From contig ML996701.1 in NCBI GenBank assembly GCA_010356995.1, positions 127,160 through 191,159 of the forward strand: DNA of 64,000 nucleotides, given 5' to 3'. This document shows positions 1 through 64,000 of the stretch, in pieces. The notes under the pieces were generated by a model. It was not told the DNA's origin. It worked only from the letters and a program-made list of their open reading frames with translations, and did no database searches. Numbering within the stretch: the stretch's first letter is position 1; each line of letters starts with the position of its first letter. This DNA is from Trichodelitschia bisporula. Its lineage: Eukaryota; Ascomycota; Dothideomycetes; Phaeotrichales; Phaeotrichaceae. Made by a program: the position numbers and the translations under genes.

Positions 1-458
1 AATGGCCTATATCGGAAGGCATATGTCAGTCGTAATGCCTATCACGTGCCCTACAATTTCGGGGCAGAAAGCCAAGCAGCACAGTCGGTATCAAGCGTGC
101 ACTCGTGAAACGGAGTCTCCACGGGAATTGTCCACGGTATGTCAGTCGTGAGGCTCCAATTCGGGCCGTGTCTCGAATTTCGTTGTCGGAGTTCGGCTCA
201 CCATCTGTGGGGAATGCAGTTAGTGAGCTCCTGATCATGATTTCCTATGTTGCCGGTGGTATTGGACAACAGTCCAACTGAGGTAAACAGGCACTACTTG
301 GAGTGCCATCAATTCTCAAATCAGGTCTATGTTGGTCCGACCTACGACTACCGTCGTCCTAACGCCGAAAAAGATAAACACAGAAACGAATGGGGTATAT
401 CGCAGCCCGACCAGCAGGACAAATGCAACGAAGAACTCGGCTGACACAAAGCACAGCG
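1..458. other. Gene-free stretch at window start
   Basis: I see no credible coding region here. The interval lies downstream of the minus-strand permease gene and presumably holds its 3' untranslated region and terminator. The short open frames on both strands have no family resemblance and are not supported. Confidence 0.5.
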
Positions 459-2062
459 CTAATATGAATACCTCCAGCCGCGATCCGCAACGGCCACTCC
501 AGCGCGCGATCCGGTCCTCCTCACTCGACCGAGCTCAACCCGACTCATGGCCGGTAACCCACTACTCTCCGCCCTCCGATTCCGGAATCCATAGACCAGT
601 CTCAGCAACACAGCCACCAACACCGCCGCACCCAACGCACAAAGCAGTATCCACTTCGCCGGCCGATATTCCGGGCGATCACGCGCCTGGAACGCCATCG
701 GAGCACCGACATTCGCGGCACTGAAGCTTGCGGCGATTAGCGCGCCGCCCGCTAGCTTCCGTGTGTAGCCGCGGTAGTTGGCGCCCGCAGTTGCCATGAT
801 CATCGCGTACACGGCCGGTGCGCTGGAGACGAGGTACACGCCGAGCAGCAGTGCGGGGCGCGTACTGCGCTTCTCGGGTACGAAGAGGAGCATTGCGGTG
901 CCAGCGACGGCGGGGAGGATGGCCGCGATGGTGGCGATCCAGCGCGGGAGACCGCGGGCGACACTGATGGTAACGGCGAGTGTGGTTATGATGGAAATAG
1001 CGCCGGATGGCATGTTGAGGAGTGCGGCGTGTGGAGCGTCGAAGCCGAAGCCTGAGATGAGGAAGGAAGAGTAATAGACTACGACGCCAGCCGACATCGT
1101 CGTTAGTGCGGTCATAGCACATAGGAGCCAGGTCTGTAGATCGGCGACGGCTTCGAGGAGGCTGTGTAGGCGAAGCACTTTGACACCTGCGCCAGCGAGG
1201 TCCTCGGAAAGGCGGTGCGCGACAAGCTCTCTCTCCTGAAGTGTGAGGAAGCGTGCTTCATCCGGCCCTGCAGGAAGCCAGGCCAGGAGTGACACTGCCA
1301 CAATGAGGTTCGCCACACCGATGATAGCGAACATCAGACGCCAGGGTTGGAATGCCTTGATGTGCGAGTTCTGCGCCGCGAAGGATATCAGCCCGCCGAC
1401 AATTTGTCCTGCTCCTAGGCCGCAAAACCAGATGCCGAAGCGGGAGGCACCTTCGACCCGTTTGTACCATGTCGAGGTAATGATGATAAGGGACGGCGTG
1501 ACGACCGCTTCGAAAACGCCGAGGAGTGTTCGTAGGGCGATAAGTTGCGTGGGTGTTTGTACAGCCGCGGTGGCACCGGTAACAACACCCCAGAGACAGG
1601 CATTGATGCCGAGGACTTTGACAACGGGGAAACGTTGTAGGAGGGCACCTGCGTGGTTAGCACAGCCAGTTATTGCTAACATTGAAGGCGTACATTGAGG
1701 TAGTTGAGCACAAATGTACCCGAGAAAGAATGCCGTCCCACACCATGAGAAGTCGTTCCCCTTCATGCCGACTGCACTTTGAATCCCCATGACGTTGGCA
1801 TACTAACTCGTCAGTGCTGTCATTCCCACATGGCTCAGCAAATTACATTAAGAATAACCTTGTCTGTGAATTGAAGAAAGTACACCGCGCCCAGCAGCGG
1901 CATGATAGCCCAGTCAATCTTCCGCACAACACGCTGCTCGAGCACCCGCGGATCCTCAATGAACACATCCTGCGATACCCCGCCCCGAGAAGGAAGGGTC
2001 TCAAAGTTGTCAAAGTCAAAGGAATAGCCCAGCTCGCGGGCGCCGGGGATGGATTTCTCCAT
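459..2062 (-). CDS. MFS permease, allantoate/Dal5-type anion:cation symporter
   Basis: Plasma-membrane carrier of the major facilitator superfamily, most like the fungal Dal5 family that imports allantoate, ureidosuccinate, vitamins or dipeptides; the substrate cannot be read from sequence. I infer three exons: 2062-1847, 1802-1694 and 1648-459, about 504 residues. Introns of 44 nt (1803-1846) and 45 nt (1649-1693) have GT..AG ends and CTGAC/CTAAC branch points. The second is a multiple of three without stops, so an unspliced reading adds 15 residues between AQLPQ and ALLQRF, where the family has none. Visible family features are the N-terminal RVVRKIDWAIMPLL segment, the FTDKVILNYANVMGIQ loop before the second helix, ALLQRFPVVKVLGIN, LRTLLGVFEAVVTPSL and WYKRVEGASRFGIWF. 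About twelve hydrophobic helices are evident. The C-terminal tail is arginine-rich and not conserved in character. Start chosen at the ATG preceding MEKSIPGAREL. Confidence 0.88.
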
Positions 2063-5000
2063 ACCAGCAGAAGTGAAGAGGGTCGAAGGAGGTCATGGAG
2101 CAAGCAGCTCGCCTCCCAACACCAGTGGGGGGCACATCCCGCCTATATTCGAGCAGGTTGCTTGGCGAACGTTGATCGCCACAGTTCCTTGCCTCACTTC
2201 CCAGATCCAGGAGGCCATCGTTACTGGGTCAGGCCAGCACAAGGCATTCCGAACTACATAGGCCCTTGCAATGGTGATATACGAACAAAGCAAGAACTGC
2301 CGTTCCTCTGGCCCAATACCAACCAATGCTTGACGTCTCATCTTCAGCCGCGGGGCTTTGCAATTGGGCAGGGAGCGCATTCCTGACGCAGAAATGCAAG
2401 AGCGACCTCGTTTGCGATACGCCACACGTGGCCCCCTGGTCCAGCCGTTGCAGTTTTGAAGCTCATGTGAGCTGTCTGTTGCTGTCAGGTACCGCAAACA
2501 GGGGACTGGTTCCCGCTTTGAGCATTGCTTTTCTGCAGAGTGCGGGACTCCTGCAGAAGGCGTCTTCATTGTTCATCCATCCACTGCCTGCGAACTGCCT
2601 GGCCAGTCCCACAGCCTGCCCACTGTGCCCACTGTGCCCACTGACCGCCACTTTTGACAGCACGTTGGAGAGATGCGGGGTCCCTAGAAATGTTGGCAGC
2701 GTCACTAAGCCCACAGGAGAGACTACGACGACTTCGGATCACAGGAAATGAGCGATGTCAATCCGAGAGACGACGGCTAGAGCTACGTCAGCGCTGGCCG
2801 TGAGCCCGAGGAAAACTCGACTAGACGATACTTTTGTGTTCTCGGCCCCCGCTGCACTGTCGCTGTGAAATCTTCACCCGAAACCTGTGATTGTGAAGTT
2901 CTCGAAGCCAGTGTTTCAAAGGCCCTTGGCAGCGGAGAAGATCTCATGGCATGGGTTTGCCTATCGCGCAGGAACGCCTTCAGCCCGGCACCTGGACAAG
3001 CGTCCCGCGCCGCCCACCTCCTGAGCAATTTGCGTCGGATTTTGACTCGCTTGACGTGAATCCTGATGGGGGCCGGGACGAGGTTGGAACAAAGTTGGCC
3101 AATTGACGGGCGCGATATTCAGGCGCAGGGGAATTTGGCCAGGGACCCAGCACGATGCGGGCACACCTCTCATTAACCGAGTGCCCTGACTTGCTTTTGA
3201 CGTCTGGATATCGCGCCAAGCCGGGAAATGTGTTCTCTACGAGGCGGCATAAATGGCACCGGCGTTGCTGATTGCGGCGTCCAGTCGTAGTCTGCCGGTA
3301 CGAGTTTCGGCCGCTGGCTGAGGATTCTTCGGGTCAGATGGAATCTCCGGTGTCTGTTGTCCCGACACGCGCAACGTTCCGAAATTGATACTCGTCAACC
3401 CCGCACCAACACGCAGTCGTCACCTCAAATTCTACATCGATGGATGTTGTCTGCCTCCTTGCAAGCCAGCACATACAGCTCCTCCTCTCTGCTTATTGTA
3501 GCGCCTTATGTGCAGTAGTTCACACTGCTAGTTACTCTACTCTCCACCAGCCCAACCTCACATACCCGGCAGACCGCGAAAGCCAAAAGGCCTAGCCACT
3601 GACTGCTGAAGTCAATAAGGGCTGCAGAACACTAGGTCAATCTAGTCCTACGGGCTAAAGTCTGGAATGACGGTGATCGTGGGGTAGTGTGCTCAGTAGC
3701 GTGGTGTTGCTCTGCTGTTCAGCCACCACACCTGATCTACGGTTTGTTGAAGTGTACACCTCACACCGCTCCGCAGTATTTACTTTTCACCCTGCCATGC
3801 CGTACCATTGGAAGTTTCACGTGCGCGAGCAAGAGGGGTACGAGTCGAGGTGCGCTGATCCCATCAACAGCCGCGCTGCAGGTGGTCAGTCTTTTCTGCA
3901 GGCTCGTAGTCACATCAGCCCCAGCGCGACCATCTCGATCCCAGAGTGGAAAACAAAACAGCGCGGCTATCGTCCCGCGGGGTAGCTTGCGTTGTTGAGA
4001 CCCCGCCGCCGCCTCAACACCAAGCTCCGGGCTGGGCGAGTGCATCTAGAGACAGTCTCGCATCAAATAGCATAAATCGGGCCGACACACAGAGGAGAAC
4101 AGGCGGTCAGAGAACGTCAACGTTGCAATGCGTGCAGGAATCACCGAGGGCGCGAAGCTCGTGGGCAACGTAGTGGTGGTGCGTGAGCGGAGGGGCAGAC
4201 AGAATCTTGCAGTCCCTTGCTGCTCGCCGCTTGCTTGGAGGGATTGTCAGTCGACGCATATTGTTACCAGGTGGGGAAAGTCGGAGACAGGGTGCGCGAT
4301 ACACAGATTACGGGCGACGTTGAGTGGGCGTGGAAATTTCAATCTCTAGATGATCTGCTGCTCTACGGAGTTTGCCTCAAGCTTCATCCCACAGTATTGA
4401 CAGTTAAACCGCGCATCATGAAGACTCAGGAGTTTTGTCAGACTGCTAGCTAACACATCCAATGACCCAGGGCCTCATAAAAGTATGTTGTCCATCGTGA
4501 CTCTTGCAAAAAACAAAGCCTCACGCTTCCATCCCACTTGTGCCTCCACCCCCGCCCGGATAGATCCCACGTCGGCCCCTCCAAGCATCTCAAGCACGGT
4601 GAGCATTGGCTGGTGGGGCTGCTGCGGAGCTTGCGGGCTACGGCAGCGCAACTACGCCCCTGGTTACAATCGCGCCTGCGCTCCCCACTCTGCCTCCGTG
4701 CGCGGCGACGCAGGCGGAAACCCGTCATTGCTTCTCTTTCCAGTAATGCAGGATATAAAATGGACCGCTCCTGCTGTCATTGTGGAGTCAGACTCTCACC
4801 ATCCACCTCGCGCTTTCCCCATACCCACCACACCTTGATACCCCCTTCCCTTACCGCTACCAAAACAATCGGCAGGTACGTGCCTCTCCCCCACCCCCAC
4901 CTTCCCCCCCACCCACATATCCTTCCCAGAGTGCCTTCCCCATCGCGCCATCTCGGGGAGCGTCACTTCCCTCTGCAGCAACAGGACGTGCGCTAACAGA

Positions 5001-5187
5001 GGGTATAAAGGTCCAGTTTTGAGCTCCCGGAAACCTAAACCTCATCGTTGCTCGATCGTTCCTCTGCCTCCACCGTTCCTGAGTCTTCACTGCTGTTCGG
5101 CTTCCATTCTCCAGTTCAACAACAGTCAAGGACAATCCCAACAATTCCTCACCTGCTGCCCCAACTTGTGCACCAGTAGTCATCAAG
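2063..5187. other. Intergenic region between divergent permease and HAD genes
   Basis: About 3.1 kb without a convincing gene. It separates two divergently transcribed genes and so contains both promoters. The last 400 bases on the plus strand are strongly pyrimidine-rich (runs of CCCCCACCC, CTTCCC), as is common in fungal promoters and leaders. Short open frames on both strands lack starts, splice sites or family resemblance. Confidence 0.5.
5004..5010 (+). promoter_or_regulatory. Candidate TATA box of the HAD phosphatase gene
   Basis: TATAAAG lies about 180 bases upstream of the HAD start codon, just before a pyrimidine-rich leader. A second TATAAAA occurs near 4752. Assignment is by position and consensus only. 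Confidence 0.4.
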
Positions 5188-5969
5188 ATGCCTGCTGTGA
5201 GTGTCCTATTACTCCTCACGTCCGCCTCTTGCTGACGGGTTAGATCACCACCATCCTCTTCGATTGCGATAACACGCTTGTGTTGAGCGAGGAGCTGGCC
5301 TTTGAGGCCTGCGCTGAGCTCTCCAACGAGATCTTGGAAAAGAACGGCATCGACTACCGTTACACTGGTCCAGCTCTTCTCAAGGACTTTGTCGGGCAGA
5401 ACTTCCGTGGCATGATGGTCTCGCTTACAAAGAAATTCGGATTTACGCTCGAGGATCATGAGTTCGACGTCTACGTCGACCGTGAACTCGGCAAGGTGAT
5501 TGAGACTCTCGAGAAGAAGGCTCAGCCGTGCCCCGGTGTGATGGCGCAGCTCGAGAAGCTTCAGGCGGAGGGGAAGTACCACCTGGCTGTTGTGAGCTCC
5601 TCCGCTCTGTCTCGCGTTGAGGCGTCCATCCGGAAGGTCGAAATGGGTCAGTACTTCAAGCATGATGAGGTCTTCTCGGCGGCCTCGTCGCTGCCGAAGC
5701 CCACGTCGAAGCCAGACCCGGCTGTCTACATCTTCGCCATGGAGAAGCTGGGGGTCAAGCCTCAGGAGTGCGTCGCCGTGGAGGACTCCCGCTCTGGCGC
5801 CACCGCTGCGAAGCGTGCGGAGATTCCTCTGATTGGGTACGTCGGCCCATACGAGGAGGACGAGAAGGAGCACATGCGCAAGGTCCTGAAGGAGGAGTGT
5901 GGTGCGATCTACGTCATGGAGCACTGGGATGAGTTCCCGAATGCCCTCGCAGCTGTTGAGGCGGCTTAG
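5188..5969 (+). CDS. HAD-superfamily hydrolase, beta-phosphoglucomutase/phosphatase-like
   Basis: Soluble phosphohydrolase of the haloacid dehalogenase fold, probably acting on a small phosphorylated metabolite (sugar phosphate or similar); the substrate is not predictable. Two exons: a nine-base first exon (5188-5196, Met-Pro-Ala), a 47-nt intron (5197-5243) and 5244-5969, giving 244 residues. Motif I is FDCDNT (nucleophile Asp10, acid/base Asp12). Motif II is in AVVSSSA. Motif III lysine is in SLPKPTSKPDP. Motif IV is AVEDSRSGATAA. A helical cap sits between motifs I and II (residues about 20-95). The tiny first exon is supported because splicing places an ATG directly before the beta-strand ITTILFDCDNT, and any downstream start would cut off the nucleophile. 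Length is normal for the family. Confidence 0.88.
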
Positions 5970-8878
5970 GTGCGCTCAGCCATGACGCCGGCTTGCGGGC
6001 CCGCTTAGAACTAGAATTCACGATGCCATGACTTGAACTTGTCCCTTGCCGTGAGTGCTGTGTTCCTGTTGTTGTTACTTGCTAGTGAAACGGGCTTGAC
6101 GTCATTAAGGTGGAGCGTTGAAATCAAGACGGACCGGCCCGCATGGATGCTGCATGTGGTTGATGATGTTACTGGACTACGGAGAGCAATTCCGCGCGCC
6201 AGTTTGCACCGTCTTGCACTTGCTGACAGCCTCCAGCTCTTGGTAACCCACAGCCCAAATTAGCCCGGTCTTCCCGTTGTCCGCATCTTGCGAAATCTTC
6301 CGTACTCGGAGGAAACCGGCTGCGGAAGGAGATGAAGCCATTGATCTGCATAAAGCGTATGCCCCCGTTGCTGATATGTGCCATAGATCTCCTCCACTGC
6401 AGTATGATGGTCGTACATTCCCATCCCGTTGTTGTTCTATGGTGATGGCCGCATGCTTGTGGCAGACTCGGCGCTTTGCCAGGGTGAACTCTGGCGTGTG
6501 CAGGATGGCAAGGGCAGGAAGGGGCCAAGGCACTAGATGGTGCTCTCTGGGTGGATGAGGGAGAAGGCATGGTCTTTTGGCTGTTGGGACGATGAGCGGT
6601 CGGCGATGGGCTTCACTGCGGGCTACTTGATAGGTACGGAGACACATCTCGGCATGATGTGCACGCCCTGCCGCAATGATGCTTCCGGCCAATATGGAAA
6701 GTCAAGATGTGTCCCGGGGAGCGTTTCGTCGCCGAATATATGGCACTATTGGAGACTCTGGGATCAAGATCAGAGTCTCGATGAAGCCCTACTACCGTAT
6801 GTACCGCAGGTCACTCTCATGAAGGAGACACTTCCGCTACGATTAGCATATCAATCTCAAGAGCCATTTATAATATAACGTATAAAAGTGGCCTGATATT
6901 CATATCCCGCTCTTGGTGGAGTCTACCCCGCATCACCCGATGGTGTACCCGAACCCTTCCCCGCTGGACCCTACATCTGCGGTCCGATGTGCCCCTGATT
7001 GCGATCGTGAGGCTGATCGAGATCGACGCAGGGCCAGAGGGGTCACAAGGAGATTCAGAGGCCAGTGCCTGAATTTTTCTTGTGGGATATCGCATCGCCG
7101 CATCTTTTTTAAGCCTCCGGCTCCGCGCGGCAGGGTGGGGGTGTGATTGGAGGCGCGGACTTGGTGGAGTTGTAGTGACAGAGTTTGCGAAGAAAGCCAG
7201 CAGCGAAGAGTAGGTAAGTACTGAGCGCAACAGAGCATTATGGTGCTGTATCTAAGCTCGTTGCGTTGTCTCGGGCTCGTTCATCCTGTCTTGTGCCTCT
7301 TTCCCGTTTGTGCCTCCTAGCCAACAGTTCATATACCAACGCGACCGCGCCCATGCCGCCTCGTATCCTCCACACTTTTGCGATCCAACATCGGCTCCTA
7401 CTGTTCACGACGACAATTCCGAACAGCGGTCATCACATATGCACAATATATTGCGCTTCGTTGTGGGATAACCACGTTGTGTATAGCCACTTCACTGCGT
7501 CCGGAATCCGGCACTAATAGGCACTAGACCGCGGTCTCGCCCGCAGCCGGAATGCAGCCTTTCGCCGCCGGCAAGGCTGATACCTCCACCTTGTGGAGGT
7601 TGGACATCGTTCAATTGACGCCAATGACACTCTCGGCGCGGCAGTTCACCTCTGAGCACCTCTCAGCCCATAGGCCACCTCCTAGACACCCGTCAATATA
7701 CTCTCTGCGTATAAGAGGACCCAGGATTCAGTGCCAATGGGGCCCTCGAAGGGAGATAAAGTCCGACTGTCGGATACGCAGGGCGTATCTCGCGCATATC
7801 GCCAATGGGCTTCGTGCCTGTTAAGAGCGCGCTAGGAAGTGCGTGGAGAGAAGCAGTGGGCAGTGCCGGCGCGGGTGGAATAAGCCATCTGTAATTCAGC
7901 ATCTCTTCGACTGCGGACCGCGACCGGTACTTGAAGTCAGCCGGGCCGGTCAGTAGTAGGGCTTACCGAGCGTCGAGAGGCTGCTTCAGAGGTAGGGTTG
8001 GCTATGGATGATTGATATTGATACGTGACGCCAAGGTTGAGGCCAAAGAATCGTATAAAATCAGTCATAATGCACGTCATAGAACTGGGATATCACGTAG
8101 TTGATTGAGCTTGGCATCAACAATAAGCTTGGTACTTCAATGTATATATATATTATACGGCAGCGTATAGCATTTTATTGGTGAATATAGGCCCGCTAGT
8201 ACCCTTTAGGCAGCAATAGCGCTTATGTAAACTTATTTTGCATAACCTACTCCATTACCTTCTTTTGTTATTGACGAGAAGATCACCTAAGATTTTCGGT
8301 GATAGCTCAAGGAAGGATAAATAACGCCAAGATTCCAACCCTAGTCAGAGGCGGCGCCGCTCCCGTATTTGCCTGGGGAGGGCGCCACATTCGGATGTGG
8401 CGAGGTAATATCGACGACACAGGATGCCAGCTTCGAGAAGGACTAGAACTAGATCGTCGTCATCAGCACCCTACGCAGTACGTAGCTCAACCAGAGAAAC
8501 AAAATCAAATACTGGTACCAGCCTGCGCCTCAGATCACTTGCCGATACGCAAATCGCTAACACGCCAATCAATGACACGCACTCTGCGTCCCCAAGACAA
8601 CTCCGTAATCGCCAAGTCGCACTTCCAAGCTGCGGGACTGGTGTGGGTGGCTGCGCCTCGTCTGGCGGGTGAACCGGGCCAGGGAGGTCGGGCTTGGCGT
8701 GTGGAGTGGCAGGTCCTCTTGGGGGCGGGTGAACAGGTTAAGTACTGCGACATCACCTCACCTCGCCTCTAACTCTACTTCCACAACCTACACTACGTTC
8801 CCGGCTCCATCAACGACTCTAACCTGCGAGTTGAATTGATTCTATCAACGAGAGATTGACTGGCAAACGCGAGCAAAG
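5970..8878. other. Intergenic stretch with an AT-rich patch
   Basis: About 2.9 kb with no supported gene. Positions about 8040-8290 form a conspicuously AT-rich patch (containing TGTATATATATATTATAC near 8140) in otherwise GC-balanced DNA. It could be a promoter element, a decayed repeat or both. Open frames on either strand are short and have no recognisable motif. Confidence 0.45.
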
Positions 8879-9426
8879 ATGATTATCCCGCTCGAACGCC
8901 GCGACATAAAGTACGTCATTGCCTGGATGAGCTCCGATGCGAGATGCTAATTGCTCGACAAAGCTGCTACAGCGACAGCTATGGCTACCGCCGCTGCAGC
9001 CGCACCGGCTGGAGCAACTGGGGCCGCTGGGTAGTGCTCGGACTGGTGATTCTGGTGTTCCTCGCCTTCGTCTCCTGCCTCTGCCTGTAAGCCCATCTCC
9101 CATTCCCCTCCGTTCCATCCACTAACACGCGTAGCTCATCTCGCCGTCGTCGCCGCCGCGGTGCCCGCCCTATGTACGGCACAGGCTGGATGGCACCGGG
9201 CCCGGCACCGCCTTACAACGCACCCAACCCGACCTACAACCCGCCGCCCGGTGGTAACGTCCAATACGCGCATTACGGAAATTCGGGACCGCCGCCGCCG
9301 GATTACAGCTCTAGGCCAGCCGGGCAGGGCGAGTACGCGCCGCCGCCGGGCCCGCCGCCTGGCCAGCAGACTGGCGTTGAGATGCCGAAGCCGACGCATG
9401 GCAACCAGGGATATGAGATGCGCTAG
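8879..9426 (+). CDS. RCR-family small membrane protein (Congo red resistance / chitin deposition)
   Basis: Small single-pass protein of the Rcr family, which in yeast acts in the endomembrane system on chitin deposition and plasma-membrane protein trafficking. Three exons: 8879-8910, 8964-9086, 9135-9426, total 148 residues; introns are 53 and 48 nt with GT..AG ends. Residues 1-32 form a short Cys/Trp/Tyr-rich lumenal part ending in WSNWGR. Residues 33-52 are one transmembrane helix. A basic stop-transfer stretch of six arginines follows, and then the family-typical YGTGW segment. The C-terminal 80 residues are Pro/Gly/Tyr-rich and contain a PPPPDY sequence, i.e. a PPxY motif. In yeast Rcr1 a PY motif binds the WW domains of the ubiquitin ligase Rsp5, so the same is inferred here. 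The splice pattern is the only one joining TM and tail in frame. Confidence 0.85.
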
Positions 9427-10073
9427 TGCTGCTGGAAAGGGAAAGGCCACGGCTGGAGAATGATACGGTTGTCTGCATGCTTTATTGTGGTTTTAAGCAT
9501 GTGTGGTTTGTGGGTCGGGCGTTGCGGGTATGTCATGGCTGATAGGTGCTGTGGCGTTCGGTTGTGGTCTGGTCTGGCATCTGCGCTTTATGGTCTCTAA
9601 TGCAGTTTGCGGTATAGTTTATGATGAGGTATTGCTGCTACAAATGACATGGCTCTGCGGCATGGCTTATGATCTGTGTAACATGTGGAGTTCCCGTTGA
9701 GACGGCAGGCGCCGGATGCGGCGCTGTGGCTGCGGGGCGTTTCAAGGCTCTCCCGAAACGGCCTCCAGACAAGGCTGTTGTGACATGATTGATGCAATCG
9801 ACTAGTGGATAACCGAAGTACAGAGCTGTTTGCTGAGGCCAGCAAACGATGACACTTGGATGTGGTGGAGAGCAGAGGTGCCTTCACTGCTGCTATTTCT
9901 GGGGAGACCGAATGCGGTTGTGGTTCTGGGACTGATACTTAAACGCAATTCCCTACTCTACATATCTCCCGGCATCTGTCCAACACTATTGCAGCCGATG
10001 CTTTGGTGACCGCGCACGGGATCAACCACACCCTCATCCATCACCATCATCCGATACCCGGCCCGTAACCCAA
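9427..10073. other. Convergent intergenic region
   Basis: The space between the stop codons of the RCR-like gene (plus) and the cupin gene (minus); it should hold both 3' untranslated regions and terminators. I see nothing else. Confidence 0.5.
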
Positions 10074-10783
10074 CTAGTCATCATACTTCCCACTCAACCT
10101 TACCAACCCCGCCTCCTCATTCTCCTTCTTCGCCTTCCGACTCCACTCTGGCGCCTCATCCCTCCCCTCATCCTCCGCCTTGTCCCCCTCCGCCTTATCC
10201 CGATGCACAGTAGTCGGCGCATGCTCAGCCGGCGAATACACCGTAACCAGCTCCAACGGCCTCTCACCCCTCGTCTCAAACTGATGCTGCGTGCCCGCCG
10301 GCACAATCACCACGTCTCCCGCCTCGATGGGGCGTTTCTCGCCCGCCACGGTCGCGAGCCCGGCTCCAGCGGTGAAGATGAGGACTTGGTCGACTGTGTG
10401 GACCTAGGGAGAGAGTTAGCAGGTGGTTTTGGGGATAGGAAGGGGGGTGAGTGTACCTCGTCTCCAATTTCGCCCCCCACGGGCACTTCCATCGTGACGA
10501 CCTGGCTGTACAGCCCCGTGAAGAGTACGCGGCGGAACTCGCCAAAGGCGCGCTCGCGCAGGGCTAGGCCGGGGAGGTGGACCATCTTGTGCGCGGGCCG
10601 GTCGGGGTTCGGGGGTGGGAGGGTCATTTTGGCTTTCGATGTGCTGTTGGCGCGGTACTGGGATCGTAGGAGGGCGGATGCGGTGGGCGTAGACCAGGCG
10701 AGGAGGGGTGTAGATGTAGTGTTTGGAGACCGGGTGAGAGGCGAGCGCACGAATTGAGCGGCGATACGGACCGTACGGTGCAT
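10074..10783 (-). CDS. Cupin-fold protein, probable mitochondrial targeting
   Basis: Single-domain cupin resembling a family widespread in bacteria. Two exons, 10783-10457 and 10403-10074, with a 53-nt intron (10404-10456), give 218 residues. Residues 1-52 are rich in Arg/Ser/Thr with almost no acidic residues, as in a mitochondrial presequence (RSQYRANST near the end). The core begins after an internal Met53 (MTLPPPNPDRP). Cupin motif 1 is GGEIGDEVHTVDQ: one His is present, but the usual second His and Glu are replaced by Asp and Gln, as in this subfamily. Motif 2 is GDVVIVPAGTQHQF with intact Pro, Gly and His. The stretch YSPAEHAPTTVHRDKAE is also typical. Metal identity and reaction are unknown. 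The tail after residue 180 is charged. Met53 may act as a second start giving a cytosolic form, which is inference. Confidence 0.82.
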
Positions 10784-12797
10784 TGGCGGATAGTACGACT
10801 GTTCGAGTGGGGAATTGGGAGGTTATATGCGGAAGTCGCGGGTTTGCGATATGGACTGATGTATTTCATCCCCCGCGATCCCGCCTGCACCGCGCTGACG
10901 TCATAATGCGAGGCTGACTACCTCATCGTGACTAAGGCGGCAGTGACTGCGGTACGGTGGCCGCAATTTAAGCTGCGTTTGTTCCCCCGCTGCGATTTGC
11001 GATATCGGAAGTAGGATTGAGCACAATACGGCGGGGCTTGGTGCCGCCTTGCCGCTGGTGGGTGTGCTGTGCGGCTGTGCGGCTGTGCGGCTGTGCGGCG
11101 GCCAGCCTCGCGGCTCGTGGCTGCCGGGTAATCCGCTGACCAGCCGGAATTTGCCGGGCGCGTGTCCGCCGCAGAGGGGTGGATGGCACGAAGTTGGGGC
11201 TTTGTTGGACTTGTAACTGTCGGGTAGTGATATCGTGAAAGGGCAAAAGGTATGCAGCGGATGTATTACATCGCGCTGTTGGGGTGGCGTGCAAGACGGA
11301 TTTTCGACAAGCTGGTATTATCGGGAGGGAAGCCCTCGGAGATTTCAGCTAACCGCTAGGTCTCAACTCACCTATCTATGAGCTGTGGTTTGAGTACCAC
11401 CGTCGATCTGCACCTGGCGATGTTACGCTGGTCGGATGTATCTCCATCTCTGCTCGGACGCCCGTGACTACCCGCGATTTGCCTTGCATGCCTCACATGC
11501 CGTTACCCGCAACATCGGGGTTGAGGAGGACAAATATGGTAAAAGCGGTATCGGTAAGCGTGGGATGCTTACAACTGGACATGAGACAGGATGGAGAGGA
11601 AGTTGGGATGGGCCATGGGGGTAGATCTAAGATTTTGGGGTGTAGGAATAAGGGAAATCCATATATTTAGGATCGATTTCCGGCGTGTATCATCAACCTC
11701 CTCCGAAACAGACGTAAGATACCTCTACAGGCTCTGAAAAGTCCAGTGACCACGAGAAACGAAGTCATAAACGCCAACTCCGCGAATTCGCGGAGCTATC
11801 GCCAATTCTCGGTAGACCTCTCATCTCATCTCACTATCGCATCAGACCCTCTGCTCGGACCCCAGGACTACCAGTGATTCATCTTCCTCGCATACGTCTA
11901 TCCGCAACTCAGGACCTTGGACATGAGACAGAACCAAGAAGAAGTTGGGATAGGCCAGGGGTGTAGATCTAAGATTTTGGGGTGTAGGAATAAGAATATC
12001 CCTATATGTATGGTTCATCTTTGGCATGTATCATCAACCTCCTCCGAAACAGATATAATATACATCAACATGCTCTGGCAAGTCCAGTGATCACGGGAAA
12101 CAAAGACATAAACGCCATCTCCGCCAATTCGCGGAGCTATCTCCATTTCTTTTCGGCGGCCTCTCGTCTCGTCTAACCAGCACGTCGATCTGAGCAGAGC
12201 CTTGGACATGAGACAGGACCAAGAAGAGGCTGAGATACGCCAGGTGTGTAGGAATAAGGATATCCATATATTTATGGTCGATCTTTGGCATGTATCATTA
12301 ACTTCCTCCGAAACTGACATAAGATACCTCTACATGCTCTGGCGAGTCTGGCGATCATGCGAAACAAAGTCATTAACGCCATCCCCGCGAATTCGCGGGG
12401 CTACCTCCACTTTTCGGTAGACACCTCATCTTATCCCCTTCGCGCATCAAGCCTAAGTAGACTGAGCATGAAGAACGGGCCAACAAACGGACAGTCGCCG
12501 TCTGGTCTGACATGTCTGCTTTCGTCGCCATATCAGTTGTGGACAGAGAGGCAATTCAGTGATGTTTCTTCCGCTACATTAGAGTACGGAAGCTGTCGAT
12601 GTTTCCCTTGATAGGGTATGGCATAATGCATTAAATATCCTCCTGATGAAGACTCATGATTACAACTCCAGAATCAGCCATGCATAGACTGACTCACAGT
12701 CAGCAGCCTGTATGCCTGTCTTCCCTTGTGCACAGGCTTCAGCCATCGATCTATGCCCGGAAAAAGACACACCCGCTCAAGGCCAACCCAACTTCCC
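10784..12797. other. Intergenic region containing a tandem repeat array
   Basis: No gene is supported. The first 600 bases contain a promoter side for the cupin gene and a GC-rich simple run (CGGCTGTG repeated near 11075). The second half is the repeat array listed separately. Short open frames on the minus strand inside the array are by-products of the repeat. Confidence 0.5.
11440..12460. repeat. Degenerate tandem array, about three units of 280-340 bp
   Basis: The marker GGACATGAGACAG recurs at 11577, 11919 and 12203, followed each time by GTAGGAATAAG, a CATATATTTA-like segment, TATCAT-AAC-TCCTCCGAAAC, and an AAACGCCA-type segment ending in a GAATTC- or AATTC-centred palindrome. A partial unit opens the array near 11440. 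Units 1 and 2 share a 20-base block (GTAGATCTAAGATTTTGGGG) that unit 3 lacks. Units differ by scattered substitutions, so the duplication is not recent. There are no open frames of note. Function is unknown. Confidence 0.85.
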
Positions 12798-14954
12798 CTA
12801 CGCAATCCCCGCCCCAACCGGGCAATTCGGCATATTCGCCTGCCACGCAATCTTCGCATACTCCGGCAAGTACATATTGGATGTGACATTACTCGGCAAA
12901 TAATTGATCACATCCTTCAAGGTGTACGAAGCCCCCAACATCTGCAACCCCTGCAGCGTCAAGTTAGCCGCGAAATTGAGGAACACGAGATCCACGGTTT
13001 TCGGCACGCTGCCGTCCGTGGGGAAGGATGCGTTCCCCCACACGTTGTTCGGCTGCGGGTAGTTCGGGATGCTGCTGTGCGCCGTGTCGTCGCCGTCCGT
13101 GCCGAAGTCGTCGGTCGTGGTGTAGCCGGCTGAGACTACGTCTTGCCGCCGCGTGAGCCGCGGCCCAGAGATGCTGCGCTTGCCGAGCCGGTCGTAGACT
13201 ACGGGAGGGTCCACGCAGATTTCCTGGTCGACCTGGTGCATGGGGTTGAATCCGAAGTCGGAGGATGACAAGTCCCTTTTCCGCTTCAGTGCTTTCTGCT
13301 TGTTGATGATACTGAGAACTTGCTGCACACTCATAAGCTGACAGATACCTTGAACTCCGTATTGCTGCACTTACCGAAGCAATGGTGTAAGGCACGTCGG
13401 GTATGAACCACCACTCGTTCTTGAAGGGGCTGACAATGTACGAGTCATCCAGTGTAAACGGGCCTTGAACGAGATCAAACCGCACACTCCCCGTGTTGAC
13501 AATGATATACCGCGGGATATCCTTCCGCGTCGCATTCGCGATCGTCTTACCCAAGGCGATTTCCAGAAGCGTCAAGATATTCCCGTCCGAGCCATACGGC
13601 TTGCAAAACTGGCAGTACGACTTGGGCGCGCACCCGTACAGCGTCGACAAATTCAACTGCTGGCGCAACCCCGTGATTTGCGCCGTAGCCGCCTTGCCCT
13701 GCTGGATATCAAACGTGTGCGCCTGACTGCCCGTGACGTGGTACTCGAATGTCCGCCGGTTCCAGTCCAGGTACCGCCGGGCGTAAGTCAGGTTCGATGG
13801 ACTCTTGGAGAGGGAGTAATTTGCCGCCGTTGTGCCGGTAGCCACGACGACCGCACTCCGCGTTGGCGTTGGGACATCGCTGAGCTTAGCCTTGGAGTGG
13901 GTATTCGAGGAGTTGAGGCCGCTCAGGGCCAGCCAGCCGAGGGTCTCGCAGTAGCGACCTTCACCGTCAGTACAGTTCCATCATTGGGTTCCGGACTCAC
14001 CAGCTTGGAATCCTGTGGCTTTGTTGTCGTACACGACGAAGTCGCGCACATGGCTGTGGCCGCCGAAGACTTGGATGGGCGTATCAGGCTTGATTTTACG
14101 AATCGCCGCATAGACGATCTTTATGGTGCTTGAGGCCACATCGCGCGGGGGATTATGCCCGATGACGAGGAAGAGGTCGATTGGCTTGGTGAAGTTGACG
14201 GCTTGTGCGAACCAGTGCTGCTTGACCATGTTCGCTGCCATCGTTATGCGGGAAGCGTTGCTGTTGCCGGTAAAGTCGAACAGGACGCCGAACGCCATGA
14301 TCCGTATGCCTCCAGGCGTGGTAAAGTACCGGTACTGAGACCCCACACGCTCGTACTTCTTCGACGTCGTGTTGTAGATCTCGACGTTGCTGTTCACATA
14401 CCGGTCGCCGTAGACCCCGGTGAACTGGGTGAAATGGCTGTACGCGATGTCGGAGAGGTACAACTCATGGTTGCCAATAGTCAAGACATCGTAGTCGATG
14501 TTCTCCCAAATCGGATTCGACACCAACCCATTCGGCGTCGTAACATCGCTCAACCCAGCCCCATCATGCAAATCCTATCTCCATCAGCACTCCCCGTCCC
14601 CCAACCCCCTCAACCCAAACTCACCCCGGTATCAATCAACAACAAATCCACCCCCAACCTCTTCGCCTTCTCCTTCATCCCACTCACAAAGCTCACATAA
14701 TCCCCCCAATCCGCCCCATAATTCCGCTCCTTCAAATGCCCCTCCAGCCACCCATGCGTATCCGTCGTCTGCAAAAAATTGATCTGCCCCCACTCCAGCG
14801 GCGCCCGCGGACTCGTCACCGCAGTCAGCGCTTCGGGCTGCATCCGCCGCGCCAGCCGCGTCATCACCACGCCGTCCTGCGGGCCGTAGCATGAGTCGCA
14901 TGCCGAAGCCGCACCCGCAAGCGCGATATACACAGCCCAGGATCCGAATCGCAT
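12798..14954 (-). CDS. Secreted/vacuolar metallophosphatase, Smn1/YHR202W-like (5'-nucleotidase superfamily)
   Basis: Calcineurin-like metallophosphoesterase related to yeast Smn1 (YHR202W), a vacuolar enzyme linked to nucleotide breakdown. Four exons, 14954-14625, 14574-14001, 13958-13375 and 13322-12798, give 670 residues; introns are 50, 42 and 52 nt. Residues 1-18 are a signal peptide ending near ASA. Metal-binding blocks are all visible: TTDTHGW (Asp65, His67), IDTGDLHDG (Asp108, Asp111), GNHELY, VIGHNPP and GGHSHVRDF. The C-terminal half carries the family's 5'-nucleotidase-type domain ([37 protein letters not shown]) and the stretch [20 protein letters not shown]. Several N-glycosylation sequons fit a secretory route. 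Position next to Doa1 on the same strand suggests no functional link. Confidence 0.9.
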
Positions 14955-16235
14955 GTCGAACGGCTCTCAGGAACAGGAACAGGGGCGCAAACGGGGAACG
15001 GGGAACGGGAACTAAGTATACCCTCGCGCAACGCTGACCGGCGCACGCAGGGCGCGACGCGGCCTAATATACCACAATACGGGTAATTGAGTGACAGGAT
15101 GCACCGAGCGGGCAGGATCCGCACCTGTCCATTCCCGCGCCGATCGGATGTCACCGCGTACAGGCCGCTTTCGACGAAGCTGGCAGGCTGGGTTATCTGC
15201 CTTGCAGATCAGCGATAAAGCAAGGCCGTCCTGCCGCGTGGCCGGCTTAGGCCCGAAAGCTGTACGTCCCCAGCCCTGGCGCTCGCCCATTCGCGGTCCA
15301 ACGTGCGGCGGGGGATGTACCCACGTGTGGCAGGAGGTGTAGCTGAGTGCCCATCACCAACCCGCTCCCGGGTTGTATCCTGGCGTTGCCCAGTTCGGAG
15401 ATGCAGGACCAAGGAAGCGGGGATTTGAGCGGCCGCTAGGGAAGGGCCCGGTTGCTAAGCATTGCTTGGGAGAAAGGCTTGGAGGGTGGGATAATGTAGG
15501 GTACTATGAAAAATATTGTAGAGTACTATGGACAGGTGCAAGGCAACGCAGGGTTCCCACGGGGAAGTGGGTTAGTCTAGACCCCGCGGTCCGGGCGCGA
15601 CGTTGCCAGCGCGCTTGTGCTCAGCTACCCGCTGAAGCGCCACCATGCCTTATGCCCCGCATATGATATCATGGGCTTTAAGCTGAAAGCGACATTTCCA
15701 GCTGTGCGATTTCCCGCATTACATATATACAGCTGAAGAAGTGCAGTTCACTCTTAGCTCGAGCGGGATGAGGACGGACGGGGTCAAGGCCTTGACTTTG
15801 CGCCAATGAGGGTGAGGGTCACTGCTTGTTCATCATTTGTTTGTTGTGCAGGGGACGAATAAAGTGCGTACGGGAGATGCTCGGCGAAAACAGCCTTGTG
15901 GTTCATGTGCTGAAGATACTCGGCGGACACAGCCTTGTGGTTCGTGTGCGAGATGAGATGTCACTGCAGCCTTTATTCACATCCAACGTTCCAGGTACCG
16001 ATAGGTGCTTTCACGAAGTATGCAACCATCTCGTACTCGCTGACCGAGGTGTCAGCCTTGCAGTCGTATTTTCCCCAGTAGATGCACCGAACAAACCGCA
16101 TGTCATCCACCATTCACGAAACCGTGCGCACATCCACCACACACAAGCCAGAAACCCAGTATCACACCATCAATGCTCGCGCATATCCTTTTTCCCAGCT
16201 ACGAACTCATCTATCCCCCATCCTCCACAAGTCAA
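14955..16235. other. Intergenic region upstream of the metallophosphatase gene
   Basis: About 1.3 kb holding the metallophosphatase promoter and the 3' side of the Doa1 gene. Apart from a 39-bp tandem duplication (listed separately) I see no feature. No open frame here resembles a known protein. Confidence 0.45.
15875..15952. repeat. 39-bp tandem duplication
   Basis: CAGCCTTGTGGTT occurs at 15891 and again at 15930, embedded in two adjoining 39-base units that differ at a handful of positions (AGATGCTCGGCGAAAACAGC versus AGATACTCGGCGGACACAGC). It lies between genes and has no evident role. Confidence 0.75.
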
Positions 16236-18703
16236 CTACGCCAGCTCATCCCTAATCTCACGAATAACATTCTTTATCCTCGGCTCAACCCCTACCTTCT
16301 CCGCCCGCGCAAGCACCTTCTCAAAATCCAGCGCCTCCATCGCCAAATCCCTGAAATCGCGTCCAAGGGCCAGCAACGTCCCCGCTGCTACAAGCGCGCG
16401 GTACAAGGCCTCGGAATCCGTCGCATGTGCAACAATCCGCGACACCTCGTCGAGCAGCGTCACAGCGCGATCCGCGCCCGGCCCGATCCCCGCATCCCCG
16501 CCGGCAACCGCGAGAACGGCATAGTTGACGTAGAGCGTGGTGAGCGCGATGAGCAGGTTCCGGTTTCCGCTCTTGGACAGCGAGCCCACAGCTGTATGGA
16601 CGGCCTCGAAGCTGCCGTCCATGAGCGTCCGGCCTTCCTCCGTATTGAACAGATTTGCGAGTGCGCGCACCGCGAGCATGGTGTTATTGACAGGCGCATC
16701 GGGCGCAAAGACCTCGGACTCAATGAGAGCATCGATCAGCGTAGTGTCGCCGGAGCTGGTGTGCGAGACCGTCGTCGCCGACGCCGCGGTCAGCAAGCGC
16801 AGGAGGTCGAGACCGGGAAGCCGACGGTCAGCTGGCCAACGCGTCGCGAGATTCACCGCGATGTCAATACCCTTGGTCAGGATAGGAGTAGAGGTATCCG
16901 GCTTCACGGACGCGGATTCAAGTTGCTTGATTGTGGCAGCGAGGACTTCGAGATCGGGCGGCTGCAGCGCGACATCCTTGCGGTTTTCCTTGAGAAAAGC
17001 GGTGTTGAATTCCTCAATCTTCTTCTGGATCATGCGGTGGTTCGCTGTCGCGATCGTCAGGTACTGCGTCTGCGGGAGCATCTTCGGGCGCGGCAATTGC
17101 GCCGGAGGTGCGCCTGCATCGCCTGGGCGGTAGCGCGACTCGGTGCCCCAGGGATCCGAGCCGGGTGCATGAGTTGCCTGTGTCGATTGTCCGATGGTTG
17201 CGCCCTGGCTGTTGGTGATGATGAAATTGGCCACCTGGTCGAGGTACGTAATGGGCAGCTCGTTGTCCGTGATAAACTTCTGCGCCACCTCGTAGGGATT
17301 TTGCGTTGCGTTGTACGGCAGCTTCAGCGGGGGCTTGCCGTCCTCGATATCAACGTCGAACACATAATCCCAGTCCTTGCCCTCGTACGAAATTTTCCGC
17401 CCGCTCCCAGCAGCTGCGTCCACGACCGTCCCGACGTTGACCCACTGCCGCACTGCTTGTGACCACTGGTACGCTGCAATGCTACCGTCACCCATCTTGA
17501 TCATCTGCACTTGACCCTCCTTAGTGCCAGACTTTGACGTCAGAAACTCCGGGCCCGGCAGGTCGGTCTTGTTGATACCGCCCAGAGCCTGTTCCGGAAT
17601 GGCGGACGCCTTAACAGCTTCGTCGAATTCAGCCAGGACGTTGGGAGCTGCGTGGCGTTCCTCCACGCGGCTGAATACGCGTGCGATACGGTCACTCGAC
17701 CCAGTAACGATGTCGCCGTTTTGTGCACAAGCCGCCACTGTCCACACCGAAATAGCGGGGTGGGTTATGACCTGGACTGCCCGACCCTTGTTCCAGATGC
17801 GAACAGTGCGATCTTCACCCGCACTCACAATCTCGCCCGACGGCAGTGTCGTCAGCGAATATATGAAGCTGTCGTGGCCGAGCAGTTGGCCAACGCGACG
17901 CCCGTCGAGACGCCAGAGGGAAATGGCGCCATCGTTGCCCGCTGACGCGAAATCCGCGTTCGACCAGTGTCCCGGCGGCAGCTTGGCCAGCGCGCGCACA
18001 ATATCCGGCGCGTTAATCTTGCGAAGGAGCTTGCCGGACGGGTGGTAGATGTGGATGGACTTGTCGGCACTGCCTATCGCGCACGCATCGGTTAGCATAG
18101 TTCCACAGAGCGTCGCGCTCGGGCCGCGGACAAGGTCGTACTTACCAGTAAGAATAGTCTCTTTATCGTAGATGCTGACGGCCCATACGCTCGCCTGGTG
18201 ACCCTGAAGGACTACCGACTGCTCCCACTTGCCAATGGTCCACACACGAGCTTCCGTATCCCAGCTGCCACTGACGATTGTTCCGTCTTCGCCGACCTCA
18301 AGGGCGCAAACGTTGCCTGAGTGACCCAGAAGCAGCGCCTCGGCGTTGTCCTGCGGCGGGCGACCGGGCTGGCGGGCCTCAATGATTGCATCGCGACCGC
18401 CCGAGACGATCAGGCCGTCGGGGTATTTAGAGGTCGGCGGCACAAAAGCGACGGAGTTAACGAAGGATGTGCCATTTGAGGCGAGCGAGCAGTCGTAGGT
18501 GGGAGGCTTCGGGGAGAGAAGCTTCCAAAGGCGGACAGTAGTGTCTCGAGAGGCAGTGAGGACAAAGGTCGAATCGGGAAAGGCTACACTGCGGACCTGG
18601 GATTGTCAGGATTTTGGGAAATGTGATTGCCATTTGCAGCGCGCAGGTTACGCACATCGTCCTCGTGTCCCTCGAGGGAAGCTGAGAGCTTAAATTCAGA
18701 CAT
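16236..18703 (-). CDS. Doa1/Ufd3/PLAA: WD40-PFU-PUL ubiquitin-binding Cdc48 cofactor
   Basis: Cofactor of the AAA ATPase Cdc48/p97 that binds ubiquitin and regulates ubiquitin turnover, endosomal sorting and mitochondrial protein degradation. Three exons: 18703-18656, 18596-18146 and 18073-16236, total 778 residues. Intron 1 (59 nt) splits the first WD repeat; intron 2 (72 nt) is a multiple of three and free of stops, but splicing gives the proper blade ILTGSADKSIHIY. Residues about 1-300 hold seven WD40 repeats (SASRDTTVRLW-like, VSGSWDTEARVW, SAGNDGAISLW, SAGEDRTVRIW, TGSSDRIARVF). The PFU ubiquitin-binding domain follows (YEGKDWDYVFDVDIEDGKPP ... NPYEVAQKFITDN). The PUL armadillo-type domain fills the last 270 residues (ALRALANLFNTEEGR-like region, LNYAVLAV area). 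The start at MSEFKLSASLEGHEDD matches family N-termini. Confidence 0.93.
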
Positions 18704-20356
18704 TATAGGGCTGGGGGGCTGGCCGGCCTGGAGCGGGGCCTGTCAGGTAGTGAAATCGAGATTAGCAGCTCATCCGTCAGGAATGCGGGGCCGACGCGGT
18801 AGAGTAGCTTGCAAGCTGTGAGTGTCGGTTTAGAGTGGTGAAGTGTGGGTAATAGGAGCTTGGAAGTTAGGTGGCTTGTGTTTGCAGGTGAGAGGTAGAG
18901 GCGGGCGACGTTGTGCCATCCAGGCTCCCCCCGCAATATCACGTGATGGGGTTGGTCGGCGGGCTTCACCATGCTTCCATGCCCATGTCAGAGGGGTTAC
19001 GGCATGCATTGTCCTGTTGTAAACAACAGGGCGTTTGCTTCTGCACAGCCATGACTGGAAGAGGAAGAGCTTGAGCTTGTACCCTACGGCCTGCGGACTG
19101 TTCGTTCTCCTCCAGTGTTGTAAAATGATACGAGGGGAAGGGAAAAGGAGCAGAAAAGTGACGACTCTCCAAAGCCACCCGGAGCACCCCGCATTTTAGG
19201 TGCTCCACTGCCGTCCCACGCCGGCCCGCCTCGTCATTCGAACCTTTCGCATCCGATCCGGCCTCTGTTCCATCCCAACAAAGCGCTAAACGATGAATGA
19301 ATACGTAGTATACCGGCAATCCAATTCTATTCAACCGTCGATGCGTCACCATATCAGCCAAATATCTCACCTCGAGCCGCCCAGCACGGGACATCGGTCT
19401 GAGCCTCCCTCCGATGTTCCACCCGCCGCTGTATCACCCCGTTGCGCAGTCCCCTGAACCCTCCTGTACCCAAAGAATCTGGAAACTCGCGGACGGTATC
19501 CATCACCCAGCTTCCATGGCCCGCACATTACAGAGAATGTGCTTCACCCTTATGATGCCATAGGGGTGCGGTCGTCGCTCCGGACGCGGTTGAGGGCGGC
19601 TGGCAGACGCCTCACATGCTCAGAGGGCGTCGGCGATGGCGGCGCCACGGCATCGGCCGGCGTTAAAGCCCAGCGACCCGGGGCCTTGGTGACGACTCTT
19701 TTCGCATCGATAGACTTTCACAGAACAGGAAGCGCGAGGCTAGTATGCTCGAAAGCACGAATCGTCTAGGACGTCGCGCACTGCGAATGGTGGCATGGGT
19801 GGGCCCCTGGGTGGCCATTTTTTGAAAGCATCACAAGACGTGCGCCATTATGGTTCCAAAGCGTCTCGACGGCTGGTACTGCTGTACCATACCCTCCACT
19901 TCCTTCGCGCCGTTAGGGCGGATACTGCAGTACTGCAGAGCCTTGCGCCGGCATGATCCCCTTGGCCCCCGTGGGATGGTGCTGCGTCAAGGTTCTGGGC
20001 CGGAATAGCGCGCAGTTTCTGTGTTGACGCGCAACCCCTTCGTGAAGGATCCCCGCCAGGAATGCTTTCTTGCTGAGTGCTGCCATAAAAAGGACGCATT
20101 ACCCGCCCTCTCCCTAATCCATCGGTTTATTCGCCTTCCGCTATTGCCCTTTCCCTCGAACGTGCAATTGTTACTTAAACCCCAATTGCTGCCATCCTCA
20201 GACCTGACCTAGATCCGCTCGCCTTCTCAGCCTGATGCATTTGCCACCAAACCGACACCTGCGCATTACTCCATTGTGTCATCAGCCTTTGCTTGTCGAT
20301 ATTACGCCAACCCCCATCGAGCGTGCTTCCAGACCCATTCACCCATCCGGCCCATC
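18704..20356. other. Divergent intergenic region, Doa1 / BTB
   Basis: About 1.65 kb between divergent start codons, so it contains both promoters. A minus-strand open frame of about 140 codons (18966-19394) lacks family resemblance and is not called. Confidence 0.45.
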
Positions 20357-21460
20357 ATGTCCATCGACGACATAATCCCGCAGCCCGTGCATCCCGTGCA
20401 GGCCCCACCCGCCATGGATCCCATCACTGAGCTGCTGCGCGGCCTGGAGAGGTGAGAACTCCATCTCACTCTCATCCTCTTTCTCACACCCCGCAGACTC
20501 CTCGAGATGCCCGACTACTCCGACCTCACCATCCTCTGTGGGCCAAAGGAATTCAAGGTACACCGGCCACTCGTATGCTCGCGCTCCCCATTCTTCGCCA
20601 ATGCATGCAGCGGCCCGTGGATGGAATCGCAAACCAACACCATCGATCTGAGCGAGGACGATCCTGAGGCCGTCGAACACATGGTGAAGTGTTCGTCATC
20701 CCTTCTCATATCTGACCCAACTTACACCCAGCAGACTTCTACCATCTCGACTACCTCCCACCCCCCGCCAAACGCACCACTACGGCTCACCAGCATCGCC
20801 GCATGAGATCCATTCCAGCTCCTATGCGTCCCGCAAAGCTCGACACGTCATTTATCGACGACCCGCTTCTCGCCACTGCCCTAGCCAGCTCGCCTAACTC
20901 CCCCATCGGCCCTCAAACCCCCGCAGGATGGGCACCTGACTCCAGCCCTCTCTCCTGGGGCCTACCTCCTCCCTCCCCGGCAGCTTCTATCGCTCCTGAA
21001 TTCAACTTCAAGCGCCTCTCCTCCGCCATAGACGGGCACGTCCGCAGCCGCCCCTCCACGAGCGACGGGGACTGGATCGAAGTCCAAGAGCCAGACACAA
21101 CCAGCCCGTCTCTCCTCGTTCACTCGCGCGTATACTCACTGGCAGAAAAGTACCCAACCCCTCTCACCGCATGAACCGCACTAACGCAACAGGTACGAAA
21201 TCGCCGGCCTCAAAGCCCTCGCGCGCGCCAAATTCGCCTCACAAGCCCACCACCACTGGCAAACGGACGAATTCGCCGCCGCCATGGCCCACGTCTTCGA
21301 GAGCACGGTCGACTCAGACCGTGGCTTGCGCGATATAGTCATCAGCGTGGTGCGCGCGCACCCGGAGATCGTGCCTCGGCCGGCGGTGCGGGAGGTGCTG
21401 CAGGTCTCGTCGAGATTGACGTATGAGGTGTGCTGCGTGGCGTGGGGGATTCCCGTGTGA
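20357..21460 (+). CDS. BTB/POZ domain protein with a disordered insertion
   Basis: Fungal BTB/POZ protein, a protein-protein interaction module often serving as a Cullin-3 adaptor or scaffold; partners are unknown. Four exons: 20357-20451, 20497-20690, 20735-21149 and 21193-21460, total 323 residues; introns are 45, 44 and 43 nt. The second uses donor GTTCGT; this choice is forced because it alone restores the BTB segment EHMVKYFYHLDY. The BTB core starts at residue 36 ([19 protein letters not shown], then CSRSPFF). After the YHLDY strand, about 120 Pro/Ser-rich residues intervene before the closing helices [20 protein letters not shown]. The remainder is a helical tail typical of this family (YEVC near the end). 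The start ATG has a good context (CATCATGTCC). Confidence 0.85.
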
Positions 21461-23670
21461 GACCAGACTTTGGGGGAGGTGCGCTTTTCCACGGATTCTT
21501 CAGTTGGTCAGGGTATTTTGCTCATTGCAGGTGTTCGGGACGGGAGGGACCCACTGCCACGCGGGAAGGGGGTCGGCGTTGGGCGGAGGTCTAGCCCCCG
21601 ATGATATCACCATGCAGTGTAAAAACTTTGTAGTTAGCCCTTGTCTTTTGGCAGGGCGGGCACAGGCTGGGTCGCATTGGACGGGCGTTACGGGACGGAG
21701 TGACATCAGGACATGGTTTTCGCGCTTCCTTTTTTTTTTGCAGTAGGCGGATTATCCCAAGCCGTGTCGGCGAGTCGGGGATCCACTCGCCGCGATTTTG
21801 CGACCAGGTTACAATGTCGTCGGTGGATTAGGCGTCCAGTCGCCCTTGTTACAGGACCTGCAGGTTGGTAGTGTGCCTCGACATCCGTCGATTAGGCGCG
21901 GGTAGCCGATCTGATGGAACCAGAATACAGGGCCATTCCACCAGGTTGTTGCGCAGCGCGGTTGAGATGCTTGAACGTTGTAGCCGCTAGCGGACCTCAC
22001 TTCGAGCGACTGCCGCTTTGGTTCGGGCGCGATGTAGAGGCGCGATAGATCTGCATCGGGATGGATACGTATGGAAGGAGAAGGAGAATGCAGTGTGTCT
22101 TCATCGTGTGATCTAGAGTTGACATTGATGCCGATGCATGGATTGGGTTCGTCTCAATTGTCACTCTCGAACTTCGTCGCAAGTCGTCGTCATCCCTCTA
22201 CCCCGCAGCAGGCACCCTGCCCCGCGCCCCACTTTCCCCGCTGACCGCGCTATCGTACCTTATCCTCACTACTGCTGTTACTACACTATCACCATAACAA
22301 CAATCATTATCAGCATCTGCCTCACTCAATCTACATACCCGCGGCCCGAATCCGCCCAAAATCCCAGTGAAAATCAAACTTGCCACAGAACGCAGGCCGC
22401 GCAATACAAACGCCACACGCGGCTTGGCCCTGCACCCGGAAGCGGAGACCGGCTTGCACTTGCCCTCTCTAGCCCTGCCCCACCCGTCAAATGCGCAGAC
22501 TCTCTTGTCAACTGGTGCGAGTCAAACTTGCGTACTACGTATGCTATGTGGGCTGGGGAAGTAAGTCATGAGTCTAGAGTCGAAAATACCGCTGCATCGC
22601 ACGGCGCCGAGGTTGCAACGCATTGCACGCAGCAGTGGGGGGCAAGGTGAGACGTGCACGTCTGATCAAGGTTTGCCATATCTGCCGTGCGGGCGCTTGG
22701 CGAGGCGCGGCGTCGGCAAGTCGGCAAGCGGAGGTTAGTCCGGGCCTTTTCGAGGCAGTGTGGGAAGTGGGCGCGAAATGACGATGCCTCACACTTGCGA
22801 ACCACTTCGGAAACTACGGAGCGTAGACCACGAGGAAGTGGGCCCACTCAAGAGCTCGCGCGGCGATTAATAATGGCATTCTAACTTAGGGTATGGTACA
22901 TGCGACTTGAATGGAGCCATGCTGCTGAGAGATGTCTAGATTGTTTGAAGGCCGCTCCTGTTCGGGCTGCTATGGCCGGTCCCCCCCGATCTCTCTCAGT
23001 TGGAGTTACGTCATAGGTCAAGACTAGATGTGAGCGCGCCGATTGGCGCTCGCCGACGGGGTTGCGCTTCTGAATTACTGCTGTGCACCGACTAGTCTGT
23101 CCGTCTTGACTGCTCCCTACTTTGACGGTCCACAGACTGGTCTTGCAGATTCTCATGGAGCAATTATCATCATTGTTTAGCGCCATTGCTGCGGCTACTG
23201 TTTGCGTGTCTCCATAATACCGTGAGCCATATTGCCTTCCTTCCTCTTGAAGTTTCTTCTCGGCAATATTCGCTTCCCATTGACAGCGTCAAGCAGTAGC
23301 GGAGTAGACTGCCGGAATGCCGCGCTCTTGCATTGCCGTACATCGCGGCCAAAGAAAACGCCGACCAGCAGCGGTCTCAGTCTTTTACATCCCGGTGGGG
23401 AGGAGCGAATGTCAGCAGCCGCAAGTGGCTGTGAATCGGACAGTCACTCGGCCACAGGCGGTTACCAGGCATTCGACCTAATCGGGAAGGAGGGCTCGTC
23501 TCGTGACGTAAAGGCATAAAGTCCAGCGACCGAGTTCATCAATGCCACGTTCTGTTTCTTCGACTCATTTCTCAAGCATTTTTAATTTCTTTCCAGCCCG
23601 GGCGGTCCCAGTGGAGCCGGTGGTCGGAAATGTATGGGCAAAGGCCGCAGCCGGGTCGAGCCCCGCTTAG

Positions 23671-24181
23671 CCGTTGAGACGAGAAGTTGCAACCTTTACA
23701 GGCCATTTCTGAGAACATTCGCCCTCTTACGAAGCTTGTACTCCATACGTATGACAATGTGGACTCTGGTCTTCCATCTGGCTCAACGGCGCATTGTTTT
23801 TGAGGAAACTCGACATACACAGATCTCATGGCGCTCAATCGGGACGTGTCTGTTAATCAATCAATCAATAATACCGATCGATTGATTGATCGGTACTTTC
23901 GATTACCGGTTCTAGTAAAGGAAAGCTTTGCTCGCGCTCCGCAGTCGAGACACGAAGTCGCAACCTTCAAAGTCCATTTCTAAGAGCAGCCGCCCTCTTG
24001 TGCAGTTTGTACTCCGTACGTCTTCCAACATAGACTGCTTACTTCCGTCTGGCTCAAGGGCGCATCATTTTGAAGAAACTCGACATACACAAATCTCGCG
24101 GTACTCCATCGGGACGTTTCTGTCAATCAATCAATAACATTGATCGAGTGATCGATTGATCAGTATCTTCGGTTACCGGTT
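23671..24181. repeat. Two-copy tandem repeat, period 271 bp, each copy ending in a hairpin
   Basis: Copy 1 runs about 23671-23910 and copy 2 about 23942-24181; GCAACCTT occurs at 23689 and 23960, and both copies end TTACCGGTT. They agree at most positions but differ throughout. Near the end of copy 1 the arms ATCAATCAATC (23856-23866) and GATTGATTGAT (23880-23890) are perfectly complementary; copy 2 keeps a shorter, imperfect version (about 24123-24161). It may be a miniature inverted-repeat-type element or a structured non-coding unit. Confidence 0.8.
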
Positions 24182-24552
24182 CCACCCTGCGAAGGGTGTC
24201 GAAGCGACCGTTCATCTTCCTGGTCCCACCCTTTTGCAGTCCGCCTCAGACAGCACCATTCTGGGAGTAGAAGCAATTCGAAATCCCTTTCTCATCCTGT
24301 CATCCCCCTTACTCAACAAACATCAGTAATGTTCACCCCATGAGGTTGGCTTCACCATCGGAGTTCCGCAACGGTGCTTCAACATCCTAGCCTCGGGCAT
24401 GGTAGAACTAAACCCTGACCTCAATTTGCTCACATCCTTCGACGGAGCCAGGTCCGAAGTTTGCGATATCGTCAACATTATGGATACCAAGCCCGGTAGC
24501 ATGTACCCAATGCTGGCGCAGGCCATGCAAGCTTGTTGCGATCCTAAAGGTG

Positions 24553-24764
24553 ACCATATACACTTTCCCGGCGGGGTTCGGGCGCAAAAATCGCCGCTGC
24601 TGCCTACCGCCGGACCCTTTTTGACAGAAGGACGAGCTTCGATTGCGTCACCGGCCCAACAGTTCCCTTCCCCTGCTGCAAGACCACCGCGATTGCAGTG
24701 TATAGAGAAAGTCGCGACTTGGATTCTGAAGCCGACGTCGAAGCTGTCGCATTCCTGCTCAACG
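24553..24764 (+). other. Open stretch of unknown nature
   Basis: One frame is open from after 24552 and reads through a segment that includes AVYRESRDLDSEADVEAVAF and then reaches a good donor-like GTGAGA near 24764. The composition looks more protein-like than its surroundings, but I found no start, partner exon or family. It might be an exon of an unrecognised gene or a decayed gene fragment. Confidence 0.2.
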
Positions 24765-25425
24765 TGAGAAAAAGAAATTCCCATGGGGCCGAGGAAGGGG
24801 CAAAAAGGGACCCATCTCGGTGGAGAAGGCACGTTCCGGCTCAGTCACAACCGAATAGCTTGCGTCACTTCGCAATTCCTCTCTCCAACATCGATCTGCT
24901 AACAGTGTCCAGGCCAAGCCCGTTCCCAATCACCTACGACCCCCAACGGTGGATGCCGTTGCCATGGCCGCTTAGAGTTTTGCGGCGTATCGTTCGTCAT
25001 CGAAGCCGATGAGCTCTCTCCCGAGGCAGACTCAAAGGCCTAAGAATAGAACCGGGTACGCTGATCTCTCCAAGCGGGGCCTTTGCGTCCCAAGCTCTCC
25101 CCGTGCGCAGAGCAAGCGATGCCTTTCTCCAGCACTCCCGCGAAGGACAACGATGATGATGCCAGGTACTTCGTACATGCGGATGCGCTACGTCAGTGGA
25201 AAACTGGCAGTGGCAACGACGGAGTGCCGTCAGGACTCCAGATACGGTCCGCCGCCCGGTGTTCAGCGGTCACGCAGCGTGTCGAACAGGCGGAATAGTT
25301 ATAGGCTTTTCCCCGGCCGTCCAGGATGATGGCGACGCTTGACTCGGACTCTCGTCCGAGGTCCACGCGCATGGCATGAATCCCCTTCCCTCGTAGTCGT
25401 GTTCCCCACTGGTTTCGCGTTGGCG

Positions 25426-25596
25426 GTCTCGTCAGGGTCCCGATGACGATGTGAGTGATACCCATCCAACGTCGCGTTGACGGTTTCATCAACGTCCCGA
25501 TGAAGATGTGAGTGCTCCCCGACCAGTGTTGCGGCGGCAGTCTCGTCAACATCCCGACGAAGATGTGAGTGACACAGTTCGCCGATAGGTGTAACC
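25426..25596. repeat. 57-bp minisatellite, about three units
   Basis: GTGAGTG recurs at 25451, 25508 and 25565, exactly 57 bases apart, within units starting near 25426, 25483 and 25540; a partial unit precedes them. On the minus strand the period equals 19 codons and all units read in one open frame (THIFVGML / THIFIGTL / THIVIGTL), but that frame has no other support as a gene. Confidence 0.8.
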
Positions 25597-26618
25597 CATC
25601 ACGAAGCACCGCTACCGCGCGCCCGACCATCCAACCGCCTCTCAGACCCCACGGGCACAGCATGGACATTAATCCTGGCAAACCCAGCCCGCCTCGCCGA
25701 CTTCACTAGAGTGACCATCAACCCCTCTCCTTACATGCGGACATCATCATCAGCATCAGCACCACATAGAGCGGTCCAAGACAAGCAGATTCATATCAAT
25801 ACATACACCCCATCCCCCTTCGCTGCAACCCTCCCCCACGCACCGTCAATGAAAAAGGGGCTCAATGAACCAAGAAAACTCACAAACCAAACCAAACAAT
25901 GCATCAAGATATCCGCGCCCCGCGCTTTGCCAAAACGTAGCACAAAAAGAAGATCAAAACGACCGAATCCCAAGAAAATGTCCCAAAAGTGTGTTTCCCA
26001 AAAAAATCATAACCTATGCACGTTGCAACACGCGAATATATCCCGCTCCGCTCCAATGCACCAGAAGACACCTCTTTCATCCCACGCACACACAGCCATG
26101 CTGCACAGCCTAAGAAGGAATCAAAAGAACGATGCTTGCACTAGCGACTACAGCGCAATGAAGCAAGCGGGTACCCGCCTCCGCAAAACAATAGTGAGAG
26201 AAGCCGAATCTCTGAGTCTCCCGTCCACGCCCCATGGAAGTGATGAATGTTCGAAAAAGAAAAGCGCTCCATGAACCCAGCCCATGCACCTTCGCTCGTA
26301 TTTGAACCGATTGAACCCGATTCCAGATCCACTCCCAGCCCGTACAGATTCCAGCCCAGTTCATGTCGCAAACCCCGAACCATACCCGAACCCCGAGGCT
26401 TCGAATGCCGCAACAAAAGACCCGCGCCGAAAAACCCCCAGCCCACGCACCCGCGATGCCGAAACGACAGATGACCCTTGATCCATGCCCATTCCGTGCG
26501 TTGCGTCCGCGAGCAAAGTGCAAACGAAGATAACAAGTAAAAAGAAACACAATCCTTCGAAAACTCCACCCATATTACCTGCGCGCCGATGTAACATGAC
26601 CCTCCCAAATGCAAGCAA

Positions 26619-28526
26619 CTAACGCCCCATGTATCCCGAATACTCACCTCCCATGCCAGGGAACATGCTCGAACCGCTACCGATCCCGTTGCTCCGCCCG
26701 TTCTGGCCGCTGCCGTTCATGCCGTTCATGCCGTTCATGCCGTTCATGCCGCTCATGCCGTTGCCGTTCATGCCACTGCCGTTCAAGTTGCCATTCATGC
26801 CATAGGCGGTTCCGTTGCCGTTGCCGTTGCTGAAGGCACCTGCGCCATAATTCCCGTACCCACCAACCGAGTGCACCGGGCCACCGTTCAGCGACGCGGA
26901 AGGCGCCAGACCAGGCGGGAGCGCAAGGCCGGGCGGCGGACCAGTGACGCTCGAAAAGCCCGGTGGCGCGCCGAGGCCGCCAAGTCCAGCTCCGAGACCG
27001 GCGTGGTGGAGGGGCTGCATGCTAGCAGCAGAGTTCTGGCCAGAGCGCACACCGAGCGGGTTCTTGCTGAAAGACAGACGGATACCGCCCTTGACGGAGT
27101 TGTGCAGCATCTGCCCGTAGAGATCATGAAGCGCCTTAGTAGCGAAGCTCGTGTCCTCGAACTCGACAAAGCACATGGGTCCGTTCTGCTTCGTCCGGAA
27201 GCACAGGCGCTTGTACCCGCGCTGCTTGCTGAATATCGTCTTGAGTTCGTCCTCAGATGTGTCGACGGGCAGGTTGCCGACGTACAGCGTGTTGCACGGT
27301 GGGTTCTGGTCCGCTGGGTTGACGGGCGGGTAGTTGTGCCGCGAAAAGTGGCCGAGTGGGAAGCCAGCGCTCGGGCCGAGAGGCATGGCTGGCGGTACCG
27401 GGGCCCGCGGCGCGGCGAACGTAGAATGCGGCGACGTCATACCGTTGCCGGAGGGCGATTGGAGCGACAGGGACTGAAACATGGAGACGGGAGGGGCCTG
27501 GGCAGCGGCGGCAGCAACAGCAGCAGCCGTAGTAGCGCGACGCGTGGCCTCGCCGTTTCTCGCGAACGCGACGGGATCATTGAGGAGCTGGCCCGTCTCG
27601 TCGCCAGGATCGTCGTTGATAATGGACTTGCTAGAGACAGCCGAGTTGGCCAATGGCGACTGGGGCGAGAACAACGATTGGATCTGGGGGTTGGACTCAG
27701 GCGCGGGGAAGGTGTCGCCAAGGCCGGCGGGGGGGGACAAGCGCTCCAGGGACTGGAAGGTGTTGTTGAAGCGCGAGGCCTGGCGACCGTTGATCTGCAC
27801 GCCGTGGCTGGTGTGGCCAGTGTGGCCAGTGTGGCCGGAGTGGCCGTTGACCTGGGCCTGAGGCACCGAGGGATGGCGCAGCGCAGGGCCATCGACCGTG
27901 TTGCGCCGCACCGAGGTCGAGCTACTACCGTTGCTGCCTCCGCCCACCGTGCCCGGCGGATATAATTCGACGAGCAGCTTCGCGTCGCTGGAGATGGCCT
28001 TGCCGTTCAGCTTATCGCGAGCCTCGTACGCGCCGGGCAGGGAGGCAAAGCGCGCGATGGCGGACGCGCAGCCGGCGTCATCGGGGTACTCGGCGGGGAC
28101 AAACGAGACGTCGACGAGGTCCTTGGCGAAGAGAAGCATGGTGCGCAAGACATCGAGGGTTGTTTTCTGCGGGAGTTTGCGGATGAGGATGGCGGGGCGC
28201 GCGTCCAGATCGGATTGCTGTTGCTGTTGCTGTTGCGCGACGCTGGCGTCCTTCTTGGCCAAGGAGAGAAGCGAGGATTGTTCGAGTGGTTTGCGCTCGC
28301 CGATGGGAGCGAGGTTGAAAGCATGCGACGGCATGGCGTCAGACATGACGTTTTGCTGCGCCTTTAGCTGCGACTTTTGCTGCTCCTTCTGCTGCTGTTG
28401 CAGCTGCTGCGACGAGGATAACGGAGGCGGCGACGCGGCGGTGGAACCGAACGAAGTGGGGGTGAAGGGCGACTTTGCGGCTCCGGATGACGACGTTGCG
28501 CTTGACGGAGATGGCCCGGTGGCCAT
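26619..28526 (-). CDS. Whi3/Scw1-type RNA-binding protein with two RRMs
   Basis: Cytoplasmic RNA-binding regulator related to budding-yeast Whi3 and fission-yeast Scw1, which bind mRNAs (for example cyclin messages) and affect cell size, morphogenesis and wall integrity. One exon, 635 residues from the ATG at 28526; the frame is open upstream to 28706 but that part reads like leader. Residues 30-105 are Ser/Gln-rich, with a run of seven glutamines near 98-104. RRM1 spans about 111-190 ([20 protein letters not shown] ... LLVELYPPG). A long linker follows with [12 protein letters not shown] near 231-242. RRM2 spans about 411-488 with RNP2 LYVGNL and RNP1 GPMCFVEF, and is very well conserved ([16 protein letters not shown]). 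The tail contains Gly-Met-Asn repeats. Such Q-rich Whi3 proteins form condensates in Ashbya; similar behaviour here is inference. Confidence 0.92.
26700..26830 (-). repeat. Met-Asn-Gly coding microsatellite in the Whi3-like tail
   Basis: TGCCGTTCA units on the plus strand (ATGAACGGC on the coding strand) recur about nine times with small variations, encoding a Gly-Met-Asn low-complexity stretch near the protein's C-terminus. Length variation between strains would be expected. Confidence 0.85.
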
Positions 28527-29780
28527 GACGGGGTTCTTTGTTGCCCCACGAGGTGCGTAGGCGTTTGATGCGCACGGCGAACAAAGCAAAGCGCGATGCG
28601 GCGGGATGCGACCGGTGCTGCGATGCGATGCGATGCGATGCGCGACAGATTTATTTTGGCAGTGACGAAGGAGGCGGCGCGACTTCGTCAGATAATTCGC
28701 GAACAAAGTGCACAGTGAGTATGCAGATGCTTAGAAAACTTATGCGACGCGGATTGGGACGAGAAAAATCGTGGATAAGCGTCTAATGGTGGGGGAAGAC
28801 GACGGAGAAAAAAGTCGAACCAAAGACCGGTTTTTGGGGGGGATGAATGGAGCGGTAGAGTTGAGAAAGAATAGAGAGAGAGAGAAAGAGAGCGAGGGAG
28901 ATGTTTGGGGTGGTGGAGGGCAGAAAACGGAGTTTCGAAATGCGACGTCTNNNNNNNNNNNNNNNNNNNNNNNNNNNNNNNNNNNNNNNNNNNNNNNNNN
29001 NNNNNNNNNNNNNNNNNNNNNNNNNNNNNNNNNNNNNNNNNNNNNNNNNNNNNNNNNNNNNNNNNNNNNNNNNNNNNNNNNNNNNNNNNNGGGGGGAAAG
29101 TGAGGTGGATGAGTTGAAAAAGAGGGTGGTTATGGATCGTGATGGAGCTCCTCAGTAGGGATTTGTTCGTTGGTGGGTAGGGGGGATTGTGTGCGGAAGG
29201 GATGGTGGGTAAGTGAGGGGGAAAAGTAGACAAGGGTATGTTGGGAGAAGAGAGTATTGAGTGTGAGTTGGAGACCGAGAGGGTGTGGGAGAGAGACGGT
29301 TGTACGCTATACTCTGCTACACCTGGCGTTGGTAGAGGGTGATGATAGACAGCGTAGCTGGCAATAAGATGTTCCCAAATGGAGGGTGAAGAGAGGCCCA
29401 GGAACACTACTGGGATGGCGCGATGCTGAGATAGTCTGTTGGCAGGGTAGGATGGAGAGCAGCAGCAGTGAAGGCGTGAGAGATGCAACGCAGGACAAGG
29501 ATGAGGTCTTGTAGGCGACGCTGCAGGCCGACGGAGGGCTAGTCGAGTCCCTAATCAGTTGCAACGGCTCTGCAAGAGCGAAGTAGAGTAGAGATGGTGG
29601 GTGAGGTTGTGGTGGTGGATGCGGAGCTGCTGGTGGAGATGCTGGAAGACAGGTGGTGGTGATGAATGCACTGTTGTCCCTCGTCGCTGCGAAGAAAGCG
29701 AGTTGTAAAGGGTTGCGAAGGAGTGAAAGTCAAGAAGGCAAAGTGCCGAATACCACGATCTGTTCCGTACTCTCTAGGGC
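28527..29780 (-). promoter_or_regulatory. Long pyrimidine-rich leader/promoter of the Whi3-like gene, with assembly gap
   Basis: On the coding (minus) strand this stretch is very rich in C and T (for example the CTTTCTCTCTCTCTCTATTC run opposite 28870-28890), as in fungal leaders of regulatory genes. A four-copy CGATG microsatellite lies at 28621-28640. Open frames in it are low-complexity and not credible genes. The extent of the transcript is unknown. Confidence 0.5.
28951..29090. other. Assembly gap (140 N)
   Basis: An unresolved run of 140 N bases, flanked by a purine-rich run on the plus strand and a G-run (GGGGGG) at its right edge. It lies within low-complexity sequence, which probably caused the gap. 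The true gap size may differ. Confidence 0.99.
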
Positions 29781-32700
29781 GAAATGACTGTTCGTCGTTG
29801 TCGGTACGGGCATTTGCCCATCAACTGCGTATGTAGTCATGGCGTAGAAACTGCACCCCATTCTTCTCGTCTCCTTCTATTGGAAGGGGATTATGGCAGA
29901 GATGGGCGTGGTCTCCTGTGGGCTTGGGTTGCGATAAGACTCGGCATCATCCGCAGCCCATGGCAAAAAAGAGGACGACTACGTACATTAGCGAGGCCGG
30001 AACCACGCACTCGCCAGGGCGCCCTAACTACGGAGGTAGAGCACTCGCTATTCATGCTGCTGTACCACCATCACGGCCTGCAGAAAGGTGTGAAGAGAGG
30101 CCGCAGTCGTTTCCAATTCCTGCAGTACGTCAGTACCGTACATGAGCCTCATCCACCGTTCCCTCCGTCGTCTTGCTCTTCCTTTCACCCACCATCCACC
30201 ATCCAATATGTATCCATCATCTCTGATCAATCATCTTCCATCTTTCATTCGTCCTCCATAATCCGTTCAATATCAATCATCCACTCAATATCCCTCCATC
30301 TTTCCCCCCCCAGTCCCAGTCCAAAGGACCATCCAACCATCCTAACCAACCCCATAAATGCCCTCGCAACCTTCTTTCTCACCGGCTGGCCTTGCGTCCC
30401 GCGCCATCGTATTGGCCCGACCAAGTTCTGCCGTGGAAAGCAGAAAATGACGACAAAGCAGCCAGCGCACTCCCGCTGGATCGCATATCAATGGCGCAGC
30501 CCATACTCCTTCCCGTTCCTATAAGCCTACTTTTTGTCCGAAGGAGACGCGTGTGGGGGATGCCACAAAGTGGTTGACGTTGCCCATTATCCTGTGCCAG
30601 GTTGCCGCCCCCCCCCCGCTCCCGCTCCCCCCCATCCTGCCCCACCAATTTTTATCCCTCGACCCACCCCCGCCATGTTGGAAATACCGTACACACTCTT
30701 TGCTCCAGCAGCCAACACCGCTCCACATGTTTCTCACTTCTTCACATGCTCAATCCATACAGAACCGCACACACCTCGCTTTCCCCCTCAACAACGCATG
30801 ACAAAGAGAGACGGCGGTACAGATCACTCCATATCCAACCCAATCAGCCGCCCCTCCTCCCCCAGCTCCGCACCCCACCCCCGCCAAAACCCTCGTAACC
30901 TTCCTACCCCACACCCCTCACCTCACCCGCCAGACAACCGAAACTAATGCCGTCAATCCCGCCGACGCACACGCCCACTAGAAGCAGGTACCAGCACCTA
31001 CCCGCCAGCCTTATCGTACTCCGTAGCCCTATCCTTATAAACCTCCTTCATCATCCTCCATCCTCCCTCTTCCTGCAGCTCCATCGAAGCTCCCGCGGCT
31101 TCCTAATCCGCTTCCCGAGTCCATTGCGTCTCCTCCCTCCCGTCCTCAGCCATCATCTTCTCCATATGCTCACGCGCCCCTCGCCCTACGTGTGTGATCG
31201 GTCTAGTTCGCCGCCGTGACGACCTCCCGCCATTCCAGGCCACTGATTCGCCCATCCCGAATCGTCGTCACACTTCCTCACCGCGACATCGGCTCAGTTC
31301 GCCGCGCTCGCCACCCCCGGTGCTGACGGCTCACTGAGTGCAAGACAACTGCTCGGCCAGCGATTATATCCAGCATTGCTGAGAACATGCTCTTCAACCC
31401 TCAACATACGCAAAAAAGGCCACCAGGCCACCCGCCGAAGTTCCCGAAATTCAGCCAATCGTTCCTTCCTCCCCACCCCCACTAGCTCGCGCTAACCAAT
31501 CTCAACTCAAGCGCGCCAAGTCCTTCCTAAGGAGCACTCACCAGAAAACCTAACCACCCACCCTTGGCACGTTGAATTTCGCAGCAAAAGCCCAAAGAGT
31601 TCAAAACTCGGCGCTGATTGTCCACTCACAGTCTGCGCCCTCCGCGCCTAACCTACCCGTCTCCACGTCCCCCGGCCAGCGGCCGCGCACTGGGATACCG
31701 CAGTACGAGGCGCGTAAAATGTCACTTTGAGATTACGAAGTTCGCCGTGCGTTCGTCTTCGTGCACGGAATTGCGAAGAAAAAGTCGCCGTTGTGCTCTC
31801 TCGCTGCGCGCCGCGCCCCTGGCCCTGTGCGGCACTGGGGTGCTGGTGGCCCATTCGCGTTCCGGCGCGGGGCTGGGTTCTGGCCTGGTCGGCCTGGGCG
31901 CGGTACGGTAGGGCCGGGGTGGGGATAGGGCGGCCGCGGCGGCCGCACTGCTGGCCGGGGTGTGATTTGTGCGCTGGCGGCCCGGTGGGCTGGGTGACGG
32001 GGGGGGGTGTTTGGGGGGAGGTGATTTGCGAGCTTGCGAGGAACCGTACCGTACTCGAAGGGAGTTTTGTCGCGAATGGTGGAGGGTGGTATCTTGCGCT
32101 TGTCGCGAGGAAAGGCCGAGGGCGAGGCTATGGCTTTTCTTCTCAGCCGCGCCCGCGCGGAGGATGGGAGGCGCCGCGGTTCGGTTCACCGCGCGCGCCT
32201 TGCGGCTTGGCGCCCCCTCCACACCCCGGGCGGGCGGCCGAGCCGACGGCTCCCGCTCCGCACCGCGGCGCTAGCGGTGACCGTGAGCTCCACCCCCGCA
32301 GCCTTGTGGGATGGTCTCTAAGGTCGATGGCTGAGGTCAAGGCTGTAAGGCGTGATCTGCGATGAACGCAGGCTGGTACGGATGTGGCGCTGAAAGCGTA
32401 GACGACGCAAGCTGATATCACGGCTAGACTTGGCTGGGCGGAGGCCGCGGGCGGGAACCCGGGCGATGGAAGGAGGCTTGCGTTTGAGAGTTCACGCGGC
32501 TGCGTTTTTGCGGTGGGTGAGGTGGGGGTAGGCGGAGAGGGAGAGTGGGGGTGGAGTGCGGGAGTTTCTTCTTGCGAGGAGTATAGTTGCGTGGTAAGGC
32601 TGGGAGCCGTGCCATCTGGTTTTATGCTCTATGCATCTCGTATTGCGCGGTGCCGCTGGTAGCCGCGCTATGTACGAGTGAGTACTTTCCCTCATGTTGC

Positions 32701-35700
32701 GCGACGCCTTCCTCACCCGCCCGGTGCGGGAGCGGGGCGGAGCGGAACACGCGGGGGCGGGGAGGCCCTTCGACTTACCAGATTGGATGAAGACGACGCA
32801 GCGTCGCGATGCTGTACCGCATACGTCTTTGCCTATCCATAACGCGAAGTATAACAAGCGCGATACTCCAGCCCAAGTACTGTAGCTTCGGCGCAAGTAC
32901 AATAGCGGCGGCCCTAGCAGGCGGCCTAAGCGGCCCTCCCTCGACGCCAAACCGCCTCGACGCCAAACCGGTGAACGAATCACGGCACCCGGAGCACGCA
33001 CCCCTTTGGTGACGCTTCAAGGCGGAGGTGGAGTGGAAGTATTTGTTTTTAGCGGGGATGCTGGAGAGGGGGAGTGGGAGGCCGCTGATGCGCGCGGCTC
33101 GGAGCGGGGGTATGTTCTTCCTTTGTACCACGGACAGGTACATCGTGTCGTACTTGGTCTGAGGGAAGAGCCGCGCCGTAGGATGGGGATGCTTGCTGGT
33201 TGGGGATGACCTGCGTGCAGCGCTGGGATGGGTGGTGGTGTGATATGGCTGCGGTGCTGGGTTGGCTGGGAGTTTGGTAAAGGTGGAGGTGACGAAGTAG
33301 GTACCGATGTACATGCGATGTACATCCAGGTTGATGCTCTTATATGACCCTTCTATTCGACAGGAACAGAAGATTCACAAGATGGTCGACTCTGTTGTAG
33401 CATCACACGATCCACTAACCGCATACCATCCGATAGAAGAAAAAGAAGCACCGATCTGCAGTGGCCATATAAAACCACGCCGCACCTTCTCTCGCAAACA
33501 GCACAACTAGCAGCGCCGACCGGCTCCAGCTCATAACCCTCGAACCTCAAAATCTTCTCCATCCCCCTCACCAACAGGCCCATTCCCTCTCCAAAGCAAT
33601 CTCCAACCAACAAAACCCACCAAACACTCGATCCTGCATGCCATTGTCCGGATTCCGCCGCCGATCCTGCCCAAACGGCCCACCTTTCCTCCCCGGCCCC
33701 AAGGCGTCTCCCACACCAATGTTGACTGTCGACCAGGGTGTGCGCCTGCAGCAATCAGAAGCTGCTTCGCCTGCGGCCGTTAGGCCGGCGGACGCGGGCC
33801 ATGAGAGGTTACCGTCGACTTAGACGAAATTCCCAGATATTGGAGCACGACCGAGCCTTGGGTTGTGCCCGTTCGCACCAGGGAGAGATTATTACGCTGA
33901 AAGCATATGGTAGGCGATAAGCCGCGCTTCCGCCGGCCACCCCAGCTGCGATCACGGTCCTGCACTCTAACACCCCTCAGCCATCGGTCCTTGCCAGCTG
34001 GCTACCCTGTTCACACAAGAGACACCGCAGCACCAAAAGCGCATCCCTCGCGAACACACCACCGCGCCTCTCCCACCCCTTCCCTCTGCCAGCCCCCCAG
34101 TCCCTCCCAGGAACCCACCACTCACCAACGCCCTCTTACCAACCTCATCCCTCCCCTGTTCCCCCCAACACCGGCGCAAATCCACCTCACCGGGCTCCCG
34201 CACGTCAAATTCGCCAAAACCTTCAGGCCGATCCGCAAGCAACCCCCCCTCTTCCGCATCGCTTCGCTTTCAACCCGCAGCGCATCAGTGTCGCCCACCG
34301 TATTCCAGCATCCCGACTCCCCTCGTCAAAGTAGCAAGCACCGTCCCTCCCTAGTCCGACCGCAGACCGCACATATCAACCCCGCCCGTCCCCATCTGCC
34401 CGCCGCCGCATCCGGCGCTGGCCCAAGTGCTTGTGCGACCACACCGATCCACCCCCCCGCTCCCGTCATCAAGGCCACCCACCCCGCCCCGCCCAACGTC
34501 CTCGGCTCACCCAGCTCCGCACGCAACGCACCCGTCGTTGCGCGTGCTCCGGCTCATCAGCCCTCGCTCCGCCCTCGGTCTTTCCATCCAACGGCCCGGA
34601 TGCCACCGCACGGCTTATCGGCCCGTAGCGCCAGACCGGTCACCCCGCCCCTCTCAGGCCGCGCGCCGATCCTCCCGCATCGGGCTCGGGGACCGGTGGG
34701 GGATCGCGGACGGGGGAAGGAGCGGGAGCGGTTGGACGGGAAGAAGCGGGCGAACGAGGGGTAGCGAGGCCGCCTAGGTGCGGGGTGCGCTGACGTGTGC
34801 TGCTCGTGATGCGCTTGTGTTACCGTGGCGTTAAGGGGAGCGAGCCGAGGCGAGGGGAGGTTACACGACGGTTAAGCAGCGCTGCGGGGCGCTGTATTGA
34901 GCGGGTCGGGGTCCGGAGGGTGGGCGGGGGGCGCGGGAGCGGGGAGATGCCGAGAAGCTGATCGGCGGGCTGCGGGTGAGGCGGATTGGAACGGCGCGGC
35001 GGGCCCGATTCTGCGGGCCGAGGATTGGCGTTGTGCGTCGCTAGCGTTTGGGCATTGACTATACTTGTGTCTTGATCTTACATGCATAGGGACCTGGCAT
35101 GGACTAGACGCGCCGTACTGCTGATACGCCCGCCTTGAAATATTTGGGAACGACATATTACCCGGCGCACGCACCCGGAGGTACTCCGCATCGATCAGGG
35201 CCTGAACGTCCCAGCTGCGGCGACGGCATGATAGCCTAATTGCGAGCATCGACTAGTTCTAATCGATGACTTCTCGGAAAAGCTCCCTTGAAGTGGAGAC
35301 GCCGATGAAGCAGCGGAGGATTCGAATGGCCTGGTAGGCTTACTCTCAGGCTAAAGGTGCCAAAGGGCTTTAACCTCAATGAATATGAGCTGGCTGCTCA
35401 AACCCATGCAGCGGACGCCCGAACCCGGACGGCAGTAAGGCTATGGCATTCAGCAGTTATTGACATTCTCGCCTTTCGGTGTCCAGCAACATCAAGGAGT
35501 TACCCGCAACCGCTTAAGGTGGTGGCAAGCCGCATCGCAGGGTTCTCTCCGCGCTCCTATCAGTCTGCACTCCGTTATGAGGCGACTAGGCAAGATAGGC
35601 AAGCAGAGAAGCTCGTTTGCCGGAACGTATTGCTTTCAGTTTCAACGCTAAATTCAGTCTAAGGGTCATCACGGCACGTTTACAAAAGAAGGAGTGCCAG

Positions 35701-35900
35701 GTTTAAAGTCAAACAAAGTCAAAAAACCAAAGGTGAGTGGCGGTGCGATTCATATCTTGACCCTAGATACAATGCTTGTCCTGTATCCTCTCAGAGTTCC
35801 TTCCAGTCTTTGCCCTCTGTCGCATTTCCCGGTAGGTATGTTACGCATGCAGCACCTGGAGTATATGGAACTGTTGCGACGGTGTGGCGCACTTCATCAT
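29781..35900. other. Gene-poor tract with GC-rich islands
   Basis: About 6 kb without a supported gene. It includes strongly pyrimidine-biased blocks (30150-31150, 33950-34250) and GC-rich islands (31640-32330, 34380-34950), one containing the inverted repeat GCGGCCGCGGCGGCCGC near 31929. Long overlapping open frames on both strands in these islands reflect base composition: they are Pro/Arg/Ala-rich and lack motifs. It may hold non-coding transcripts or distal regulatory DNA for the Whi3-like gene. Confidence 0.4.
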
Positions 35901-36221
35901 TCACTCTCGGAGCGTCTCTGAGACGGTAGAGTCGATGAACGTTGTGATTTGGTAGCCGATCCTGTTTTGCTGAACAGTCCAGGTATGGTTTGATTTCCAG
36001 ATCTCAATGTTGACGACCGCAGTCCTCGCAGACGGAGGAGGCTCCAGCTCGCGCTTTGATACAGGCCATGGCTCAACGAAATTGACCGCGAGAGGGCCCG
36101 GAGACATATCGATCAGACGACGTCCGCCGAGGCTATCGACGAAGCGTACAAGTTGCAGATGCCACGCCGCCCATTCCCTCGGCCCCTTGAGGATAACCGG
36201 GTCGCTGACTATTGGCTCCAT
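35901..36221 (-). mobile_element. Gag-like relic (Copia-type retrotransposon N-terminal resemblance)
   Basis: A short reading frame whose N-terminal half (VILKGPREWAAWHLQLVRFV followed by RRLIDMSPG and a Pro-rich segment) resembles the gag-type N-terminal domain of Copia-like elements in fungi. No integrase, reverse transcriptase or terminal repeat is visible nearby, so at most a fragment of an old element remains, or a gag-derived host gene. Age cannot be judged. The family assignment is by eye and moderate. Confidence 0.35.
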
Positions 36222-37185
36222 GATGCTGAAAAGTAGAAGGTGTTTGAATGTTTCGTGTAATGTATGGGAGCGTCTTCACACGTGTATTGCAATTGTGCAA
36301 AGTGAAGTGTAGATGAAAGACAATGGAAGAAGAGAGTCAAGCGGCTCTGAGAACTAAATATATGATGTAGTAAACAGCCTCCATGGCTCCTTCCTCCCTT
36401 AGGCGACAACGTCACCGCCATTACCCTTGGTCCTTTCCCAAGAGTAGAATGCTCTTTTTACCGTTGAATATGTTGCTGCAAGCATGCTTACCTTAATGCC
36501 TTATCCCCTTCGTGCCCACATCATCGTGGTTGTGCTGCTGATTGCTAAGGATTCCGATGATCGCACTGCTTTTCGATAGACCGCGGGCTACTTCACCAAC
36601 TGTGATTGAAAAAAGTCGAAAATGGTTGAATTGGCGGTTTGGCGGGTTCACCGCCCAGGCTCATAGCTATCAGCATCTTCTGCTACGTGATCCACCACTG
36701 CTGGTAGAGGCTAATATGTGTTCTTTCCAGGAATACCTATGCTCTTTCCTTAGCTCACATGACGGTCTTCCGGACCGGTACTGTTCCCCGAGCAGCGGAG
36801 GTGGCCATAGTATCATGCCTTCTGTGTCGACAGAGCTGTCGGCTTCCTTGCCGGACGCCGCTTCAACGATAGGGGAGGTTGAGGTGCGCTTTAGAGCGTG
36901 TGTGGCGATGATGTAGCTTATGCGGGGTATCTAGTTCTATTTCCATCGCGAGCCCGCACTGACGAAGTCCGTGCGTACATGCACGTCATCCGTGACAGAT
37001 CCTTGGACGTCCATCCGTCTCAATCCGCAGCTCTACCACACACTATACCAACCGGTGGTCTGACACTGGCAAATACGCCGTTGAGGAATCATGCCCTCTC
37101 CCTCTATATTCAAAGGGTCTCCCGCTTTGCGTTGCGTTTGAGCTTCCGCCATCCGAGACATCATCATCTTCCCGCCACATCCACC
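36222..37185. other. Intergenic region upstream of the GST gene
   Basis: Contains the promoter of the downstream plus-strand GST gene, including the pyrimidine-rich run just before the start codon. On the minus strand near 36357 an ATATATTTAG sequence could be a TATA element for the gag-like frame. Nothing else is supported. Confidence 0.4.
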
Positions 37186-38382
37186 ATGGAGCAGTACCGC
37201 AACCAAATCAAGCACATCGCATCGACAGTCCTCCCCTCCCGGACGGGCGCCGCCGATACGATCCACAAGGCCGGCACGAACGATGGCTGGCATGGAGCCA
37301 TTTTAGAGGAAGGGCCGTTCAAGCCAGAGGCGGATCGGTACCATCTGTACATCGGACTCTTCTGCCCCTTCGCCCACCGCGTGAACCTCGTCCGGCACCT
37401 CAAGGGTTTGACAGACATTATCTCCCTGGACGTGGTCAAGGCATATCCAAAAGGAGACGACGAGGGCTGGCCCGGGTGGCAGTTTCCGAAGACGGTCGAC
37501 GAGTATCATGACTCGACAACGGATCGCCTGTTTGGCAGCGCCTTCCTCCATGAAGTATATTTTCGCGCAGACAAAGAATATAAGGGCCGATACAGTGTGC
37601 CCGTCCTATGGGACAAGAAGAAAAACACCATTGTCAATACTGTAAGTGGCCTTCGCGCGTTTTGAGCGGAACTAACCTGGCCATAGGAGAGTGGAGAGCT
37701 CCTGCGCTGGCTGCCGACGGCGTTCAATAGCATCCTTCCCGAGGAGTATGCCAAAATCGACCTGTATCCGCCGCATCTGCGGGCGCATATCGATGCCGTC
37801 ACTGCCTGGATGCAGCCGGATCTCAATATCGGCGTGTACAAGACCGGATTCGCGCCGGACCAAGAGACGTACGACAAGAACGTGATTCCGGTGTTCGCGG
37901 CGCTGAACAAGCTAGAGGAGATTGTGCACGCACATGGCGGGCCGTATCTCCTCGGGAACGAGTTGACCGAGCTTGATATCCGCCTGTACGCCACGCTGAT
38001 CAGGTTCGACGTCGCGTATGTGCAGCATTTCAAGTGCAACCTGGGAACTATCCGCCATGATTACCCGAATCTACACAATTGGCTGAAGAACCTGTACTGG
38101 AACGTCAAGGGATTCAAGGAGACGACTAACTTTAGGCACATCAAAGAAAATGTACGCGGCTCAGACTATGTGAGCGCAACGGCTGACCAGAAGCAGTACA
38201 CGAAGAGCCACCCGGGCATCAACCCAAAGGCCATCACGCCGATGGGTCCGTTTCCCGACATTGACGAGGGCTTCGAGCCGGACTTTTTGAAGCTGCCCGT
38301 GGGAGCGATCAAGCTCCCTGCGGTTGTGGAGCGTCAGGCTACGCTGGAGAGTCCCACTACCCCGTCTAAAGCTGCTCTGTAG
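37186..38382 (+). CDS. Glutathionyl-hydroquinone reductase-type glutathione S-transferase (Ecm4/omega-like)
   Basis: Enzyme of the Ecm4/Xi-class GST family, which reduces glutathionyl-hydroquinones with glutathione and is linked to quinone detoxification. Two exons, 37186-37641 and 37687-38382, with a 45-nt intron, encode 383 residues. The thioredoxin-fold N-domain carries LFCPFAHRVNLVR; Cys60 is the expected catalytic residue, although the family usually has CPWAHR. Further family hallmarks are FGSAFLHEVYFRADKEYKGRYSVPVLWDKK, NTESGELLRW, the C-terminal helical domain GVYKTGFAPDQETYDKNVIPVF, GPYLLGNELTELDIRLYATLIRFD and NWLKNLYWN. The start is the ATG in CCACCATGGAG. Its stop lies only 123 bases from the stop of the convergent ARF-like gene, so the 3' untranslated regions may overlap. 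Confidence 0.93.
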
Positions 38383-38505
38383 GTCGGCAAAGCCTTTGCC
38401 GAATAAGCGGTATATTTTCGAGATACCCCGGATGATGGCGTACGGTACATAGACCCAACATAATACTTCTTTCTACGGAATCCCAATGTAAGTGAATCGG
38501 TGTCC

Positions 38506-40751
38506 TTAAAGCACAACCCACTTCTCCTCACCCTCGTCTTCATCGTCCTTCTCCCCCTGCCCCTTCCCATCCTCCCCCCCCCTGTCATCCCCCCTCCACT
38601 CATTCTCTCCTTCTTTCCTTCCCTCCTTCCCTTCCTCTTTCCCCTCCTCCTTCCCTCCCCCCTCCCAGTCCCCCACATCCATCCCCTCCAAGCCCTTCAA
38701 ATCAGGCCTCACATATTTCTCCCTTGCCTCCTCCGACTCCCATAGCACCGGGGTATAATACGCCCTCCAAAGCTCCTCATAAACAACATGCCCATTCCCC
38801 CTCACCCATCCCTCAAACCCCCCTCCCACCGCCCCCTGCACATTACTCAGTACCTGTCCCGCCCAAAAGCGCCGCCACGTCACCCCCCTTACATACGGCC
38901 CGCGTAATCGGCGCACAGTTTCCCGTCCCCGCGCTGCAAGACTCTCCGCATTTCCGCCCTGGAGTGCCGCCCACACCGCCGCCAGCATCTCTGCGTGCGA
39001 GCTCACGCAGCCTATATCGACGGCGCGCAGCTCCCCGCCGGGGCATATCTCGTCGGTCAGCAGCGCAGCGTGGAAGGACAGTTCTTCGAGGGGGGGAATC
39101 TCGCCGGTCCACAAGAGGCCGGTGTGATCCCCCAGCACGTCGAGATTTTGCGGAGGAATGAGGGACGGCAGCCGCGCACGGTCCGGCCGAGCGACGTGCG
39201 TGCGTGCCCCGTAGGAGTTCCACGTGCGCGGGGTGTAGTGCTTCATCCACAGTGTGGACGGGAGGGGGAAGAGGGACGTGAAGGTTTGGAGGGAGAGGGT
39301 GGGTGCGAGGGTGGGGTGGGAGAGGGAAAGGGATGAGAGTGCTACGTGGACGATTTGGATCCAGAAGGTGGCTTGGGTGGCGGAGTATGGAGGGAGGGAG
39401 GAGGGGGCATGGGCGCGGGCGCGCATGGTGTTGGACTGGAGGGCGGAGAGGGCGTGGGTTTGGATGAGGTGTCGGAGGTGGAGGGAGTGGAGGGTGTACT
39501 GCGCGACGGAGAGGGCGAAGCGGAGGAGCCGGTAGGTGTCTTGGGGGAGGGGGGAGGGGTGGTGGAGGGTTGGGAGGGGCGCGAGGTCGGGCGTGGTCCA
39601 GTGGAGGTGGGCGGGGGGGCTGGAGAGGGTGGTTGCGGTGTAGTAGGCTTGCCAGAGGGTGGGGTTTGTGAGGGCGGGGGAGTGGAGGAGGATGAGATTG
39701 AAGGATGAGGGTGGAGGGGCGGATGGGAGGTTGTGCTGGCGCTTGTAGCGGTTGATGGAGAAGCGGAGGATGTAGAGCCAGAAGATGGTTAGTGTGCTGG
39801 AGAGGTTAGTTTCTGATATCAGGATAGGAGCTGGGGCGTACCGGTTTTCCGCATCGTGGAATCGATTCGGCCATGCTTCGCGCAGGCGTTCGAGGTGGTG
39901 AGTGAACGTTTCTGCGGAATCGAAGATACCTTTCTCATTCCCGATACAGTCCAGTAAGATCATGTATCCGGCCCGAAGGTAGTTTCGGTGGTTCCACACG
40001 GGAAGGTCGGCCGCCAGAAAGCCATGCCAAAATGCCGCCGGCTCCAGGTCCAGCTCTGTCTCCTGGACCCTCGGGTGGTACGATGAAGTCTCCTGGGCTG
40101 GTAACTCTTGATGCAGCGGTAATGGTGGTGCATCTCTAGCGACCTCCGTGTGTGAGATGGAGTCCAAAACGTCGTATATATGCGCTCCAGTCTTAGCACT
40201 GAACCCCGGAGTCGCCACAATCTCCCAGCTCAGCCGGCCCTCGTACCTCGCCAGCTCCTCTTCAAACCGTTTCACGGTCTCCGCGACCGTGGTCGAAGCA
40301 CTCTCCGGTGGGAGCAGGTCCTGCTTGTTAAATACGATCCACAGGTACCGCGCGCCCACAAGTTGCAGCTGCCTCGCAAATTCATGAAGAACCGCGAAAG
40401 ACTCGCTCAGCGCTTTAGAGCGCCCGCAGCCGTGTACAAAGATGCCCAAACAGTTTGGGCTAACAAAGTAGCTGATGTAGGCGGGAACCCCATCGCAGCC
40501 TAGAGCTCGTCAGATTGGACCTGCTTTGAACGGGAGGACAAACCGCGAACGGCCCATATCTCGTAGTTGGTGCCCCGGTGGGCTATTGTCTCAACATTAC
40601 AGAAGCCAACTGTAGTTGAAGCAGTGCTGACGTCTGCCCCGAGCTTCCACTTGTGAAGAAGCGTAGCCTTGCCGGAAGCGCCGAGTCCAAACATGACCAC
40701 TTTCTGTTCCTTCGGTCCGAACCAGGGAATAGCTTTGAGCAAGCTCGCCAT
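38506..40751 (-). CDS. ARF-like pseudo-GTPase fused to a repeated C-terminal region
   Basis: I infer exons 40751-40544, 40499-39842 and 39796-38506, 718 residues. Intron 1 (44 nt) and intron 2 (45 nt) match local introns in size and branch points (CTGAC, CTAAC). Residues 1-185 align to ARF GTPases. The P-loop reads GLGASGKAT, lacking the Ser/Thr after GK. The switch II motif WDVGGQ is WAVRGC, so the Asp and catalytic Gln are gone. NKQD (127-130) and SAKTG (170-174) are intact. Gly2 is Ala, so N-myristoylation is not expected. After residue 190 comes a region with LPVWNHRNYLRAGYMIL and three divergent motif sets: FWLYIL ... LWQAYYT ... TPDL; FWIQIV ... LWMKHYTP ... RPD; FWAGQV ... LWRAYYTP ... 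RPDL. The last 50 residues are Lys/Glu/Gly-rich. Function is unknown; a scaffold-like role is a guess. An in-frame upstream ATG at 40856 exists but adds no conserved sequence. Confidence 0.78.
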
Positions 40752-42237
40752 TCGGTAAACTGCTGTTAGTCGAACACAAAATTGAATGCAACCATTCCCA
40801 ACTCCGGAGTCCCCATACGCTAAGTAGAGGCTGTTGCCTGAATGTTCAAAGGACACCTTGGCCGACTTTCATGTTGCGCAAAACATGGCGGTTGTGGCTG
40901 GCCGGCTAGGCATCATTGTGAGTACTTTCTCTGTGGTGAGCATGTTGCTTGTCATCAAATTCTGAATATTTGCTTACTCAACTCAGGCCGGCCGAGAGAA
41001 AATGCTGCCGCCTAATGCGCTACACCTCTGATGGGAGCGAGGACTCATTTTGTGCGAAGGCAACTGTAAAACTGAATATTGAAGTAAAGACAAAGAGTGG
41101 AAGAGAGTTGGGAACTCTCAGGAATATATGTACCATGGTCCTTCAATTCCTTCCCTTAGACATGAGCATATTACGGCATGTCCCTTCCTCAGATAAGTAT
41201 GCTCCTTCCCATATCTACATCAACCTCGCTGTGCCGGCAAGGCTGCCGACGTCGGTCAAAAAGCGTCAGAGATCCATTCGCCGATTGCCTTGACAAATGG
41301 CATTAGCTGTGTTCGTAATCATGCAATGAAGACCGCTGTCACAAGTTCCGCATTCGATTTCGGGGTATGTATCCGCCAGCCTAGCGTCCCACAGCCGGCT
41401 CGTGGTTGCTGATGTGTATACGTATCGGGAGCCGATAACGCCGACGACACCTCAACTTGTTTGTAAATAGCTAAAAGTATATCAACGCCAGACCGCCACG
41501 TCAGCCCATTTGTTTACCTTGCGGAGAATCGCCACAACATTGGTGTCGTGACCATCGGTTCCATTTGGGTCGTTCCGATGCCCGGGATCACACTACAATG
41601 TTGGGAAGAAGGGTCTCGGTAGAAGTGAATTGCGACTACCGTTGCGGTCTACTGACAGTAATGACGAGTTGCAAAAGAAAGAAGACAACGCGGCCAGAGT
41701 CCGGAGTCATCCTCGAGAATGCACCTGGGGAAGATTGAAATGGAGTAAGTGTATGGAGTTCACGTAAATGCCATCATCAGTACGTAGGACTTTAACAGGC
41801 TATACAATGATTCTAACGATCCGCAAGCATCATGCACACCGGATGGTTAAGGTGTCCCAAACTGCAAACTTATGACTGAACCCACGTGGAATCCCGGGTC
41901 CGGTTGAAAATAAGTGCCGGAGGAACGCGCAATGAAGCCAGAGAATAGCGGACCGTGTTCCAAAGAGTGTGACGCGGCCTGGGAAGTTTAGCACTGAGAT
42001 ACGGTGTATATAAACACCCAAGACGCCCCTCCAGCTCAAGTCCCGACAAAACATATCCTCACCACCATCCACCACCATCCACCACTCCCATTAGAGATCT
42101 GTCTTCACTTGTCTCGACAACCACATACCTCAATTCGTGACAGACACAGCATCCACATCACCACTCACCATTCAACACAAACCTCCATCCTCACTTGTCT
42201 CGACTACCACACATCCCTTTTCCTTTCAAGCCTCACC
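40752..42237. other. Intergenic region, ARF-like / second BTB gene
   Basis: About 1.5 kb between divergent genes. A plus-strand frame at 40949-41293 (115 codons) is without family resemblance. The last 230 bases form the leader of the BTB gene, with repeated CACTTGTCTCGAC segments near 42108 and 42193. Confidence 0.4.
42007..42014 (+). promoter_or_regulatory. Candidate TATA box of the second BTB gene
   Basis: TATATAAA is about 225 bases upstream of the inferred start codon and is followed by a C/A/T-rich leader without G runs, the usual look of a fungal promoter and 5' leader. Confidence 0.5.
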
Positions 42238-43358
42238 ATGGACCCGATCATGGTACACTCCTCGGACAAGGCCACAACCAAGGCACCCTCCGTGCCACCA
42301 CCCCAGCCGAGTCGTGCACTCCACCCTCTAGCCAGCAGGGCACCGACTCGGATAGGACCATCGAAGCGGATAGCCTCGCCGAAGGGGGCTGGACCATCGA
42401 AAGGGATTGGACCCACGACTGGTATTGGAATGCGGGCATGCTTGCGAACTCCAAAACACACCGATTTCTGCATTACAGTCTTCCTCCGTATAGGTATTAC
42501 GGCGACGATGGCTGCCATGATTCGTCCCGCACCTTTGCGATACGCCAGGGGCGGGCTCTGGGATCATTAGCCCGCCCACCATTCAGCTTTTTCGACATGC
42601 TGCTTTGCTGGACTGAATGAGAATTTCCCGCTCATCGCGCGATAGTTTGCCCCGCGTCGGAGCAGTTAAATGTGCACTCGCAGCTCGCGGATTCCCAGTG
42701 TCCCCGAGTTCAGATGGAGTGGTTGGCGAACTACTGGAGCACTCGTTCCATGCTCCAATTTCTGTACGACGGGGAGTACGCCGAGCCGGAAGCTTACGAG
42801 GAATTCGGACAGCCCATTACAGAATTGGAGCGAAGCTGCAGCACAACCAACGACGAAGAGAAGGAAGGGGAGGACGAAATCGCTGCAGAAGAAGGTAGTG
42901 GAGAAGAAGAGACAGTCAACGGGGACCAAGATGAAGATAAGACAGTCAACGGAAATCAAGATGAGGAGCAGGTCCCAGGGCGTCCCACTCCCATGCTATT
43001 TCACGCAGAAGTTTTCATGCTGGCCATTGAACTCGACATGGACGATCTGGGTGCGAACGCCGAGCAGTGCTTTATTGCCTGCAGTGCATGGAATGTAGAG
43101 ATCGATGATCTTCTGGCGGCAACGAAGGTGGTTTGGACCGACGGTCAAGATCTGGGAGACGCGAAGTGTTCCGCTCTCTTGCGTCCCCGGTGGGAGAACA
43201 TGAAGCGTGTGATCGAGAGGGAGCTAATGGAGCATTGGCCAGAGGTCCAAGCGATGGAAGACTTCAAGATAATTAGTCATAATTATCCTGAACTTTTGAT
43301 GGGGATTATTTGGACCCAATATCCGTTCAGGGTCAAGCAGGAGTCCGTCTGGACTTGA
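42238..43358 (+). pseudogene. BTB/POZ gene interrupted by one in-frame TGA
   Basis: A BTB-type protein like that at 20357-21460. The inferred start is the ATG in CACCATGGAC; a 47-nt intron (42292-42338) then joins the frame running to 43358. Within the BTB core the frame reads FFDMLLCWTE, stop, EFPAHRAIVCP; the stop (42618-42620) occupies one residue position and the spacing from Asp-Met to His matches other BTB domains. Downstream come MLQFLYDGEY, an acidic insertion with two TVNGxQDE repeats, FHAEVFMLAIELDMDDLG (closing helices) and a C-terminal part of normal family length. No other break is seen after the stop, and no GT..AG pair spans it. A CGA to TGA change at a CpG would explain it. 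It could be a recent null allele, a base error, or a stop that is read through; upstream exon choice is less certain. Confidence 0.6.
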
Positions 43359-45760
43359 GTTAGAAGAATAATGGACAGATAACAGAATGATTCCTAACTA
43401 TGATCGTGCTGACAAGAATATCAAGTAGCTGTTGATTCGCTCGTACACAACCATCCAGTTCATTAGCGATCTCCGAATAGCCTTGCCATTTCAGTTGAAT
43501 ATCTTTTTGTCGACGATGGGATGATGATGAATGCCAAGAATGGCATATCGAGACCACATGGGGTGGGATATCCACGGCGCATGCTCGACTCACAGTACAG
43601 TACACCTTTCAAATGCTCGTCAGCTATGCTTCGTCTAGAGGAATCTAGTCAGTCAAGTTCAACATTTGAAATCCCAGAATCATCACGACAGACCTTGTTC
43701 TTCGCTCCACCATTCCGCTAGAGCATCTTCTCCACCGCCGAGAGCGGGGCCCGCCTTCCTGCGCTACTCTAGCTGCCGCTCTGCTCCTTACGCCGCAAAT
43801 TCCTGTTCACACCCGCTCAAAGCCTATTCGCACGACGCACCGCATAGCACCCGAGCACCCGCATCTCAATCTTCAAGCTAACCAAGCCAAACTTACCCCT
43901 TGCGGCCAGCGCACCTCAATCGAGCACTGCAAGATACAGATCAGGCCGTAGCGGCACGCATTAAGTCTTCCTTCGGCTCCCGGCAACACCGGGCCCCAAT
44001 CGCCGCAAAGGCCACGCCTCATCCAAACGCCTTCGTATTGCAGCTCTCAAGACGTCTAGCGCGCGACTGCCCAACGGTACGATGCATCTGAAGCGGCGTT
44101 AGCGTGCGGGTGCATATTTCGAAACGCGGCGAGCGCGCATGAGGTCGGGGTTGCGGCTTCCGGGTGCTTGGCGGATCTTTGCGAACGGGTTCGGTCGCGA
44201 AGCAAAGTCGGATGTCTATTTCGTACGCATTACTGTCGGATCCGGGTCAGGTGTGAGGAAGGTTGTTATGCGGGGAGTTGGGTTCGACAGCGGGGTGACG
44301 GCCCGAGGGCTGGTGGGCTGGCACTGCTGGTCGATAGGTTAGTTCTAGACGTCACGTTTGTCCTGATGACCTCTCGCTTGCTTACCTGTGTGATTCGCCA
44401 CTCGCTAACTTGCTTATGCTAGGCTGGCCGGTCAAGCCTTACAGTGTCGAATACACTACGAAGGGGAACGCTTGTCGTTGAAAGGCGTCACATTTACGTC
44501 GCCGGTACGAACGAACCGACATGCACATGCCCCACGTATGGTGGGTGAGACGACTAGCGCGGTGATGTGCTACTGCAGTTATGCTCCATGCAGCACCCAT
44601 CACGCCTGCTACGCTTGAATGGATCGGACCCTGAGGCATGCCTAATGACGAGCATTGTGGGCTGATGTTGAACGATGGACGAACGGGTGCTGGTGTTTAG
44701 CTTGCGCCATGAAGAGAGGTAATTGATTCCAAGAGGATGCGGAATACTCCTGATACGTGCGCTGCTGCCTGTGGTTGGTGAGGTGTCGCCTTCAACTTGG
44801 CTCGCCGGGCCGTCGTTCCCGCCTCACGAGTCTACTGGCCACTTCCACTGGTTGAGCGGAGAACGAACCGTGGGAGCCGTAAGAGATGGACAGCCATGCT
44901 TTGGGCTTCATCTCTGCGTGGGGGTCATGGAGTAGAGTCACTGGTGAGTGTTGACCGAACATCGTTGTTTTTGAGACAGAGATCATAAAGCTCGTAGACA
45001 CTGGAAAGTTTGATGATCCTCCTACACAAAGCACACACCAACTGCTTCTTTTCGGCATCATGTGCTTGCTCGTTTCGCATCAGTCATGCAGAGACGTCAA
45101 TACTTGCTCTGACTATAGCCATACACTGGGCAGACAAACTCATTGCGTTCCCAGATAGATTATATCGTGCCCGTCTCAGTTGATTCTGATGTTGAGGTAT
45201 ACCCGTGGATCGATCGCTGAACATTGGTCCGATACACCAGATCGCTCGATGCTACTTTCTAGGGAGCCTGGATCGTAATCTACTTAACTTTAGGGGGCCG
45301 TGATCTCGCACTAGGCGGCCTTCTACTCCGTACTACATCCGTACGGGCCACTCGAATGAGCATGAGTTCCTCAGATATCAACATGGAGAGCGCTTCCCGG
45401 GAGGTCCCATGAGAAGCCTCTTCAGAAATGTCTGGAACCTGGTAGTCGTCCCGCGGGTATTGAAAGGTAAAAGCATGCTCGCTGGTTGATACTGATGACG
45501 GACTGCAGGTGACAGGCAATGACGATCGATGCGACTACGATCTTTCCATACTCTGGTGGAGTTTCCATTCGCTGAAAGAGCCTGTCTGATGTGAACCAAG
45601 GAATGAGAATTGATGTCCCTGGAAGGAACGGTCCTACCTGAGGAAGTGACATATGGCAAGACTGGAAGGAACCCTTGGTGGGCTAAGAAGGAGGAGATGT
45701 GAGTAGCCCCGCCGCTCTCTTATCTTTTCTTGAACTTCATCTTTCCTTTCACTCTCAATC
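43359..45760. other. Intergenic region
   Basis: About 2.4 kb with no supported gene on either strand. Open frames are short, without starts in good context or recognisable motifs. Confidence 0.4.
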
Positions 45761-45949
45761 ATGCACTCGTTGTTTTGCACACGCGCCGTGGTGATGCTCC
45801 TATTACTGTTGAACTCTTTGACCTCGGTTCTCGGTCCGTTAGTGACCAATTCTGCATCTAACAAGCGGGCCTTTCTTCCAGAGGAAGGGACGATAGCCAA
45901 AGACATAATGAGGCAGAGAGAGCGCGATCAGGATCCTCAGCATTCCTAG
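45761..45949 (+). CDS. Candidate small secreted peptide (unrecognised)
   Basis: A 62-residue open frame preceded by a pyrimidine-rich leader. Residues 1-25 form a typical signal peptide (charged start, then VVMLLLLLNSLTSVLG). Residues 35-36 are Lys-Arg, a possible Kex2 processing site, leaving a 26-residue acidic/basic C-terminal peptide (starts AFLPEEG). It has one cysteine, within the signal region, so it is not a cysteine-rich effector, and it lacks a CaaX end. I recognise no family. It lies alone in a gene-poor tract and could be a chance frame. Confidence 0.35.
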   Translation: MHSLFCTRAVVMLLLLLNSLTSVLGPLVTNSASNKRAFLPEEGTIAKDIMRQRERDQDPQHS

Positions 45950-48900
45950 CGTATCAACCTGTAAAGGGCAGGATATGCGAGCGCTGCCAGTCTGGAACCG
46001 CCTCCGAATCCCCTTTGCCGAGGCGCAACATCTAGGCCAGTCGACGAGGGGACGTCACTGCATGCCGCGAGCCCTCATTCGCCAGGACTCTCGAATAGCC
46101 TTTGGACGGCGTGCAGTCCTTTGCACGATGTACCGTAAAGGGCCTAGGAAAAGGAGAGCAGGACCGTAAGCAGTCGGGTGACCGCTGGGCATCTCCTAAA
46201 CTGATGCCAAACGCGCATACGGTGACGCTGGAGCGATATGAGTGGCAAAAAGGCGATGCGGTTGTCGGATGATAGTGGCGAGCCTCCCGGTGCGGCCATG
46301 GCGACATTATGCCTGGATGAAACCAAACAGCGCCGCCTCGTACGGTGCCTTCCGGAGTCCGGCTCGACGCACGGATGCCCTATGCAGAGATGCAGCGCGT
46401 TTCGGCGATGAACAAGGCTAGCAGGGCGTAAAAAGAGCGGATTGGGGAGATTGAGCTGGCGTCAGTATCAGATTTCCGATTTCAAATTTCTGCGGAGAAG
46501 GAGGCTGAGTGATCGACCATGGCACCCGCGTGATGGTGGAGCGCGAGACGACGCGACGTCGTCATGACTGAGATGGCGGCGACTCGAGAGATGCGAAGCC
46601 CTAGACTGAACGGCGGTGTGGAGCAGATACACCACCGCGCGGTGGACGTGGACGAAAACCGAGCTCGCGGTTCGTGTGACGGTCGCAGTCCACGTCGCTC
46701 TGTAAACATCGGGATGCCAGCCAGACGGCCGGACTCCAGCCTAGCGCCCGCACAACGCGAACAACAGCCAATATTGCTCCGAAAGCCATGAAGCCCACCA
46801 CGTATTCCAGAGCGCAATTAAAATGCCGTCGCGAAGAAATGCAAGAAGCCCCGCGTCCATTGGCCAGGGCGCTCGCTGCGCAGCGAGGCTTGAGGCACGC
46901 CTCGCCATCCCGCAACAGCTGGAGGGGTCACGTCGTGTCCTGCACATCGGTGACTTTATGCCGATCCTCCCAACGGCGCCTGGGCATCTCTAGTACAACG
47001 CATGTTCCTCTCGCCTTCCTGCATGTACTCCAATTAGAGGCAACGAGCGGACGACAGCCGCACGCCCACCGCCTATCGGCGCGCGTGCCTGACTGGCAGC
47101 ACTCATCCTTCATTCATAGCCTCGGAACGAACGGCGTCGGGAGCAGCATAGGTAGACCAGTCCACCCACGTAGCCGTACGGGGGACAATCAGCGCAAACA
47201 TCGGCAAGCCAGGCCATGCCGGCCCCTAGGCGGGGCAGGGCGGTCGCTCATTCGCTGCCTGCCGCACCCGCAGATCGCGACGTGATCGGCGACCAGGTGG
47301 GTTAATCTCCGAGACGTGGGCCGGGCGAGCAACAATCACCAGGCACGCGCTCGCGCTGGATGTCGCGGTACGGGCTGCAGGACGCTGCTGCTGCGCGCCC
47401 CGACGTCGACGCACGCCCCGTCGTACGTGATGCCGCTAGCCGAGCAAGCTGCGCAGCGCGTCGAGGACCCCGACAGCGGGAGATGTGATGGGCCTGCCGC
47501 GAGGTTCGAGCAGTTGGCGGGGCCTGTCAGGCGGCGAACGGATGTAAGGCTGCCCGGCGGGAATGTCATGTCAAAGTAAAAGTCAAAGTCGAAGTACGTA
47601 TCCCGCTCCTGCCCCCGCTTCGGGCCTGCCCAGAGCGGAATTCGTCGGCGCCGTCGCAGCACTACGGCTGATCGGCACCCACACCGGGACGGCAACGTGC
47701 CTACCGTTCTCACGGCGACGGGTTCGCGCGTGCGGAACACGCCCTGCGGTCTATCCCGGTCATCGGGACTGAAGACCCCATGCGTCGCTGCGACATATCG
47801 AACTGGTGCGAGGATGCGAGGTTGATGCTCGCACCCGACACACGTCCTCCGTACTGTAACCCACGCGCAGCGAACACTTGCATTTCGCCGCTTTCTGCAC
47901 AAAGCCCGTCTACCACGCGCATGCCCCTCTTCCCCCTCCTTCGCCAAGCGCCGCGGCAAGCGGGCCTCGCAGCACATCCACCCCGCACTGAGCCTGCAAA
48001 CGGCATGCCGCGATATGCGCGGCGGGGCCACCCCGCACGACCTGCATCATCTGGCGGCGCATCGCGCAGCTCGCGTCTGCCACCTACCTTCGCAGCGCTC
48101 CTGGACACTAGCAGCCCGCACTCACTCCACCGTCATCGGTACCCACACCCCTCGGGACATCCGCACGGCCCCGTCGGCGCCCGCCCTACCGAAGAGAAGA
48201 GCGGTGACCTCCCCCCATGCCCTCGCAATATCCGCGCTCCACGTAGAGGGAGGACGTGTTACGTTTCGCTGTCGTGGCTTATAGGTAACGCGGTACAACA
48301 GCGCAGGGCAGGGCCGCTGCGTCAGCGTCAGGGGCGCGCAGCGCGCGCGCAACCGGTCCTGTCGCGTTTACCCGCGTTACGCAGCGCAGTGGGGAGTCCA
48401 AACTCCGGACCGCGGGCGGTGGGTGCTGCATGGCCTACGAGGTTCTGCCAAAGTCTGGGACGGAGGGCCGCACAGGACTCACCGACAAGGCTGTCGTGCG
48501 AGCGTGCGCCTGCGCCGTAACGGACTTGCGTGGGAGGTAGTGGGTGTCGCGACGTGCGCACCGCAGCGGCGGCATATATGTGTGGGACTGAGGAGCTGCC
48601 AATACGTTGCGCTATTGCTTTGTACCGCTTGCCGCTCTGCAACGGTTGCGCCTGGCGGCCCCACGGCCGCAGCGACACGAACCACTGTGCCATGTCGGCG
48701 TTGCTGGGGGCGGGGAAAAGAGGTGGGACCACGATGAGAGGATGTGGTGTTCCCCGTGGATTTTCTGTCGTCGACGGATGTTATTGTTTTACCTTGATGC
48801 CACTGCGATGGAGGTTGCGTGGCGGGTGTGGAGCTGCCGCCCTGAAGGCTGTGCTCGAGACTTACATCCGTACAGTACCTTACGTTCTGGGGACGGTAAC

Positions 48901-51900
48901 GAAGACTGGAGTGGCTGCTTTCGGGCGACGGGACCAGCAGACGGGCGTCTCACAGGGCTCTTCCCTTGCCCTTCTTTTGCGGCGAGCAGCAGCAAGGGGA
49001 GCCCATGAATCGAATCCGAACTGCGGCCCGGGATGACTGGAGAAAAGTCCCAAGGGCGGAAACGAGGTAATGGCAAGCAGTTGGCCAGTGGTGAAGAGAT
49101 GCGAAGAACCGCAAGCCTCCCAAGCGAGATTATTGCCATCCCAGACGGACGACCCTCCGCCTCCCTTCCGTTCGGCAACGTTGCGGTTGGATAAAATTTC
49201 CTAAATTCCGGGATGCCGGACAAGGATGGGGCGGGTGAGTTCGAGGGTCGAGAAAAGCGGCGCGGAAAGACGTGAGGCCTCGAAGACTCGAAGCCTCACG
49301 GAAGACGACGATCGTTGAAGCGAGCCAAAAAATATAAAGCGCCTCAAATTCAATATCTGACCGCTCATTCGTTCGCGCAATCTGGAATTCTGAAAACCCA
49401 CCTCGGGCGCCTCGCGCGCCATGGCGCTGAAAGAGATGATCGACGGATTCGGTGATCTGCACGGGATTTGCTTTTTCGTTCTTTTCGTTCCTTCGTTCTC
49501 TAACCTATGTTGCGAAAGTGGCGGGGCACGCGCCAGCCGCCAATCGATCTCATCGACGCCTGGGCGCCGCATATGGCGCACATCTTAGAACACGAATATG
49601 CGGCGGACAGCACCAGGTTATTTCCAACATCGCGCCTAGTTACAGGACTTGATGTCCAAGGGACCCATTGTTCAGCGGCCGGAACCGGGAGACGTGAGCG
49701 CACACGGCGCCTCGAGCATTGCCTCTGTGCAGCGCGGGGACAAGGCACTGGCTTAGCAAATCTGTCGGCAGCCAGCGCGAGCGGGGATGGTACTCCATCC
49801 ACGACGGAGTCGCGCTGTGCAGTAGTTCCCATGTATGAGAGCCACGCCGGCGGCACGTGCAGTAACCTCACGAGACAGACCGCAAGTCCAGCTCACTGTC
49901 ACGACTCCCAAGTCAATCCGAAGCCGGTAAGTCAGTGACAGCAGGTCCCGCCACCACCGGCGCGGTCAAATAAATCCTCCACATGCACACTCCCCGCTAG
50001 CCGTCTCACCTCTTCCCGTAGACTGCAGGGCGGGCGCGCGGTTTCGCGGTTTCGTCGGTTACTCGGCCGTGCTCGATTCAGTTTCATGGCGAAGCGGTCC
50101 GTGCGGCACGGCGCCACTGGAGCGGGCGGTCGAGTCCGCGGTGAGAGCATCATCAGGTAACTTAGGGCTAATGGGGGATACAGTAGAGAAGATGGGAATG
50201 GGGCCAAGGATATGCAATTCCAGAATGCGTAGGCCAAGGTTGTTGCAGGAGCGGGCGAGCCCGCTTCCGACCTTTGCGCGACGCCGCGAGTCCGGGGATG
50301 ATGCTGGCAACGTTGTAGGACGCTTCATGCGTAGGGGTCCGAGAGGCCGGGTGTAGTGGGGAGACAATCGGGCTGACTGAGGGAGAAGAGGAGATGTCGA
50401 AGTTGCTATCGACAGTTGGTTTGAGAGATATTGCGGCGACACCATGTCACTGTTGATGTTTTCTCTTCGAGGCTCGGACAAAGTGGAGGGGGTCGACGTT
50501 GTTGTTGTGGTTGCCTCATACCGCCCCACTCGGGACTAGCGTTGAGCATGGATCCGTTCCGCATCGCATGGCTATCCTTGCGGGCAGCCTTGCGGGTGTT
50601 CCCCTCGGACAGGGGAGGCGAGTCGGACATATTTTGTGTGGCCTGCACAAGTCCTGTGTCGCAACGTCACGCTTTGGTGCTGCGAGAAAGAATGGCCTAC
50701 GCCGGGCTGTGGGTTGACAGGCTGTGGGTGCTGTGCTCTTGCAGCTCCCTCTCCCTTTCATATCTGCTGACAATGGTCATTCCCGTCTCTCCTCACCACT
50801 CTTGGAGCACGGAACACGACATCGACAAAGTCCAGCCTCGTGACGTTCAGTCCTCGCGATCTCCACTCCTTGCGCCCTAGCGGGTCGAGATGGTGTTCTC
50901 CGCGTGTGGCGTAACAGGGCTCGCTGGCGGTGGGTTTCGAATACGGCAAGTCGGGTGTGAAAAGGTGGTGGTGCCTGACAGACGTCTGACGTCGGTCGTT
51001 CATCTGCGCTCGTGCCTGATTCATGCCTGGCGCGTGGCAGGGAGCCCGTTTCGTGTGCGCCAAGTCTCCGGCCGTGTCCCAATTCGGAATGTCTGCGGGC
51101 GGTCGAGTGCTGGAGAGGGAAGGGGATGATCGAAGAGGGAAAGAGGGGAGGAGATGGATGGGGATGGGTGGCAGCTGTCAAGACCGATGGGGGCATGGCG
51201 CGGAGCATCAAGAGTCAGAGAGAGGGGTGGGTTTGATGCGCGCAGCGTGTCCCTTTGCACCCTGCAGCCCATCCCGTGCATCTGGAGGCTTTCTGTTTGG
51301 GAAAGGAGAAAGTCTGCTTACGGCCGTTGAGGGCAAGCCAAAAGTCATGCTGTTGGGCGAGAAGAGGAGGAGAGTTGGAGAGTGAAAAGCAAGAGATACG
51401 AGCGAAAGAGAGACACGCAGCAGAGACACGCAGCAGAGACACGCAGCAGAGCCCGGCAACGTCAAGTCGGCAATCCTCACGGTGTGATTCGTCTGCAGAA
51501 GTGCGTTCGGAGCTTTCTTCGCCCGGCCGTTTGCAGTTTTCTGCAAGCGCGTTGTCTGTTTGGCCCATGCCGCGAGTTCCCCAACCGGGTGCATTACCTG
51601 TCTTTCTTTCGCAGCTCTCTTCTACCCGCCATCGCCTTATTTGCTGCATCTAGATTTCCGACTTCCGACTCTCGATTGGCCCCGCCCTTAACGTTATTTG
51701 CGCACGCAGTCTATCTCGTTAATCTGTCGTCTTGTCTGTTCTGTAATTCTGTCGCTTTTCTCGCTTCACTCGCTCGCCCTCTAAACGCACTTCGGGCCCT
51801 GCGCCGATCAGCCGCCCCATCAATCTCGCACCCCGCTGCCTGCCCTCTCTCGCCCTAGTTCAACAGTGTAGCCAGCCTCGCGCAAGGGCACACCACCATC

Positions 51901-54900
51901 AGCAACCCACTCAGCGCATCCACACCCGTCCATCTCACCTCTCCCCCTCGCAGCAGCAACGCATTGCACAGCGACCGTCGACCGTCGTACCACGAGAAGT
52001 GCTCGTGCCTGGTTACCTTCTACCTCGTAAAGCAAGCAAGCAAGCCCGCAAGGATGTCCCCCTCATGGAATGTTCCCGCCGCCGTGGCAGCCGCTGGTCG
52101 GCAACCCAGTCCAGACAGGGTGCCGTCATTGATGATGATCCGTCCATCGCGCTGCGAGTGCGTCCCCCGGCCCAGGATCCAGCGCATCCCTGTTTACCCC
52201 GTTCTGAGCCCTGCGCAGGGATATCACGTAAATGTATTGTACCACTCATTTCCATTCTATACGCGCTTGTCATCCAAGCAACCCTCTACGGTAGGCCTCT
52301 CCTCTTCACTACCACCACCAATCCTTCCACCATCATTATACCCGACCCCACGACTCCCCAAATCCAATCAGACCATTCTGCACAGCCCCCAACGGAGGTA
52401 TCCCCCGCACCGTCAGCTCCCCAAGTCTCCTCGCGGCGCGCATCATAATTCACAGCAAGCCAACGAAGGTGCGGTACGAGTCTCGACGTCGCCGCGGGTG
52501 GCACGTGCGTATTCCTGACGAGGCTTGAAGGGTGGGCGATCCGCACGGGGCACCACGAGGCAGGTGCGGGCGGGCGTACCTGATCTGTGCCTGGGAGGAG
52601 GCGGCCTGAGTGTTTGAAGTGCGGCGCTGCGTCATGTTAAGCTATGATTAGCATCTGAGGGTTTTGCGGGGAGGCGGTGGGTGTTTTGGGCGTGGGCGCT
52701 TTTCTGGTCTGATCTTTTTGAATCACTGGAGAATGCGGCTAATCGTGAGGTGTGAGGACAGATATGCTGTGAGAATCACGGCTTTGGATGAGGTTGAGAA
52801 GAAGCATCTACGCACGAATTGCCGTTGGCCGGTTAAGAGAAGTAGATCTGATAGTCGCACAAAGCTGTCGAATAGACTGAGCTTAAGGCGACGGACCTAT
52901 CATCTCTCCATCCTTCCATCGAATCTTCACCACCAACCAACATCACAACCTCCATCCACGTTCAGCTCTGCCACCGGACCCCGCCCCGCGCGCACCGAAA
53001 ACACATCCCTCCCTGGCCCGCCGCCAGACGGTGACGCGCAGCGTCGCAGCGCGATGTTTCGAATAGGCCGATTGGCGCCATCTTTCTGGCTTTGCCCATT
53101 TCGTCCTGTTTCCCGCGCAGCCGTTGCCGTTGATGCGCTGCAGGGAAAAGGGTAGAGGGAAAGCGGGCGTCATCGATCTTTTTCGCTGTGGTACGGCGCG
53201 CTGTTTCCATGCTTCTATCTCCACCGACGGATGTCCCATGTCATGATCTACCCGAGTTTCGTCCGCCGTCGAGTCGTCGATATCCTGGTGAGTTTGAACC
53301 TTACCTAGCAGCTTCACTTACCCTACTTTCAATACGCCCATCGTCCTCCATACCGTACCACCACCATGTACCGTTGTACACCACTCCATCTACGACTGCA
53401 AGGATACACCCCGCAACACCCCATATCCTCACCTGCGAGATCCACCTTCCCACCCAGAGCACCACCAGCAACCCCGGCGCGGGACTGTAACACATCTCGC
53501 TCGCCCTAATGATCCGCCGGGAACAAGAGAGCCCAAGGAAACCCTCGGTCAGCAAGTCCAGCATCAAGCATCAAGCATCAAGCATCACCATCCAAACACC
53601 CAATTGCCCAGGGCACGGCGCGAGCCAGGAACCCCGCCTAACCTACCCACATACAGTACCCAATCCATATCCAGTACGGGACCCGCAAATCACCCGGACG
53701 AGGCAACCAAATGACAGCAGTTCGCCATGCCCAGCACCTTCCATCCCAGCATCCCATACATGGACCCGTCCCCTCGGCCACCAAGCATCAAACACCAACC
53801 CATCATCCCTCCCCGTACCATCCGGCAACCCCAATCCCCGTCCCCCATCTCCCAAAGCAGACTCCCCCATGAACACCCCCGCAGACCAGTAAACAGGCTC
53901 TCTCTCCCAGAGCGCATCCAGCCCCGCGAACGCCGTTGCTCCCAACAGCATGCGCCCCATGTCCCAGCGGCGCATCATGCCAAACCTCACCACCAGTATC
54001 CAAGCATCGCGACCATTCTTGCACAGCCCCACGCTTAACGACCCCCGAAACCTCGCCGTCCCTCAGGCTCAGACTCAGTCGTAGAAGGAACGCATGCCCC
54101 GTTGAAACGCCCACCACCCCGGGATTGAAACTCCCCGCGAGTCCCACTCTCCTAACTCAGCCCCGCTAAACATTCAATGCACCACACAGGTAAATGCCGG
54201 GTACATGCCGGCGCCGGCGCGTTCCCCATCCGTGAAGCTTCTCCACAAAGCCCGTGTGTAGAAGTAGAGCGTAGTGTTTAACGATGCGCCATTGACCCCA
54301 TCCCACCGCTTATTTTTGGAAATTGATAGCCATGTTACATGCTACAAGCTCCGCAATGCCCATCGTTCCTCACCAAACCCACACACCTGCCTTTCCCCCC
54401 TCCCCCCCCCCCCCCCCACAAACATACTACACTTAGCCTTGCGCCCTAAGCCCGCACCATCTCAAACCCCCAAAGCGCGGGGTTAAACAGCACAAGCGCA
54501 ATGCCCTCCGTTCCCCGGCTCGAACCGCAAACCCGAACCGGCGCATGGTACGTCCTGCGACGCCCGCCCGAACAACGCCCGCCCGAACAACCCCCAAACC
54601 GCGATCCCACAACCCCCCCGAACAATGCCGGTGCGCGATCAAGCCACTACCTCCAAATCTCAGGCACCGCGCCCGAGAGTCCATAAAGTGCCAAGCTCGC
54701 CGCCTCGAGTCTAATCGGATGCGCGACCAGGGAAAAGAGGAACGAGCCAATTCACGCACAGGCACAATTTATCAAGATCCCATGCACCACGAAATCGAGT
54801 AGCATATCTCAGCCTAAACTCCCAAGCTCCATGCCGATCCATAAAAATAACATACCGAAATCTAACCCCAAAACCCCCCCTAGCAAGCCACGCGCCACCA

Positions 54901-56806
54901 TCCACACCCACCCTCCCCCTCCCTCCAACGCCCCCCTCGCGGCGTGGCGCACGCACACGCCCACGGCGTCGCTCGGAGAATAGTCGAAACCTAACGCTAG
55001 CGCTTCACCTGTCAAAACGCTTGCTCAGCGTGTCTTGCCCGGGCGGTTCCCTTGGGTGCCGCAGCCACGCCCTGCCTGATCTGCCCTGCCTTGCCCCAGG
55101 GCGTTGTCGGTAGGGGAGGGTACGATTGCGGTAGCGGGTGCGGGAGGTGCCTGGTGCTGTTTCGTTGTTGCGAGATGGTGAGGGACGGGGCTTGGCCTGG
55201 AGTCGTGGGGAAAGACGATGGTGGAGGCGAGGCTCGAGGCTGCTTGCTTGCTTGCATGGACGAGCGTGAAGTGCGGCAATGGCTGCTGGCCCGCCCGTGA
55301 ACCCGTACCATATCCTGCAGGGCAGGTGTCGTGGTAGCGCGTTGTGTGCCAGATGTCGGCCGCGTATGTATGTGTGGGTGTGTGGTGTGCCAGCAAGCAG
55401 TCTACTCTGGACGTGCAGGCTGTGGAATTAAGAAATAATACGCCCCCCCGCTGCATCGATCAACAAGGCTTCGGCCACAGCTCTCCTCCCCCTCCATCCA
55501 CTCATATTCTCCAATACTTCTCCCAACTCTTCCCTCCGCTTAACCCACAGAGCCAGCGGACAATCGGCCGACGAGCCCGGAAACCTAGATCTCAAGCCCT
55601 CTCCTCCACTCATCGTCCTCACCCCTCCTCCATCTCATCCACATCCTCATCCTCGTTACTCCCCTCCCCCCTCCTCCTCCTTCACCCCCCACCCTAACTC
55701 TTTATCATTCTCAAAAAAAGCTTGAGCCCCAAATAAGGTCAGCGTTGCTAGCAACACCACTCACCATTTGATCGATCGCTGGGGGAAGTACCGCGCCGGC
55801 CAGCTGCAGGCCGAATTAACCTTGCCCTCTCTTTCTCTCACAAGACTTCATTTCCACAACACAAACCCATCTTGCCTTTGCCCGCTGGCCGTCAGCGTAC
55901 ATAATCGCCGTTTTTTTACCCTGCCTTATTTTTTCGTTGCATCCCACCAGGTCGTTCCTCACCTCGTTCGCGCGGCTACTTGCACACTCCAATCCCCCTC
56001 CACCCCCCCTCCCACACCCACCCCATCCAAATCTTGTCGTTGCTGCTTTGCCCTGCTGGCTGCCACCGCTGCTTGCTGCTGCTGCTTCTCCGCTACACAA
56101 CAACCACCCCACGACAGGTGTCCCGGGGCAGGGAACAACAATAACCTTGATCGTGTCCTTGGAAAACCCGGCCTGGTGCAATCCCCGAATCCCAGCGGGG
56201 CTCGAATTCGCACCGCCCGAGCGCCTGCCCATCTAGTCAGCCCAGCAAGCACCCAGCCAGCGAGAGCAAGCAGCAGGGTCAACAAAAGCACCAGCTCGCT
56301 GTCGTAGTTCGTTCCCATCCCATCGAATCGATCCCTCATCTCGGGGAAACACATGGTCCTCCTCGCCGTCTTCGGAATCCAGACCAGCTAAATGCCATTC
56401 TGAGCCACGCATCGGAAGCCGCTTGAAGCCGAAAACAAAAAAGGCCTGCTGAATTTCCTGGTATGTATTTCCCCTCATGAGTGACAGTGACCCTGTTCGT
56501 GTCGAGGAACCGTTTGCTCAAGTGGAACCGGACGCCTGCTGCTGTTTCGGCGTCGGCGACGAGAGAGTGTCATGGCAGCGTGTTGCTCTGCTTGTCGCTG
56601 TGCCACTATCCACCAGATTCGCCCCTCCTCTTCCCTTCCCCCCCCTCCCCCCCAAAATCACCCCTGGGTCATGCCCATAAAGCTCGGCCTCGCATCTCCC
56701 GAAGTCTTCGTTCTGACATCCACAGGAAAACTCTCGTCGAGGAAATTCAGCAAGTCAACAGCATCACCCCACCAGACAACTCAACAGTGACCACCTTTCG
56801 CCCTAC
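45950..56806. other. Long gene-poor tract upstream of the homeobox gene
   Basis: Nearly 11 kb in which I could not assemble a gene. GC-rich parts (46900-48800) give long open frames on several strands at once, a composition effect. From about 51400 onward the plus strand becomes C/T-rich in long blocks (51600-52450, 52900-54180, 55450-56100, 56600-56800), resembling successive leader or promoter modules. A short frame starting at 56477 could act as an upstream open reading frame. It may be an extended regulatory region or host non-coding transcripts. Confidence 0.4.
54402..54417. repeat. Poly-C tract (16 C)
   Basis: A run of sixteen C bases, extended to the left by CCCCCCT, within C-rich sequence. 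It is liable to slippage and to base-calling error, and its complement could form a G-quadruplex. Confidence 0.9.
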
Positions 56807-58190
56807 ATGGAGGCTCCCATCCGCATTCAATCTCTTGCCCCGCACTCTCACTTCTTACCACTTCGTTATTGTTCCACAGAAGTTTACCGCCCCAGGAGTA
56901 GAGACGAAGAGATGACTTCGCCTCGTAGCTTGTATCCGTTTGATGCCACCCGTGATGATCGTTCGGCTTCAGCAAGTCAGCAGCATAAACGGACCGCGAT
57001 CCACTCGCTATCCTCCGGTCACGAATTGTCGGCTGGTTCGATGGCAACTCTCCATCGCACTTATCAACCCCGGGAGATCGAGTCCAGCCCGAGGTTGCTC
57101 CAACGACAGCCGCAAGACGCACCGATGATGTCCGAGTCGAGTAGAACGGACCTCCCATCCATCAGGAGTCAGCCATTCGGATCACCATGGGCCGGTCAGG
57201 CGCCGCCGGCACCCCCATCTCGTCCAAGATCTCCGAGGGGCCAACCGCATGGCAAACTCCCATCATTCGGGGAGGTGAGTTGATGAAAATTTAACCATAT
57301 TTTGATTGTTGCGTTCTCTGATTCGTCTTTTAGCTGCTCAACACCATCCAGGATCAACCGCAGCCCAACGTGCGCCCCAATGGAAGAGCAGGCTCTGTAC
57401 AGGGCCGACCGGATCAGTATGTTACAGCAAGCAACCGTTCTGCAAGAGTCGTTCACCCACCTTCGTGGCCACTGGCAACCGCTCCTGGAAGCAGTTCGGC
57501 AGCTGGTTTCGTAGCAGCATTTTCAGAGCCCAGCTCCCCGCAAGACTTTTCTGGACGCACGTACAGCCCGTCGAGGCGCCCGAGTCGGTCGTATCAAGAC
57601 GCCCATCCGTACGGTTCTGGAACTCTCCACCACAGGGCGCATACCTTGCCAACTCTCCCTTCGTACCGACTGCCACCTGGAGCACCACCGCCTCAAAGTC
57701 AGACACCAACTCGTATCGAGCCGCACGCAAACCCTTTTTCAGCGTCACCCTTTCTCCCAAACGTTAGCCTGGGAGATGCAAGTCACCTTGGAGAGGATCT
57801 TCGGCAGCCGCACGGTGCTCACTGGTCCTACGGAAGGGCGAACAGTCCATACAGCGCGAGAAAGAGGCGGGGTAATCTGCCGAAGGAGGCGACAAAGATA
57901 TTGCGTGGATGGTTTCTTGAGCACCAGGACTCGCCGTACCCGTCGGAGGACGAAAAGACCCGGTTGTGCGAAAAGACACATCTCCAAATGAGCCAGGCAA
58001 GTCCAGAGAGTGGGTCGAACAGACGGCTCCTAACGTTCGCTAGGTCAACAACTGGTTCATCAACGCACGGCGTCGCCTCCCCAGACAAGAGGCCAAAATG
58101 AGGCAGTCTCGCTCATCCACCGTCACGAGTCAAGACTCGAACGGTCCCGATCATGGTCAAGGACACTCGCAGCAATCGCCACTTTCGTGA
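56807..58190 (+). CDS. TALE-class homeodomain transcription factor
   Basis: Nuclear DNA-binding protein. Three exons, 56807-57274, 57334-57996 and 58044-58190, give 425 residues. Residues 1-330 are Ser/Pro/Arg-rich and look disordered. The homeodomain covers about 331-390: KRRGNLPKEATKILRGWF, then the three-residue extension region HQDSPYPSEDEK that defines TALE proteins, then helix 3 VNNWFINARRRL with the diagnostic Trp-Phe-x-Asn-x-Arg. A 35-residue Ser/Gln-rich tail ends the protein. Intron 1 is 59 nt with GT..AG. Intron 2 (57997-58043, 47 nt) begins GCAAGT and ends TAG, with branch point CTAAC; only this GC-AG splice gives an intact homeodomain. Met at 56907 or so (MTSPRSLYPFD) is an alternative start if an acceptor upstream of it is used. 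It resembles the Cup9/TGIF-like fungal group, not mating-type HD1 proteins. Confidence 0.88.
57997..58043 (+). other. GC-AG intron inside the homeodomain
   Basis: Donor CAG/GCAAGT, branch CTAAC, acceptor GCTAG. The 47-nt length equals the local intron size. The junction falls between MSQ and VNNWFIN at the start of recognition helix 3. No GT donor nearby restores the frame. Confidence 0.8.
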
Positions 58191-60641
58191 GCACTCCCGG
58201 TTGGAGCCTGAGTCAGCTTCCGACCGGTTAAGGGGCTATTCCGCTTCCGACCTCCAGTAAACGACAGACGTTTTTGCTGTCGTTTATCGGTATCCTCACT
58301 CGGTATTCCGAGGCCGGATGTTTTCGAGCCGACAGCGCCCTTATGCGGACTCCGGTGTCTAACGGCAGCCTCACCCGCGTTCTGGATCGCCTATTGGAGC
58401 CCAGACGAGCTAGAATGAGTCGGTCCAGATGTCGAGTTTCGACGGTGCGGTTGAGCGGTCCTCGAAGGCGCCGGTCAGTTCTTTCTACCATCCGGTCTCG
58501 CGCTTGCTGATGCGTTTCCAGGATATCCCGAGGTGATGGTCAAAGTAACACATGGCCGAAGAGCTGTAATTTTTAGTGAACTCTGTTCCGAGCCGTACGC
58601 TTGTGCAGAGTGGAAGAGTGGGTTGTTGGGTAATGCTGGAAGGAGGCCGGATTCATGTTTAATGACTGAACGATGACGACGGGAATATGTCGATACAAAC
58701 CTCGAATAATCTTAATCAGCGCCGTCGACAGGTTGCCCGATTGGACTTTGCTCCAGCCATGGGAGGTGGTGGGGTTCGAGTTGAGTGGATGGTACGGAGA
58801 TCGTCGTCATATTGATCGGCCAATGGTCTTTCTGACGTGCAGCTTCCGAAGTTGGCGTGGACATCTTTACTCGTGCGTTGTCAGCTAGTTGACCATAATG
58901 TCTGTTGTAGCAGGTAGCAATAATGCCTAATTCAGTCGTTTGCGAACCACAGGGTGCTTCTGTCGGCCGCTGGGCGTTGCGGTGAGCTGATGGGGCCGGA
59001 CAGCAAGGTTCAACAACACTGGGAAGCAGAACTGAGACATGATCCAAAGCAGGAAGCTGAATTGGTTGCAATGACAAAGTGGTAGCATCTCGTAACAAGG
59101 TGACGTGAGGATGCTGGAACGCAAAGAGAGAAAAGCGGACAGAAAGTAAGTTCATAAGTAGCGGTAGAAGGTCCAGAGAGAGCCATGAACAGACAAAGCG
59201 ACCCCAACTGTCGTCAAATTTCCGGCAGGTCAAACTGGGTGCCTGCACCTGCGTCGGCTTCGTTCCCGCATAACACCCGAACCCGTCTCGGACGGCAAGC
59301 AAACAGACGACAGACGAAATAGAGACATAAAAAGATGATGAAGGGGAAGAAGAAGACACGTCAAGGGACTGGAGAAGACGAAAAGGAAGAGAAGGAGAGA
59401 AGGGAAGAAGGAAATTCTCTCGACTTATGTACGACGTCAGAGGTACAGTCAATCCTGCCCCGCGATGGGACTTTGGGGGAAGGTACAAAGGAGATAGTTC
59501 CTGCCCGATGTGCTCTGGACCAGTCGCTGATCTCCAAAGATGGAAGGCTCGATAAAAACGCCCCCTTGCCCGCTTCAACTTCCATGGCAGGGATTAGAGG
59601 CCGCCCTACGGTCGAACCCGAGCCCAATGCCAGTCTGTGCGCGCATATGGGCAACCGGTAGATGCGCAGGTGGCTTGCTGCCCGAACTATTGACATCTTG
59701 ACTCTTGCAGGTCAGCGTACACCTTGGTATATTGTTGAAAGTATTGATGGACACTGTGCATTGAAAAGCCACTTCGCCCTTCAGTAGAATGCATTTCTCC
59801 TAGCCCGGAAGGCTGGCCTTGTCATCAGAAACGACCATCTCTGACGGAAGCCGTCTAGACCCTTCACCAAAGAAAAGTGGCCGTGTGGGGAGCGGATGCG
59901 TCATTAATGCGGGGAGACAGAATGGAATTCACCTCAACTCGCGGGTCGGGACGAGGTGCACTGTTCAAGTGGGCAGCCTAACGGACATCACTTGCGCCGT
60001 TGAAGTTGGCGCCCGTATATTGCCGTAAACGCACTTCTACGTCCGTAGTGGCTTGCAGAATATTGGCATCTAGCGCATCGGTGGCGGTCCGTTAACATTG
60101 GCCCATAATCCGCTTGACTCTCTCATGAGAGGCATAAAATTGGTATCTTCCTTCTTCGAGACCCGCGATCGATGGCTTCGGAGTTCATTACCTGTATTGG
60201 GGCAGCTTCGTGATGCTCAAGGACGGCTCATGCTAAGTGGGAACGGTTGTGCATTATTGAGGCGTAGTTGGAGGCTCTCTCGGCTGAACCGTCGGTCGCT
60301 TCGACCTTGTATGTATTGGCGGAGGAATCTCCGAAGCCGGGGTGGGACTCGGTATTCCAGAGCCAACGTCGAGTCAGCATCAGGATTCAATCCTCAATAT
60401 CATCTACCACAACTAGAGCCACGACGTGCAGTAGCTGCATAGTTAGCTGCTGGCCAATGACATTCATAGTTCCTTCCTAATATACATAGCGGAGTGGTAT
60501 TTGCGCCCAAATGACACCATGATATGCTTACGCCCAGCTCCTTGTACGCATATGGCCTTTGACCCATGCGATATTGCCCATAAAACGCCTTGAGCCTCAA
60601 AGGCCGTATGCGTCACCTCGTAGCCAATGCAATAATTTCGC
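58191..60641. other. Intergenic region, homeobox / PET191
   Basis: About 2.4 kb between the homeobox stop and the PET191 stop (both 3' ends). A minus-strand frame of 288 codons (58712-59578) is unusually long for chance but has no motif; see rejected items. Plus-strand sequence near 59335-59410 is strongly purine-rich. Confidence 0.4.
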
Positions 60642-61019
60642 TCATCTCCCCGACTCGCTCTCTCCCTCGGGAGCTTCTATGACGGGGGGCTTCTTCTTCT
60701 CACCCAAGCTCGCGTAAAGCTGTGAGTTATCCTCTGGTTCCGTTCCCATTTGCACCGGCTTGTTTCCCCGAAAGCGCTTGCGCATGTCGATCATGCCGCG
60801 CTTACAGTCGCCGTAGCCCTTCTTCAACTGTTGGCACCGGATGGGCAGCGTGTCGGAGAGCGGGAGGCGAATGCAGTCGGAGGGTTTGTTTCCTGAGAGT
60901 ACACACTCGGACTCGGCGAGGCATTGCGCCAGAGCGGCGCCTAGGAAACAAGGTCAGCGGCGTTCTTGCGCATTGTAGATGGGGCAGGTCGTACGAATGT
61001 CCTTGCAGGAGGACGGCAT
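60642..61019 (-). CDS. PET191: PET191/COA5: cytochrome c oxidase assembly factor
   Basis: Mitochondrial intermembrane-space protein required to assemble cytochrome c oxidase. Two exons, 61019-60995 (25 bases) and 60940-60642, with a 54-nt intron, give 107 residues. The first exon encodes MPSSCKDI, and splicing completes the first CX9C motif C-KDIRAALAQ-C (Cys5 and Cys15). The second is C-QQLKKGYGD-C. Extra cysteines lie in CLAESEC and SDC. The signature CKRGMIDMRKRFRGNKP follows immediately. The C-terminal 35 residues are hydrophilic and end in an acidic/basic tail (EAPEGESESGR). The protein is imported by the Mia40 relay in yeast, consistent with the twin CX9C layout. It is divergent from the lipase gene, sharing about 425 bases of promoter. 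Confidence 0.95.
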
Positions 61020-61444
61020 CGCGATTTGCAGAGGTTGATTAGCGACCAGTTGGTGTCAAGGGAAGGTCAGGCCAGCGCGATTTCTGGGGAAACATCAGTT
61101 ATATTGCCGGTGAGAAAGAGGGCGGTGACATGTAGAAATTTAAACTTTTCACCCAATACAGGAACAAGCATGTTGGGGAACTGACGTGCGCTAACGCCTT
61201 TTGAGCTCCCTTTCACATGCTTCACTCCTGGCATTCTGCAGCACAGCCGACGCGTCATAGGATCAACGTCCCCAAGATCTCACCCACACGACCGGCAGCA
61301 TTTGAAGTAGCACATGCTACGATGGCGAGCAGTGGCCGACTGACTGACCGGCCTTCCATAGCCTTTCCTTCAGCGTTGCGCGCTCCTGAATCGATGCAAC
61401 GGTAGACTTAACGGCACAAACGGAACCAAAACTACGCGCCCACC
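61020..61444. promoter_or_regulatory. Divergent promoter, PET191 / lipase
   Basis: The 425 bases between two divergent start codons must contain both promoters. I see no strong TATA element; the sequence ACTACGCGCCCACC precedes the lipase ATG in good context. Confidence 0.5.
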
Positions 61445-63211
61445 ATGATACCATTTCTCGGCCGCCTGCACCCATGGGAGTACCTCTCTCTGCTCGTATC
61501 CTTTATCCTTATCGGACTCGAGAGCTTCATCCGCATCATCACACTTTGCCTCCCTGCACCCATCATCAACTTCTGCTACCGGACCTCCCGCCGTCTGTTC
61601 AATTACCTGTCGTCGCCTACCAGTCGCAAGTCGCGCAAGAAAAAGAGAGCCATTGTGACATCTATTGCCCAGGCTTCCGACTTCGTTGAACTATGCGAAC
61701 TTTTCGACTACTATGCAGAGGAGCACATCGTGCAGACAAAGGACGGGTACCTGCTGGGGCTTCACAGGCTGGGATGGAAGAAGGGCGAGGAAGATCACAG
61801 AGTTAACTCTGGGAAGGGCAGCATTAAGAAGAAGGTTGTGTACCTGCACCATGGTCTCATGATGAACAGTGAGGTGTGGGTCTGTTTGACGGAGCGAGAG
61901 CGCTGCCTACCGTTCGTGCTTGTGGAGCAGGGCTATGATGTCTGGGTGAGTACTTCATGCGGTCTGCCCCATTCTGCCACTGACTGCCCGCAGTTGGGTA
62001 ATAATCGAGGCAACAAATACTCTAAAAAGTCTACTCTATGTGCCCCAACGGAGACTCGTTTTTGGAACTTCTCCATCGACCAGTTCGCCTTCCATGACAT
62101 CCCAGACAGCGTCGACTACATCCTCGCTACCACTGGCCAGCCATCGCTTTCGTACATTGGTTTCTCTCAGGGAACGGCCCAGGCCTTTGCGGCACTTTCA
62201 ATCCATCCTACCCTCAACGAAAAGGTTAACCTCTTCATCGCCCTTGCGCCCGCAATGTCACCGTCCGGGTTGACAAGCGGTATTGTTGACTCCTTCATCA
62301 AGTCATCACCTGACGTGCTCTTCCTTGCCTTTGGCCGGCGTGCGATCCTGGGCTCAGCAACCATGTGGCAGGCAATCCTCTATCCGCCCATCTTCGTCCG
62401 CACGATCGATATGAGCCTGGGCTTCCTGTTCGGTTGGAAAACCAAGAATATTACGCCGCATCAGAAACTCGCTGCCTACCCACATCTTTATTCCTTTACC
62501 TCCACTAAATCTGTCGTGCACTGGTTTCAAATCATCCGCAATGGAAAATTCCAAATGTACGATGACGAGGTACAAGGACCGTTCAAGGGTGAACGCTACT
62601 ACAAGGTCGCCAAGTTCCCGACGCGCAACATAAAGACGCCAATTGTCATGGTGTATGGGGGTCGGGACAGCCTCGTGGACATCAACGTCATGCTCAAGGA
62701 GCTACCGAAGCATACCACCGCGCAGGAAGTACCACACTACGAGCATCTGGACTTTTTGTGGGCGGACGATGTCGCCACACGGGTATTTCCAATTGTATTC
62801 GAGGCACTGGAGCAGTATGCACAAGGTGGCGAGGCGGAGACATCCTGGGACGACCTGCGGGCGGAGGGAAGGACGGACAGCTGGGGCGCCAGAGGCGGAC
62901 GATCAGGCTCCACTCACGGACACCTTGTTAATGGCACGAGCGGCCAATCTTCAAACCACTCATCTCCAGGCATATCGGACAATACGCTGCCCGAGCACGG
63001 CACTGAGGGGTGGTCGAGTAGCTACTCAGGCCAAAGTGAGGGTGTTGACTGTGATGCTGCGAATGGTGGAGCTAAGAGGAGGGCAGCGGCGAACTCTTTC
63101 TCGCAGATTGGCGGGCGAGGTATTCGACTCGCGGCTGTTCAACCCGTAGGCGGCGTTGTGGATGGCAAAGCAGAGGCAGAAAAGCTGAGTGGGGGTGAGG
63201 GGAAGCAATGA
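61445..63211 (+). CDS. Acid-lipase-type sterol esterase/lipase (Tgl1/Yeh1-like)
   Basis: Membrane-anchored alpha/beta hydrolase of the AB-hydrolase lipase family that includes yeast Tgl1, Yeh1 and Yeh2, which hydrolyse steryl esters (and triacylglycerol) at lipid droplets or the plasma membrane. Two exons, 61445-61945 and 61994-63211, total 572 residues; the 48-nt intron is a multiple of three and stop-free, but splicing gives the conserved GYDVWLGNNRGNKYSKKS. Residues about 13-43 are hydrophobic (membrane anchor), followed by a basic patch (RKSRKKKR). The oxyanion segment is YLHHGLMMNSEVW, the nucleophile elbow GFSQG (Ser225), the acid Asp392 in YGGRDSLVD and the base His418 in YEHLDFLW. The C-terminal 120 residues are Gly/Ser-rich and unlike the family core. 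Start context CCACCATGATA is good. Confidence 0.93.
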   Translation: MIPFLGRLHPWEYLSLLVSFILIGLESFIRIITLCLPAPIINFCYRTSRRLFNYLSSPTSRKSRKKKRAIVTSIAQASDFVELCELFDYYAEEHIVQTKDGYLLGLHRLGWKKGEEDHRVNSGKGSIKKKVVYLHHGLMMNSEVWVCLTERERCLPFVLVEQGYDVWVSTSCGLPHSATDCPQLGNNRGNKYSKKSTLCAPTETRFWNFSIDQFAFHDIPDSVDYILATTGQPSLSYIGFSQGTAQAFAALSIHPTLNEKVNLFIALAPAMSPSGLTSGIVDSFIKSSPDVLFLAFGRRAILGSATMWQAILYPPIFVRTIDMSLGFLFGWKTKNITPHQKLAAYPHLYSFTSTKSVVHWFQIIRNGKFQMYDDEVQGPFKGERYYKVAKFPTRNIKTPIVMVYGGRDSLVDINVMLKELPKHTTAQEVPHYEHLDFLWADDVATRVFPIVFEALEQYAQGGEAETSWDDLRAEGRTDSWGARGGRSGSTHGHLVNGTSGQSSNHSSPGISDNTLPEHGTEGWSSSYSGQSEGVDCDAANGGAKRRAAANSFSQIGGRGIRLAAVQPVGGVVDGKAEAEKLSGGEGKQ

Positions 63212-63566
63212 GGTGCTTGAGGGTTTTATGGATTGGATAGCGTTGGGTGAAGCACGATCTGCTTTCAGTATAGAGCTGCTGCCATTAAAATTGAGTCATT
63301 TTACACTGGCATCCATGAAACATCGGTAGTGAACAGCGGAAGGCGAGCCTCTTTTCAGAATCGCACTTGCGGGAGCGTGAGCGAGCATTGAATGGGACTG
63401 CCTACTCGGCAAGATTGTGACGTTTGTTTCAGTTCAAGGCAGATGTATGTACAACCCCGCCATCTTCGCTCTAGTTTCGGAAGAACGCTGACGACTTATT
63501 GGCATAGTTTGCTGAAGTCGGAACTTCGGCATCATGCCGCACCCCTCTGCTCAACACAATAGACGC
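63212..63566. other. Convergent intergenic region
   Basis: Between the stop codons of the lipase gene and the complex I subunit gene; presumably both 3' untranslated regions. No other feature seen. Confidence 0.5.
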
Positions 63567-63864
63567 TCAATCATCGTATCCTTCAGGTATCTGTCTGGGG
63601 CCGGCCGGAACTGCAAGTATGACGTTAGTGATACTCTCTCGGTCACTATGCCGGGATCATGGTCCCGGCGCACGACGTACTCGGATAGCTCAAGGGGATG
63701 TGCGGTCTCCTCTTGTCGCCCAGGCGGTAACGGATAGGAGGAATGGTGAAGGCCATAATGGGGCCGATGCAACCGATCACAATCGACCAGAAGATGGCCG
63801 GCTTCCGCACCGAAGCCCAGTGGATGTACCTCAGCGGCTGCGACCAGAACTGAGGTGTCGACAT
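63567..63864 (-). CDS. NADH:ubiquinone oxidoreductase 9.5 kDa subunit (complex I)
   Basis: Small accessory subunit of mitochondrial complex I known from filamentous fungi. Two exons, 63864-63681 and 63610-63567, with a 70-nt intron (63611-63680), give 75 residues. The sequence begins MSTPQFWSQPLRYIHWASV, has one hydrophobic helix (KPAIFWSIVIGCIGPIMAF), the conserved PPIRYRLGD, and ends IPAGPRQIPEGYDD, the characteristic C-terminus that only the splice brings into frame. It carries no cleavable presequence, as is usual for this subunit. The start is the ATG at 63864; the frame extends upstream only through non-ATG codons. Confidence 0.93.
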
Positions 63865-64000
63865 CGTGTTTGCTTGTGGGAGGCAGTTGGCGGGCAACGA
63901 CTGGATATTATTAGCACAATGCAGCTACACGCATCCATAGCACATTGCACATACAGAAAGCTTGCGCGGGCGCAATTCAATCGGGTTCGCTCAGCGTTGA
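63865..64000. promoter_or_regulatory. Upstream region of the complex I subunit gene (window end)
   Basis: The last 136 bases lie upstream of the complex I subunit start codon and hold at least part of its 5' leader and promoter. Nothing further can be said because the window ends. Confidence 0.4.

Follow-up and report, generated by a model that had tools for sequence, protein, structure and literature searches.

A probable Arl17-type gene of Trichodelitschia bisporula with altered G1 and G3 motifs and three C-terminal helical repeats related to a bacterial stand-alone domain

The window analysed here, a stretch of 64,000 nt from the genome of Trichodelitschia bisporula (GCA_010356995.1, contig ML996701.1, positions 127,160 to 191,159 of the forward strand), carries on its minus strand a gene of probable Arl17 type, in which a diverged Arf domain precedes a helical domain in three diverged tandem copies and an acidic tail (Table 1). 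Its convergent neighbour (37687–38382) encodes a protein with a glutathione S-transferase C-terminal domain, and the stop codons of the two genes lie about 123 bp apart. Elsewhere in the window, a large swing in GC skew (0.346, then −0.303) was observed between positions 28001 and 32000, around the sole run of N (28951–29090).

Table 1 Features of the Arl17-type gene, in positions of the window
Feature	Position	Strand	Basis or remark
Arl17-type gene	40751-38506	minus	718 aa plus stop after splicing (read from DNA)
Exon 1: N-terminal segment, P-loop, switch I, interswitch	40544..40751	-	Arf homology
Altered P-loop (G1) GLGASGKAT	40662..40688	-	Lys kept; Ala29 replaces Mg-ligand Thr31
Altered G3 WAVRGCD, split by intron 1	40492..40556	-	Asp67->Ala, Gly69->Arg, Gln71->Cys; Gly70 kept
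Intron 1 (predicted), 44 nt	40500..40543	-	GT..AG, CTGAC branch-point-like site
Exon 2: remaining Arf domain (NKQD, SAKTG), linker, start of C-terminal copy 1	39842..40499	-	
Intact G4 NKQD, residues 127-130	40318..40329	-	
Intact G5 SAKTG, residues 170-174	40186..40200	-	
Intron 2 (predicted), 45 nt, in frame	39797..39841	-	GT..AG, ACTAAC branch-point-like site
Exon 3: remainder of copy 1, copies 2 and 3, acidic tail, stop codon	38506..39796	-	
Helical domain copy 1, residues 222-365	39568..40044, including intron 2	-	Profile match 225-364, 20.0 bits; repeat test; model
Helical domain copy 2, residues 384-500, weakest copy	39163..39513	-	Profile match 426-499, 8.3 bits; repeat test
Helical domain copy 3, about residues 505-659	38686..39150	-	Profile match 597-658, 16.5 bits; repeat test
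Gly/Glu/Lys/Asp-rich low-complexity tail, residues 662-718	38509..38679	-	Sequence

The gene model with two short predicted introns, as proposed in an earlier note on this DNA, held up: consensus splice sites and branch-point-like sites flank or lie within both introns, and splicing leaves 718 open codons. Coding support from codon usage was weak. The sense frame ranked first among the three forward frames in all 12 slices, with a score of about zero over residues 1–280 and a negative score over the last ~180 codons, and an antisense frame scored higher in four of the 12 slices. At the 3′ end, where the coding sequence runs out in a purine-rich tail of low complexity (KEEGKEEGKEGRKEGE), the codon-usage score is negative and an antisense frame scores higher.

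Pfam analysis of a query protein that still contained intron 2 assigned residues 13–184 to the Arf family (52.6 bits, cut-off 22.3, E 4.9e-14), and a match to Roc stayed under its cut-off. Among PDB sequences, Arf6 and Arf1 came closest to the Arf part (best E 4.8e-17), and the identity of this part amounted to 33% with both Arf1 and Arf6 of the same genome and to 28–30% with Arl1, Arl2, and the Arfrp1-like protein. Judged by best matches and identity rather than by a tree, the domain thus appears most like Arf1/Arf6. In the residue numbering of human Arf1, the window protein keeps the equivalents of G24, G29, K30, T48, G70, N126, K127, D129, and A160, and both base-recognition motifs, NKxD and SA(K/T), are present. 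Thr31, Asp67, and Gln71, the residues of an active GTPase, are replaced by Ala29, Ala67, and Cys71; G1 reads GKA versus the canonical GKT, and G3 reads WAVRGC versus WDVGGQ. Residue 2 is Ala instead of the Gly required for myristoylation, which rules out N-myristoylation at this position, and one extra residue each was found in switch I and after GF (STASTTVGFCN). The protein shares with canonical Arf1/Arf6 the G4 and G5 motifs, the P-loop Lys, Thr48, Gly70, and an N-terminal F-G-x-(K/R)-E, whereas it lacks Gly2, Thr31, Asp67, and Gln71 and carries ~530 extra C-terminal residues. The motif reading of the earlier note, namely altered G1 and G3 motifs and Ala2 next to intact NKQD and SAKTG, was confirmed.

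The motif loss could also be a mere appearance, produced in a canonical Arl17 by an assembly error or by wrongly chosen exons, and the sequence comes from one assembly. Single introns with GT/GC..AG ends and a length of 30–150 nt that keep the downstream frame comprised 28 candidates, including the gene model, and 0 of these 28 restored GK[ST] or W[DE]xxG. The alternative splice that had been named beforehand as speaking against altered G1 and G3 motifs was thus not found among the candidates, and a splice artefact was rejected as the cause of the motif loss. In addition, the changes are dispersed across the Arf domain (14 of 32 invariant columns, see below) and the sole N run of the window lies far away from the gene, making an artefact of assembly or exon choice highly improbable.

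As reference for conservation served five canonical paralogues from the same genome (Arf1, Arf6, Arl1, Arl2, and Arfrp1/Arl3-like, with Arl1 and the Arfrp1-like sequence being partial). In the 32 columns that are invariant in all five, the window protein keeps 18 residues and changes 14, the latter comprising the equivalents of Thr31, Asp67, Gly69, and Gln71 and ten other positions, a few of them beside alignment gaps. The lost catalytic residues therefore sit in a domain that is generally diverged. All four base-recognition residues are retained and all three tested Mg/catalytic residues are lost, a combination whose joint chance, C(18,4)/C(32,4) × C(14,3)/C(28,3) = 0.085 × 0.111, is about 0.01 at the overall rate of 18 kept in 32 and for a post hoc choice of residues. 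Intact G4 and G5 motifs beside lost G1 and G3 motifs are hence suggestive of selective retention, being only mildly non-random. Of the earlier proposal of a pseudo-GTPase "rather than random decay", the first part stands as the most likely reading, and the second was too strong given the 14 changed positions. Indeed, the same counts, including a joint chance that was chosen post hoc, would fit an Arl17 copy under relaxed constraint that is heading for loss, with drift behind the motif changes and chance behind the intact G4 and G5. Codon usage gives the Arf part little support and turns negative over the tail, which leaves room for early decay or drift. However, the reading frame is open over all 718 codons, the two introns have consensus splice and branch-point-like sites, the sense frame beats the other two forward frames in every slice, and the P-loop Lys, Thr48, and Gly70 are kept alongside G4 and G5; we consider a copy on its way to loss unlikely.

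WNHRNYL and, after it, TLTIFW in the first part of the window C-terminus resemble a motif found in bacteria. GTDB genomes, scanned with a DNA pattern for Y-H-E-T-L-T-(R/S)-x-W, yielded 55 loci (L031–L085), 45 of which carry the domain and extend for 60 or more residues to either side of the motif; by eye, seven of the other ten are cut or broken copies, and L068, L070, and L072 show the motif alone. A profile was built from 44 of the 45 loci, leaving out L055 with its insertion, and conservation was read from an alignment of 33 of the 45 members, the 12 left out being near-duplicates (by eye) and L055. Invariant in these 33 members (numbering of L037) are H21, H24, Y65, H66, E67, T68, L69, T70, R71, W73, and R122; Y65–T70, W73, and the choice of R or S at position 71 were preset by the search pattern, and H21, H24, and R122 are independent of it. 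The bacterial domain, with its motifs WTHxAH and YHETLTRFW, occurs in Acidobacteria, Cyanobacteria, Lacihabitans, and others. The AlphaFold model of the bacterial domain is all-helical, with a mean pLDDT of 96.0. In a Pfam scan of the 33 bacterial members, no family was matched by more than two of them (best E 0.0037), PDB sequences included no significant relative (best E 0.57), and a Foldseek comparison of the domain with the PDB returned 71 matches, none with an E value of 0.001 or lower (best E 1.0). The bacterial family (e.g., L037:244–651) appears to represent an enzyme or a binding protein not yet characterised.

Comparing the spliced window protein with the 44-member bacterial profile gave three matches and a score of 46.2 bits, versus 41.5 bits for the unspliced ORF, and the best of 5000 shuffled C-termini reached 8.6 bits; copy 2 by itself (8.3 bits) lies under this best shuffle. 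Because the spliced protein outscores the unspliced ORF, intron 2 is independently supported. Run against the 605 window ORFs with a length of 60 aa or more, the profile was significant for the Arl17-type gene only (E 3.9e-12; next best 2.3), and in the repeat test all three pairs of copies outscored all 2000 shuffles. Chance similarity of the C-terminus was ruled out by the 5000 shuffles together with the 605 window ORFs. A block LWxxYYT...S..A.....PD is common to the three copies. Copy 1 retains WNH, TLT, and FW, its second His and the surroundings of YHE being altered, and copies 2 and 3 retain mainly the FW and YYT...PD parts. While the three copies are homologous to the bacterial stand-alone domain by profile, most residues that are invariant in the latter, i.e. 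the His/His pair, Arg122, and Tyr-His-Glu-Thr-Leu-Thr-Arg, are lost from them. This loss, together with the 14 of 32 changed Arf positions, is also compatible with the relaxed constraint considered above.

The window C-terminus was also modelled over 517 residues from an alignment of 16 rows, with intron 2 left in the query. In this model, copy 1 forms a helix series resembling the bacterial model plus an extra short helix, with pLDDT block means of 63–96 (73–96 for the greater part of the copy) and a low stretch (83–101) that overlaps the intron residues; the agreement with the bacterial model is partly built in, since the alignment rows covering copy 1 are bacterial. Beyond copy 1 the model is poor, and its overall mean pLDDT is 56.4.

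This combination of domains has a precedent. Arl17, an ARF paralogue of unknown function described in 2021, has an Arf domain and, after it, a novel domain of ~100 residues, which is present in one, two, or three tandem copies and occurs in bacterial stand-alone proteins as well (PMC8358228). Our gene likewise has an Arf1/Arf6-like N-terminus, three non-identical tandem C-terminal copies, and a bacterial stand-alone counterpart without known homology. From the published description, we infer that it is Arl17-type: it shares with Arl17 a diverged domain near Arf1/Arf6, the tandem copies, and a C-terminal domain outside Pfam families, and it differs in the disrupted G1 and G3 motifs. The earlier note knew of no characterised member of such an architecture, which is true as regards function; the architecture itself had already been named Arl17 (PMC8358228), and with the three C-terminal copies in the window gene an orphan architecture was rejected. 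Arl17 was reported from certain fungi, and its presence is sporadic in most of the groups that have it (PMC8358228), a distribution that would also suit a copy heading for loss. This study was the only one retrieved by a literature search on Arl17, fungi, and GTPase. It is conceivable, if on the doubtful side, that Arl17 pseudo-GTPases are widespread and were filtered out of the published survey.

Compared with other fungal Arf proteins, the gene product stands apart. A survey of 56 fungal genomes describes, in the part of the article available to us, common G motifs and lengths of 156 to 272 residues for fungal Arf proteins (PMC8146680), and the window protein with its 718 aa lies outside this range. 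For Magnaporthe oryzae, the accessible part of PMC6794486 lists seven Arf proteins and does not name Arl17; the T. bisporula genome has a comparable Arf set in addition to the Arl17-type gene. By motif reading, it keeps canonical genes for Arf1, Arf6, Arl1, Arl2, an Arfrp1/Arl3-like, an Arl8-like, and a Sar1-like protein, and the switch jobs are therefore covered elsewhere. A search of the genome with the window C-terminus returned only the gene itself among the matches listed. With one bacterial domain as query no match was obtained in the same genome; since the window gene itself was missed, this search says nothing on other copies. Viral contigs, searched by pattern, with the window protein, and with the bacterial-domain alignment, gave no confirmed relative. 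On plasmids, tblastn of copy 1 hit four records at E 4–8, two of which were examined and had no resembling ORF, and tblastn of two bacterial domain proteins gave nothing at E 0.01.

Homologues of G proteins whose motifs for hydrolysis or nucleotide binding are lost include, in the parts of the literature available, ARL10/13/15/16, RND, RhoH, RHOBTB, dynein LIC, and CENP-M, and the window protein resembles them in this respect. To our knowledge, none of these has C-terminal helical repeats. According to the accessible part of PMC12722892, class I pseudo-GTPases bind no nucleotide and class II members bind it without hydrolysis, and several ARLs lack the switch II Gln. Our protein might accordingly be nucleotide-regulated, holding GTP without hydrolysis like the class II proteins RND and RhoH and being controlled by turnover or partners, as retention of the motifs for guanine recognition and of the P-loop Lys, Thr48, and switch II Gly70 would allow. 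However, Thr31 and Asp67, which support Mg, are both lost, and class II pseudo-GTPases usually keep their equivalents. Moreover, the G domain of a fungal dynein LIC reportedly binds no nucleotide, whereas human LIC1 binds GDP (PMC4359372, accessible part), and regulation by bound nucleotide seems quite improbable for the window protein. The dynein LIC paper was the only one found in a literature search on ARF pseudo-GTPases in fungi.

On balance, the gene probably encodes a fungal Arl17 whose G domain does not hydrolyse GTP, binds nucleotide weakly or not at all, and serves as a constitutive scaffold. Loss of Thr31 and Asp67 would remove or weaken the Mg site and loss of the catalytic Gln71 would abolish GTP hydrolysis; with both Mg support and the catalytic residue gone, neither hydrolysis nor an Arf-type Mg-dependent switch is therefore expected. 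The kept P-loop Lys, Thr48, NKQD, and SAKTG could hold a guanine nucleotide weakly or stabilise an empty pocket. By analogy, a scaffold with the G fold as a binding surface appears most likely, in which the Arf surface and the non-myristoylated N-terminal segment would attach to a partner or to a membrane, leaving the helical repeats to bind another partner; the hydrophobic N-terminus may touch membranes. If an Arl17 without hydrolysis motifs is indeed what this gene encodes, at least part of the job of this ancient, patchily retained ARF paralogue would need no GTP cycle, and the C-terminal repeats would be indicated as the working part. The bacterial domain, with its invariant His and Arg residues and its confident all-helical model, offers a tractable entry to Arl17 function.

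Some bacterial copies of the domain share their ORF with other domains: a GNAT acetyltransferase in L060, a flavin reductase-like domain in L080, and, as a weak match, a methyltransferase in L077. Two copies of the domain in one ORF were seen by eye in L045, L047, L074, L084, L035, and L056, the first four of which also showed them in the alignment. The hosts of these double copies are three Lacihabitans, Leadbetterella, Bacterium SZAS-1, and an Eremiobacterota bacterium, and tandem copies in bacteria are either older than those of eukaryotes or a parallel to them.
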